DNA of 47,911 nt from Syntrophorhabdales bacterium. GTDB taxonomy: Bacteria > Desulfobacterota > Syntrophorhabdia > Syntrophorhabdales > Syntrophorhabdaceae. The notes below the pieces were generated by a model that made no database searches, was not told the DNA's origin, and worked only from the letters and a program-made list of their open reading frames with translations. Position numbers and translations under genes: made by a program. The stretch is from contig JAGPMK010000004.1 in the NCBI GenBank assembly GCA_018052995.1, forward strand, positions 1 to 47,911, in the 5' to 3' direction. Of this stretch, positions 1 to 47,911 are shown piece by piece (the stretch's first letter is position 1; every line of letters begins with the position of its first letter).

Positions 1-106
1 CGTAGAGCTCGTGTCACCCATAGCCCTTGAGAAGGAGCTTCGCTTCGCTATAAGGGAGGGTGGTAAGACTGTTGGTGCAGGTGTTGTAACAGAGATAATA
101 GAGTAG
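1..106 (+). CDS. tuf: Elongation factor Tu, C-terminal end (partial)
   Basis: This is the last 34 codons of EF-Tu, the GTPase that brings aminoacyl-tRNA to the ribosome; the 5' part lies outside the window. The reading frame starts at base 2 and ends with TAG at 104-106. The tail carries the family signature [17 protein letters not shown] followed by TEIIE. A tuf gene directly before rpmG, a tRNA-Trp and secE is a common bacterial order and fits the genes that follow. Nothing in the visible part is unusual. Confidence 0.95.
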
Positions 107-118
107 AGGGGATAGAAG

Positions 119-268
119 ATGAGGCAGCTCGTTATTCTTGCTTGTTCAGAGTGTAAGAGCAGAAATTACACGACAACAAAAAACAAACAGAAGACTCCTG
201 AAAGGCTAGAGATTAAAAAATACTGTAGATTCTGTAAGAAACATACATCTCATAAGGAGACAAAGTAA
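119..268 (+). CDS. rpmG: Ribosomal protein L33
   Basis: A 49-residue protein of the large ribosomal subunit. It has the zinc-ribbon form of L33, with a CSEC pair near residues 9-12 and a CRFC pair near residues 36-39. The ATG at 119 lies 13 bases after the tuf stop. The family is normally about 50 residues, so the gene is complete. The stop at 266-268 is one base before tRNA-Trp, so gene and tRNA are probably transcribed together and the tRNA is cut out of the transcript. Confidence 0.95.
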
Positions 269-269
269 A

Positions 270-343
270 AGGCCAGTAGCTCTAACGGATAGAGCACCGG
301 ACTCCAAATCCGGGTGTTGGGGGTTCGAATCCCTCCTGGCCTG
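270..343 (+). tRNA. tRNA-Trp (anticodon CCA)
   Basis: A 74-base cloverleaf. The acceptor stem pairs AGGCCAG (270-276) with CTGGCCT (336-342), leaving discriminator G343. The anticodon stem CCGGA/TCCGG holds loop CTCCAAA, giving anticodon CCA at 304-306. The T arm contains GGTTCGAATCC. The 3' CCA is not encoded (the next bases are TAAT), so tRNA nucleotidyltransferase must add it. Its place between rpmG and secE is a widespread arrangement. Confidence 0.96.
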
Positions 344-360
344 TAATTTTTGGAGAAAAG

Positions 361-561
361 ATGGATTTTAAGGATAAAACAGAGGGGATAAAAAAATATT
401 TTATGGAGGTCTTTCTCGAGGCCAAAAAAATTACATGGCCTTCGAAAAAAGATACTGTAAAGGGAACCTATATAGTGCTCATTACAGTTATAGTTTCAGC
501 TATCTTCCTTGGTATAGTTGATGTTGGTTTGGCCAAGATAATACAGGTTTTTCTCCGTTAA
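361..561 (+). CDS. secE: Preprotein translocase subunit SecE
   Basis: A 66-residue single-span SecE, the clamp subunit of the SecYEG protein-export channel. The N-terminal half is amphipathic and holds the conserved region around residues 18-28 (EVFLEAKKITWPS). One membrane segment follows at about residues 36-58. Many bacteria have this short form; E. coli SecE has three spans. A GGAG lies 7-10 bases before the ATG. It is followed after six bases by nusG, the usual pairing. Confidence 0.95.
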   Translation: MDFKDKTEGIKKYFMEVFLEAKKITWPSKKDTVKGTYIVLITVIVSAIFLGIVDVGLAKIIQVFLR

Positions 562-567
562 TTATAT

Positions 568-1113
568 ATGGAAAAGAGTATGGAAAAAAAATGGTATGTA
601 GTTCACACGTATTCAGGATATGAACAAAAGGTAAAGGAAACGCTCCAGGAAAATATTAAACTGAATAAACTTGATGACTGCTTTGGCGATATTATAGTCC
701 CGTCTGAGATAATAATGGAAAGGGTTAAGGGGCAGGTCAAAAAATCACAGAGAACTGTATTTCCTGGGTATATCATTGTAAATATGGTGATGAATAATGA
801 TACATGGTATCTTGTAAAAAATACACCAAAGGTCACAGGTTTTGTGGGATATGATAAGATGAACCCTCCCCCCCTGCCTGAGGAACAGGTAAATGAGATT
901 AAATACGCTATTCAGGAGGGAAAGGGGAAGATCAAACCTAAGATAAGGTTTGACAAAGGTGATAGTATAAAGGTAACAGAAGGGCCTTTTAATAATTTTA
1001 CAGGGACTGTGGAAGAGATAAAGCCAGAAAAGGGCAAGGTCAAGGTTCTTCTTAATATATTTGGAAGAACAACCCCCGTAGAACTTGATTTTATCCAGAT
1101 TGAAAAAATTTAA
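568..1113 (+). CDS. nusG: Transcription termination/antitermination factor NusG
   Basis: A 181-residue NusG that binds RNA polymerase and links it to Rho or the ribosome. The N-terminal NGN domain begins with KKWYVVHTYSGYEQKV. The C-terminal KOW domain lies near residues 125-178 and contains VTEGPFNNFTGTVEEI. Size is normal for the family. The ATG at 568 has no clear ribosome-binding site and a second in-frame ATG lies at 580, just before the conserved start of the domain, so the true start could be either. rplK follows 12 bases later. Confidence 0.96.
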   Translation: MEKSMEKKWYVVHTYSGYEQKVKETLQENIKLNKLDDCFGDIIVPSEIIMERVKGQVKKSQRTVFPGYIIVNMVMNNDTWYLVKNTPKVTGFVGYDKMNPPPLPEEQVNEIKYAIQEGKGKIKPKIRFDKGDSIKVTEGPFNNFTGTVEEIKPEKGKVKVLLNIFGRTTPVELDFIQIEKI

Positions 1114-1125
1114 AGGAGTCATGAG

Positions 1126-1554
1126 ATGGCAAAAAAGGTTGTAGCTATGGTAAAATTGCAGCTGAAAGCAGGTCAGGCAACACCGTCACCGCCAGTAGGC
1201 CCTGCCCTTGGTCAGCATGGCGTAAATATAATGGAATTTTGCAAGGCATATAATGAAAAAACAAAAAACCAGGAAGGGATGGTAATACCTGTCTCAATCA
1301 CAATCTTCTCAGACAGGACCTTTACATTTACAACAAAGACACCCCCGGCAACATTTCTTCTAAAGAAGGCAGCCAATCTGGCAAAGGGCGCAAATAATCC
1401 AAAGAAAGAGACGGTAGGCACTATTACCATGTCTGCTATTAAAGAGATTGCGCAGCTTAAGATGCCTGATCTGAATGCCAAAGATATGGATGGTGCAGTC
1501 AGTATAATTAAAGGTTCTGCAAAAAGCATGGGATTAGAGATTATAGAAGGATAA
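1126..1554 (+). CDS. rplK: Ribosomal protein L11
   Basis: A 142-residue L11, which with 23S rRNA forms the GTPase-associated centre. The N-terminal domain contains the proline-rich motif [17 protein letters not shown]. The C-terminal rRNA-binding domain contains [13 protein letters not shown]. Length matches the family (about 141). The start is set by an AAAGGAG 8 bases upstream. A 119-base gap separates it from rplA; that gap holds only a short palindrome (ATTGTT-A-AACAAT, 1646-1658) and no convincing gene. Confidence 0.96.
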
Positions 1555-1673
1555 TTGTTATTAAACCATAATCTATGAATCAAAAATCGCTGGTCACGCT
1601 GACTACAGTAAATATATTTTAAAGATAGAAGTTGAGGAGCGGAGGATTGTTAAACAATAAGGAGTAAAAAAAG

Positions 1674-2378
1674 ATGGTAAAGAAGACAAAGAAATACTCT
1701 GAGGCATTAAAAAAAATAGACAGAGAAAAGAGATACTCTATGGAAGAGGCCCTTGACCTGCTTCCTCAGATAAGTTTTGCAAAATTTGATGAGACAGTGG
1801 AATTGGCTATGAAGCTTGGCGTTGACCCTAGACATGCAGACCAGGTGGTCAGGGGGAGCGTTGTCCTACCAAACGGTCTGGGCAAGAAGGTGAAGGTGCT
1901 CGTCTTTGCCAAGGGACAAAAGGAAAAAGAGGCGCAAGAGGCAGGCGCTGATTATGTTGGCGCAGAGGATCTCATAGAAAAGATTCAGAAAGGATGGCTC
2001 GATTTTGACAAGACTATATCAACCCCTGATATGATGGGTGCTGTAAGCAAGCTTGGTAAGATCCTTGGTCCCCGGGGCCTTATGCCAAACCCAAAGGTAG
2101 GGACTGTAACATTTGATGTTGCAAAAACAGTTAAAGAGATGAAGGCAGGTAGAGTAGAGTTCAGGGTTGACAAGGTAGGTAATCTTCATGCACCTGTAGG
2201 TAAGGTCAGTTTTGGAAAAGAAAAACTTCTTGAAAACATCAACACCCTCATTGAAACAATTGTAAGATTGAAGCCTCCTGCAAGCAAGGGAACATATATA
2301 AAGGGTATAGCACTTGCCACGACGATGAGTCCTGGAATAAAGATTGATCCAACCTATGCAAGAAATTTAAGTAAATAG
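1674..2378 (+). CDS. rplA: Ribosomal protein L1
   Basis: A 234-residue L1, the mobile-stalk protein at the ribosomal E site. The signature [18 protein letters not shown] is present near residues 125-143, and the N-terminal [12 protein letters not shown] is typical. In other bacteria L1 represses its own operon by binding mRNA; I see no clear copy of that site here. The ribosome-binding site is AAGGAG with an A-rich spacer. The gene is intact and of normal length. Confidence 0.96.
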
Positions 2379-2384
2379 CGATAA

Positions 2385-2475
2385 GGTCAGAGAAAGTAGG
2401 TGGTCCGCCTGTGGCGGCATTAAACGATTACGGCCTACCGAGACTTTTAGTATTTCGTCTCTCTGGCTTTTTATA
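2385..2475 (+). promoter_or_regulatory. L10 leader (rplJL autoregulatory mRNA element)
   Basis: The gap before rplJ folds like the bacterial L10 leader, to which the L10-L12 complex binds to repress translation. The core carries GGCCTACCGAGAC (2432-2444), close to the conserved CCUACCGAGGU segment. GTAGG (2396-2400) can pair with CCTAC (2434-2438), GAGAC (2440-2444) with GTCTC (2458-2462), and an outer CAGAGA/TCTCTG pairing (2388-2393 with about 2460-2465) closes the structure. A T run follows. The assignment rests on position and motif; I could not run a covariance model. Confidence 0.8.
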
Positions 2476-2494
2476 AAAAACTAGGAAAGGAGGG

Positions 2495-3025
2495 ATGAAA
2501 AAATTGGAAAAGGCAAAGAAACATAAGGTAGTTGCAGAGCTTGCAGAGAAACTCAGGCAGATGAATTCCATGTTCCTCGCAGAATATAGCGGTATAAATG
2601 TAGCGCAGATAACAAGACTGAGAAAGGAACTCAGGAATGTTGGGGTGGATTTTACCGTTATAAAAAATAGCCTCTTGACAATTGCTTCTAAGGGAACAAA
2701 GGCAGAGTCATTAAAGGATTATTTCACTGGTCCGAATGCCATAGTAGGAATATACAAAGATCCTGTCAGCGCAGCAAAGGTAGTAGCTGGTTTCACAAAA
2801 GATGTGCCCAAACTGAAGCTTAAGGCTGGATTTTTGGGCGACCAGATTCTAACGCCTGCTGATATCCTGAAACTTGCAACGCTGCCACCAAGGGATGTGC
2901 TTTTAGCAAAACTATTAGGCCTACTACAGGGTATGCCGCAGAGATTGGTCTATGCGCTAAACAGCAACATAAACAAGCTATTGCTGACACTAAATGCAAT
3001 AAAATTAAAAAAAGAACAGGCTTAA
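2495..3025 (+). CDS. rplJ: Ribosomal protein L10
   Basis: L10 is the base of the ribosomal stalk that carries L7/L12 dimers. The protein is 176 residues from ATG 2495, with the family core LRKELRNVGVDFTVIKNSL near residues 44-62 and a C-terminal helix for L12 binding. The start is uncertain. The GGAGG at 2489-2493 is only one base from ATG 2495, too close for normal initiation, but ten bases from an in-frame TTG at 2504. TTG 2504 would give 173 residues and may be the real start. It is followed by rplL after 15 bases. Confidence 0.95.
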   Translation: MKKLEKAKKHKVVAELAEKLRQMNSMFLAEYSGINVAQITRLRKELRNVGVDFTVIKNSLLTIASKGTKAESLKDYFTGPNAIVGIYKDPVSAAKVVAGFTKDVPKLKLKAGFLGDQILTPADILKLATLPPRDVLLAKLLGLLQGMPQRLVYALNSNINKLLLTLNAIKLKKEQA

Positions 3026-3040
3026 AGGAGGATATAAGAC

Positions 3041-3433
3041 ATGAGTATCACAAAAGAAGAGGTAATACAGTTTATAGAGAATATGACAGTTCTCGAACTT
3101 TCTGATTTTATAAAAACTCTTGAGGATAGATTTGGTGTCCAGGCTGCAATGCCTGTTGTAACAGCAGCGGGACCTGGTGCTGCGGCACCGACTCAGGAGG
3201 CAGCCCCAGTAGAGGAAAAAACAGAATTCAACGTAATACTTACAGGCTATGAGGCGGATAAAAAGATCCAGGTTATCAAGGTGGTAAGGGCTATAACAGG
3301 TCTCGGATTAAAAGAGGCAAAGGATCTTGTAGAGGGGGTTCCTAAAACAGTGAAGGAAGGCGTGTCAAAGGAAGAGGCTGCAAACATCAAGAAACAGTTA
3401 GAAGAAGTAAGCGGACAGGTAAAGGTAGAGTAA
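3041..3433 (+). CDS. rplL: Ribosomal protein L7/L12
   Basis: A 130-residue stalk protein that recruits translation GTPases. An N-terminal dimerisation domain (to about residue 35) is joined by an alanine/proline-rich hinge (about 40-62) to the C-terminal domain. That domain contains [19 protein letters not shown], the conserved factor-binding helix region. AAAGGAGG precedes the ATG. Size and composition are normal. Confidence 0.96.
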
Positions 3434-3439
3434 ATGATA

Positions 3440-3500
3440 AAAGGTTCAAGGGTCAGGGAGAGATGTATATTTTTGCCAATCTCGCTGACCCTAATCCTTT
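3440..3500 (+). promoter_or_regulatory. Hairpin between rplL and rpoB (attenuator or RNA processing site)
   Basis: A long imperfect hairpin fills the rplL-rpoB gap. GGGTCAGGGAGA (3450-3461) pairs with TCTCGCTGACCC (3480-3491), with an outer AAAGG/CCTTT pairing (3440-3444 and 3496-3500). No T run follows, so it is not a full terminator. In E. coli the same position holds a partial attenuator and an RNase III cleavage site that adjusts rpoBC expression relative to ribosomal protein genes. A similar role is likely but inferred. Confidence 0.6.
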
Positions 3501-3519
3501 AAACTAAGGAGTTTAAATT

Positions 3520-6500
3520 ATGAGGGAAATTTTCCACAATAAGATCTACAGGAAAAAATATGGGAAAATAAAAGAGATTCTTGAGATACCCAATCTCATA
3601 GAGATCCAGCTCGATTCCTATGAGAAGTTTCTGCAAAAGGATATTCATCCAGACCAGAGGCAGAATATTGGTCTTCAGGCTGTATTTAAAAGCGTTTTTC
3701 CCATAAAGGATACCCACGAGACAACCTCGCTTGAATTTAAAAAATACGAGATAGGGGAGCCAAAAAATACTGAAGAGGAGTGTATCTTTAGGGGTATTAC
3801 ATATGCAGCACCCATGAAGGTAACCATTATGCTTGTTGTGTGGAATATTGACCCTGAGACAAAGACAAAAGATATAAGGGCAGTAAAGGAACAGGATGTA
3901 TATTTTGGAGAGATACCCCTTATGACCGAGAGAGGGACATTTATTATAAATGGTACCGAGAGGGTTATCGTAAGTCAGCTTCACAGATCACCAGGGGTCT
4001 ATTTTGATTGCGATCAGTCCAAGTCACATCTTGGCGGTAACCTTATATATACTGCGAGAATAATACCCTACAGGGGTTCATGGCTTGATTTTGAGTTTGA
4101 TCATAAGGAATTGCTCTATGTTAGGATAGATAAAAAGAAAAAAATCCCTGTAACGCTATTTCTAAAAGCCCTTGGATATGAAGAGAAGGAGATTCTTGAT
4201 TATTTCTACGAAAAAGAGAAGATAATTATTAAGGATGGAAGATTTTTAAAGCAGACACCCCTTTCCCTTCTTGCAGACCAGAGGTCCCCTTCTGATATAA
4301 TAGATGAAAATGGAAAATTGCTTGTTAAAAAACATAAAAAGATTACAAAGATGGACATAAAGAAGCTATCCGCAGCAAATATAAACGCAATACCAGTGGA
4401 AGAGGATGATATAGTCGGAAAGATTACTGCAGATAATATATACGACCCAGAGACAAATGAACTTTTAATACCCATAAACAAAGAGATTACAAAAGATGAC
4501 CTCGCTAAGGTTATAGAAAAAAATATAACCAGTTTTGATATACTTTTTATAGATAACCTGAATGTAAGCCCTTCCCTTAGAAATACCCTGACTATAGATA
4601 AGATATCTAAAAAAGAAGACGCCCTTCTGGAGATATACAGAAAACTGAGACCAGGGGACCCCCCTACAATAGAGTTTGCCGAGGCATTAATCAATAATAT
4701 GTTTTTTAGTGAAGAAAGGTATGACCTATCCAAGGTGGGCAGGCTTAAGATAAATCACAGATTGGGCATGGATGTTCCTCTGGATTGCACAATCCTGCGG
4801 AAGGAAGACATAATAGAGGTGGTGAAGCGTCTGTTAAAGCTTAAGGATTCAAGGGGCCCTGGCGATGATATAGACCATCTTGGAAACAGGAGGGTCAGAA
4901 CAGTGGGAGAGCTTTTGGAAAATCAGTTTAGGATGGGCCTTGTCCGTATGGAGAGGGCAATCAAGGAGAGGCTTACCTTTCCTGAGATGGAGACCCTGAT
5001 GCCCCATGACCTTGTTAATCCAAAACCTGTAAACACAGCAATTAAGGATTTCTTTGCTAGCAGTCAGTTATCACAGTTTATGGATCAGACCAACCCGCTC
5101 AGTGAGATAACCCATAAAAGAAGGCTAAGTGCCCTTGGGCCTGGTGGTCTTACAAGGGAAAGGGCAGGTTTTGAGGTTAGAGATGTCCATCCCACCCACT
5201 ACGGAAGGATATGCCCCGTAGAGACCCCTGAGGGTCCAAATATAGGACTTATTGCATCTCTTTCTACTTATGCAAAGGTTAATGAGTTCGGTTTTATCGA
5301 GGCACCATATCGAAAGGTTATAGACGGGAGGGTTACAGATGAGGTCCATTACCTGAGTGCCCTTGAAGAGGAAAACTATTTTATTGCCCAGGCAAATGCC
5401 CCCATAGGGGAAGATGGCAGGTTTGCAACAGACCTTATATCTGCCCAGAAAGGGGGCGGATTTTATCTTGTCAGCCCTGAACAGATTGATTATATGGATG
5501 TATCCCCTAAACAACTTGTAAGTGTCTCTGCTGCGCTAATACCCTTTCTCGAGCATGATGATGCAAATAGGGCACTTATGGGCTCAAATATGCAAAGACA
5601 GGCTGTTCCCCTTATTAAACCCGAGGCACCTCTTATTGGAACAGGTATGGAGAAGGTTGTGGGAAATGATTCAAGGGTTACTGTTATGGCAAAACACGCT
5701 GGCAGGGTTAAAAGCGTGGATGCCAACAGGATTATCGTTCAATACGAGGAAAAAACAGACGGAGAGGAGCCAGTTGCTAAGATAGATATCTATAACCTGC
5801 TAAAGTTTAGACGATCCAACCAGGACACATGTATAAACCAGAGGGTGTTAGTCAAAGAGGATGATTTTGTAAAACAAGGTGATGTCCTTGCAGATGGTCC
5901 CTCAACAGACAGGGGTGAGCTGGCACTGGGCAAAAATGTTTTTGTTGCCTTTATGCCATGGAGAGGCTACAACTATGAGGATTCTGTTCTTATAAATGAG
6001 AGGCTTGTAAAAGAAGATGCCATGACATCCATACATATAGAGGAACTCGAGTGTGTTGTCCGGGATACCAAGCTTGGAAAGGAAGAGGTTACAAGGGATA
6101 TACCTAACATAGGTGATGAGGCGTTAAAATATCTCGATGAAAGCGGGATAATAATGATTGGGGCAAACGTAAAGCCTAATGATATCCTCGTGGGTAAGGT
6201 CACACCAAAAGGAGAGACCCAGCTTACACCAGAAGAAAAGCTCTTAAGGGCAATATTCGGTGAAAAGGCAGGCGATGTAAAGGACACATCTCTTCGTGTC
6301 CCCCATGGTGTAGAGGGCATTGTAATAGATGTGAAGGTCCTTTCAAGAAGAGGCATAGATAAAGATGACAGGAGCAGGCTGATAGAGGATATAGAGATAT
6401 CTAACATCCTTAAGGACCAGGAAGAGCAGATAAAGATCATTCTTGAGGCCACCAAAGAAAGGATTAAAAATCTCCTCATTGGTAAGCAATCACCTGTTGA

Positions 6501-7632
6501 TATAAAGGACAGTAAGGGAAAGACAATTATTAAGAAGGGTGAACTCTTTAGTATAGAAAAATTTGAAAACATCAATATTGACAAATTTCAGGATATTGAA
6601 TTTAGTGATGAGGATATTGACGGCAGGCTCTCCAGGATATTTGATAGCAAGGAGAATCAGATAGAGCTGGTAAAACTATACTATGAAGACAAGATCAATA
6701 AGATTAAAAAAGGCGATGAACTTCCCCCTGGCGTTATCAAGACAATAAAGGTATATGTGGCAATGAAAAGAAAGGTCGCCGTAGGCGACAAGATCTCAGG
6801 ACGCCATGGTAATAAAGGCATAGTATCTGTAATACTGCCAGAAGAGGACATGCCATTTATGGAAGATGGGACACCTATAGACCTTGTTTTAAATCCCCTT
6901 GGTGTTCCATCAAGGATGAATGCGGGTCAGATTCTGGAGACACATCTTGGCTGGGCAGCAAAGGAGCTGGGTAAAAAGATAGGCGAGATGGTAGATAACT
7001 ACAACAAAAAGATGTGTTCCTCGGGGGTAATAAGGGAAAGGATTAAAAAAATCTATAACAGCGAAGAGATAAACAGACTCATAGAAAAGATTGATGATAA
7101 TGAGCTTTTTGAGTTTTCAAAGAAACTAAAAGATGGGATAAACATCTCGGTGCCTGTCTTTGACGGACCCGAGGAGGATGAGATAAGAGAACTCTTCAGG
7201 ATAGCAGAGATGAAGGACAGTTTTCAGGCAACCCTCTATGATGGCAGGACAGGGGAATCATTTCATCATAGGATAACTGTAGGCTATATGTATTTTCTCA
7301 AACTCCATCATCTTGTTGATGACAAAATACATGCCCGCTCAATAGGTCCATACTCCCTAGTTACACAACAGCCGTTAGGTGGAAAGGCACAGTTCGGTGG
7401 TCAGCGACTTGGAGAGATGGAGGTGTGGGCACTTGAAGGCTATGGCGCAGCCTATTCCCTTCAGGAGTTTTTAACTATAAAATCCGATGATGTTAATGGA
7501 AGGATCAAGGCGTATGAGGCAATTGTTAAGGGAGAGGATGTCCTTGAACCAAGCCTGCCGGAATCATTCAATGTTCTCATCCAGGAACTTAAAAGCCTTT
7601 GTATAAATGTTGACCTCATCAAGGAAGAATAA
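3520..7632 (+). CDS. rpoB: RNA polymerase beta subunit
   Basis: A full-length 1370-residue beta subunit (E. coli 1342). The rifampicin-binding region starts at residue 511 ([16 protein letters not shown]) and runs through [14 protein letters not shown]. Residues equivalent to E. coli D516, H526 and S531 are D522, H532 and S537, the drug-sensitive forms. Other hallmarks are [34 protein letters not shown] and, near the C-terminus, [27 protein letters not shown] precedes the ATG. rpoC follows after 12 bases. Confidence 0.98.
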
Positions 7633-7644
7633 AGGAGGTAGATT

Positions 7645-10600
7645 TTGGAAGATCTTTTAAAAATTTTTGATAAACAAAAAGATCCTTTAAGCTACAGCGC
7701 TATAAAGATATCTCTGGCATCCCCAGAGTTGATTGAGAAATGGTCCCACGGAGAGGTAAAAAAACCAGAGACAATCAACTATAGGACTTTCAAACCGGAA
7801 AAGGATGGGCTTTTCTGTGCCAAGATATTTGGCCCTGTGAAGGACTATGAGTGCACATGCGGAAAATATAAGAGGATGAAACACAGGGGTATTACATGCG
7901 AGAAATGCGGGGTTGAGGTTATACAGTCAAAGGTCCGAAGGGAAAGAATGGGTCACATTAAGCTTGCATGCCCTGTTGCCCACATATGGTTCTTAAAGAG
8001 CATGCCAAGTAAGATTGGAACACTCCTTGAGCTTACCATAAAAGAGGTGGAAAGGGTCCTCTACTTTGAGATGTATATTGTTATTGAACAGGGAAATTCA
8101 CCATATAAATTCTGCGAGCTTATCTCTGAAGAAAAATATAATGAGGCAAAAGACAGATATGGTGAGGATTTTAAGGCAGGTATAGGTGCTGAGGCAATAA
8201 GGGAGTGTTTGAAAAAGATAGATATAGAAAAATTAGCCGCTGAGCTCAGGGTAGAGATGAGAGAGACATCAAGTGATGCTAAAAAGAAAAAGATCTCGAG
8301 AAGACTGAAGATAATAGACGCATTCAAGGCATCAGGGGTAAAACCAGAATGGATGATACTGGACATTGTGCCGGTTCTACCCCCTGAATTAAGACCCCTT
8401 GTCCCCCTTGATGGTGGAAGGTTCGCAACATCTGACCTGAATGACCTATATAGAAGGGTTATAAACAGGAATAATAGGCTTAAGAGACTTATGGAGCTGA
8501 ACGCCCCAGATATCATAATAAGAAACGAAAAGAGGATGCTCCAGGAGGCAGTGGATGCACTGTTTGATAACTCCAAAAGAGGCAGGGTAGTAACTGGGGC
8601 AAACAAGAGACCCCTTAAATCCTTAAGCGACATGCTTAGAGGAAAACAGGGCAGATTTAGACAGAATCTTCTTGGTAAAAGGGTTGACTACTCAGGCAGG
8701 TCAGTAATAGTCGTAGGCCCTGAATTAAAACTCCACCAGTGTGGTCTGCCAAAATATATGGCGCTGGAACTCTTTAAACCATTTGTTTACAACAGGCTGA
8801 TTAAAAAGGGTTATGCAGGTACAATTAAAAATGCAAAAAAGATTGTTGAAAAAGAGACACCTATCGTGTGGGATATCCTTGAGGAGGTAATAAAGGAGCA
8901 TCCTGTGCTTTTAAACAGGGCACCCACACTTCATAGGTTAGGGATACAGGCATTTGAGCCCCAGCTCATTGATGGGAAGGCAATCCAACTCCATCCCCTT
9001 GTCTGTCCTGCCTATAACGCAGATTTTGATGGTGACCAGATGGCAGTCCATATCCCCCTTTCTATAGAGGCACAGGCAGAGGCAAGAATCCTCATGATGT
9101 CCACAAACAACATCCTCTCCCCTGCTAATGGAAAGCCGATTATTGTGCCTACTCAGGATATTGTTCTTGGGCTTTATTATCTCACAATAGACAGGAAATA
9201 CGTGAAGGGCGAGGGAAAATTCTTTGCAGACCCTGAAGAGGCGATGATTGCCTATGATGCAGGCATGGTAGACCTTCATGCAAAGATTAAAATCAGATTC
9301 GATGGTAAAACCTCGGATACGACTGTGGGAAGGGTAATACTTCGCGATGTGATAGAACATGCCTTAGTTGAGATTGAAGAAGAAAAAAGAGAATATGTAA
9401 TGAACGAGATGTTCAGCCTTATTAATAGGGTAATGGACAAAAAGGCAATTGCCCAGCTTGTTGACAAGTGTTACAGGGAGGCAGGCGAAAAGGCAACGGT
9501 CATACTATCGGACCGTTTAAAGAATCTCGGTTATTACTTTGCCACACTTGGAGGTATCTCCATATCTGTTGATGACATGAGGATACCAAGCAAGAAAAAG
9601 GAGCTCATAGAAAAGGCAAACAGGGATGTCCTAAATGTTCAAAAACAGTATGCCGATGGTCTTATAACAGATGGGGAAAGATACAATAAGGTTATTGATA
9701 TATGGGCGAATGTCACTGAAGAGATTGCGGATGAATTGATGAGGGAGCTTGGGACTGAGGATGTCATAGGCCCTGATGGCAAACCTGTAATGGGACCCAA
9801 TAATAAACCTGAGAGACAGAATAGCCTTAACCCGATCTTTATGATGGCGCACTCAGGCGCAAGGGGCAATGCCCAGCAGATTAGACAGCTTGCAGGTATG
9901 AGGGGACTTATGGCAAAGCCATCAGGAGAGATCATAGAGACCCCCATCACAAGCAATTTCAGGGAGGGCCTTGATGTCCTCCAGTATTTTATATCCACTC
10001 ACGGGGCCAGGAAAGGACTTGCTGATACAGCACTTAAGACTGCAAACTCAGGCTATCTCACAAGAAGGCTTGTGGATGCGGCACAGGATGTGGTAGTAAC
10101 CGAATACGACTGTGGAACCATAGATGGTATTGAGATGCGAAGGCTTGAGGAGGGCGGAGAGATTATAGAACATCTCGATGCAAGGATATTAGGAAGGGTA
10201 GCCCTTGAGGATATAAAAGATCCTGATGGAGGGATTATAGTAGGAAGAAACGAGGAGATAAGGGAGGTCCACCTTAAACAGATAGAGGATGCAGGATATG
10301 AAAGTGTAAAGATACGCTCGGTCCTCACATGTAGGTCAAAAAGAGGTGTGTGCGTCCTATGCTATGGAAGGGATCTTGCAAGAGGCAGGCTTGTAAGTAT
10401 TGGTGAGGCAGTAGGTATAATTGCTGCACAATCTATTGGCGAGCCAGGGACACAGCTTACCATGAGGACATTCCACATAGGAGGGGCAGCATCCCGTAGG
10501 GTTGAACAGTCTACATTAGAGGCCAGAAATGAAGGCTATGTAAAACTCCATAATGTGAAGGTTATAAAAAACAGAGAGGGCGTCCCCATTGTCATGAACA

Positions 10601-11859
10601 GAAATGGTGAGATAGCGGTGGTTGATGAGGCAGGGAGAGAGAGGGAGAAATATCCTGTTATATATGGGGCAAAACTAAAACATAATGATAATGATTATGT
10701 TAAAGCAGGTGATGTCCTTGCTGAGTGGGATCCCTATACAACACCAATACTCTCTGAGGTTTCAGGAAGGGTAAAGTTTGGTGATATCTTTGAAGGCATA
10801 ACTATGCAGGAGACAAAGGATGAGGTCACCGGTCTTTCATATAAGGTTATTATTGAGCCAAGAGATCAAACTCTAAGACCAAGGATTTCTATTAAGGATG
10901 AAAAAGGAAAAACCATTTTAATAGATGGTTCCGCAAGCCCTGCAAGATACATTCTCCCTGTAGGTGCCCACATAGCAGTTAATGAGGGCGATGAAATATA
11001 TGCCGGTGATGTAATCGCCAAGATACCTCGCGATACAATAAAAACTAAAGATATAACTGGAGGTCTGCCAAGGGTTGCAGAGCTTTTTGAGGCAAGAAGA
11101 CCAAAGGAAAATGCCATAGTGAGCGAGGTCCATGGTATTGTATCTTTCGGGAAGATGCTTAAGGGCAAGAGAGAGATTATAGTAACACCGGAGAGGGGTG
11201 AGCCAAGAAAATATAGTATACCCCGCGGTAAGCACATAATCGTCCATGAAGGGGACTATGTAAGGGCGGGGGAACCACTCATGGATGGACCCGTGAACCC
11301 CCATGATGTTCTCAGTATTCAGGGTGTAAAAGAGCTTGCCCGCTATCTTGTGAATGAGATCCAGGAGGTCTACCAGCTACAGGGTGTTAAGATTAATGAC
11401 AAACACATAGAGGTAATTGTCAGGCAGATGTTGAAACGCGTAAGGATTAAGGACGTGGGCGATACAAACTTCATAATTGATGAGCCTGTAGAGCAGTGGG
11501 TGTTTGAAGAGGAGAACAAAAAGGTAATAGAAAGGGGTGGAAAGCCTGCAGAGGCAGAGCCACTTTTCCTTGGCATAACAAAGGCATCCCTTATAACAGA
11601 CAGTTTTATCTCTGCCGCTAGCTTCCAGGATACCACAAAGGTCTTAACCCAGGCTGCCATAGAAGGAAGGGTCGATTACCTAAAGGGGCTAAAGGAGAAT
11701 GTTATAATGGGCAGGATCATCCCAGCTGGCACAGGTTTTCCTAAATATAGGGGATATGATATGGTGGTTATGGATAAGTCAACAGGCAAACCTGAAAGGC
11801 TTGCCGAACCTGAAACTGATACCTCTGGTATGCCAGATGATGTCTTTAATAACGTCTGA
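7645..11859 (+). CDS. rpoC: RNA polymerase beta' subunit
   Basis: A full-length 1404-residue beta' subunit (E. coli 1407). The catalytic magnesium motif NADFDGD is at residues 458-464. The N-terminal zinc site uses C70, C72, C85 and C88; the second zinc site uses C823, C896, C903 and C906. The bridge-helix and trigger-loop region includes [19 protein letters not shown]. The start is TTG, well placed behind AAAGGAGGT (7631-7639). No ATG gives the conserved N-terminus. The 3' end overlaps the convergent cpoB by 14 bases, leaving no room for a terminator between them. Confidence 0.98.
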
Positions 11860-12580
11860 GTTTTCTATCTGCTATAATAGCCTCTTCTGATTTTGGATAA
11901 AGCTCTTTTACCTTTTTAAGGGCTATTATAGCATTGTCTTTCTCGTTGAGATATGTAAATGCATCTGCTAGTGAGAGCAGAGCGCTCGGCGCCTTCTCGC
12001 TCTTTGGATATTTTTTTATAACCTCGTTAAAATTTAGAATAGCCATCTCATAATCCTTAATACCCATATAACATTCACCAAGCCAATAATAGGCATTAGG
12101 GACAAGGGCAGTCCCTGCATAGGATGCAATAAACTCTGTAAATTTTTTTATTGCATCCTGATACTTCTTATTCTGAAAAAGGTCAAATGCCTCTTTATAT
12201 TTTATTTCATAGCCGGTGTCTGCTGGTGTTGGGATAACATCTGTTTTGAACTCGCCTGGTTTTTTAAGGGCATTTAATTCGCTTTTTGTCTCTTGATAAT
12301 AGGTCTTTAACTGGAACTCCATTGCCTCTAATCTCCCGGCCATACCCTTTATCTTCTCGTCAGTATTATTAATAGAAAGAGAGAGATCGGCAATCTGTTT
12401 TTTTATAGACTCATTATCCTTTAGAATGCCATCCATTCTTTTATTATTCTGTTCTTTATATAGTCTCAGTTCATTCTCCAGGCTTGATAGATTTCTGTTT
12501 ACAATGGTAAGTTCGTCTGTGGATGCATAACATCCTGAAATTATAATACCTGCTAAAAAAATCAAAACATTCTTTTTCAT
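11846..12580 (-). CDS. cpoB: Tol-Pal system protein CpoB (YbgF), predicted lipoprotein
   Basis: A 244-residue periplasmic protein. CpoB coordinates peptidoglycan synthesis with outer-membrane constriction through the Tol-Pal complex. Here a short hydrophobic signal ends in a lipobox (IISGC, Cys17), so it is probably lipid-anchored, unlike the soluble E. coli protein. A coiled coil follows (about residues 25-105). The C-terminus has three TPR-like units, beginning near residue 127 with [17 protein letters not shown]. It lies 27 bases after tolB on the same strand and ends TAA inside the rpoC 3' end. Confidence 0.88.
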
Positions 12581-12607
12581 CCCATGCCCTTTCTTAATTT
12601 TATTTTT

Positions 12608-13888
12608 CTATGGCATAAACACAGGCTGTGACTCATCGCCCTCGGTAAACCTAAGCGTTCTTTTATTGTCTCCGTTGAAAAGCATAATGGAAATACTGTA
12701 TTTATTTTCCTTCAAAGTAGAAAATATTATATATCTTCCACATGGCGAGAAATGAGGAGAGTCATTCAAACCGCCATTTGTAAGTAACCTTGGGTTTGAA
12801 CCGTCAGGGTTCATGGTACATATCTCAAAGGACCCCTCAATCTTTGAAACAAATGCAATAAGGTCACCTTTTGGAGAAAAAGTCGGGGCTGCATTATAGT
12901 CACCAGAGAAGGTTAATCTTTTTATCTCACCGGTTATGATATTTTTAAGGAATATCTGTGGGGTTCCATGCATATCTGAGACAAAAACCATCTTTGTGCC
13001 ATCAGGGGAAAACGAGGGGGAGGCATATATGCCATCACCGGACAACACAGATTTTTTGGTTTTAGTACCAACATCTACGGTATAGATGGTTGATTTTCTT
13101 CCTGATGTGAACGAATAGCAGAATGTCTCCCTGTCCTTCCATGAGGTTCCGGTCTTCATACCACTATCCGTATCTCTAAAGATCTCTGTCTTTGTTTCCA
13201 TATTTATTATGTAAAGATTGGGCCTATCCTTTACATAAGATGTGTACGAAAGATATCTCCCAGTTGGTGAAACAGAGGGGGATAATGTTATACTGTTAAA
13301 GTTTGTAAGCCTTTGGATATTATAACCATCAAGATCAGCTATGTATATCTCTTTTTTGCCCCTGCCTCCAGACACAAACACTACCCTTGAACTCATTATG
13401 CCCTTTTCGCCAGTCACAGCAAAGATTATATCATCTGCAAGCCTATGGATAATCCTGCGCCACTGGTCTGATCTACCCTTATATTTATTGGCGTGGACAA
13501 GGGAACCATCAAGGGTGTCGTATACGTATACATTTAATATGAGGTCATCATCTTTCTCCTGTAGAAGCCCTTTGCATAATAGTTCTACACCTAGGGATCG
13601 CCAGTTTCCGAAATTTATCTCTCTTTTTTCTATGCCTTCATCAGACAACTCCCTATCAAAAAGGGTCTGGGGGGCGGGTATGAAAAAACCTGAGAGATCC
13701 AGATCCTTACTCAAAAGATCACTCATATCCATACGAAGTCTGCTTATTTTTTCGCTTTTAAAATAAGGAACAGCTATTGTTATCTTTTTTAGCGACGTGC
13801 CATACACATCAAGATAAATCTTGCCTTCTGCTACTCCACCCCACAAAAGAAAAAAAACTAATAAGATCAATAAACCAAGCCTTTTCAA
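12608..13888 (-). CDS. tolB: Tol-Pal translocation protein TolB
   Basis: A 426-residue periplasmic TolB, which binds Pal and helps maintain outer-membrane integrity. An N-terminal signal peptide (about residues 1-22) precedes the alpha/beta domain. A six-bladed beta-propeller with repeated PD40 strands such as SPSVSPTGRYLSYTS, SPSFSPDGTKMVFVSD and APTFSPKGDLIAFVSK follows. The start codon is TTG (13886-13888), with AAGGGG about 11 bases upstream; no in-frame ATG or GTG lies nearby. It heads a two-gene unit with cpoB. tolA, tolQ, tolR and pal are not in the window. Confidence 0.93.
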   Translation of the reverse strand: MKRLGLLILLVFFLLWGGVAEGKIYLDVYGTSLKKITIAVPYFKSEKISRLRMDMSDLLSKDLDLSGFFIPAPQTLFDRELSDEGIEKREINFGNWRSLGVELLCKGLLQEKDDDLILNVYVYDTLDGSLVHANKYKGRSDQWRRIIHRLADDIIFAVTGEKGIMSSRVVFVSGGRGKKEIYIADLDGYNIQRLTNFNSITLSPSVSPTGRYLSYTSYVKDRPNLYIINMETKTEIFRDTDSGMKTGTSWKDRETFCYSFTSGRKSTIYTVDVGTKTKKSVLSGDGIYASPSFSPDGTKMVFVSDMHGTPQIFLKNIITGEIKRLTFSGDYNAAPTFSPKGDLIAFVSKIEGSFEICTMNPDGSNPRLLTNGGLNDSPHFSPCGRYIIFSTLKENKYSISIMLFNGDNKRTLRFTEGDESQPVFMP

Positions 13889-13923
13889 ATGTATCTTGTC
13901 CCCTTCTGTCTTTATTTTAATTA

Positions 13924-13952
13924 ATATTATTACAAGTAACTGCTTATTTCAA
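13924..13952 (-). promoter_or_regulatory. Candidate sigma-70 promoter for tolB-cpoB
   Basis: On the minus strand, TTGAAA (13947-13952) lies 17 bases from TAATAT (13924-13929). This would start RNA about 30 bases before the tolB TTG. Matches are 5 of 6 and 4 of 6 to consensus in an AT-rich region. Just upstream is a perfect 8-base inverted repeat, AATAAGAT-TTAAG-ATCTTATT (13969-13989), that could be an operator. Confidence 0.45.
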
Positions 13953-14229
13953 CACTTCTTTCACATTGAATAAGATTTAAGATCTTATTTAGATTTTCCA
14001 AAAAAGCATTAGAGTGTTTAATATAGCATTGAAGGCGAAAAAAAGATATAGATTCAAGCTACGATGGGAAGCTGGCAATAGTCTATAATTTGAATTGCTC
14101 TTAGCCATAACATATTGCCCATGGTTTGGTAATAAAGGTAAAAAATTTTATAATCTCGAGGTAGAAAAATATCTTGAGTATTTCAGGGGCACCTTTATTA
14201 AATAAGTGCCCCTGTATTTTGTTGTTTTC
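13953..14229. other. AT-rich gap between tolB and atpE
   Basis: No convincing gene lies here. The region contains the inverted repeat at 13969-13989. It also contains a 36-codon plus-strand open frame from TTG 14095 to TAA 14205, with a protein-like C-terminal part (VEKYLEYFRGTFIK) but no ribosome-binding site. The strong hairpin at 14184-14214 overlaps the end of that frame. It may be a remnant of a lost gene or simply non-coding. Confidence 0.4.
14184..14228 (+). terminator. Strong hairpin with T-rich tail
   Basis: CAGGGGCAC (14184-14192) pairs perfectly with GTGCCCCTG (14206-14214), and the loop can pair further (TTATT/AATAA). On the plus strand a T-rich tail follows (TATTTTGTTGTTTT), as in an intrinsic terminator. 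On the minus strand, where it would end atpE, the hairpin lies 15 bases after the stop but is followed by GAAATAC, not a T run. It may act for both strands or stabilise the atp mRNA 3' end. Confidence 0.55.
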
Positions 14230-14556
14230 CTAAAGTTTAAAGATTAGCAGCAATGAAACAACGAGTGAGTATATAACAAGTGATTCGATCATTGCCAGAC
14301 CTATGATCATAGGAGTAACAATCTTCCCTGATGCACCGGGATTCCTGGCAATACCGTCAAGCGCTGATGCAATGCCCTTGCCCTGTCCGAGAGCTCCACC
14401 AAAGGCTGCGATTGCAACGCCAAAGCCTGCTGCAAGTGCCACCATCTGTTTTACTGCGGGATCAAGTCCCTTGGCCTCCTCTGCTGCCATGGCAACGCTA
14501 AAGGAAAAGCATACGAACAAACCGAGAAGCATAGTGATTGTTAATAGTTTTTTCAT
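14230..14556 (-). CDS. atpE: F-type ATP synthase subunit c with N-terminal signal-like extension
   Basis: The 108-residue rotor-ring proteolipid. The mature two-helix hairpin begins near residue 33. Helix 1 contains FGGALGQGKG, the loop RNPGAS, and helix 2 IIGLAMIESLVIYSLV. The ion-binding carboxylate is Glu91. Aligned with the Ilyobacter sodium ring, Gln58, Glu91, Ser92 and Tyr96 match four of its ligand-shell positions; Thr67 is Leu here. A sodium ring is therefore possible but not certain. Residues 1-25 look like a cleavable signal peptide ending AMA. It is last of atpZ-atpI-atpB-atpE; F1 genes are absent. Confidence 0.93.
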   Translation of the reverse strand: MKKLLTITMLLGLFVCFSFSVAMAAEEAKGLDPAVKQMVALAAGFGVAIAAFGGALGQGKGIASALDGIARNPGASGKIVTPMIIGLAMIESLVIYSLVVSLLLIFKL

Positions 14557-14582
14557 TCTATTTCACCCCTTTCTTATATTTT

Positions 14583-15281
14583 TTAATGTTCTTCATGGGC
14601 TATAGCCCCTGAAAAATATGCCATAGACAAAAGAACGAAAACAAAAGTCTGAACAAATGCCACAAATAATCCGAGAAACATAACAGGCAGGGGAACAAGA
14701 AAAGGAACCAAGCCAAAAAATATGGCGGTTACAAGGTGATCGCCTGTTATATTACCAAAAAGCCTAAGACCCAGAGAAAGAGGCCTTGCAAAATGGCCTA
14801 TAAGTTCAATGGGAACCATAAGAGGCGCAAGCCACCAGAAGGGCCCCATAAAATGTTTGAGATATTTGACGCCATGCTCCTTGAATCCATAGTAATGTGT
14901 CATAACAAAGACTGTGAGGGAACATGCAAATGTTGTATTCACATTGTCTGTGGCAGGTAAAAAACCAGGGACAAGGCCTGATAGATTGTTGAAAAGTATA
15001 AACAATGCCAGGGTTCCCACAAGCAGGACAAACTCCTTGCCCCTTGGCCCCATACTCTCTATCACTATGTTAGATATGCCTTCAACAATCATCTCCACAA
15101 AATTCCTGAAAGAAAATTTAGGCTCAGGGACTACCTCATCCTCAGTCTTCTTTATCTGTCTATATCCCAAAAAAACTAAGATAAGGAGTATAACAGACAC
15201 TATGATGCTGTTAGACACATGTGGTGGTAGATGTTTTAAGAATGGGAATAAGGAAGCCCATGTAAAAACTTCATGCTCCAT
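14583..15281 (-). CDS. atpB: F-type ATP synthase subunit a
   Basis: A 232-residue membrane stator protein that forms the ion half-channels against the c ring. The essential arginine is in the signature ARPLSLGLRLFGNITGDH near residues 165-182. Several hydrophobic spans are visible and the length is typical. Its start overlaps the end of atpI by 11 bases and it lies 26 bases before atpE, so translation is probably coupled. No genes for b, delta, alpha, gamma, beta or epsilon are near; in many anaerobic Gram-negatives these sit at a second locus. Confidence 0.94.
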   Translation of the reverse strand: MEHEVFTWASLFPFLKHLPPHVSNSIIVSVILLILVFLGYRQIKKTEDEVVPEPKFSFRNFVEMIVEGISNIVIESMGPRGKEFVLLVGTLALFILFNNLSGLVPGFLPATDNVNTTFACSLTVFVMTHYYGFKEHGVKYLKHFMGPFWWLAPLMVPIELIGHFARPLSLGLRLFGNITGDHLVTAIFFGLVPFLVPLPVMFLGLFVAFVQTFVFVLLSMAYFSGAIAHEEH

Positions 15282-15663
15282 CTTTCTGCCTCCTCTTTAT
15301 CATTAAGCTTAACATTGCTATGATCTGATTTATTATAACGGATATAAAAAGCGTAGATAAACCAATAAGAAAAAATATTACATCTATATTGCCATAGATT
15401 ATTATTACGGCAACAATGCCTGCAAACAGAAAAAATTTAATGGGAAGTTTTATAAGAAAATCTTTTTTATTTAGCTTTGACTTGCCAAACCCATTTTCGA
15501 TAATCTTTTTAAGGAATCGGAAGTTTAATGTAATTATTGCGCTGGCGACAGCAAAGCTAAAAAAATATTTATATTCCTTCATTACAATCAATGCAAGGAT
15601 TGAACCAACGATGAATATTATAAAATTCAGGCGTTCTATATCATTTATTATTGTGTCTTTCAT
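15271..15663 (-). CDS. atpI: ATP synthase subunit I (AtpI family)
   Basis: A 130-residue membrane protein with four predicted spans, including FIIFIVGSILALIVM and FFLIGLSTLFISVI. AtpI proteins are thought to help assemble the c ring or supply Mg2+. The family is poorly conserved, so the call rests on size, topology and position directly before atpB (11-base overlap) and after atpZ (23-base overlap). A basic patch (GFGKSKLNKKDFLIKL) separates spans two and three. Confidence 0.75.
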   Translation of the reverse strand: MKDTIINDIERLNFIIFIVGSILALIVMKEYKYFFSFAVASAIITLNFRFLKKIIENGFGKSKLNKKDFLIKLPIKFFLFAGIVAVIIIYGNIDVIFFLIGLSTLFISVIINQIIAMLSLMIKRRQKDGA

Positions 15664-15892
15664 CTTGTTTCTGCACTTTTTTTATCAGCATAAAGATTGT
15701 CTTAAAGGCTGCGCCAATTCCAAAAAAGGTAAAGATTATTGTTAAATACGGATATGTCTTAAAAAACCTATCCAGAAAATAACCCATCACAATACCTATA
15801 GCAACAGAAAGACCCATTTCAAGCCCTAAAGAGCTATAATTTATCAAAGATTTAAATGTGTCTTTCTTTGTATCTTTTAATACCATATCCAT
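15641..15892 (-). CDS. atpZ: AtpZ/AtpI-type ATP synthase gene 1 protein
   Basis: An 83-residue protein with two membrane helices: LGLEMGLSVAIGIVMGYFLD and, after FKTYPYLT, a second containing IIFTFFGIGAAFKTIF. The pattern GxxxGYxLD followed by a second glycine-rich helix is characteristic of the small protein at the head of many atp operons (ATPase_gene1 family). GAGG lies 7 bases before the ATG. It is the first gene of the F0 cluster and overlaps atpI by 23 bases. Confidence 0.8.
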   Translation of the reverse strand: MDMVLKDTKKDTFKSLINYSSLGLEMGLSVAIGIVMGYFLDRFFKTYPYLTIIFTFFGIGAAFKTIFMLIKKVQKQDERHNNK

Positions 15893-15905
15893 TGCAAACC
15901 TCTTT

Positions 15906-15969
15906 TATCTAACATACTAGTTACCCATAGTCAATTTATTTTTTATAGGCAATTCTCAATGAGCAACAA
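15906..15969 (-). promoter_or_regulatory. Candidate promoters for atpZ-atpI-atpB-atpE
   Basis: Two minus-strand candidates are visible. One is TTGTTG (15964-15969), 16 bases, TATAAA (15942-15947). The other is TTGACT (15929-15934), 17 bases, TAGATA (15906-15911), which would leave almost no leader before atpZ. The first gives a leader of about 45 bases and is more plausible. Neither is proven. Confidence 0.35.
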
Positions 15970-16046
15970 AAAATATATATGGGAGCACATCATTTTTTGT
16001 TAATTCCCCATGTTTAACCCTCCATAAAGTAGGGATTAGGGTAGAG

Positions 16047-16304
16047 ATGGGGATAATGGATTATAGAAGAAGAATTTTTTTCCTGTTTTTCCCAACCATA
16101 CACGATGTATTAAAGGCTGAAAAAAAGTTAAAGACAGAGAGGGCAGATTATGAGCTTGTCCATGTGCCCTGTAATATTAGCTCTGACTGCGGGGTCTGTA
16201 TAAGGTTAAAAGGCCTGGGTATAATAAAAAAGCTTGGAGGATTAGGCGCTGAAACATGCTATTTTTATGATGGCAAGACTTATAATAAATTAGAGATTGA
16301 GTAG
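16047..16304 (+). CDS. DUF3343 protein (putative Se/S carrier-like)
   Basis: An 85-residue soluble protein of the DUF3343 family, described as putative Se/S carrier-like proteins. The hallmark is the two-cysteine stretch VPCNISSDCGVCIR near residues 41-54, after a region with FPTIHDVLKAEKKLK. Members in anaerobes often occur near SirA/YedF-type sulfur relay or selenium genes, but here the neighbours are unrelated. It may start at ATG 16047 or ATG 16056; family members usually begin near the second. Function is not established. Confidence 0.75.
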   Translation: MGIMDYRRRIFFLFFPTIHDVLKAEKKLKTERADYELVHVPCNISSDCGVCIRLKGLGIIKKLGGLGAETCYFYDGKTYNKLEIE

Positions 16305-16367
16305 TCATACCTTTATAGTTCCTTTTGGGACACACCACATGATATAACAGCAATAATAGCAATAAAG

Positions 16368-16401
16368 GATTGGGTTTTATAGACCTCAATCTTCCCTTTT
16401 T
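16368..16401. terminator. Hairpin between convergent genes
   Basis: GATTG-GGT (16368-16375) pairs with ACC-T-CAATC (16383-16391) with one bulge. On plus it is followed by TTCCCTTTTT, and on minus by CCTTTATT. It lies between the DUF3343 gene and the convergent lipoprotein gene, overlapping the latter's stop, and could end transcription from both sides. Confidence 0.4.
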
Positions 16402-16907
16402 GAAAACCTTGCCTCGAGGAATCTTATGCATATACTCCCATCAATGCCCTCCCAGCACATAGTGTCTCTGCCACTGCCAAGTTGGTATATAACCCTATAT
16501 CTCTCTCTGGGAAGTTCAATTCTATCCATAGAAATATTTTTCAGACCCCTCATTGCCAGATCATGGATAAAATCACCTATCTTTATATTGAACTTATCCT
16601 CAAACCCCTTCTCTTTTGTAAAACGTTCTTCGCCTGTTAAAAGAAGAAAATAGTCCTTATATCGATTCAGAAAAAAAATTGTATCACCTAAAGGGCTATA
16701 AACCTCTATGGATACCATGTCTGGGTATTCCATAATCAATGACATAGAGCCTGAATATCTCATGCCCTTCCATGACATGTTTAGCTCACATAATGCCTCT
16801 AGGTAATCAATCTTTTCTGGCCACACTATTGTAGTGGTTTTTTTAGGCAACAGGGCGCAGGAAAAAACAAGAAAAACAAGAAAAAGAAGGGCAACAATCC
16901 TCTTCAT
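16386..16907 (-). CDS. LolB-like lipoprotein
   Basis: A 173-residue predicted lipoprotein: signal MKRIVALLFLVFLVFSC with the lipobox Cys at residue 17. The mature part is beta-rich, with VSIEVYSPLGDTIFFLNR. The pattern resembles LolB, which receives lipoproteins at the outer membrane, and related deltaproteobacterial proteins, but similarity is weak and the function is inferred. It overlaps the end of the TPR gene by four bases (ATGA), so the two are translationally coupled. Confidence 0.65.
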   Translation of the reverse strand: MKRIVALLFLVFLVFSCALLPKKTTTIVWPEKIDYLEALCELNMSWKGMRYSGSMSLIMEYPDMVSIEVYSPLGDTIFFLNRYKDYFLLLTGEERFTKEKGFEDKFNIKIGDFIHDLAMRGLKNISMDRIELPRERYRVIYQLGSGRDTMCWEGIDGSICIRFLEARFSKRED

Positions 16908-18637
16908 CTCGCAGTTTCCTTAAGTATTTCTAATTTCTGCTCTATTGGCTTCTTTTTAACCTCATCCTTTTCTAGTGTTATTGCCTTTTCATAGAGCTGT
17001 ATTGCCTTTTCTGTATCACTTAAGGCCTTATATGTATCCCCTAAATGCTCAGATATGGTAGGGTCATCAGGAAGCCTTTTATGGGCTTTTTCCAAATATT
17101 CAAGGGCTTTTTTGTAATCATTTTTTTTAAAATATACCCATCCCATGCTATCAAGGATGTAACCATCATCAGGTTTCTTTGAAAGTGCCTTTTTTATCAT
17201 CTCCTCTGCCCTGTCAAGGTTTATTCCCTTGTCTGCCCATGTATATCCTATGAAATTCAGGGCATTTGCATGCTCAGGATCAATCTTTAATACCTCCTCC
17301 ATTGCCTCTATTGCCTTTTCAGAATTGCCTGATTTTTCATACAACATACCTATCTGGTATAGTATCTCTATATTCTTGGAGTTATATTGTTTAGCCTCTT
17401 CAAGGGCCTCAATACCCCTGGCATAATCCTTTTTTTCCTCGTAAAGGGCGGACAGCATAAGATATGCCTCGATGTTATCCTTTTTTATCTTAATAAAATT
17501 TTTGATAACATCTATCCCCTCGTCGATCATATTCGATTTGATAAAAAGAAACGTAATATTTCTTAATGCACTCAGAAACTCCTCAGATGAGGGGTCTATC
17601 TTTGAAAACTCATCAATTGCCCTTTTTATGTCTCCCTTTTCCTTCAGTGCTATTGCCAGATATAGCCTCACATTGTTTTCATTAGGCCTGGATGCCAGTA
17701 CCAGGTTAAACTCCCTTATAGCCTCATCGTATCTACCTTTTTCAAGGTGTAAGAGACCTATCTTTACCCTTATTGACAGGTCTTCCCTGTCCAGGTCAGA
17801 GAGTTTTTCAAATTCATTGATAGCCCTATCGTAATCCCTCTCCTTTATAAAGATGTTTGCCGCCCTTGACCTTGCATTTTTATTCATAGGGTTTATTAGG
17901 ATTACATTGTTATAATACTCCAGCGCCTTTTTGTTGTTGCCCTCTATCTCATACACTATACCCATCTCAAGCTGGGCAGGCTCAAAGTTTGGTTTTAACT
18001 GGATTGCCTTCTGATAGTACTCCTTTGCCTTGCTATACTCCTTCAACTCAGCATTCAGCCTGCCTAAATAGTAGGTGGCAATGATATTATCAGGCTCGAA
18101 TGCCAGTATCCTCTCATAGATATCTATTGCCTCTTTGTATCTCTTCTGAACCATATAGACAGCGCCAAGGTGAAGATAGGCGTCTGTGTCATCCTCTTCA
18201 ATTTCTATGCACCTCTCATAGAGCTCCCTTGCCTTCTCATGCATACCCCTGGCAGAATAAATGCCGGCAAGAAGTTTAAGGGCGTCTGTATTGTTGCTGT
18301 TTAGGCTTACTGCCTCTTTTAATATACCCTCTGCCTCATTTAACCTGCCTAGCTTTATATATGAAAGCGCCAGCTCTGTTTTTAACACAGAGGAATTAGG
18401 GTCTTTTTTAATAGCAGATTTATAGTATCTTATTGCATCTTCATATCTGCCATTAACATCACTTCTATAGCCCTTAAGAAAAAGAAAGATTGATGAATTA
18501 TTACTGCATCCCAAAAGTGTTGCAGGGATCAAAAAAATGGTTGCAAACAGAAAAAAATTTCTCATAAAGACTAATAATAACACATGACTTCCAAAACGTC
18601 TATTGATATTAAAGATTCTATCTTTATCTGCCCTCAT
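16904..18637 (-). CDS. Tetratricopeptide-repeat lipoprotein
   Basis: A 577-residue protein made almost wholly of TPR units (about 14-15), such as YEDAIRYYKSAIKKDPNS, AYLHLGAVYMVQKRYKEAID and YSKAKEYYQKAIQLKPNF. TPR arrays bind partner proteins; similar ones occur in outer-membrane biogenesis and secretion. The annotated ATG overlaps lepB by ATGA. An internal ATG at 18565 begins a cleaner signal (MRNFFLFATIFLIPATLLGC) with a lipobox, so the mature protein probably starts at that Cys whichever start is used. The partner is unknown. Confidence 0.85.
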   Translation of the reverse strand: MRADKDRIFNINRRFGSHVLLLVFMRNFFLFATIFLIPATLLGCSNNSSIFLFLKGYRSDVNGRYEDAIRYYKSAIKKDPNSSVLKTELALSYIKLGRLNEAEGILKEAVSLNSNNTDALKLLAGIYSARGMHEKARELYERCIEIEEDDTDAYLHLGAVYMVQKRYKEAIDIYERILAFEPDNIIATYYLGRLNAELKEYSKAKEYYQKAIQLKPNFEPAQLEMGIVYEIEGNNKKALEYYNNVILINPMNKNARSRAANIFIKERDYDRAINEFEKLSDLDREDLSIRVKIGLLHLEKGRYDEAIREFNLVLASRPNENNVRLYLAIALKEKGDIKRAIDEFSKIDPSSEEFLSALRNITFLFIKSNMIDEGIDVIKNFIKIKKDNIEAYLMLSALYEEKKDYARGIEALEEAKQYNSKNIEILYQIGMLYEKSGNSEKAIEAMEEVLKIDPEHANALNFIGYTWADKGINLDRAEEMIKKALSKKPDDGYILDSMGWVYFKKNDYKKALEYLEKAHKRLPDDPTISEHLGDTYKALSDTEKAIQLYEKAITLEKDEVKKKPIEQKLEILKETAR

Positions 18638-19257
18638 TGAATTAGCCTGCCTATTCTATTCCATCTTACATAGTCTAAAATGTCTTTTGGACTGTTATTC
18701 CATGAGAAATACAGTATGAGGGCCTTTCCTACAAGATGTTCTTTTTCAACAAAACCCCAGAATCTACTGTCCAGGCTCCTGTCTCTGTTATCTCCCATCA
18801 CAAAAAAAGAGCCTTTCGGGACAACAATGGGTCCCAGATTATCCTTTGGCGATATATCCCCTGGTATTATGGTATTTTCAGCAAAATATGCCCATTTGTC
18901 ATCAGCCTTTCTCCCGTTTATATAGACCTGCTTATTCCTTATCTCTAATGTATCACCACCCGTCGCAATAACCCTCTTTATAAAATCCTTGCTCTTATCC
19001 AGGGGGTATCTGAATACTATAATATCACCCCTTTTAGGCTCTCCGAGGGTCAAAAATACAATATCCGTGAGGGGAACCTTCATCACATAACTCAATCGGT
19101 TTACAAGCAGGTGGTCTCCAATAAGGAGGGTGGGCTCCATTGAGCTTGATGGTATCTTAAATGCCTGGATAACGAAACTCCTTACAAAAAAGGCTATTAT
19201 TGCTGCAATGATAAGTGACTCTATGTATTCCCTTGTCTTGCTCTTTCTTTTCTCCAT
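18634..19257 (-). CDS. lepB: Signal peptidase I
   Basis: A 207-residue membrane-anchored protease that removes signal peptides from exported proteins. One N-terminal span (about residues 14-30) precedes the catalytic serine, Ser39 in IPSSSMEPTLLIGD. The general-base Lys94 is in FIKRVIATGGD. The downstream box GDNRDRSLDSRFWG is intact. The protein is shorter than E. coli LepB (324) and resembles the single-span form. It overlaps the TPR gene by four bases and follows argS by 28. Confidence 0.95.
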   Translation of the reverse strand: MEKRKSKTREYIESLIIAAIIAFFVRSFVIQAFKIPSSSMEPTLLIGDHLLVNRLSYVMKVPLTDIVFLTLGEPKRGDIIVFRYPLDKSKDFIKRVIATGGDTLEIRNKQVYINGRKADDKWAYFAENTIIPGDISPKDNLGPIVVPKGSFFVMGDNRDRSLDSRFWGFVEKEHLVGKALILYFSWNNSPKDILDYVRWNRIGRLIQ

Positions 19258-19285
19258 ATCATCCCCTGAGGTATATCATCATTAT

Positions 19286-20980
19286 CTACATCTTATCAGG
19301 TGCGGAAACACCAAGAATATCAAGCCCATATTTAATTATCCCCTGCAAAACATAAAGAAGCACAAGCCTTGCTGAGGTAAGCCCACTATCATCAGTAAGT
19401 ATCCTCGTCTTGTTATAATAGCCGTGAAATCTACCTACCAGATCAATAAGATAAAAGGTAAGTCTGTGGGGCTCAAGGCTTCTAGCGCTGCCCTCGATGA
19501 CATCATAAAAATGGATAATGCCTTTTATAAGCTCTATCTCTTCTTTTAAGGTTAGAAGATCAACCTTAACATTCATGTCATCTGCATCTTCAACCCTTGT
19601 CTTTATATCATTAATCCATATGCCCTGTTCCCTTGCATTCCTGAAGATGCTTTCTATCCTTGCATTAGCATACTGGACATAGTATACAGGGTTTTCATTG
19701 GATCTCTTCTTTGCCAAATCAAGGTCAAATTCAAGGTGGGCATCACTTTTTCTTGTAAGAAAAAAGAATCTTGCCGCATCCCTGCCAACCTCATCGAGCA
19801 CCTCTTTTAATGTGGTGAACTGGCCTGACCTCGTGGACATACCAATTGGTTTTCCATCCTTTAGCAAGGTTACAAACTGTATAAGGATGAGCTTTAGTCT
19901 GTCTTCGTTTTCCCCTAATGCCTTTATTGATGCCTTGAGCCTCGGTATATAGCCATGATGGTCAGAGCCCCATATGTCTATCAGTATATCATAACCTCTT
20001 TCGAGTTTATTCTTATGGTATGCAATATCAGAGGCAAAGTATGTCTTTTCGCCATCAGATTTTATCAGGACCCTATCCTCATCATTCTCAAAGAGACTCG
20101 TTTTAAACCATAATGCGCCATCTTTTTCATATGCAATGCCTATGGATTTCAATGTCTCTATAATATTATCTACCATCCCTGACCTATAAAGCTCCGACTC
20201 CTTGAAAAAACTGTCGAATACAACCCCAAAATCATGGAGGTCTTTTTTTATGCCATCAAGGACAATATTACTTGAAAATTCGGATAAAAACTTTATGGCA
20301 TCCTCTTTTCTTTCGGGAATGGTAATGCCTTTATCGATAATCATTGAGGCAATATCCTTTACATACTCACCCTTATAAAATTCGTCAGGAAAATCTGTTT
20401 TTTCTCCTGTAAGCTCCTTTAAACGAAGGTATGTTGATGCGCCAAGGGTTAATATCTGTCTCCCTGCATCATTTACATAATACTCCCGAAGGACATTATA
20501 TTTAACGGTCTTTAGGATATTGGCAAGGACATCACCCACAACTGCACCCCTACCATGGCCTATATGCAGAGGGCCTGTAGGGTTTGCGCTTACAAATTCT
20601 ATTAAAATCTTTCTGCCCTTGCCCAAGTCAGGGATAAAGGCCTCAATGCCTTTCTCGAAAAGATTCTTAAGGTCTGATCTCCAGATTGCATCCTTTATAT
20701 AGAAATTGATAAAGCCCCTACCGGCAACATCTGTCTTTTCTAAAAGACCTCCACTGTCTATATTGTCTATATGTTTAGCAAGAATCTTTCCAATATCCAG
20801 AGGGTTTTTTCTGATCTTTGGGGCAAGGATAAAGGCTATATTTGTTGAATAATCTCCAAATCCATTCTCTCTTGGTATCTCAACAATAGGGTCTATATCT
20901 ATCTCACAGGCAAAAATCCCCTGATTCTTACAGACCTTATATGCCTCCTTTATCAGCTCCGCTATCTTCTTTCTTATCAC
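19286..20980 (-). CDS. argS: Arginyl-tRNA synthetase
   Basis: A 564-residue class I synthetase charging tRNA-Arg. The N-terminal additional domain is followed by the HIGH-type motif ANPTGPLHIGHGRGAVVGD. A KMSKS-like region (GMSTRSGQFTTLKEV) lacks the lysines of the classical motif, as in most ArgRS proteins. The C-terminal anticodon-binding helical domain ends near SARLVLLYVLQGI. The start is GTG (20978-20980), inside the last codons of the small upstream gene (44-base overlap), which suggests coupled translation. Confidence 0.95.
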   Translation of the reverse strand: MIRKKIAELIKEAYKVCKNQGIFACEIDIDPIVEIPRENGFGDYSTNIAFILAPKIRKNPLDIGKILAKHIDNIDSGGLLEKTDVAGRGFINFYIKDAIWRSDLKNLFEKGIEAFIPDLGKGRKILIEFVSANPTGPLHIGHGRGAVVGDVLANILKTVKYNVLREYYVNDAGRQILTLGASTYLRLKELTGEKTDFPDEFYKGEYVKDIASMIIDKGITIPERKEDAIKFLSEFSSNIVLDGIKKDLHDFGVVFDSFFKESELYRSGMVDNIIETLKSIGIAYEKDGALWFKTSLFENDEDRVLIKSDGEKTYFASDIAYHKNKLERGYDILIDIWGSDHHGYIPRLKASIKALGENEDRLKLILIQFVTLLKDGKPIGMSTRSGQFTTLKEVLDEVGRDAARFFFLTRKSDAHLEFDLDLAKKRSNENPVYYVQYANARIESIFRNAREQGIWINDIKTRVEDADDMNVKVDLLTLKEEIELIKGIIHFYDVIEGSARSLEPHRLTFYLIDLVGRFHGYYNKTRILTDDSGLTSARLVLLYVLQGIIKYGLDILGVSAPDKM

Positions 20981-21119
20981 CTGTGATCTCCGATTCCTTT
21001 ATTGATAGATCCCTTGCATAATCCGGGCATCTCAGTCTTATATCATCACTCATGGAAAACTTCTTCTGACATTCCTTTCTCCATGCACAAACCACGCAGA
21101 GTGTCACCTCATCGGCCAT
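20937..21119 (-). CDS. Small cysteine-containing protein of unknown function
   Basis: A 60-residue protein that I judge real because its ATG follows a very strong AGGAGGAGG and it fits tightly between neighbours. It lies 11 bases after the nitrilase-family gene and overlaps the argS start by 44 bases. The first half has cysteines at residues 8, 11, 17 and 31 (CVVCAWRKEC then RLRCPDYARD), a pattern that could bind zinc or an iron-sulfur cluster. The second half is charged and probably disordered. I do not recognise a named family. Confidence 0.65.
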   Translation of the reverse strand: MADEVTLCVVCAWRKECQKKFSMSDDIRLRCPDYARDLSIKESEITGDKKEDSGADKGGI

Positions 21120-21130
21120 GGCTCCTCCTC

Positions 21131-21943
21131 CTATAATATATCTTTATAAAATGCTGGCATTCTTCCTTGCAGTATAGGCCATTCCCTTCTTACCTCTTTG
21201 AGATAATCAAAATTTATATCTGCGAGGAGAATGCTATCTCCTCCTCCTGTAGGCCCGCCTATAATCTCCCCCTCTGGATTTACACAAAAGCTCATGCCAT
21301 AAAAATCATGGACCTCCTCACTTCCAACCCTATTGACCCTCATTATAAAGACGCAGTTTGCTATGGCATTACCTGTAATAACTGACTGCCAGAGGTGCTG
21401 CGACTTAAATGCACAGGCTGTGGGAGAAAAGATAATATCCGCACCCTTTAATGCCAGAACCCTTGCTGCCTCAGGATATAGATTATCCCATGAAATCTGT
21501 ATCCCGATTGTGCAATAATCTGTGTTAAAAACATTTATACCCCTATCACCGGTTGAAAAATAGTATCTCTCCTCCCACAGAGGTATATCAGGGATATGGA
21601 TCTTTCTGTATACACCTATGTTCTTTCCATTGTTACCGATAACAACGCAACTATTAAAGTATCTTGAACCCTGTCTTTCAAAGATAGGCAGGATGATCAC
21701 GATATTATGTTTTTTCGCCTGCTCCCTGAAGGCTGCTACAACATCACCTCTTATTGTATCAGCAAGGCTAAATGCACTGTCATCCCTGTCCCTGGGAAAC
21801 CACTGGAGATTAAACAACTCCTGAAAGCAGACAATCCTGGCGCCCTCTTTTGCGGCAAGCCCAAGGACCTCGAGTGCCTTATGCGTATTGCTTTCCTTAT
21901 CACTGGAGCATGCGAACTGGATACCGGCTATCTTCACATTCAA
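21131..21943 (-). CDS. Carbon-nitrogen hydrolase (nitrilase) family protein with Ser in place of catalytic Cys
   Basis: A 270-residue nitrilase-superfamily protein, overall closest to the N-carbamoylputrescine amidase/beta-ureidopropionase branch. Two triad residues are in place: Glu42 (VCFQELFNLQWF) and Lys114 (VYRKIHIPD). The nucleophile position reads GIQISWDNLYPEAARV, so Ser151 (codon TCA) stands where the family has Cys in the usual CWD motif. The rest of the fold signature (ALKGADIIFSPTA) is intact. It may be inactive, a binding protein, or a slow serine variant. It heads the minus-strand run leading to argS. Confidence 0.85.
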   Translation of the reverse strand: MNVKIAGIQFACSSDKESNTHKALEVLGLAAKEGARIVCFQELFNLQWFPRDRDDSAFSLADTIRGDVVAAFREQAKKHNIVIILPIFERQGSRYFNSCVVIGNNGKNIGVYRKIHIPDIPLWEERYYFSTGDRGINVFNTDYCTIGIQISWDNLYPEAARVLALKGADIIFSPTACAFKSQHLWQSVITGNAIANCVFIMRVNRVGSEEVHDFYGMSFCVNPEGEIIGGPTGGGDSILLADINFDYLKEVRREWPILQGRMPAFYKDIL

Positions 21944-22030
21944 CTCTTTTTACATCAAGGCTTCCCAACAAAGGTATCAGATTCAAAATCCCATTTCAAG
22001 GAAAAAGAGGTGATGCACAATGAATCATCA

Positions 22031-22054
22031 GGTATAGCGTCAACTAGCTATACC
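22031..22054. repeat. Inverted repeat between rubrerythrin and the nitrilase-family gene
   Basis: GGTATAGC (22031-22038) and GCTATACC (22047-22054) form a perfect 8-base stem with an 8-base loop. It lies just after the rubrerythrin stop on the minus strand, but no T run follows, so it is not a clear intrinsic terminator. The rest of 21944-22064 shows nothing recognisable. Confidence 0.5.
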
Positions 22055-22064
22055 AGCCAACTAA

Positions 22065-22640
22065 CTAATAGTTCTCTGCCAAAAGTTCATAATATGCCCT
22101 TGGATGAGCACAGGCAGGACATGACTCAGGTGCCTCGGTTCCCTCGTAGACATAACCACAGTTCCTGCATCTCCATTTTATAGGCGAGGGTCTCTTGAAA
22201 ACCATGCCATTTTCTATGTTTGATAGCAATTTACGATATCTTTTTTCGTGTTCCCTTTCAACCTTTGCTATCTCTTCAAATACCTTTGCTATCTCTTCAA
22301 AACCCTCTTTTCTTGCAACCTCAGCGGCCTCGGGGTAAAGTTTTGTCCATTCCATATTCTCTCCGCCTGCTGCCTCCTCAAGGTTTGTCTTGGTATCCCC
22401 TATGATCCCTGCTGGATATGATGCTGTGATCTCTAAATCACCACCCTCGAGAAATTTAAAAAATCTCTTTGCATGCTCCTTTTCATTATCTGCAGTGTCT
22501 GCAAATATCCAGGATATCTGCTCGTAACCCTCCTTTTTTGCCTGGGAGGAAAAGTAAGTATATCTGTTTCTTGCCTGCGATTCACCTGCAAAAGACTTAA
22601 GTAGATGTTTCTCTGTCTCTGTTCCCTTAATGCTCTTCAT
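22065..22640 (-). CDS. Rubrerythrin
   Basis: A 191-residue diiron peroxidase that detoxifies H2O2 in anaerobes. The ferritin-like N-terminal domain has the metal-binding helices: ESQARNRYTYFSSQAKKEG, DNEKEHAKRFFKFLEGG and the EREHEKRY stretch. The C-terminal rubredoxin domain holds CRNCGYVYEG and CPACAHP for one iron. The open frame extends 25 codons further upstream, but the start at ATG 22638-22640 is set by AGGAGG (22646-22651) and by homology beginning MKSIKGTETEKHLL. It appears to be a single-gene unit with its own promoter. Confidence 0.95.
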   Translation of the reverse strand: MKSIKGTETEKHLLKSFAGESQARNRYTYFSSQAKKEGYEQISWIFADTADNEKEHAKRFFKFLEGGDLEITASYPAGIIGDTKTNLEEAAGGENMEWTKLYPEAAEVARKEGFEEIAKVFEEIAKVEREHEKRYRKLLSNIENGMVFKRPSPIKWRCRNCGYVYEGTEAPESCPACAHPRAYYELLAENY

Positions 22641-22650
22641 AGTAACCTCC

Positions 22651-22706
22651 TGAGAATATCTCAATTTTATATGAATGAGAATAATGCAGATTTCAGACAT
22701 TGTCAA
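22651..22706 (-). promoter_or_regulatory. Rubrerythrin promoter with operator-like palindrome
   Basis: On the minus strand TTGACA (22701-22706), 17 bases, TATTCT (22678-22683) is a good sigma-70 promoter, giving a leader of about 30 bases. Between the start site and the ribosome-binding site is the palindrome TGAGA-ATA-TCTCA (22651-22663). A second TGAGAAT (22676-22682) overlaps the -10 box. Position and sequence suggest a repressor site, possibly of the PerR/Fur type common for rubrerythrins. The repressor identity is inference. Confidence 0.55.
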
Positions 22707-22820
22707 TACCGCCATATTACAGACTAAAGGCTATAGCGCATAGGCTACCGGCGCTTTTTGAATACTAATTTTATTTAAAAAGATTGACTAAAGGCTGTAT
22801 AGGATGGTAATTTTATTGTC

Positions 22821-23024
22821 ATGTTTGGACTTGGTCTTCCAGAGCTTATTATAATACTCGTTATTATCCTTATGGTCTTTGGTGTTGGCAAATTGCCTGA
22901 GATTGGCGGCGCTATAGGCAAAGGGATAAGAAGTTTTAAAAAGGCAACAAAAGAACCTGAAACCCCTGAGGGCAATGAAAAGAAGAAAGAGATAAAAGAC
23001 AGGGATAAAAACCCTGAAGCATAG
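22821..23024 (+). CDS. tatA: Twin-arginine translocase subunit TatA/TatB-type
   Basis: A 67-residue TatA-family protein. A short N-terminal membrane helix (about residues 5-20, LPELIIILVIILMVFG) is followed by the conserved hinge FGVGKLPEIGGAIGKGIRSF and a charged amphipathic tail. This is the pore-forming component of the Tat pathway, which exports folded, often cofactor-bearing proteins. TatC is not in the window. The stop TAG shares its G with the GTG start of folK, so the two are coupled. Confidence 0.92.
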   Translation: MFGLGLPELIIILVIILMVFGVGKLPEIGGAIGKGIRSFKKATKEPETPEGNEKKKEIKDRDKNPEA

Positions 23025-23509
23025 TGAATCAAAAGGTCTTAATAGGCATTGGCTCAAACATAGGGGACAAGATAAACAATTGCATAATAGCAATCAAAAA
23101 GATAAAAGAAGACAGAGGGATGGTCTTATTGAAGCAGTCCTCCTTCTACCTTACATCGCCTGTATCTGATATAATGCAGGATGATTTTATAAACTGTGCT
23201 ATAAGCATAAACTGGGATTCAACGCCCACTGAGTTAATAAGAATGCTGAACATAATTGAGAAAGATATGGGAAGGAAAAGAGATATCCCAAAGGGTCCAA
23301 GGATAATAGATCTGGACATAATATTTTTTGGTGATATGGTCCTTGAAACAGATTTATTAAAGATACCGCATCCTGAGGCGCATAGACGAGGGTTTGTTAT
23401 CATGCCATGCATAGAGATAGAACCTGAGATTATCCATCCTGTTTTTCATAAGAAATTTAAAGATTTTCTTACTGAAATAGGGGATGGGCAGAAAATAGTA
23501 AAACTATAA
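23024..23509 (+). CDS. folK: HPPK (6-hydroxymethyl-7,8-dihydropterin pyrophosphokinase)
   Basis: A 161-residue folate-synthesis enzyme that transfers pyrophosphate from ATP to hydroxymethyl-dihydropterin. The N-terminus IGIGSNIGDK and the signature RDIPKGPRIIDLDIIFFGD (about residues 85-103) hold the ATP and magnesium ligands. The start is GTG 23024, overlapping the tatA stop by one base; the family normally begins within a few residues of this point. Length is typical. Confidence 0.93.
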   Translation: MNQKVLIGIGSNIGDKINNCIIAIKKIKEDRGMVLLKQSSFYLTSPVSDIMQDDFINCAISINWDSTPTELIRMLNIIEKDMGRKRDIPKGPRIIDLDIIFFGDMVLETDLLKIPHPEAHRRGFVIMPCIEIEPEIIHPVFHKKFKDFLTEIGDGQKIVKL

Positions 23510-23524
23510 CGTTTAGGGGGCAGT

Positions 23525-24169
23525 ATGAAATTCTTTATTGACACAGCAAACATAGAAGAGATTAAAAAGGCCATTGATATGGGTCTTGTAGATGGGGTTA
23601 CAACAAACCCTACACTGCTTTCAAAAGAAAAAAGGGATCCAAACCTTGTAATAAGGGAGATAATGTCCATTGTATCCGGCCCTGTGAGTCTTGAGGTTAT
23701 ATCAAAGGATACTGAGGGTATGTGCAGGGAGGCAAGGGAATTGGCATCACTCGGTGGAAATGCTGTTATAAAGATACCAATGACAGAGGACGGCATTAAG
23801 GCTGTGCGGGTATTATCTCAGGAGGGGATAAAGACCAATGTAACACTTATTTTCCAGCCCCTTCAGGCATTGATAGCTGCAAAGGCAGGTGCCACATATG
23901 TAAGCCCCTTTATAGGAAGACTGGACGATATATCCTCAAGAGGCATGGGGATTGTGGAGGATATAGCAACAATCTTTAATAATTATGGTTTTGAAACTGA
24001 GATCATTGTGGCAAGCATAAGAAATCCGATTCATGTGCTGGATGCTGCGCTCATTGGTGCTGATATTGCAACAATACCATTTAATGTCCTCAGACAGCTC
24101 ATCACTCATCCCTTGACAGATATTGGCCTTGAGAAATTTTTGAGGGATTGGGGCTCTATAGGACGCTAA
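23525..24169 (+). CDS. tal: Transaldolase / fructose-6-phosphate aldolase family
   Basis: A 214-residue short-form transaldolase (TalC/FSA type). The Schiff-base lysine is Lys83 in [12 protein letters not shown]. The N-terminus [16 protein letters not shown] and the motif [11 protein letters not shown] are characteristic. Short-form members act either as transaldolase in the pentose phosphate pathway or as fructose-6-phosphate aldolase; sequence alone does not settle which. GGGGG lies 5-9 bases before the ATG. It ends four bases before the convergent recR, and a hairpin (CTATA-GGA paired with TCC-TT-TATAG, 24156-24179) spans both stops. Confidence 0.92.
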
Positions 24170-24173
24170 TCCT

Positions 24174-24770
24174 TTATAGATCCTTTCTGTTTTCAATAGA
24201 GCTTTTTATTGTCTGGGCATCGGTGTAGATAATATCGCCACCCACAGGGATACCAAAGGCAATCCTTGTAACCCTAACGTGGAAATCCTTAAGGATCTCG
24301 CTTATATAATGGGCGGTGGTATTCCCCTCTATATTTGGATTTGTTGCCACTATTATCTCTTTTATGCCTTCGTTTTTTATCCTTTCCTTCAGTTCATTTA
24401 TGTGTATGTCGTCTGGGCCTACACCATCCAGGGGGTTTATAACACCATGGAGGATATGGAATCTATATCTATTAGGATAGGATGATTCTATTACCATCAT
24501 GTGGGATGGCTCCTCAACAACACATAGAACCTCTCGTTCCCTTCTCCCATCAGTACATATCTCGCATGGGTCTCTGTCCGTAAGGTTATAGCAGATGCTG
24601 CAGAGCCTTATCTTTTCTTTTATGTCCCTCAGGCTTTCAGAAAGATCAGTGATATAGGATTCATCTGAATTAAGAAGAAAAAATGCCAGCCTTGTAGCTG
24701 TCTTTCTACCTATTCCTGGCAGTCTCATTAAGTTTACAACAAGATTTTCAATAGGCTCGGGATAATACAT
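24174..24770 (-). CDS. recR: Recombination mediator RecR
   Basis: A 198-residue RecR, which with RecO/RecF loads RecA at gaps. The helix-hairpin-helix region near the N-terminus reads LMRLPGIGRKTATRLAF. The zinc site has CSICYN and CEICTD (about residues 57-72). The Toprim domain begins at VLCVVEEPSHMM. It is the last gene of the conserved dnaX-ybaB-recR string and lies six bases after ybaB. Confidence 0.96.
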   Translation of the reverse strand: MYYPEPIENLVVNLMRLPGIGRKTATRLAFFLLNSDESYITDLSESLRDIKEKIRLCSICYNLTDRDPCEICTDGRREREVLCVVEEPSHMMVIESSYPNRYRFHILHGVINPLDGVGPDDIHINELKERIKNEGIKEIIVATNPNIEGNTTAHYISEILKDFHVRVTRIAFGIPVGGDIIYTDAQTIKSSIENRKDL

Positions 24771-24776
24771 ATCTAA

Positions 24777-25097
24777 TCAGCTACCAAAGGGAAATTGCAT
24801 ACCAGCAATGCCTGTAACCTTTGCCATCTCATCCTGGAGCATCTCCTTGGATTTATTTAAACCTTCATTGATAGCGGCTATTATCAGGTCCTCCAGAAGC
24901 TCTTTGTCCTTCTCCTCCCATATCTCATCGGATATCCTCACAGAGACAACCTCCTGCCTTCCATTAACAACACATGTCACCATACCGCCCCCACTTTGTG
25001 CCTCCACTGTCCTGCTGCCTACCTCCTCCTGCATCTTCTGGAGTTTTTCCTGAATCTTCTTTGCCTGTCCCAGTAATTGACTAAAATTCTTTGACAT
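24777..25097 (-). CDS. ybaB: Nucleoid-associated protein YbaB/EbfC
   Basis: A 106-residue DNA-binding protein. Family features are the N-terminal helix LLGQAKKIQEKLQKMQEEV, the strand region GGGMVTCVVNGRQEVVSVRI and a C-terminal helix. It forms dimers that bind DNA and affect gene expression. It sits between dnaX (11 bases) and recR (six bases), the usual arrangement. Normal length. Confidence 0.94.
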   Translation of the reverse strand: MSKNFSQLLGQAKKIQEKLQKMQEEVGSRTVEAQSGGGMVTCVVNGRQEVVSVRISDEIWEEKDKELLEDLIIAAINEGLNKSKEMLQDEMAKVTGIAGMQFPFGS

Positions 25098-25108
25098 ATC
25101 TCCCCTCC

Positions 25109-26641
25109 CTATTGGCTAAATATTGACTCTGCCTCACGGACATAGTCATATAGGTCATCAACTGTCCTCTCTCCTATATCCCTGCAGATTACACTCATCT
25201 TTTTATTAAAAAAGCCATTGAGATAGCCCTCTATCTCACCCATAATGTTTTTATCGTCCTTGATAAAACTATAATTTTTGTCAAGCACCATATGCACCCT
25301 ATTATCTTGGATATCTACATCAAGTGTCTCAAATAGGGCGCTTATAAAGGGTCTTTTATCCTTCATATAATTAATAAAGCCCTTAACATCGCATGAAAAC
25401 TCCTTGACATCAGATAAGGCCTCACCATGTTTATCAATTTTTTTATGCCCTTCCTGAAATTCTTGGGTTTTCTGTGCTGTTCCAGGATAGTTATCGATAG
25501 ACCCTGTCTTTTCTTCGTCTATTGTCTTCTCTCCAGTGGCCCTGACATCCTCCATCCTTGATATATTAAACAGCCTTATAAAAAGCATCTCCAGCGATAC
25601 CCTTGCAAGGGGGCCCTTTAGCATGCCTTCAAGGTTCAATATATGGTTGAGCATATCCTGAATCCTGTTATAGTCAATATCCTTAATCAGCACCCCTATC
25701 CTCTCATATTCCTCTTCACCTAAAAAAACAAAGGGGGGAACACCATCACACGCCTTGACAAGCATTAGTTGCCTGAAGAAGGAAACAAGACCACGGTATA
25801 TCTGATAGACATCATATCCCTCATCTATTGCTTTTTCTAAAACCTCAAAGCCTTTTTTCAGGTCGCCCCTGATAACAGCCTCTGTTATTCTATAGATAAC
25901 ATCCCTTTCAACTATCCCTATTATATCAATAACATCCCTTTCAGTGATATAGTCCCCGCTATAGGATATTATCTGGTCAAGTATAGACTCTGCATCCCTC
26001 ATACTGCCATCTGCCTCAGCAGCAATATACTGAAATATACCCTGCTCATAGCCTATGCCCTCGTTATCGCATATCCTTTTTAGCTGCTCCCCTATATCCC
26101 TTTCAGTTATTCTTCTGAAATCAAATCTCTGGCATCTTGACATAATAGTATATGGAATCTTATGAATCTCTGTTGTGGCGAGTATAAAAATATTATGTCC
26201 CGGTGGCTCCTCAAGGGTCTTTAAAAATGCATTCCTTGCCTCTGTGGTTAGCATGTGTGCCTCATCGAGGATGTATACCTTATACAAACCCTTCATGGGC
26301 ATATATCGGGCTGTCTCTGTAAGCTCCCTTATATCCTCAATCTTTCGTGCTGATGCTGCGTCTATCTCTACAATATCCACAAAACTATTATTATCTATGG
26401 CAAGACAGTTTTCGCATACCCCACAGGGTTCTTCCTTGGGACCATCCTTACAGTTCACTGCCTTAGCAAGTATCCTTGCCAGGGATGTCTTTCCTACACC
26501 CCTTGGGCCTGTGAAGAGATAGGCATGGGCTATCCTGTTGTACCTGATAGAGTTTTTGATTGTCTTTATGATATGCGGCTGACCCACCACATCCTCGAAT
26601 CTTTTTGGCCGCCATCTTCTTGCTATTACCGTATATGTCAT
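25109..26641 (-). CDS. dnaX: DNA polymerase III subunits gamma and tau
   Basis: A 510-residue clamp-loader ATPase. The AAA+ domain has Walker A (FTGPRGVGKTSLARIL), a four-cysteine zinc module (CKDGPKEEPCGVCENC), Walker B (VYILDEAHML) and sensor 1 (FILATTEIHKIP). Domain III follows, then a poorly conserved linker (about residues 365-410) and a C-terminal tau-like part. Whether a shorter gamma form is made is unclear. ATG start, first protein gene after the SRP RNA on the same strand. Confidence 0.95.
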   Translation of the reverse strand: MTYTVIARRWRPKRFEDVVGQPHIIKTIKNSIRYNRIAHAYLFTGPRGVGKTSLARILAKAVNCKDGPKEEPCGVCENCLAIDNNSFVDIVEIDAASARKIEDIRELTETARYMPMKGLYKVYILDEAHMLTTEARNAFLKTLEEPPGHNIFILATTEIHKIPYTIMSRCQRFDFRRITERDIGEQLKRICDNEGIGYEQGIFQYIAAEADGSMRDAESILDQIISYSGDYITERDVIDIIGIVERDVIYRITEAVIRGDLKKGFEVLEKAIDEGYDVYQIYRGLVSFFRQLMLVKACDGVPPFVFLGEEEYERIGVLIKDIDYNRIQDMLNHILNLEGMLKGPLARVSLEMLFIRLFNISRMEDVRATGEKTIDEEKTGSIDNYPGTAQKTQEFQEGHKKIDKHGEALSDVKEFSCDVKGFINYMKDKRPFISALFETLDVDIQDNRVHMVLDKNYSFIKDDKNIMGEIEGYLNGFFNKKMSVICRDIGERTVDDLYDYVREAESIFSQ

Positions 26642-26709
26642 CTTTCCTTCTTTTTTCTATATAATAAGACCTTTACAATAAATTGCAAAAATTGAGATTC
26701 ATCATAAAA

Positions 26710-26802
26710 GCCAGGCTTGCTGCGGCACACAGGATAGCTGCTACCGCTGCTTTCTTCCGAACCTGACGGGGTTTACAACCTCCACGTTGCGCAGGGCCTG
26801 GC
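26710..26802 (-). ncRNA. ffs: Signal recognition particle RNA, small bacterial form (4.5S)
   Basis: On the minus strand the closing stem pairs GCCAGGC (26796-26802) with GCCTGGC (26710-26716). The apical domain contains the Ffh-binding signature GTCAGGTTCGGAAGAAAGCAG, an asymmetric loop capped by the tetraloop GGAA. This about 93-base RNA works with Ffh to target nascent membrane proteins. It lies directly before dnaX, as in many bacteria. Ends may be off by a few bases. Confidence 0.92.
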
Positions 26803-26824
26803 ATAATTCTATCTTAATTATCTA

Positions 26825-26918
26825 TGGCGGAGAGAGAGGGATTTGAACCCTCGGTCCCACTTTGTGGCGGGACACACGATTTCCAGTCGTGCTCCTTCGG
26901 CCTCTCGGACATCTCTCC
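26825..26918 (-). tRNA. tRNA-Ser (anticodon GGA)
   Basis: A class II tRNA of 94 bases with encoded CCA. The acceptor stem pairs GGAGAGA (26912-26918) with TCTCTCC (26829-26835), then discriminator G and CCA. The anticodon stem CACGA/TCGTG holds loop CTGGAAA, giving GGA. The long variable arm pairs GTCCC with GGGAC, typical of serine tRNA. It lies upstream of the SRP RNA and dnaX on the same strand and may share their transcript. Confidence 0.95.
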
Positions 26919-27097
26919 GTGTCATCTGTTATATCATAGATGGCGAATATTAAACAAGTGGTTTCAATGCCTAACAGCGATTCTCCATAAACATTATTCA
27001 TCCACCTTCTATTAATAAAAAATAGTTTTATTTTGTCCTAAACACTGCTACAGATAAAAGGAGATATTTTATTGTTGATTAATGGATAAACCAGATT

Positions 27098-27730
27098 TTA
27101 AGATCCCTGGGCAAGTCTTATTGCCTTTATCTTCATAAGCCTGGTTGTATTTGACCTCTCCATCTCATCGAGTTTGCTGGTAATGTATTTTATTGTCTCC
27201 TGCATACGAGGTATGACAGTGTATTCCAGGGCATTCACCCTCCGCCTTGTCTTTTCTATCTCGCTGCTCATAAGACGGATTGTCTCTTCAAGCTCTGCCA
27301 TCTTTATAAGCACCGGCATAAACTCCTTGAGGGCAACTATTGCATTATCGAGTTCAGGGGATGTATGTATGTAGGAATACATACCTTGAACCTCTCCAAA
27401 TGTAAACTCTAATCTAGGGACAACCACGCCCATGACCCGTGCTTTTTGCAATGTTAGTTTTATATCCTGCTTTGTGCTCTCCAGGGCATCCTCTGTTATC
27501 TGCCGCGATGAGGTTATATCTGAGATAACAAAAAATTTTAATACCTCAGGGAGTTCCGTGTCCACTCTTAGGCGGTATTCCTTATATGTATTGGCGAGTG
27601 CAATAAACTCTCTCATCAAGCCATCGAGCTTGTCCTTTAAAAGTTTATGTCCTCTTATGGCAACTACAACCCTTTTTTTTAGCCTTAAGAGCTCCATCCT
27701 TGTTGGGTTTACCGCAAGCCTTGCTGACAT
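27098..27730 (-). CDS. ntpD: V/A-type ATPase subunit D
   Basis: A 210-residue central-stalk subunit. It is almost wholly helical, with the conserved N-terminus VNPTRMELLRLKKRVVVAIRG and the C-terminal KTRRRVNALEYTVIPRMQET. Subunit D rotates inside the A3B3 head and couples to the ring through subunit F. It ends the nine-gene operon, two bases after subunit B. Gene names follow the Enterococcus ntp operon. Confidence 0.94.
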   Translation of the reverse strand: MSARLAVNPTRMELLRLKKRVVVAIRGHKLLKDKLDGLMREFIALANTYKEYRLRVDTELPEVLKFFVISDITSSRQITEDALESTKQDIKLTLQKARVMGVVVPRLEFTFGEVQGMYSYIHTSPELDNAIVALKEFMPVLIKMAELEETIRLMSSEIEKTRRRVNALEYTVIPRMQETIKYITSKLDEMERSNTTRLMKIKAIRLAQGS

Positions 27731-27732
27731 CC

Positions 27733-29115
27733 CTATCCCTTTGGCAGATATTTTTCTATATACCTGTCTCTTATCCTTTTCAATTCACCCCTTGGCAGCA
27801 TGGATAGTAACTCCCAACCTATCCTCATGCTCTCCTCTATAGGACGATTTTCATCTTCCCCCTGACGGATAAATCTATCCTCAAATGCATCAGCGAATTT
27901 AACGAATAAAAGATCTACATCGCTCAATGCGGATTCACCGAGGACTACAGCAAGTTCTTTTGCATTTTTGCCCCTTGCATAGGCTGAATACAACTGATTC
28001 ATGAGGTCTGCATGGTCCTCTCTTGTCTTCCCTTCCCCTATCCCCTTATCCTTTAAGCGGGAAAGGGATGGCAGGACATCCACAGGCGGATAGATTCCCC
28101 TTGCATTAAGCCCCCTGTGGATTATAATCTGACCCTCTGTTATATATCCTGTAAGATCGGGAATAGGGTGTGTCTTATCATCCTCTGGCATGGTAAGGAC
28201 TGGAATCTGGGTGATAGAGCCTTTTTTTCCCTTAATCCTACCTGCCCTTTCATAAATGGTTGATAGGTCAGTATACAGATAACCAGGGTAACCTCGTCTG
28301 CCAGGGACCTCCCTTCTTGCTGCAGATATCTCCCGAAGGGCCTCACAATAATTTGTTATATCAGTCATTATAACAAGGACATGCATATCTTTTTCAAAGG
28401 CAAGGTATTCTGCAGCAGTAAGCGCCATCCTTGGGAGGGCTATCCTTTCAATAGGCGGGTCATCAGCAAGGTTAACAAATACCACAGAACGTTCTATTGC
28501 CCCTGTCCTACTAAAATCAGCAATAAAAAACTCTGCCTCCTCAAAGGTAATACCCATTGCTGCAAATACAACAGCAAATCTCTCACCAGTTTTTAAAACC
28601 TGCGCCTGTCTTGCAATCTGAACAGCAAGACGGGAATGGGGCAATCCTGACCCTGAAAAAAGAGGCAATTTCTGTCCACGGACAAGGGTATTTAAAAGGT
28701 CTATGGCGGATATCCCTGTTTGGATGAACTCATTGGGATAATCCCTGGAAAAGGGGTTCATGGGGCTGCCGTTTACATTGAGGTATTTTTCAGGTATTAT
28801 GGGGGGGCTATCATCAATAGGTCTACCAAAACCATCAAAAACCCTGCCCAGCATCTCTATGGCTACACCGAGCTCCATAGCCTTGGCAAGAAATTTTACC
28901 TTTACATCCTGGGGCGAAAGACCTCTTGTCCCCTCAAAGACCTGAACCACGGCCTTATCGCCACTGATCTCAAGCACTCTACCCCTACGCATAGAACCAT
29001 TAGAAAGCCTTACATCTGCCAGTTCTCCATAGGTTACCCCCTCTACGCCCTCAACAATCATAAGGGGTCCCACTATCTCTGTTACTGTTTTATATTCCTT
29101 TGCAATGCCAGCCAT
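27733..29115 (-). CDS. ntpB: V/A-type ATPase subunit B (non-catalytic)
   Basis: A 460-residue head subunit. The fold matches rotary ATPases ([42 protein letters not shown]). The P-loop position reads [19 protein letters not shown] instead of a Walker A GKT, as expected for the non-catalytic subunit. Length is normal. It is separated from subunit A by seven bases. Confidence 0.96.
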
Positions 29116-29122
29116 CTCTACC

Positions 29123-30880
29123 TCACCATGTTAATGAAACAATAGTGCCTTCTATCTTCTTCTCAATGATACTGAACTGTTCAAGGTCGTCTTCAGGTAT
29201 GAGCTTTGCCCTGGCAATATCTTCCAGAACATCCATCCTTGTAATGGCAACAAGAGATGCACCATCCTTGAATGCCCTTTGTATACTATCGTAATAGTGC
29301 AGTATAAGCCTTAATAATCTATACTGCTTTTCTATGGATGTGCAGGTATCGATATCATCAAAGGCATTTTGATGGAGAAAATCCTCCCTTATCATCTTCG
29401 CTGCCTGTAATAGGAGCCTGTCTTCTTGGGGAAGGGCATCGATGCCCACAAGCCGAACGAGTTCTTCAAGTTCTGCCTCCCTCTGAAGAATCTCCATAGC
29501 CCTTTTTCTGTTCACTGACCATTGGGAATCAAACCTTTTATCTGAGTGTCTATCCACCACATCCTGATATAGGGAATAGGATGTAAGCCAGTTTATCGCT
29601 GGAAAATGCCGTGAAAATGCAAGCTTATCGTCAAGCCCCCAGAATACCTTCACAACCCTGAGTGTTGCCTGCACCACTGGCTCAGAGAGGTCACCCCCCG
29701 GTGGAGACACAGCGCCTATTACAGTGATGGCGCCCCTTCTCTCATCAGAACCAAGACAGACTACACTCCCTGCCCGTTCATAAAAACCAGCTATTCTGGA
29801 GCCAAGATATGCAGGATATCCCTCTTCCCCGGGCATCTCTTCAAGCCTCCCCGAGATCTCCCTCATTGCCTCTGCCCATCGGCTTGTGGAATCTGCCATA
29901 AGGGCTACAGAATAGCCCATATCCCTATAGTACTCAGCAATGGCTATACCCGTGAATACACTTGCCTCCCTTGCTGCAACAGGCATATTTGATGTATTAG
30001 CTACAAGCACGGTCCTCTCCATAAGGGGTTCACCTGATGCAGGATCCTTAAGATGGGGGAACTCCATGAGGACATCGGTCATCTCATTACCGCGCTCGCC
30101 ACAGCCTACATATACAACTATCTGGGCATCTGCCCACTTGGCGAGCTGATGCTGGACTACGGTCTTTCCGCTGCCAAAGGGGCCTGGAACACAGGCGGTG
30201 CCTCCCTTTGTAATCGGAAAAAACATATCTATAACCCTCTGTCCTGTAACCATGGTCTCAACCGGGACAAGCTTCCTCTTTACAGGACGGGCCTCCCTTA
30301 CGGGCCATCTCTGCACCATAGTTACATTGTGCGCGCCATCTTCACCATCTATGACAGCCACAACCTCATCCACATTACCTATTAATGGCTCTATTTTTTT
30401 AATTACGCCAGAGATGCCTGGGGGCACCATAATCTTATGGGCAATAAGGTTACTTTCTTTAACTGTGCCAAGGATATCGCCAGGCACTACCCTATTCCCT
30501 ATTTTTGCAGATGGCTTGAATTCCCATTTCACCGACCTGTCTAGGGCAGGTCTCTCAGCACCACGGACAATGTATTCCCCAAAATCACAGGACAATCTAT
30601 CAAGAGGTCTCTGAACACCATCATAGATGGATCTTATAAGCCCTGGTCCAAGCTCTACACTCAAGGGTTCTCCTGTTCTCCACACAGGCTGCCCAGGGCC
30701 AATGCCCTCGGTCTCCTCGTAGACCTGGATAGAATAGCTATCACCTTTTATCTCGATTATCTCCCCGAACAACCTATCCTCACCCACCCTGACCATCTCA
30801 TACATCCTCGCACCCGTGAGCCCTTTGGCTACCACAAGGGGACCTGAAACCTTTATGACCTCTCCTCTAATCTCAATCAT
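29123..30880 (-). CDS. ntpA: V/A-type ATPase catalytic subunit A
   Basis: A 585-residue catalytic subunit. Walker A is GPFGSGKT at residues 233-240 (Lys239), and the adjoining non-homologous region typical of V/A types runs through residues about 110-190. The arginine- and glutamate-bearing motifs [13 protein letters not shown] and [20 protein letters not shown] are intact. It hydrolyses or makes ATP in the cytoplasmic head. Ten bases separate it from subunit F. Confidence 0.97.
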
Positions 30881-30890
30881 ACCCCGATCC

Positions 30891-31226
30891 TTAATCCTTT
30901 TTATTTATATCCTTTCCAAGGATATCTATACCTATGGAACGTTCAACAGCCCGGCTCATCATAAAAAAACTTGTATGCCTGCTCCCTTCATGGGTTGGTA
31001 TCAGGGTGATAACAGCACTGCTTCTGTTTTGGAACTCATTGATTGCCTCCTGGTTTCCCTCTGCCATACTCTCTGTTACAACCACAAGACCAACCTCTTG
31101 GTCTGAGGAGATAGTAATAAGTGTCTGCATGAGTTTTGCGTTATCCTCAAGGGCAATAATCTCAAACCCCATTGCCTTGAACCCCAAAATTAGGTGCTTC
31201 TCGCCTACTGCTATAGCCTTAGACAT
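30891..31226 (-). CDS. ntpG: V/A-type ATPase subunit F
   Basis: A 111-residue central-stalk subunit with a Rossmann-like N-terminal part ([19 protein letters not shown]) followed by [12 protein letters not shown] and [10 protein letters not shown]. Its start overlaps the end of subunit C by eight bases. In Enterococcus naming the F subunit gene is ntpG. The call rests on family resemblance and on its exact position in the conserved order. Confidence 0.9.
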
Positions 31227-32211
31227 AACAATCTCTCAGCCTATTCCTTAAAAAACCAGGATCTACCCTGTTAATCCTGCCTACCACAATCAGTTTGAGA
31301 TTCTGGATCTCTGTTAAAAGCCCCAGAATAAATGCGAATACCCTCTCCGGTCCTGCTGTCTGATATGCCCCATCGTGGGCAATCCTTGAAAGATAGTTCA
31401 TTACCCTGTAGTCAAAGACAGATGTGTTGTCTGCCTCTTCATATTCAGAGCACTCAAATAATATATCTCCTATCTCCCCGCCTATTATAGCCCTCCAGTT
31501 TTCAATGCCGCCTACCCCTGCGAGCTCATCTATTAAATAAGTAAAATCACCGACAGGGGGGAGATATTGTTGATACCTCTTTAGGGATATACCCTGATTC
31601 AATGCCCTCCATAGGATTATGATGAGATGGGATATAACCCTGTAGCGGATATATTTTCTTATAAGCCCCGAGTCTGTCTGATGCGAATACAAGATAAGAT
31701 GTCTGAGATATGCGCCATCAATCATTATGTCAAGGTTGCCTGAGCCTGTATCAAATAACTCTGAGTCTGACCATTGTGGCGATTCCCTGAAGGAAGGGGG
31801 TAGGTAACTGTAATCACCATCTGCTATTGCCAGAAGCATATCTATGGAAAAGAGACAGGGTGGAAACAGAAATGTCTTTTTTCCTACCATGGCTGTCTTG
31901 AGATTGAGATAGTCATTCTTGATAAGAAATATATCCACAGGCAGAGACAAAGGGCAGTCGCCCCTTATGGAGAAGGCAATATCATTAAAACACCTATCGA
32001 AGACAGCCGAGAAATCCTCTCCAAGCCACATAGCGCCTGGTGAAATATAATCCCTAAGGAATGTATCCTGAAGAAGGACAACAACATCATCTACCTTTTC
32101 AATATTTATCATGTTTAAAAAAAACTCTTTAGGGAGAAAACCGGACTCAAGGACGCTTATCCTGCCTGAGACAAAACCCCATTTTGGTTTATTAGGTATC
32201 TTGGGTATCAC
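31219..32211 (-). CDS. ntpC: V/A-type ATPase subunit C
   Basis: A 330-residue helical funnel subunit that links the central stalk to the membrane ring (related to eukaryotic subunit d). Typical features are the N-terminal YVSGRISVLE-type start (here FVSGRISVLESGFL), KNDYLNLKTAMVG and the C-terminal LTEIQNLKLIVVGRI. The start is GTG, overlapping the TGA of subunit E as GTGA, so translation is coupled. Confidence 0.92.
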   Translation of the reverse strand: MIPKIPNKPKWGFVSGRISVLESGFLPKEFFLNMINIEKVDDVVVLLQDTFLRDYISPGAMWLGEDFSAVFDRCFNDIAFSIRGDCPLSLPVDIFLIKNDYLNLKTAMVGKKTFLFPPCLFSIDMLLAIADGDYSYLPPSFRESPQWSDSELFDTGSGNLDIMIDGAYLRHLILYSHQTDSGLIRKYIRYRVISHLIIILWRALNQGISLKRYQQYLPPVGDFTYLIDELAGVGGIENWRAIIGGEIGDILFECSEYEEADNTSVFDYRVMNYLSRIAHDGAYQTAGPERVFAFILGLLTEIQNLKLIVVGRINRVDPGFLRNRLRDCYV

Positions 32212-32810
32212 CTTAAACCCTCAAAAGAAAATAACCCTTTGGCCATGAAAGGTAATATATCTTTTCTTATATCCATAAGTATCAGGTCTAATGTCTGGTC
32301 TACCTCATAATCGTCGGTCACAAAAATAAAACCACCCCTTTCTGGAAGCATTGATGATTCATCAAGGACAATCTTTGTGTCCTCACCCCTTGTCTTATTG
32401 ATTTTTGATAGAGCCTTTCTGAATACCTCTATGTCATCCCTATGAACCCTAATCCTACCCCCTGAGTTTTGAGAGATTTTTTCTAAAATTGATGTCATTA
32501 AAGACCCGTATTTTTCCTCTTCTAAACCCAAAACCCTCTCTTTTGCCTTTTCAAAGATAGTATCTATAAGCCTGTTTCTTTTTTCAAGGACCTGCTTACC
32601 TGCGGTTCCTCTGAACTGAATAAGTCTGCGATTGAACTCCTCAACTATTGCAGAGGTTTTTGCCTTATATAGTCTCTCAAACTCCTTGTCTATCTCCCTC
32701 TTTTTTTTATCTAAGAGGAGTTCAACATTCTTCTTTGCTGTCTCTACAATGCTTTTTGCATCCTTCATTGCATCTGACAGCACTGCCTCACGAATATGCT
32801 CTATCCCCAT
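32208..32810 (-). CDS. ntpE: V/A-type ATPase subunit E
   Basis: A 200-residue peripheral-stalk subunit. A long N-terminal coiled coil (about residues 10-95, with LLDKKKREIDKEFERLYKA) precedes a globular C-terminal domain with GRIRVHRDDIEVF and GGFIFVTDDYEVDQTLD. It pairs with the G/H coiled-coil subunit to hold the head still. It overlaps subunit C by four bases. Confidence 0.9.
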   Translation of the reverse strand: MGIEHIREAVLSDAMKDAKSIVETAKKNVELLLDKKKREIDKEFERLYKAKTSAIVEEFNRRLIQFRGTAGKQVLEKRNRLIDTIFEKAKERVLGLEEEKYGSLMTSILEKISQNSGGRIRVHRDDIEVFRKALSKINKTRGEDTKIVLDESSMLPERGGFIFVTDDYEVDQTLDLILMDIRKDILPFMAKGLFSFEGLR

Positions 32811-32834
32811 GGCACAACCACGTATTATATTGTT

Positions 32835-33365
32835 CTACTGCCCTAAAAACTTCAGGGCAAGAGGCTGGGTTAAAAATATAATGAACAGAACTGTTGCGAG
32901 AAGCCCCACGACTGCATATGTCTCGACGAATGCAGGAAAGAGTATTGCCCTGCCTGCTGCCTCAGGTCTTCTTGCAATGAGGGAGATGCCTGCTGCTGAT
33001 GCCTCGCCCTGTTTTATAGCAGCGATAAACTGGGCAATGCCGCAGCCAAGCCCTACAAAAAACATGGCAATGCCCGTGCCAGGGGTAATCTTGATTGCCG
33101 AACCGCCTATTAATCCTGTCTGGGTCATAATAAGTATGGCAGCGATAAAGCCGTAAAATCCCTGAGTCCCTGGAAGAGCGAGCATTACGAGCATCTTGCC
33201 AAAGAGCTCTGGTTTTTCCCTTAAAACCCCTGCGCATTGATGGGCTGCGATCGCTATACCCCATGCAGAACCCGCACCAGCCAGGCCAAACGCAAGCCCG
33301 GCGCCACCATAGCAAAGACCTCTTCCCAACTCAATCCATTCAGGCGACATCCTTTCCTCCTCCAT
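32835..33365 (-). CDS. ntpK: V/A-type ATPase subunit K (rotor proteolipid, sodium-type motif)
   Basis: A duplicated four-helix rotor subunit, up to 176 residues. Only the second hairpin has the carboxylate (Glu148 in FVETYAVVG); the first has Gln68 in LPGTQGFYGF. Against Enterococcus hirae NtpK, the sodium ligands Leu61, Thr64, Gln65, Gln110 and Glu139 match Leu64, Thr67, Gln68, Gln119 and Glu148. This strongly suggests Na+ transport. The annotated ATG begins ATGGAGGAGG, itself a ribosome-binding sequence for an in-frame ATG at 33350. The true start is probably 33350 (171 residues). Confidence 0.94.
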   Translation of the reverse strand: MEEERMSPEWIELGRGLCYGGAGLAFGLAGAGSAWGIAIAAHQCAGVLREKPELFGKMLVMLALPGTQGFYGFIAAILIMTQTGLIGGSAIKITPGTGIAMFFVGLGCGIAQFIAAIKQGEASAAGISLIARRPEAAGRAILFPAFVETYAVVGLLATVLFIIFLTQPLALKFLGQ

Positions 33366-33389
33366 CGTTCATATTTAAAATACTAAAAC

Positions 33390-35447
33390 TCATTCAACCA
33401 CCTTTTTAATAATACATATGTTTGTATCAAAACCAAGGGGCTGAAACTGCCTTGCCCCTCCCTCATAGAACCTGCCAAAAAACTCAACAAAGATGAGCCT
33501 CATGGAGTGGACAAACGCGCCAAGGGCACTTATTAAAAAATTAAAGATATGCCCTATGGCAAGCACTATTATAAAAAAAATTATGCCCACATAAGGGATG
33601 TCCTTCAGCATCCCTGCCATGAGATTAAATGCCATTGCAACAATAGATGTTGTCAAACCAAGGGCAAGCAAACGGCAATATGACAGGATGTCGCCTATAA
33701 ATGCTGTAATCCCATAGCTGCCTACAATCCCGTATAGACTTACGACACCCGCTGCAATCCTCTTGAATATCCCCTCCATTCCCCTACCCTGAGTAAATAT
33801 CAATCCTAATGCACCAGCAACAAAAAGGACTATACCGGTATTCAGGAGCGTAGATGGTATATCTGTAAACACCTTCCCTGCCATGAGAAGAACCCCCGTG
33901 AGGGTTATAATCCAGCATATGCCATCTGAAAAAATCCCGATAAAATCTCTCTTCTGGTATGCACCATACATCTTGAGGGTAATGCCAAAAAACTGGTTCA
34001 ACACCCCGAGCCCAATAGCTATTATCAATGCAGGTATGGTCTTGTCCATCGGGTCAATTAGGACAAATCGTTGCTGCAGTCTCAGCAGTATATTGCCCTC
34101 ACCAAGATATTCGGGCCTGCATAGGTCTCCAAACCAAGAGCCTGTAATAGCGCCAAATATGATACTGCTTATACCACCATACATAAGGATACGGGAGAGA
34201 TTATTTACGCCCCTGTATTGCCTTGTCTTGCTATTCAGATATGTACCTAAGATGGTGAGCATAATACCATAGCAGACATCACTGAAGCATATCCCGAAAA
34301 ATACATAGAAATTAATCTGCATAAAGGGGGTTGGATCAAAACTCCTGTAATGGGGGAGACCAAACATCTCGGTAAGAAGCTGGATGGGCCTCAAAAGATA
34401 TGGGACAAAGATGCTCACGGGCACATCCTCATCCGGGGCAGGATCCTCCATGGTAACCACAGATTCAGGAAATTCCTTTTCCATCATGGTGTTAAACTTA
34501 TTTATATCCTTTGCCCTTATATAACCGCTTATTATATATACCCATCTACCCTCCACACCTTTCATGGCGGCTATCTGTCTATTTCTGACATTAGTCCAGT
34601 ATGCCTTGAGGATCAAAAGGGGTCTCCTACCCTCACCAGGTCTCTCTCCCTGGGTCATAAGTCTCACCTTTTTTGCTGCATCTGCAAGTTTTTCCCTGTA
34701 TTGCTCTATATCAGCCTCAAGCTCGAGTATACGCTCACTTATCTTCTCTCTCCTTTTAGGAAGCTGTATCTCCTCAAAGCCGATATCCTCAAGACCTTTT
34801 TTTACCTTATCAGTATCCTCTTTTAGAAACACAAACACCATCTTTATCCTTGCATCTGCCGTATCTCTCTTAGACCTGCTGCCCCCATAGGGAATCTCTT
34901 CCCATGCCGCCCATATCCATGGCTCCTTTTTGTCATCTATTAAGGGCATATTTTTCACAGGGACATATCCAATCATCATAACAATCCATTTGGTTGAATA
35001 GATTTTCTCCAGGTCAACAGGGATATCAGACAGGGGTCTAAGCTCCTCTAGCTCGCCCTCTATCTCTGATATAATTCTTTCTGCGCCTCTATATAACTCA
35101 TCAAGCTCCACTGCATAACGGTAATTTTTCTCAAGGCTATAGTTAGTAAGAGCATGGTCTATCTCTTCCTCAGATGTTACAATGGGAAGAGGTGTAAGGC
35201 TTTTTATAAAACTCTCCTTTTCAGGTGAAAAGGCATTCATAAGATTTAAAATAAAATCTATTTTATTCAGGTTATTATCTGCCTCTGTTGTATTTGTTTT
35301 GAGCTGCTGGAAAGGCATATCCTCTTTAAGTGTGCCCTGGATATCTATCACCTCCATAACGCCCAGCCTATTTATGGATTTAATGAGGCGCCTGTGTGCC
35401 TGCCTTGTGGTTACAACAGTTATCTTTTTTAATGGTTCTATTGCCAT
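33390..35447 (-). CDS. ntpI: V/A-type ATPase subunit I
   Basis: A 685-residue stator subunit equivalent to eukaryotic subunit a. A cytoplasmic N-terminal half (about residues 1-330) has coiled-coil arms. The membrane half starts near FMQINFYVFFGICFSDVCYG and includes ITAFIGDILSYCRLLALGL, whose arginine is the one that faces the K ring. Later helices contain FNFLISALGAFVHSMRLIFV. ATG with AGGTGA upstream; 11 bases from the first gene of the operon. Confidence 0.95.
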   Translation of the reverse strand: MAIEPLKKITVVTTRQAHRRLIKSINRLGVMEVIDIQGTLKEDMPFQQLKTNTTEADNNLNKIDFILNLMNAFSPEKESFIKSLTPLPIVTSEEEIDHALTNYSLEKNYRYAVELDELYRGAERIISEIEGELEELRPLSDIPVDLEKIYSTKWIVMMIGYVPVKNMPLIDDKKEPWIWAAWEEIPYGGSRSKRDTADARIKMVFVFLKEDTDKVKKGLEDIGFEEIQLPKRREKISERILELEADIEQYREKLADAAKKVRLMTQGERPGEGRRPLLILKAYWTNVRNRQIAAMKGVEGRWVYIISGYIRAKDINKFNTMMEKEFPESVVTMEDPAPDEDVPVSIFVPYLLRPIQLLTEMFGLPHYRSFDPTPFMQINFYVFFGICFSDVCYGIMLTILGTYLNSKTRQYRGVNNLSRILMYGGISSIIFGAITGSWFGDLCRPEYLGEGNILLRLQQRFVLIDPMDKTIPALIIAIGLGVLNQFFGITLKMYGAYQKRDFIGIFSDGICWIITLTGVLLMAGKVFTDIPSTLLNTGIVLFVAGALGLIFTQGRGMEGIFKRIAAGVVSLYGIVGSYGITAFIGDILSYCRLLALGLTTSIVAMAFNLMAGMLKDIPYVGIIFFIIVLAIGHIFNFLISALGAFVHSMRLIFVEFFGRFYEGGARQFQPLGFDTNICIIKKVVE

Positions 35448-35458
35448 GGGTTAGTCAC

Positions 35459-35770
35459 CTATATTTCCTGTAATCTCGACAGGATCATCTTAATCTGACT
35501 TGCAATGATATGTTCAGGTATACTGTCTATATGCCTGATGGTTTCTCTGATCTCATCCTCGTATTGAGAAAGGCTTTTGATATAATCTTCCTCTACCTTT
35601 TTTTGAAATGCAGCAAGCATCTCATCCATCTCCTCGATCTTCTTTTTTCGGTATAACTCTATCTCATCCTCACAATCCCTTTCTATCTGTTTTGCCTCAA
35701 TACGAGCCCTCTCCAATATTGAATCAGCCTCTTTTTCTATGGCTATGGCATCCTCCATGAGGGTATGCAT
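35459..35770 (-). CDS. ntpF: V/A-type ATPase subunit G/H (peripheral-stalk coiled coil)
   Basis: A 103-residue charged coiled-coil protein (DAIAIEKEADSILERARIEA, then CEDEIELYRKKKIEEMDEML). Size, coiled coil and position at the head of the operon match subunit G/H (ntpF in Enterococcus), the partner of subunit E. Sequence conservation in this family is low, so the call leans on context. An AGGAGAGG-type site precedes the ATG. Confidence 0.85.
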   Translation of the reverse strand: MHTLMEDAIAIEKEADSILERARIEAKQIERDCEDEIELYRKKKIEEMDEMLAAFQKKVEEDYIKSLSQYEDEIRETIRHIDSIPEHIIASQIKMILSRLQEI

Positions 35771-35846
35771 ATCCTCTCCTTTTATGGATTATTTATTTTT
35801 AATGAAGAGATACAGAATGTTGTCCATTCCCTATTGTTTTTCTATC

Positions 35847-35875
35847 ATATATCAAATAGGCAAAAACCTGTCAAG
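35847..35875 (-). promoter_or_regulatory. Sigma-70 promoter for the V/A-type ATPase operon
   Basis: On the minus strand a perfect TTGACA (35870-35875) lies 17 bases from TATATG (35847-35852); TATGAT at 19 bases is an alternative -10. It would start RNA about 70 bases before the first gene and drive all nine genes. Spacing and -35 match make this one of the better promoters in the window. Confidence 0.65.
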
Positions 35876-35969
35876 TTTAATTGGACTAAAAAGCAATGAT
35901 TAGGGATAATATGTGACTGAATATAGGCTATAGACATAGAAACATTTCAGGAAACTGTTTTACATCTGA

Positions 35970-35998
35970 TTGTGGTTTCTCTAAATTTTGTTTATAAT
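35970..35998 (+). promoter_or_regulatory. Sigma-70 promoter for rlmN
   Basis: TTGTGG (35970-35975), 17 bases, then a perfect TATAAT (35993-35998). The transcript would start near 36005, about 55 bases before the rlmN ATG. It diverges from the V/A-ATPase promoter about 100 bases away; the region between them shows nothing else recognisable. Confidence 0.6.
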
Positions 35999-36060
35999 GA
36001 ATTAGGGTTTTTGAAGATTGTCACAATGTCAAAGATAGGGAAAAGACAGGGATATATACC

Positions 36061-37137
36061 ATGGTGAATCTTTTTGGATTAACACTTAAAGAGCTTGAGG
36101 ATGCCATAGGTGGCACGGGCAAAGAAAGATACAGGGCAAGACAGATCTACAGATGGGTTTATAACAAAGGCGTATATGACCTCTCAATGATGGATAACAT
36201 CCCAAAAGGCTTAAGGGTTTTATTTAAGGATATGTTTATTACAGAGGCTCTCAAGCCCGTTGAATACCTTACATCTACTGACGGTTCTGTGAAATTCTCC
36301 TTTAAGACAGAGGATGATAATACAGTGGAGAGTGTCCTTATACCAGAAAAAAACAGGCTGACCTTATGCGTATCGAGCCAGATAGGATGCAGGATGGCCT
36401 GTAGCTTCTGTGTAACCGGAAAGATGGGTTTCATAAGGAATCTTGAGACGCATGAGATAATCGGTCAGGTCATTGGGGTAAAAAAGTACCTCGATGAATC
36501 TGGTAAAATTAATGATATACACCCTGAAAGGATTACCAACATTGTCTTTATGGGCATGGGTGAGCCTATGGATAATCTTGACAATGTTTTAAAGGCAATA
36601 GAGATTTTAAAGGAGCCCCTTGGTCTCGACCTCTCCAGAAGAAGGATTACTGTATCTACAGCAGGTCTCCTCGGGGGGTTAAGGAGGCTTCAGCCTGGCA
36701 CAGTGGGTATTGCCATATCATTAAATGCCGCAGATGAACAAAAAAGAACAGAGATCATGCCTATCAATCGTTTGTATCCCATAAGGGATATTATAGATTT
36801 TGTCAGGCACTATAAAGGTAGCCCAAGAGAACGTATTACATTTGAGTATGTCCTCCTGAAGGACTTCAATGACTCCCTCGATGATGCAGGGATGCTCCAT
36901 GAGCTCCTCAAAAACATACGGTGTAAGGTAAACCTTATACCATTTAATGAATCGCCCTATTCTCAATTCAGGACCCCTGATCAAAAGACAGTAGATAGGT
37001 TTCATTCATATCTGATTAATAAGCACATGACAGCCATAGTCAGAAATTCAAGAGGGTATGATGTAAAGGGTGCATGCGGTCAGCTTGGCATGACCTACCT
37101 GAAGTCAAAACAAATGGATATGGTCTATTATGGATAA
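36061..37137 (+). CDS. rlmN: Dual-specificity RNA methyltransferase RlmN
   Basis: A 358-residue radical-SAM enzyme that methylates C2 of adenosine in 23S rRNA (A2503) and in tRNA (A37). The cluster motif CRMACSFC gives Cys110, Cys114 and Cys117. The resolving or methyl-carrying cysteine near the C-terminus is Cys339 in GYDVKGACGQLG. The GMGEPMDNLDNV segment is the SAM-binding region. Length is normal. It shares its reading frame with downstream hflX; only a TAA and 46 codons separate it from the first hflX ATG. Confidence 0.95.
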   Translation: MVNLFGLTLKELEDAIGGTGKERYRARQIYRWVYNKGVYDLSMMDNIPKGLRVLFKDMFITEALKPVEYLTSTDGSVKFSFKTEDDNTVESVLIPEKNRLTLCVSSQIGCRMACSFCVTGKMGFIRNLETHEIIGQVIGVKKYLDESGKINDIHPERITNIVFMGMGEPMDNLDNVLKAIEILKEPLGLDLSRRRITVSTAGLLGGLRRLQPGTVGIAISLNAADEQKRTEIMPINRLYPIRDIIDFVRHYKGSPRERITFEYVLLKDFNDSLDDAGMLHELLKNIRCKVNLIPFNESPYSQFRTPDQKTVDRFHSYLINKHMTAIVRNSRGYDVKGACGQLGMTYLKSKQMDMVYYG

Positions 37138-37167
37138 TGCCTTTATTTATACTCGAGGGGGAATATA

Positions 37168-38799
37168 ATAGAACTCTTTGGCAACATAAACGGCTTAAAT
37201 CACCTCATCAAAAGAAGACTCCTAAGGCTATACCATAAAAGAATAGAGCCATCCAAGGTAATCACGCATGACGCTGCAATGGTCATGACGATGATCTCCG
37301 TGGAGATATCAAGGCAGGTAGGCGTCCTCATCAACCGCAGGGGACTAATAGAATATGTTATTGTAGGTGACAAAAACAGGATAGAGATACCGAGACTTGC
37401 TACAGAGCGGGTGGGGAGGGCAAGGTTCAGGGGACTGAGGTTTATCCATACTCACCTGAATAATGAGCTCCTCACAAAAGAAGACCTCACTGATCTCGGG
37501 CTATTGCAGCTTGATATGGTCGGCTGCATAACAGATATTAAAGGCTCTGTTCCAGGTGCTATCCATATAGGCTATCTTATACCGGAAAACAAGAAACAAA
37601 AGGCATGGGCTTTTATGGGGCCAGTGGATATAGATGCCCTCGACCTTAATTTTACTGAGTTTATCATAGAGCTTGAGAATGAGTTTGTAAGAGAAAGGGG
37701 CGGGTTTCATCTTCTTGATGGCCAAAAAGAAAGGGCTGTCCTCATATCTGTTGTCTCCCCTGGCTCAAAAAAAATCCCAGATGACCATATAACAGAACTA
37801 AAAGAACTCTGCTATTCAGCTGGTATAACAATCCTTGATACTGTAATACAGAGACCCAAGGGGCTTCATCCCACCTACCTAATAGGCAAGGGTAAGATGG
37901 AGGAGGTGATAATGAAATGCCAGCAGCTTGGTGCTGATTTAATTGTCTTTGATGAGGGATTAACCCCTGGCCAGATAAACAATATATCATCCATAACAGA
38001 ACTGAATGTTATTGACCGTAATCAGCTCATACTTGACATATTTGCCCAGAGGGCAAAGACAAATGAGGCAAAAATACAGGTCGAGCTTGCACAATTAAGA
38101 TATATACTTCCAAGGCTTGCAGGCATAAACACTGCCTTTTCAAGGATAACAGGTCGTATTGGGACAAGGGGTCCTGGCGAGACAAAGCTTGATGTGGATA
38201 AACGAAGGATCAGAGAGAAGATTGCATTCCTTGAGAGAAGACTCAGGGATATAGAAGAAATAAGGGATAGGAAAAGGGAGAGGAGAAGGGCATCAGGGAT
38301 ACCAGTGGTATCCATAGTGGGTTACACAAATTCTGGCAAATCAACACTCCTGAATCTTTTAACAAAAAGTAGGGTAGAGGTCCAGGACATGGCTTTCAGC
38401 ACTTTAAATCCTACAACAAGGATCATAAAATATCCTGAAAGAAAAGACATAATCCTTACAGATACCGTGGGTTTTATAAAAAATCTCCCCGATGTTCTGC
38501 TTAAGGCATTCATAGCCACCCTTGAGGAATTGCTGGATGCCGATCTACTGCTCCATCTTGTAGATGTAAGTTCCCCTGATTTCGAAGAGAGAATCAGGGT
38601 GGTTGATGAGATATTAAGACTGCTTAATCTCCATAACAAGGAAAGACTGATTGTCTTTAATAAGATAGATAAAACAGACCGATTTTTTATAAAATATGTT
38701 GAAAATAGATACAATGCTGTATCCATATCGTGTGTAAAAAAGGAGGGGATAGAGAGGCTTGTGGAAACCATAGAGAATAGAATAAAATCATTAAGATAA
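37168..38799 (+). CDS. hflX: GTPase HflX
   Basis: HflX is a ribosome-associated GTPase that splits stalled ribosomes. The N-terminal HflX domain is followed by the GTPase domain with G1 GYTNSGKST, G3 DTVGF and G4 NKID. From the first ATG (37279) it has 506 residues. Family-like sequence continues in frame upstream (GNINGLNHLIKRRLLRLYHK), yet no ATG, GTG or TTG occurs between there and the rlmN stop. GAGGGGG at 37155-37161 points to ATA 37168 as a non-standard start, giving 543 residues. I annotate that longer form; the start is uncertain. Confidence 0.85.
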   Translation: MELFGNINGLNHLIKRRLLRLYHKRIEPSKVITHDAAMVMTMISVEISRQVGVLINRRGLIEYVIVGDKNRIEIPRLATERVGRARFRGLRFIHTHLNNELLTKEDLTDLGLLQLDMVGCITDIKGSVPGAIHIGYLIPENKKQKAWAFMGPVDIDALDLNFTEFIIELENEFVRERGGFHLLDGQKERAVLISVVSPGSKKIPDDHITELKELCYSAGITILDTVIQRPKGLHPTYLIGKGKMEEVIMKCQQLGADLIVFDEGLTPGQINNISSITELNVIDRNQLILDIFAQRAKTNEAKIQVELAQLRYILPRLAGINTAFSRITGRIGTRGPGETKLDVDKRRIREKIAFLERRLRDIEEIRDRKRERRRASGIPVVSIVGYTNSGKSTLLNLLTKSRVEVQDMAFSTLNPTTRIIKYPERKDIILTDTVGFIKNLPDVLLKAFIATLEELLDADLLLHLVDVSSPDFEERIRVVDEILRLLNLHNKERLIVFNKIDKTDRFFIKYVENRYNAVSISCVKKEGIERLVETIENRIKSLR

Positions 38800-38987
38800 G
38801 AAACCTTGCAAAAAAGATAACCACTACAGCCGTCTTTAGTTTTTTAAGAAATCGAGAAATAGCATTAATTTATCCTTTTCCTTTAAAGATAAGACTTTGC
38901 AATAGGTCTTGATAAAAAGCTTGAATAAAAAGAAAATTTTTTATATTTTATATTTTATTTTAAAGATAAAATCTAAAGAGGTGCTAA

Positions 38988-39428
38988 ATGGAAAAAGTAG
39001 GGAGTGTATTAGAAAAGAAAGGTTCCACTGTATGGACTATAAGTCCAGATGCAATAGTTTACCGTGCCCTTGAGATGATGAGCAATAAAGGGGTAGGTGC
39101 CCTTGTAGTAGTAAATGAAAAAGGCAAGGTCGAGGGTATTATATCAGAGCGTGACTATGCAAGAAAGGTGATACTTCAGGGTAAATCATCAAAGGAGACC
39201 TATGTCAAGGAGATCATGACTACTGAACTCTTTGTGGTTAATCGATCCACAAGCCTTGAAGAGTGTATGGGCATTATGACAGAAAAAAGGATACGACATC
39301 TCCCTGTAATCGAAGACGACAAGCTTATTGGCATAATATCCATAGGAGATGTTCTTAAGGCGATCATTGAGGCTCAGGGCATAATGATCGAGCATCTGAG
39401 CAATTATATTATGGGAGGTTATGTATAA
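38988..39428 (+). CDS. Tandem CBS-domain protein
   Basis: A 146-residue protein made of two CBS motifs (about residues 10-65 and 75-130), with GVGALVVVNEKGKVEGIISERDY and RIRHLPVIEDDKLIGIISIGDV. CBS pairs bind adenosyl ligands such as AMP, ATP or SAM and usually sense energy state. No catalytic domain is attached, so the partner is unknown. GAGGTG precedes the ATG. A strong terminator follows, so it is a single-gene unit. The 188 bases before it are very AT-rich and probably hold its promoter. Confidence 0.88.
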   Translation: MEKVGSVLEKKGSTVWTISPDAIVYRALEMMSNKGVGALVVVNEKGKVEGIISERDYARKVILQGKSSKETYVKEIMTTELFVVNRSTSLEECMGIMTEKRIRHLPVIEDDKLIGIISIGDVLKAIIEAQGIMIEHLSNYIMGGYV

Positions 39429-39507
39429 GACAAAAATTAAACTGTAATGTAACACCCTTTATTACAAAGCTGTCGAATAACATAATTAAATACATTTTTA
39501 TAATTTT

Positions 39508-39540
39508 ATGCCCCGTGGCTAAGGCGGGGCATTTTATTTT
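39508..39540 (+). terminator. Intrinsic terminator after the CBS gene
   Basis: ATGCCCCG (39508-39515) pairs perfectly with CGGGGCAT (39525-39532), followed by TTATTTT. It separates the CBS gene from the hydrogenase operon, so the latter needs its own promoter. Confidence 0.88.
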
Positions 39541-39696
39541 ATTATTCACAACCCTTTAAAGGTCTCGAGGATGATAAAAATTTTTCTGATTTTGCAAAAT
39601 TTTTATTGAAAAAGATCAAAAGAGTTTGATAAAATTTTCACAAGTAGTATAAACATACACAACAATGAAGGGGATCTCTTATAATCAAAAACATTT
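39541..39696 (+). promoter_or_regulatory. AT-rich upstream region with palindromes (possible activator sites)
   Basis: This stretch between the terminator and the sigma-54 promoter holds no gene. It contains two inverted repeats: ATTTTGCAAAAT (39589-39600), a perfect palindrome, and ATCAAA-AGAG-TTTGAT (39615-39630). The second is about 100 bases before the predicted transcription start, where enhancer-binding proteins of sigma-54 systems usually bind. No known activator site was recognised. Confidence 0.4.
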
Positions 39697-39712
39697 TGGC
39701 ACAAACTTTGCA
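39697..39712 (+). promoter_or_regulatory. Sigma-54 (RpoN) promoter for the hydrogenase operon
   Basis: TTGGCACAAACTTTGCA (39696-39712) matches the sigma-54 consensus YTGGCACrNNNNTTGCW at every defined position. The -24 GG (39698-39699) and -12 GC (39710-39711) are ten bases apart as required. Transcription would start about 12 bases further on, near 39724, ten bases before the first gene. Such promoters need an activator ATPase, so expression of the operon is probably switched by a specific signal. Confidence 0.85.
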
Positions 39713-39734
39713 AATTTTTTATAATAATGAATAG

Positions 39735-40286
39735 ATGGCTCACAAAATGATGGATGATATCTGTGCCCACATAACTGACATAGCTGCCAACGCCATATCT
39801 GCAGAGGCGAAAAAAGTTTTTGTTTTTTTGGAAAAAAGCATCATCAATAATAGGTTGTATCTAAAGGTATCTGATAATGGAAAGGGGATGGATGAAGAGA
39901 CTGTTAAAAGGGTTATTGATCCTTTTTTCTCTACAAAAACAGGGCGTAAGGTAGGGCTAGGCATCCCTCTACTTAAGGGCACTGCTGAGACCTGCGGTGG
40001 CTATTTTAATATAAAAAGCAATCCAGGTAAAGGCACTGAGATAGAGGCATCCTTTCAGCTGGACCACCCTGACCTACCACCTATAGGAAGGCTGAAGGAT
40101 ACCATCCTAATACTTACTGTAAGCAATCCAGAGGCTGATTTTTTATTCAACATAAAAAACGACGTCGTCAATTTCATCTTTGATACTGAGGAAATAAAGG
40201 GACTCCTAGATGGTATGCCCATTAACAGTCCTGAAGTGATAAAATTTTTAACCAATTATCTTGACGAACATCTGAAATTTATTTAA
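39735..40286 (+). CDS. Orphan HATPase (histidine-kinase-like ATP-binding) protein
   Basis: A 183-residue protein whose first 110 residues are a HATPase_c domain: N box HITDIAANAISAEA, G1 box DNGKGM and G2 box GLGIPLLKG. There is no sensor, phospho-acceptor histidine or membrane segment. A C-terminal part (about 115-183) has no recognised domain. Similar HATPase genes are known before NuoE/NuoF hydrogenase genes in other anaerobes, suggesting a regulatory or assembly role, but I cannot say which. It is the first gene after the sigma-54 promoter. No clear ribosome-binding site. Confidence 0.8.
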   Translation: MAHKMMDDICAHITDIAANAISAEAKKVFVFLEKSIINNRLYLKVSDNGKGMDEETVKRVIDPFFSTKTGRKVGLGIPLLKGTAETCGGYFNIKSNPGKGTEIEASFQLDHPDLPPIGRLKDTILILTVSNPEADFLFNIKNDVVNFIFDTEEIKGLLDGMPINSPEVIKFLTNYLDEHLKFI

Positions 40287-40317
40287 TGTTAACAGTAAAA
40301 GAAGGAGGGGATTAATC

Positions 40318-40677
40318 ATGAAGTTAGAAGATCTAAAAAAGATAAGGGAACAGGCATCCAGGGATATTGAATTAAGACAGAAACAGGCAAGGGTGAAGAT
40401 AGTGGTTGGCATGGGAACGAGCGGGATAGCAGCAGGCGCCCGGGATGTCCTGAAGGCTCTCCTTGATGAGATAGCCAGTCGCAATCTCACCGATGTTATG
40501 GTGACCCAGACAGGAGAAAAGGGCCTGGCCTCCCATGAACCCATAATTGAGGTCCATGAAGAGGGCAGGGATGTGGTTATCTATGGAAATATCGATGCGG
40601 ATAAGGCAAGAAAGATTATTGCCGAACACATAGTAAATCACAATCCTGTTTCAGAGTATGTAATAGAAGTTAAATAA
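40318..40677 (+). CDS. hndB: HndB-like thioredoxin-fold protein lacking the [2Fe-2S] cysteines
   Basis: A 119-residue protein of the HndB type, the small [2Fe-2S] thioredoxin-like subunit of tetrameric NADP-reducing hydrogenases. The framework is well kept (VVGMGTSGIAAGARDVLKAL, then TQTGEKGLASHEPIIEV). However, cysteines that the family usually has in GTCGIAAGAR and TGCKGLC are Ser, Glu and Ala, and the protein contains no cysteine at all. It cannot hold the usual cluster. AGGAGGGG gives a strong start. It lies 31 bases after the HATPase gene and before the NuoE-like gene. Confidence 0.88.
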   Translation: MKLEDLKKIREQASRDIELRQKQARVKIVVGMGTSGIAAGARDVLKALLDEIASRNLTDVMVTQTGEKGLASHEPIIEVHEEGRDVVIYGNIDADKARKIIAEHIVNHNPVSEYVIEVK

Positions 40678-40694
40678 AACAGGGGGTGATTATC

Positions 40695-41153
40695 TTGACC
40701 AGAGAAGAGATACTAAAGAAGTATGACCCAAGCCTTGATAACATACTCTATATACTCCATGACCTTCAAGACAACAACCCGCAGCACTATATTGCAAAAG
40801 AGGATATAGAGGCATGTGCCAATTATCTGAATATCCCCTATAGTTATATTCGTGGTGTGGTGACCTTTTACTCCATGTTCAGTCTGCAGCCAAGAGGCCG
40901 TTATATTATCAGGCTCTGTGAATCGCCTCCATGCCACCTAATGGGTTCAGAATCGCTCCTTGAATATCTGAAAAAGAGGCTAAAGGTGAACATAGGCGAG
41001 ACTACAGGGGATGGTGTGTTTACCCTTGAGCTTACAAGCTGCCTCGGCATATGCGGTGTAGCCCCTGCCATGATGATAAACGAAGAGATGGTAGGCAATC
41101 TCACGCCTGAAAAGGTTGATGCCATCCTCGAAGAAAGGAGACAGACCTCATGA
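40695..41153 (+). CDS. hndA: HndA/NuoE-like [2Fe-2S] hydrogenase subunit
   Basis: About 152 residues, the NuoE-type subunit of NAD(P)-linked hydrogenases. Four cluster cysteines are present: RLCESPPCHLMG (C-x4-C) and TSCLGICGVAP (C-x3-C). The helical N-terminal part contains YIRGVVTFYSMF. Start choice: a GTG at 40686 is possible, but AGGGGGTGAT (40681-40690) is nearly the full anti-Shine-Dalgarno complement and sits correctly for TTG 40695, which I prefer. The stop overlaps the hndC start as ATGA. Confidence 0.92.
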   Translation: MTREEILKKYDPSLDNILYILHDLQDNNPQHYIAKEDIEACANYLNIPYSYIRGVVTFYSMFSLQPRGRYIIRLCESPPCHLMGSESLLEYLKKRLKVNIGETTGDGVFTLELTSCLGICGVAPAMMINEEMVGNLTPEKVDAILEERRQTS

Positions 41154-42730
41154 ATATTGTCCGTAACCATATATTGATCAGTATAGATGCGGGCACCATT
41201 ATGTCTGGTGCCAGGGCTGTAGAAGATGCCCTTATAAAAGAATTAACAAAATACGGGCTGGATAAGGAGATATCTGTCCTTGAGACAGGGAGCCTTGGAA
41301 TAACAGGAAGGGGTGTTGTCCTTGTTGTATACCCTGAGGGTATCTACTATGCCAATGTCACAGCAAAGGATGTCCCTGAACTTGTGGAGGAACATCTGTT
41401 AAAAGGCAGGCCATTAAAAAGGCTTATCCTGACCGAGGCGCCAAAAAGGACCATTATAATAAAAGAAAAAACTGGTCTTTTAAAGGAACAGCCAAGAATA
41501 GTTTTGAAGAATTGTGGATTCATAAACCCTGAGAATATAGATGAATACATAGCTGCCGGCGGATATGAGGCAATTGCAAAAGCCTTACAGACCATGACCC
41601 CTGTGGATGTGGTAAATGAGGTTAAGGAATCAGGGCTTTTGGGAAGAGGTGGCGCTGGCTTTCCAACAGGTCTTAAGTGGGAATTCGCCATCAAAACACC
41701 AGGGGATGAAAAATTCGTCATATGTAATGCCGACGAGGGTGAGCCAGGGACATTCAAGGATAGGCTCATCCTTGAGGGAGATCCCCACAAACTTATAGAA
41801 GGCATGCTTATTGCAGGTTATGCAATAAAGGCTACAGTGGGTTTTGTGTATATAAGGGGAGAATATAGTCTCTCTATAGAGCGTATTGAAAAGGCAATAG
41901 CAGATGCAAGGGCATACGGGCTCCTCGGGAAGAACATACTCGAGAGTAGTTTCAATTTTGATATATTTGTAAAAAAAGGTGCCGGGGCATATATATGCGG
42001 TGAAGAGACAGCACTCATTGAATCCCTTGAAGGTAAGAGAGGCCACCCAAGAAACAAACCGCCTTTTCCGATAAATGCAGGTCTCTGGGGAAAACCAACC
42101 CTTGTGAATAATGTGGAGACACTGGCAAATGTCCCTGAGATTATAAGAAATGGTGCAGCATGGTATAAAGGTTATGGCACAGAAAAATGCAGCGGGACAA
42201 AGGTCTACACCATACTTGGTCATGTGGCAACACCTGGACTTATAGAGACACAGATGGGCACTACCCTGAAAGAGATCATATTTGAATACGGTGGCGGCAT
42301 AAAGGATGGAAAGGCATTTAAGGGTGCCCTCATAGGTGGTGCAGCAGGTGCCTTCATAGGCTCAGAGATGCTTGATGTGAAGATGGATTTTATAAACCTG
42401 AGAGAATATGCGGCAGCCCTTGGTTCCGGTGCAATCCTTGTAATGAACGAGGAGACAGATATGGTGGATATGCTAAAAAGCGTCCTCCATTTCTTTAAAC
42501 ATGAATCATGTGGACACTGCGTGCCGTGTCGACTCGGAACAGCGAAGCTTGTGGACATAATAGACAGGTTTGCCCTATCTAAAGGTAAAAGGAAGGATAT
42601 TGATGACCTCATAGATATAACCCAAGTAATGAAAGGCGCATCGTTCTGCCCCCTTGGACAATCAGTTTCCCTGCCAGTCTCAAGTGCACTGAAATATTTC
42701 AGGGATGAATTCATGGCAAGGGTATCTTAG
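41150..42730 (+). CDS. hndC: HndC/NuoF-like NAD(P)H-binding hydrogenase subunit, reduced form
   Basis: A 526-residue flavoprotein that exchanges electrons with NAD(P)H. The FMN/NADH region is intact (GRGGAGFPTGLKW, CNADEGEPGTFKDR, GAGAYICGEETAL), as is the NuoF [4Fe-4S] site (ESCGHCVPCRLGT with a later FCPLG). The N-terminal thioredoxin-like domain (about residues 1-90) keeps its fold, but all four cluster cysteines are Ser or Thr. The usual C-terminal double [4Fe-4S] ferredoxin domain is absent; the protein ends after KYFRDEFMARVS. It thus has fewer clusters than bifurcating HydB/HndC. Confidence 0.94.
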   Translation: MNIVRNHILISIDAGTIMSGARAVEDALIKELTKYGLDKEISVLETGSLGITGRGVVLVVYPEGIYYANVTAKDVPELVEEHLLKGRPLKRLILTEAPKRTIIIKEKTGLLKEQPRIVLKNCGFINPENIDEYIAAGGYEAIAKALQTMTPVDVVNEVKESGLLGRGGAGFPTGLKWEFAIKTPGDEKFVICNADEGEPGTFKDRLILEGDPHKLIEGMLIAGYAIKATVGFVYIRGEYSLSIERIEKAIADARAYGLLGKNILESSFNFDIFVKKGAGAYICGEETALIESLEGKRGHPRNKPPFPINAGLWGKPTLVNNVETLANVPEIIRNGAAWYKGYGTEKCSGTKVYTILGHVATPGLIETQMGTTLKEIIFEYGGGIKDGKAFKGALIGGAAGAFIGSEMLDVKMDFINLREYAAALGSGAILVMNEETDMVDMLKSVLHFFKHESCGHCVPCRLGTAKLVDIIDRFALSKGKRKDIDDLIDITQVMKGASFCPLGQSVSLPVSSALKYFRDEFMARVS

Positions 42731-42771
42731 GAGATGAACATAATAAAAACTCATTTAAAAAGGATAAGACT

Positions 42772-44529
42772 ATGATCAAGGCAACTATTAATAATATAGA
42801 GGTAGAGGTTAAGGAAGGGACAACTATCCTTGAGGCTGCAAAAAAGGCTGGTTTTATTATACCCACCCTGTGCTACCATCCAGATCTAAAACCAAAGGGT
42901 TCATGCGGCATATGTGTGGTAGAGGTAGAGGGCATGCCAGCCCTTAAAAGGGCATGCATGACCGAGGTAGTCAATGGCTGGAGAATACACACAAATACCC
43001 CATCTGTAAGGACCACAAGAAAGACTTTAGTAGAACTTATACTTGCAGACCATGATATGGACTGCCCTACTTGTATAAAAAATAACCGTTGTGAGCTGCA
43101 GAGCCTGGCGGCAACGCTCGGCATCACAGATATTAGATACAGAAAGAGTGATGAAGCCAAAAAGAAGATAGACGATACAAGCCTATCCATCGTGAGAAAT
43201 CCCAATAAGTGTATCCTCTGCGAAAGATGCATCCAGGTATGTGAGGAGATCCAGACGGTCAATGCCCTTGCATTAAGTAAAAGAGGCTCAGAGACTATTA
43301 TTACGGATGCATTTGATGTGGGGATTGGAAACAGTGTGTGTGTAAATTGCGGACAATGCACTGTGTTCTGCCCTGTAGGTGCACTATATGAAAAAAGCGA
43401 TATAGAAAAGGTCTGGGAGGCAATCAATGACCCTGAAAAACATGTGGTAGTCCAGGAGGCGCCTGCCATAAGGGCGATGCTTGGCGAGGAGTTCGGTATG
43501 GAGCCTGGAACACTTGTGGCAGGAAAAATGCATGCAGCCCTTAGAAGGATGAGGTTTGATGCAGTCTTTGACACGAATTTTACTGCTGATTTAACCATCC
43601 TTGAGGAGGGGACAGAGATAGTAGGCAGGATAACAGGCGGCGGAAAACTACCTGTTATCACATCATGTAGCCCTGGCTGGGTAAAATTCATGGAGACATT
43701 CTATCCACATCTGTCAGAGTATGTATCAACTGCAAAATCTCCACAGCAGATGTTCGGCGCCCTTTCAAAGACATATTATGCAGAGATAAAAGGCATCCCC
43801 CCTGAAAAGATAGTGTCTGTATCTATTATGCCCTGCACTGCAAAGAAGTTTGAATGCAAAAGACCTGAGATGACAGATAGTGGTTATACTGATGTGGATT
43901 ATGTTCTCACTACCAGAGAGATTGCAAGGATGTTGAAGGAGGCAGGCATTGACTTAAAAGATATGCCTGATGAGCCTGCTGATGACCCAATGGGTGAATA
44001 TACAGGGGCTGCGACAATCTTTGGTGTAACAGGCGGTGTTATGGAGGCCGCACTTCGTTCAGCATACTTCCTTGTTACAGGCAGAGAGCTTGAGAATGTG
44101 GACATTGTGGCTGTAAGGGGTATGGAAGGCATCAAAGAGGCAGAGATAGACGTGGGTGGTTTAAAATTAAAGGTTGCCGTTGCCCATGGCCTTGGCAATG
44201 CCCGTAAGATACTTGATAAGGTAACAGGGCAACTCAAAAATAATGGCAAGAGCGAATATCATGCCATTGAGATTATGGCATGTCCAGGTGGATGTGTAGG
44301 TGGCGGTGGTCAGCCCTGGGGTAGCGATATGGCACGAAGGGCACGTAGAGGAGAGACCCTCCTTGAGGAAGATAGGTCCCTACCTTATCGTCGTTCCCAT
44401 GAAAATCCATCAATAAAACTTGTATATGAACGATACCTTGAAAAACCAAATTCAGAAAAGGCACACCATCTCCTGCATACGCACTATTTCAAAAGAAGCA
44501 GGATTGACGGGAAGATAATAAATGATTGA
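42772..44529 (+). CDS. hndD: [FeFe] hydrogenase catalytic subunit (HndD/HydA-like)
   Basis: A 585-residue hydrogen-activating subunit. In order: plant-type [2Fe-2S] domain (GSCGICVVEVEG), the His-Cys3 cluster (HDMDCPTCIKNNRC), two [4Fe-4S] clusters (CILCERCIQVC, CVNCGQCTVFCP) and the H-cluster domain. H-cluster cysteines are Cys299 (TSCSPGW), Cys355 (MPCTAKKFE), Cys504 and Cys508 (ACPGGCVGGGGQP). The second residue of the usual TSCCP is Ser300. The C-terminal small-subunit-like tail is fused. It accepts or donates electrons through HndA and HndC. No maturation genes (hydE, hydF, hydG) are in the window. Confidence 0.96.
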   Translation: MIKATINNIEVEVKEGTTILEAAKKAGFIIPTLCYHPDLKPKGSCGICVVEVEGMPALKRACMTEVVNGWRIHTNTPSVRTTRKTLVELILADHDMDCPTCIKNNRCELQSLAATLGITDIRYRKSDEAKKKIDDTSLSIVRNPNKCILCERCIQVCEEIQTVNALALSKRGSETIITDAFDVGIGNSVCVNCGQCTVFCPVGALYEKSDIEKVWEAINDPEKHVVVQEAPAIRAMLGEEFGMEPGTLVAGKMHAALRRMRFDAVFDTNFTADLTILEEGTEIVGRITGGGKLPVITSCSPGWVKFMETFYPHLSEYVSTAKSPQQMFGALSKTYYAEIKGIPPEKIVSVSIMPCTAKKFECKRPEMTDSGYTDVDYVLTTREIARMLKEAGIDLKDMPDEPADDPMGEYTGAATIFGVTGGVMEAALRSAYFLVTGRELENVDIVAVRGMEGIKEAEIDVGGLKLKVAVAHGLGNARKILDKVTGQLKNNGKSEYHAIEIMACPGGCVGGGGQPWGSDMARRARRGETLLEEDRSLPYRRSHENPSIKLVYERYLEKPNSEKAHHLLHTHYFKRSRIDGKIIND

Positions 44530-44559
44530 AGAATTTTTATTGAGTCATAAGGAGGAGAG

Positions 44560-45057
44560 ATGGATTTAGAACATCAATGTCAATGTGCCCAGCTTAATGA
44601 AGAAGAATTATATCCAAGACTCGAAGAGATGATAGAGCAGCATAAAGGAAGACCAACGGAGTTAATTATGGCACTCCACAAGGCACAGAACCTCTTTGGC
44701 TATCTCCCGAAAAAAGCACAGGAGATAATATCAGAGAGACTGAATGTCCCTATCAGCACTGTGTGTGGGGTCATATCCTTTTACAGTTTTTTTTCTACAG
44801 TCCCGAAGGGCCGTCACACCATAAAGGTATGTCTTGGCACAGCATGCTATGTTCGAGGAGGCCAGCGGACCCTTGAAAGGGTTGAAAAAGAACTCAAAAC
44901 AAAGGTAGGGGGCACAACAGAAGATAGGCGCTTCTCTGTTGATGTTGTGCGTTGCATTGGTGCCTGCGGATTAGCACCCGCCATGCTTGTAGATAATGAT
45001 GTATATGGCAGGGTTAAATCCACAAAGATTATGGACATACTCAAAAAATACGAGTAA
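44560..45057 (+). CDS. Second NuoE/HydC-like [2Fe-2S] subunit
   Basis: A 165-residue NuoE-type protein, distinct from the upstream copy. Cluster cysteines are in KVCLGTACYVRGG and VRCIGACGLAP; the helical domain has VCGVISFYSFF. It is shorter than respiratory NuoE and resembles HydC and StnA, the small subunits of soluble NAD-linked complexes. GGAGGAG precedes the ATG. It lies 30 bases after the hydrogenase gene and nine before the NuoF-GltD fusion, with which it very probably pairs. Confidence 0.93.
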   Translation: MDLEHQCQCAQLNEEELYPRLEEMIEQHKGRPTELIMALHKAQNLFGYLPKKAQEIISERLNVPISTVCGVISFYSFFSTVPKGRHTIKVCLGTACYVRGGQRTLERVEKELKTKVGGTTEDRRFSVDVVRCIGACGLAPAMLVDNDVYGRVKSTKIMDILKKYE

Positions 45058-45066
45058 GGAGGAAAA

Positions 45067-47911
45067 ATGGCTACAGAACTGTTTCGTGCACATTTGCTGG
45101 TCTGTGCAGGTGCCGCATGTGTCTCTTCAGGGTGTCGCGAGATACGCGATGCCTTTATTATAAAGATCCGTGAATATGGGCTTCAGGATGAGGTTAAGGT
45201 AATAGAGACAGGCTGTGTTGGCTCATGTGATTTAGGACCCCTTGCCCTGGTATACCCTGAAGGTATATTTTATCAGAAGCTTAAACCTGAAGACGCTGAT
45301 ACCATTGTATCAGAACACCTCCTAAAGGGGAGGATTGTTGAACATCTACTTTACAAGGAGCCCATAACAGCAAAGGCTGTGCCCTCCCTCAAAAGCATAG
45401 ATTTTTTCAAATATCAGGAAAAGGTTGTTCTAAGAAACTGCGGTATAATCAACCCCCTTAATATTGAGGAGTATATTGCAAGGGATGGCTACATGGCACT
45501 GGGCAAGGTCCTCACCTCCATGACCCAAGATGAGGTAATAGAGGAGGTGACAAAATCTGGCTTAAGGGGTAGGGGCGGCGGAGGCTTCCCCACCGGGCTA
45601 AAATGGAAATTTGCCCGACAGGCAGAGGGTGATGTAAAATATGTTGTCTGTAATGCTGACGAGGGCGACCCTGGGGCATTCATGGACAGGAGTGTCCTTG
45701 AGGGCGACCCCCACAGCGTGATAGAGGCAATGGCAATAGCAGGCTATGCCATAGGGGCAAAACAGGGTTATGTCTATGTCAGGGCAGAATATCCCCTTGC
45801 CATAGAACGTCTCACATGGGCAATAGGGCAGGCAAGGGAATATAAATTCCTTGGCAAAAACATCTTTGAAACAGATTTTGACTTTGATCTCGATATTAGG
45901 ATAGGTGCTGGTGCCTTTGTCTGCGGGGAGGAGACAGCCCTTATGATATCCATAGAGGGAAAAAGGGGTGAACCAAGACCAAGACCGCCTTATCCTGTTG
46001 TGAAGGGACTCTTTGATTCACCTACGCTTCTCAATAACGTGGAGACCTATGCAAACATACCTGCCATTATTCTTAAAGGCGCTAATTGGTATGCCCAGTT
46101 CGGCACTGAAAAAAGCAAAGGCACAAAGGTATTCGCCCTTGCAGGCGCAGTAAATAATACAGGCCTTGTTGAGGTCCCCATGGGGACAAGGCTTGGTGAC
46201 CTCATATTCAATATAGGTGGTGGGATAAAAAATAAGAAAAAATTCAAGGCAGCCCAGCTTGGAGGACCATCTGGCGGATGTATACCTATTCAGCATTTAA
46301 ACACACCCATAGATTATGAATCAGTTGTTCAGTTGGGTGCAATTGTGGGTTCAGGGGGTCTAATTGTAGCCGACGAAGACACATGTATGGTTGACTTTGC
46401 CCGTTTCTTTCTTGATTTTACCCAGGATGAGTCGTGCGGCAAGTGCCCACCCTGTAGAATAGGCACAAAGAGGATGCTTGAGATTCTGACCCGTATTACC
46501 CATGGCGAGGGACAGGAAGATGATATAGATAAGCTTGTAGAGCTTGCAACGCGTATCAAGCAATCAGCCCTGTGCGGGCTCGGGCAGACAGCACCTAACC
46601 CTGTCTTATCAACGCTCCGTTTCTTCAGGGATGAATACGAGGAGCATATAAGGGATAAGAGGTGTGCTGCAGGCGTATGTAGTTCCCTCTTTGATGCACC
46701 CTGTCAGAATGCATGCCCCACAGACCAGAATGCCTGGGGGTATGTAACGCTTATCAGCGAGGGAAGATTCAAAGAGGCAATATCTGTAATAAAGGCAGAT
46801 AACCCCTTCCCTGGCGTATGCGGAAGGGTCTGTTTCCATCCCTGCGAGAGCAAATGTAGAAGGGCGCAGATTGATGAACCTGTTGCTATATGTGCACTGA
46901 AAAGGTTTGTAGCTGACTATGACAGAAACTCCTTTGAGCCCTTTAAACCTGGGATTGCACCGTCAAACAACAAAAAGGTGGCTATAATAGGCGCAGGCCC
47001 TGCAGGTCTTACAACAGCCTATTATCTTGCATGTAAAGGTTATAAGGTTACAGTGTTTGAGGCACTTCCTGTTGCAGGCGGTATGCTTGCAGTAGGCATC
47101 CCTGATTACAGGTTACCAAGAGAGATACTCGATTACGAGGTAAAAACAATAACAGACCTGGGGGTTGAGATAAAATATAATACTGCTTTAGGCAAAGACA
47201 TCACTATTGAAGGGCTTTCAAGGGATGGATATTCTGCTATACTCCTCGCAACAGGTGCACATAAAGGTCAGATGCTCGGTATCCCAGGAGATGGGGCAGA
47301 GGGTGTTCTTGATGGCATCACCTTCCTCCGCAACCTGAATCTTGGAAAGGCAGTAAAGGTAGAGGGGAATGTGGCAGTGATAGGCGGGGGGAATGTGGCA
47401 ATAGATGCGGCAAGATCTGCCCTTAGGATAGGCGCCAAGGATGTCTTTGTGCTATATCGTCGGGAGAAGGAGGATATGCCTGCATATGATGAGGAGATTG
47501 CAGAGGCAGAGAAAGAGGGTGTAAAGATACATACCCTTGTGGCGCCAAAAAGCATCATTGAAAAGGCCGGCAAGGTCCAGGCAATTGAATGTGTCCGCAT
47601 GTCCCTGGGAGAGTTTGATGCTGGAGGAAGGCGTAAACCCATTCCCATTGAGGGGTCAGAATTCACAATCCCTGTAGAGACAGTTATTGCTGCCATCGGG
47701 CAGGTGCCTGATACATCCTATCTGAACGGTGATGGTATTAAGGTGGCAAGAAACGGAACCATTGAGGTGGATACAAAGAGCCTCTCAACAGCAAAAACCG
47801 GTGTCTTTGCAGCTGGTGATAATGTAAGGGGACCAGCAAGTGTTGTAGAGGCGATTTCAGATGGCAAAAAATCAGCCCGGTCAATAGATATCTATCTTGG
47901 CGGCGATGGAG
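45067..47911 (+). CDS. NuoF-GltD fusion oxidoreductase (partial at window end)
   Basis: At least 948 residues; the 3' end is beyond the window. (1) Residues about 1-95: thioredoxin-like [2Fe-2S] domain with intact cysteines (VCAGAACVSSGC, ETGCVGSCD). (2) About 110-525: NuoF core with GRGGGGFPTGLKW, CNADEGDPGAFMDR and [4Fe-4S] site SCGKCPPCRIGT. (3) From about 532: GltD-type N-terminal domain with two [4Fe-4S] clusters (APCQNACPTD, GVCGRVCFHPCESKC). (4) From about 638: FAD and NAD(P)-binding domains (VAIIGAGPAGLTTAYYL, VAVIGGGNVAIDAARSA, FAAGDNVRGP). It resembles StnB joined to StnC of the Sporomusa-type transhydrogenase, so NADH/NADPH electron exchange is likely. Confidence 0.93.
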   Translation, partial: MATELFRAHLLVCAGAACVSSGCREIRDAFIIKIREYGLQDEVKVIETGCVGSCDLGPLALVYPEGIFYQKLKPEDADTIVSEHLLKGRIVEHLLYKEPITAKAVPSLKSIDFFKYQEKVVLRNCGIINPLNIEEYIARDGYMALGKVLTSMTQDEVIEEVTKSGLRGRGGGGFPTGLKWKFARQAEGDVKYVVCNADEGDPGAFMDRSVLEGDPHSVIEAMAIAGYAIGAKQGYVYVRAEYPLAIERLTWAIGQAREYKFLGKNIFETDFDFDLDIRIGAGAFVCGEETALMISIEGKRGEPRPRPPYPVVKGLFDSPTLLNNVETYANIPAIILKGANWYAQFGTEKSKGTKVFALAGAVNNTGLVEVPMGTRLGDLIFNIGGGIKNKKKFKAAQLGGPSGGCIPIQHLNTPIDYESVVQLGAIVGSGGLIVADEDTCMVDFARFFLDFTQDESCGKCPPCRIGTKRMLEILTRITHGEGQEDDIDKLVELATRIKQSALCGLGQTAPNPVLSTLRFFRDEYEEHIRDKRCAAGVCSSLFDAPCQNACPTDQNAWGYVTLISEGRFKEAISVIKADNPFPGVCGRVCFHPCESKCRRAQIDEPVAICALKRFVADYDRNSFEPFKPGIAPSNNKKVAIIGAGPAGLTTAYYLACKGYKVTVFEALPVAGGMLAVGIPDYRLPREILDYEVKTITDLGVEIKYNTALGKDITIEGLSRDGYSAILLATGAHKGQMLGIPGDGAEGVLDGITFLRNLNLGKAVKVEGNVAVIGGGNVAIDAARSALRIGAKDVFVLYRREKEDMPAYDEEIAEAEKEGVKIHTLVAPKSIIEKAGKVQAIECVRMSLGEFDAGGRRKPIPIEGSEFTIPVETVIAAIGQVPDTSYLNGDGIKVARNGTIEVDTKSLSTAKTGVFAAGDNVRGPASVVEAISDGKKSARSIDIYLGGDG

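Follow-up and report, generated by a model that had tools for sequence, protein, structure and literature searches.

Cys-less HydD in a hydrogenase operon

The window, the whole 47,911-nucleotide stretch of DNA analysed here, belongs to a 1.9-Mb MAG of the Syntrophorhabdaceae type (Desulfobacterota), whose closest relatives bear the labels Syntrophorhabdaceae or Deltaproteobacteria, and carries a hydrogenase operon on its forward strand (Table 1). The hydD open reading frame starts with ATG, is preceded by a strong Shine-Dalgarno sequence (AAGGAGGGG) and encodes 119 residues, none of which is Cys. An earlier sequence-only reading had reported this absence together with the motifs GMGTSGIAAG and QTGEKGLASHEP, both of which were exact, and had proposed that Ser, Glu and Ala replaced Cys at the cluster positions. 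Alignment to Cys-bearing HydDs confirmed these replacements, with Ser35, Glu67 and Ala71 occupying the ligand columns. The number of ligand Cys in Cys-bearing HydDs is three, however, and not four. That a chain of 119 residues includes no Cys is unremarkable by itself, as the chance expectation was ~0.10 from the composition of the window proteins and 0.27 from that of the window non-hydrogenase proteins. By contrast, chance does not account for the finding that precisely the three ligand columns are replaced while the frame around them is conserved, a pattern common to the first 30 relatives fetched and to the 98 clade members described below.

Table 1. Features of the hydrogenase operon in the window
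Feature	Position	Strand	Evidence
HATPase_c protein (HydE/HisK-like), usual gene upstream of hydD	39735..40286	+	Pfam PF02518, E 2.4e-15
HydD/HndB-like subunit, 119 aa, no Cys	40318..40677	+	Translation, alignment, AlphaFold2, Foldseek
HydD N-terminal helix (residues 3-23), outside the ferredoxin domain	40318..40386	+	Model secondary structure
HydC/NuoE-type subunit; Cys78, 83, 119 and 123 for [2Fe-2S]	40686..41153	+	PF01257, E 1.4e-48
HydB/NuoF-type subunit, 526 aa, putative non-bifurcating type	41150..42730	+	Pfam, alignment, Losey 2020 residues
HydB N-terminal domain, predicted thioredoxin-like, four ligand Cys replaced	41150..41485	+	Alignment, AlphaFold2, Foldseek
HydA, [FeFe]-hydrogenase group A6	42772..44529	+	NF040763, 859.5 bits (cut-off 765)
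Second HydC/NuoE-type subunit	44560..45057	+	PF01257, E 4e-48
Second HydB, joined to a GltD-like domain and continuing beyond the window	45067..47911	+	Residue marks

Membership of the window protein in the HydD/HndB family was indicated by its homology to Cys-bearing HydDs (median identity 43%, maximum 54%, with a common alignment and tree) and by its being encoded as a stand-alone gene for ~120 aa within a hyd cluster. Such clusters commonly include a HATPase gene, which adjoins hydD in many mapped loci. The Cys ligands of a [2Fe-2S] thioredoxin-like ferredoxin were absent (0 Cys; S/E/A in the ligand columns). A Pfam search with the window HydD returned no match, and its score against NF041612 was 41.7 bits, below the cut-off of 150. 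Searches of Pfam and of PDB sequences turned up neither a dedicated HydD family nor a solved structure with a HydD chain.

The AlphaFold2 model of HydD, built from an alignment of 132 sequences, had a pLDDT of 87.2. Foldseek matched it to the N-terminal domains of NfnB and StnB (rmsd 1.1-1.4 Å) and to the [2Fe-2S] ferredoxin of A. aeolicus. The thioredoxin-like ferredoxin fold that characterizes the HydD/HndB family is thus predicted to be intact. Model confidence was lower in the N-terminal helix (pLDDT 62-76). Five residues of this helix (L6, R10, E11, L19 and R20) are near-invariant across the Cys-less clade, and the helix may be a docking element. The dN/dS values for hydD were 0.019 and 0.032 in comparisons with two loci of the nearest species (L058 and L059), rough values because dS was near or above 0.8; they were similarly low in hydB and hydA.

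The first HydB of the operon has Ser, Thr, Ser and Thr at the four ligand positions of its N-terminal domain, so the second, parallel loss of Cys that had been proposed for HndC (here HydB) is real. AlphaFold2 modelled this domain with a pLDDT of 82, and Foldseek returned the N-terminus of Acetobacterium woodii HydB and A. aeolicus ferredoxin, which predicts that the thioredoxin-like fold has been retained here as well. In the remainder of the protein, the FMN domain is retained, as is one [4Fe-4S] site (Cys454, 457, 460 and 500). Compared with solved bifurcating HydBs, it has T/K for A/M near NADH, Y for F near FMN and GGAAG in place of GGPSG, and it has no C-terminal Fer4 domain. Published marks of non-bifurcating NADH-dependent HydB are T/S and K/S/A near NADH, Y near FMN and no GGPSG (PMC7311640; PMC5626996). 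Judged by its residues, the window HydB bears the marks of a non-bifurcating, NADH-dependent enzyme (T/K, Y and GGAAG). Neither the N-terminal [2Fe-2S] site nor the C-terminal [4Fe-4S] site is present in it, and the HydA belongs to the NADH-dependent group A6.

In the second HydB, the bifurcating marks (A/M, F and GGPSG) are all in place and none of the four N-terminal Cys is lost, which makes it an internal control within the same operon. After it, a second HydA is encoded on the same contig (C66:48390-50111). In the longer stretch covering this region (L258, G000:C66:44000-60000), the HydB-GltD fusion is interrupted by a run of N. Downstream of the second HydA, reading of the sequence indicated ORFs resembling HydF maturase and PEP carboxykinase.

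A Cys-less HydD clade in about twelve phyla

The first 30 relatives that we fetched were all without Cys. Among 173 distinct HydD sequences, 72 read C/C/C in the ligand columns and 98, a set fetched partly by pattern, read S/E/A or S/E/S and contained no Cys. Ser71 was present in about half of the Cys-less clade, and in one member (L213) Gly replaces Glu. A motif scan of genome contigs yielded 223 loci encoding HydD relatives, of which we kept 80; the scan used Cys-less patterns and was thus enriched for Cys-less HydD. The 80 loci placed Cys-less HydD in about twelve phyla as labelled in the MAG records, including Desulfobacterota, Cloacimonadota, Bipolaricaulota, Aminicenantes, Acidobacteria, Spirochaetes, WOR-3/Hydrothermota, Neomarinimicrobiota, Caldiserica, Mcinerneyibacteriota and others.

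We also ran profile searches independent of the Cys-less patterns in Desulfobacterota, Firmicutes and Bipolaricaulota. Cys-less HydD was present in 12 out of 395 Desulfobacterota genomes (bit score of at least 170). All 29 Firmicutes HydDs sampled were Cys-bearing, and the distinct Bipolaricaulota HydDs comprised 15 with S-E-A/S and one with S-G-A. In a HydD tree calculated with the ligand columns removed (117 columns, with many forks unresolved), the S/E clade formed one group (support 98) with two long-branch Cys-bearing rows inside it, and a separate pair of losses read T/D/E and V/H/D.

Among the sequences compared, the Cys-less state is thus fixed as the rule in a large HydD clade spanning about twelve phyla. 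The sequence-only reading had framed it as a loss in this operon, which was not borne out given that the norm is clade-wide. The same reading had considered that the family might normally lack these Cys; this holds inside the clade, but not in Firmicutes or in most Desulfobacterota.

Among Cys-bearing HydDs, such as those of Desulfobacterota (for example, L139 and L150), about half carry His31 (VHMGTC) close to the first cluster motif, and others have Gly there. A [2Fe-2S] site with three Cys and one His is conceivable in the His31 proteins. Three loci titled Firmicutes (L063, L064 and L265; UBA4795 and UBA2203) carry an operon of the Syntrophorhabdaceae type with a HydD that is 75-76% identical; either the genes were transferred or the record titles are misleading.

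Clusters with two HydB/HydC pairs

Most clusters with Cys-less HydD contain two HydB/HydC pairs, in which one HydB is Cys-bearing and of the bifurcating type. In Syntrophorhabdaceae and their kin, the order is ATPase, HydD, HydC, HydB (non-bifurcating, Cys-less), HydA, HydC, HydB-GltD (bifurcating) and HydA. In Cloacimonadota and Hydrothermota, it is HydC, ATPase, HydD, HydB (bifurcating), HydC, HydB (non-bifurcating, Cys-less) and HydA. We detected no HydA after the Cys-less HydB in the stretches from Aminicenantes and Spirochaetes. Non-bifurcating HydBs in Candidatus Cloacimonas, as well as genomes with both types of HydB, have been described (Losey 2020; PMC7311640).

In three Bipolaricaulota loci (L319, L321 and L322), Cys-less HydD and HydB stand with [NiFe] small and large subunits, which lie in between, instead of [FeFe] HydA, and the cluster resembles HydABCSL by Pfam matches for its subunits. 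In L314 (3633-5819), a HydD relative is joined to the N-terminus of a bifurcating, Cys-bearing HydB in an apparent fusion of 729 aa, and in a Firmicutes locus (L253:5171-6100) the ATPase is joined to a Cys-bearing HydD in an apparent fusion of 310 aa. Both fusions are single loci, in which a missed stop or a frameshift is possible.

Co-occurrence of Cys-less HydD and Cys-less HydB

Among loci with at least 5 kb of sequence downstream of hydD, a HydB with a Cys-less N-terminal domain was present at 61 out of 64 with Cys-less HydD and at 0 out of 50 with Cys-bearing HydD. By profile score, the two traits occurred in the identical 12 of the 395 Desulfobacterota genomes; a thirteenth (G053) had a T/D/E HydD and a Cys-less HydB, both with lower scores. 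Of 99 Cloacimonadota genomes, for which thresholds were set by eye, 55 had both traits, 6 had Cys-less HydD only, 1 had Cys-less HydB only (at a contig end) and 37 had neither. One of the six HydD-only genomes (G874) encodes a non-bifurcating HydB whose N-terminal domain is missing (L309). The genuine exceptions, with Cys-less HydD and no Cys-less HydB, were three Cloacimonadota loci (L307, L308 and L311). The expectation that the two losses go together was therefore upheld by the counts, although not as an invariable rule.

Two Cloacimonadota loci (L309 and L312) have, beside Cys-less HydD, a non-bifurcating HydB without the entire N-terminal domain, possibly a later step of the same loss. 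A table of the nearest HydB had pointed to an absence of coupling, with Cys-less HydD often accompanied only by Cys-bearing bifurcating HydB; this was discarded when a map of every HydB at each locus placed the Cys-less HydB further downstream. L138, likewise listed as having Cys-less HydD without Cys-less HydB, was shown by a longer stretch (L305) to have one.

The Cys-less HydBs form one clade (support 100), as do nearly all Cys-less HydDs, and because each trait is nearly one clade, the counts do not represent independent events. The co-occurrence could accordingly reflect one inherited or transferred gene cluster in which the two losses are functionally unconnected, an explanation that fits either of the roles for HydD discussed below and that we consider somewhat unlikely. 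Against it, both traits are still kept across two gene orders and with either [FeFe] or [NiFe] catalytic subunits. In addition, a second loss of Cys from HydD, involving other residues, occurs with the same type of HydB: in L305, a T/D/E HydD has a Cys-bearing HydD copy next to it, and the accompanying HydB branches early within the Cys-less HydB clade. L305 is one partial replicate of the co-loss.

The loss of Cys might also be a mere consequence of lost bifurcation. We found this insufficient, because Firmicutes HydBs with the non-bifurcating marks keep the four N-terminal Cys; these HydBs stand beside Cys-bearing HydD.

Possible roles of Cys-less HydD

Our preferred reading, held with moderate confidence, is that HydD is a redox-silent pseudo-ferredoxin with a structural or docking role on the HydB module of an NADH-linked hydrogenase. 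HydD would bind no cluster and carry no electrons, and it would contact HydB. The hydrogenase would use NADH without ferredoxin, with electrons passing from NADH to the FMN of HydB, then to the HydB [4Fe-4S] cluster and on to HydA, so that HydD and the HydB N-terminal domain would both lie outside the electron path. Contact between the two proteins is suggested by the copurification of T. tengcongensis HydD with its enzyme (PMC4694547) and by the joining of a HydD relative to the HydB N-terminus in L314, although the partner in L314 is the Cys-bearing bifurcating HydB and not the Cys-less one. The HydB N-terminal domain would in any case not be the sole docking site, because L309 and L312 keep Cys-less HydD without that domain. 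Selection for a structural or docking role had been proposed in the sequence-only reading; the selection is supported by dN/dS of ~0.02-0.03 and a fold predicted to be intact, whereas docking is plausible.

An assembly or regulatory role is almost as good a fit as docking, and we assign it a lower but appreciable probability. HydD would then be a factor acting with the neighbouring HATPase and not a subunit, and Cys-bearing HydD would hold a [2Fe-2S] cluster or deliver it to the HydB N-terminal domain. After the loss of the cluster from this domain, HydD could dispense with its own Cys, which would explain the co-loss. The ATPase gene and hydD are neighbours in many clusters and fused in L253. 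Purified NiFe-HydABCSL of A. mobile lacked HydD and HisK, both of which were assumed to serve maturation or regulation (PMC8880783), HydD and HisK have been placed outside the holoenzyme (PMC9304861), and A. woodii HydE is thought to be active in assembly or signalling (PMC3315566). However, HydD of T. tengcongensis copurifies with the hydrogenase complex HydABC (PMC4694547), the HydD of A. woodii is regarded as a subunit (PMC6288185), and most Cys-less HydD clusters also hold a Cys-bearing bifurcating HydB, which would still need a cluster donor.

Binding of iron or of a [2Fe-2S] cluster by HydD, with oxygen ligands supplied by Ser35, Glu67 and, in about half of the clade, Ser71, is in our view very unlikely. 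The replacing residues are conserved across the clade, and the fold search returned the C55S and C59S variants of A. aeolicus ferredoxin (1m2b and 1m2d), which we take to keep a serine-ligated cluster. The window HydD, however, offers only two oxygen ligands (S/E/A), L213 has Gly for Glu, the independent loss uses T/D/E, and no [2Fe-2S] site held entirely by oxygen ligands is known to us. The least probable reading is that HydD is a decaying remnant without function, as might be supposed from the loss of the presumed cofactor ligands and from the three Cloacimonadota loci in which Cys-less HydD lacks a Cys-less HydB. The substitution pattern disfavours decay, as do ORFs that are intact in about twelve phyla, a conserved gene order and many invariant non-ligand positions.

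As for the double clusters, the two HydB/HydC pairs, one bifurcating and one not, might form a single switchable assembly in which the pseudo-ferredoxins (HydD and the HydB N-terminal domain) replace a former [2Fe-2S] relay and insulate an NADH-only branch from ferredoxin. We consider this improbable; if true, the cell would choose between bifurcating and straight NADH-to-H2 flow, and one module would work with both [FeFe] and [NiFe] catalytic parts.

HydD has so far been an unexplained extra of bifurcating hydrogenases, present in one purified complex and not in another. The Cys-less clade amounts to a natural deletion experiment on the roles of HydD and of the HydB N-terminal cluster, and Cys-less HydD is a sequence marker for clusters with bifurcating and non-bifurcating HydBs in syntrophs and uncultured anaerobes.

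Comparison with known systems

A cofactor-free HydD has already been described, since HydD of A. woodii apparently has no cofactor binding site (PMC3315566, PMC6288185). In a search of the open-access literature, we came across no description of the Cys-less HydD clade, of its co-occurrence with Cys-less HydB or of the double-HydB cluster. The A. woodii protein (hydCEDBA; HydABCD) is likewise a small extra subunit beside an ATPase gene (HydE) and HydB, but belongs to a bifurcating enzyme; this likeness follows the published description, and the 29 Firmicutes HydDs that we sampled all have three Cys. HndB of Desulfovibrio fructosovorans and HydD of Thermoanaerobacter (Caldanaerobacter) tengcongensis, which we liken by description and not by alignment, are also stand-alone HydD-type subunits of tetrameric hydrogenases. 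The T. tengcongensis protein was predicted to be an Fe-S carrier (PMC4694547), a function that the sequence of the window HydD would preclude.

In both fold and sequence, the nearest solved relatives of HydD are StnB of Sporomusa ovata and the N-terminal domains of NfnB. Unlike HydD, the StnB/NfnB domain is covalently part of HydB and has Cys ligands, and one [2Fe-2S] cluster (B2) has been reported in StnB (PMC10482914).

Hyd1ABC of Syntrophomonas wolfei and HydAB of Syntrophus aciditrophicus are, as is proposed for the window enzyme, non-bifurcating, NADH-dependent [FeFe]-hydrogenases that work without ferredoxin, and in S. wolfei HydB neither the N-terminal [2Fe-2S] nor the C-terminal [4Fe-4S] site is present (PMC5626996, PMC7311640). 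S. wolfei HydB1, at 407 aa, is missing the N-terminal cluster, whereas the window HydB retains the domain in a Cys-less form and has HydD beside it.
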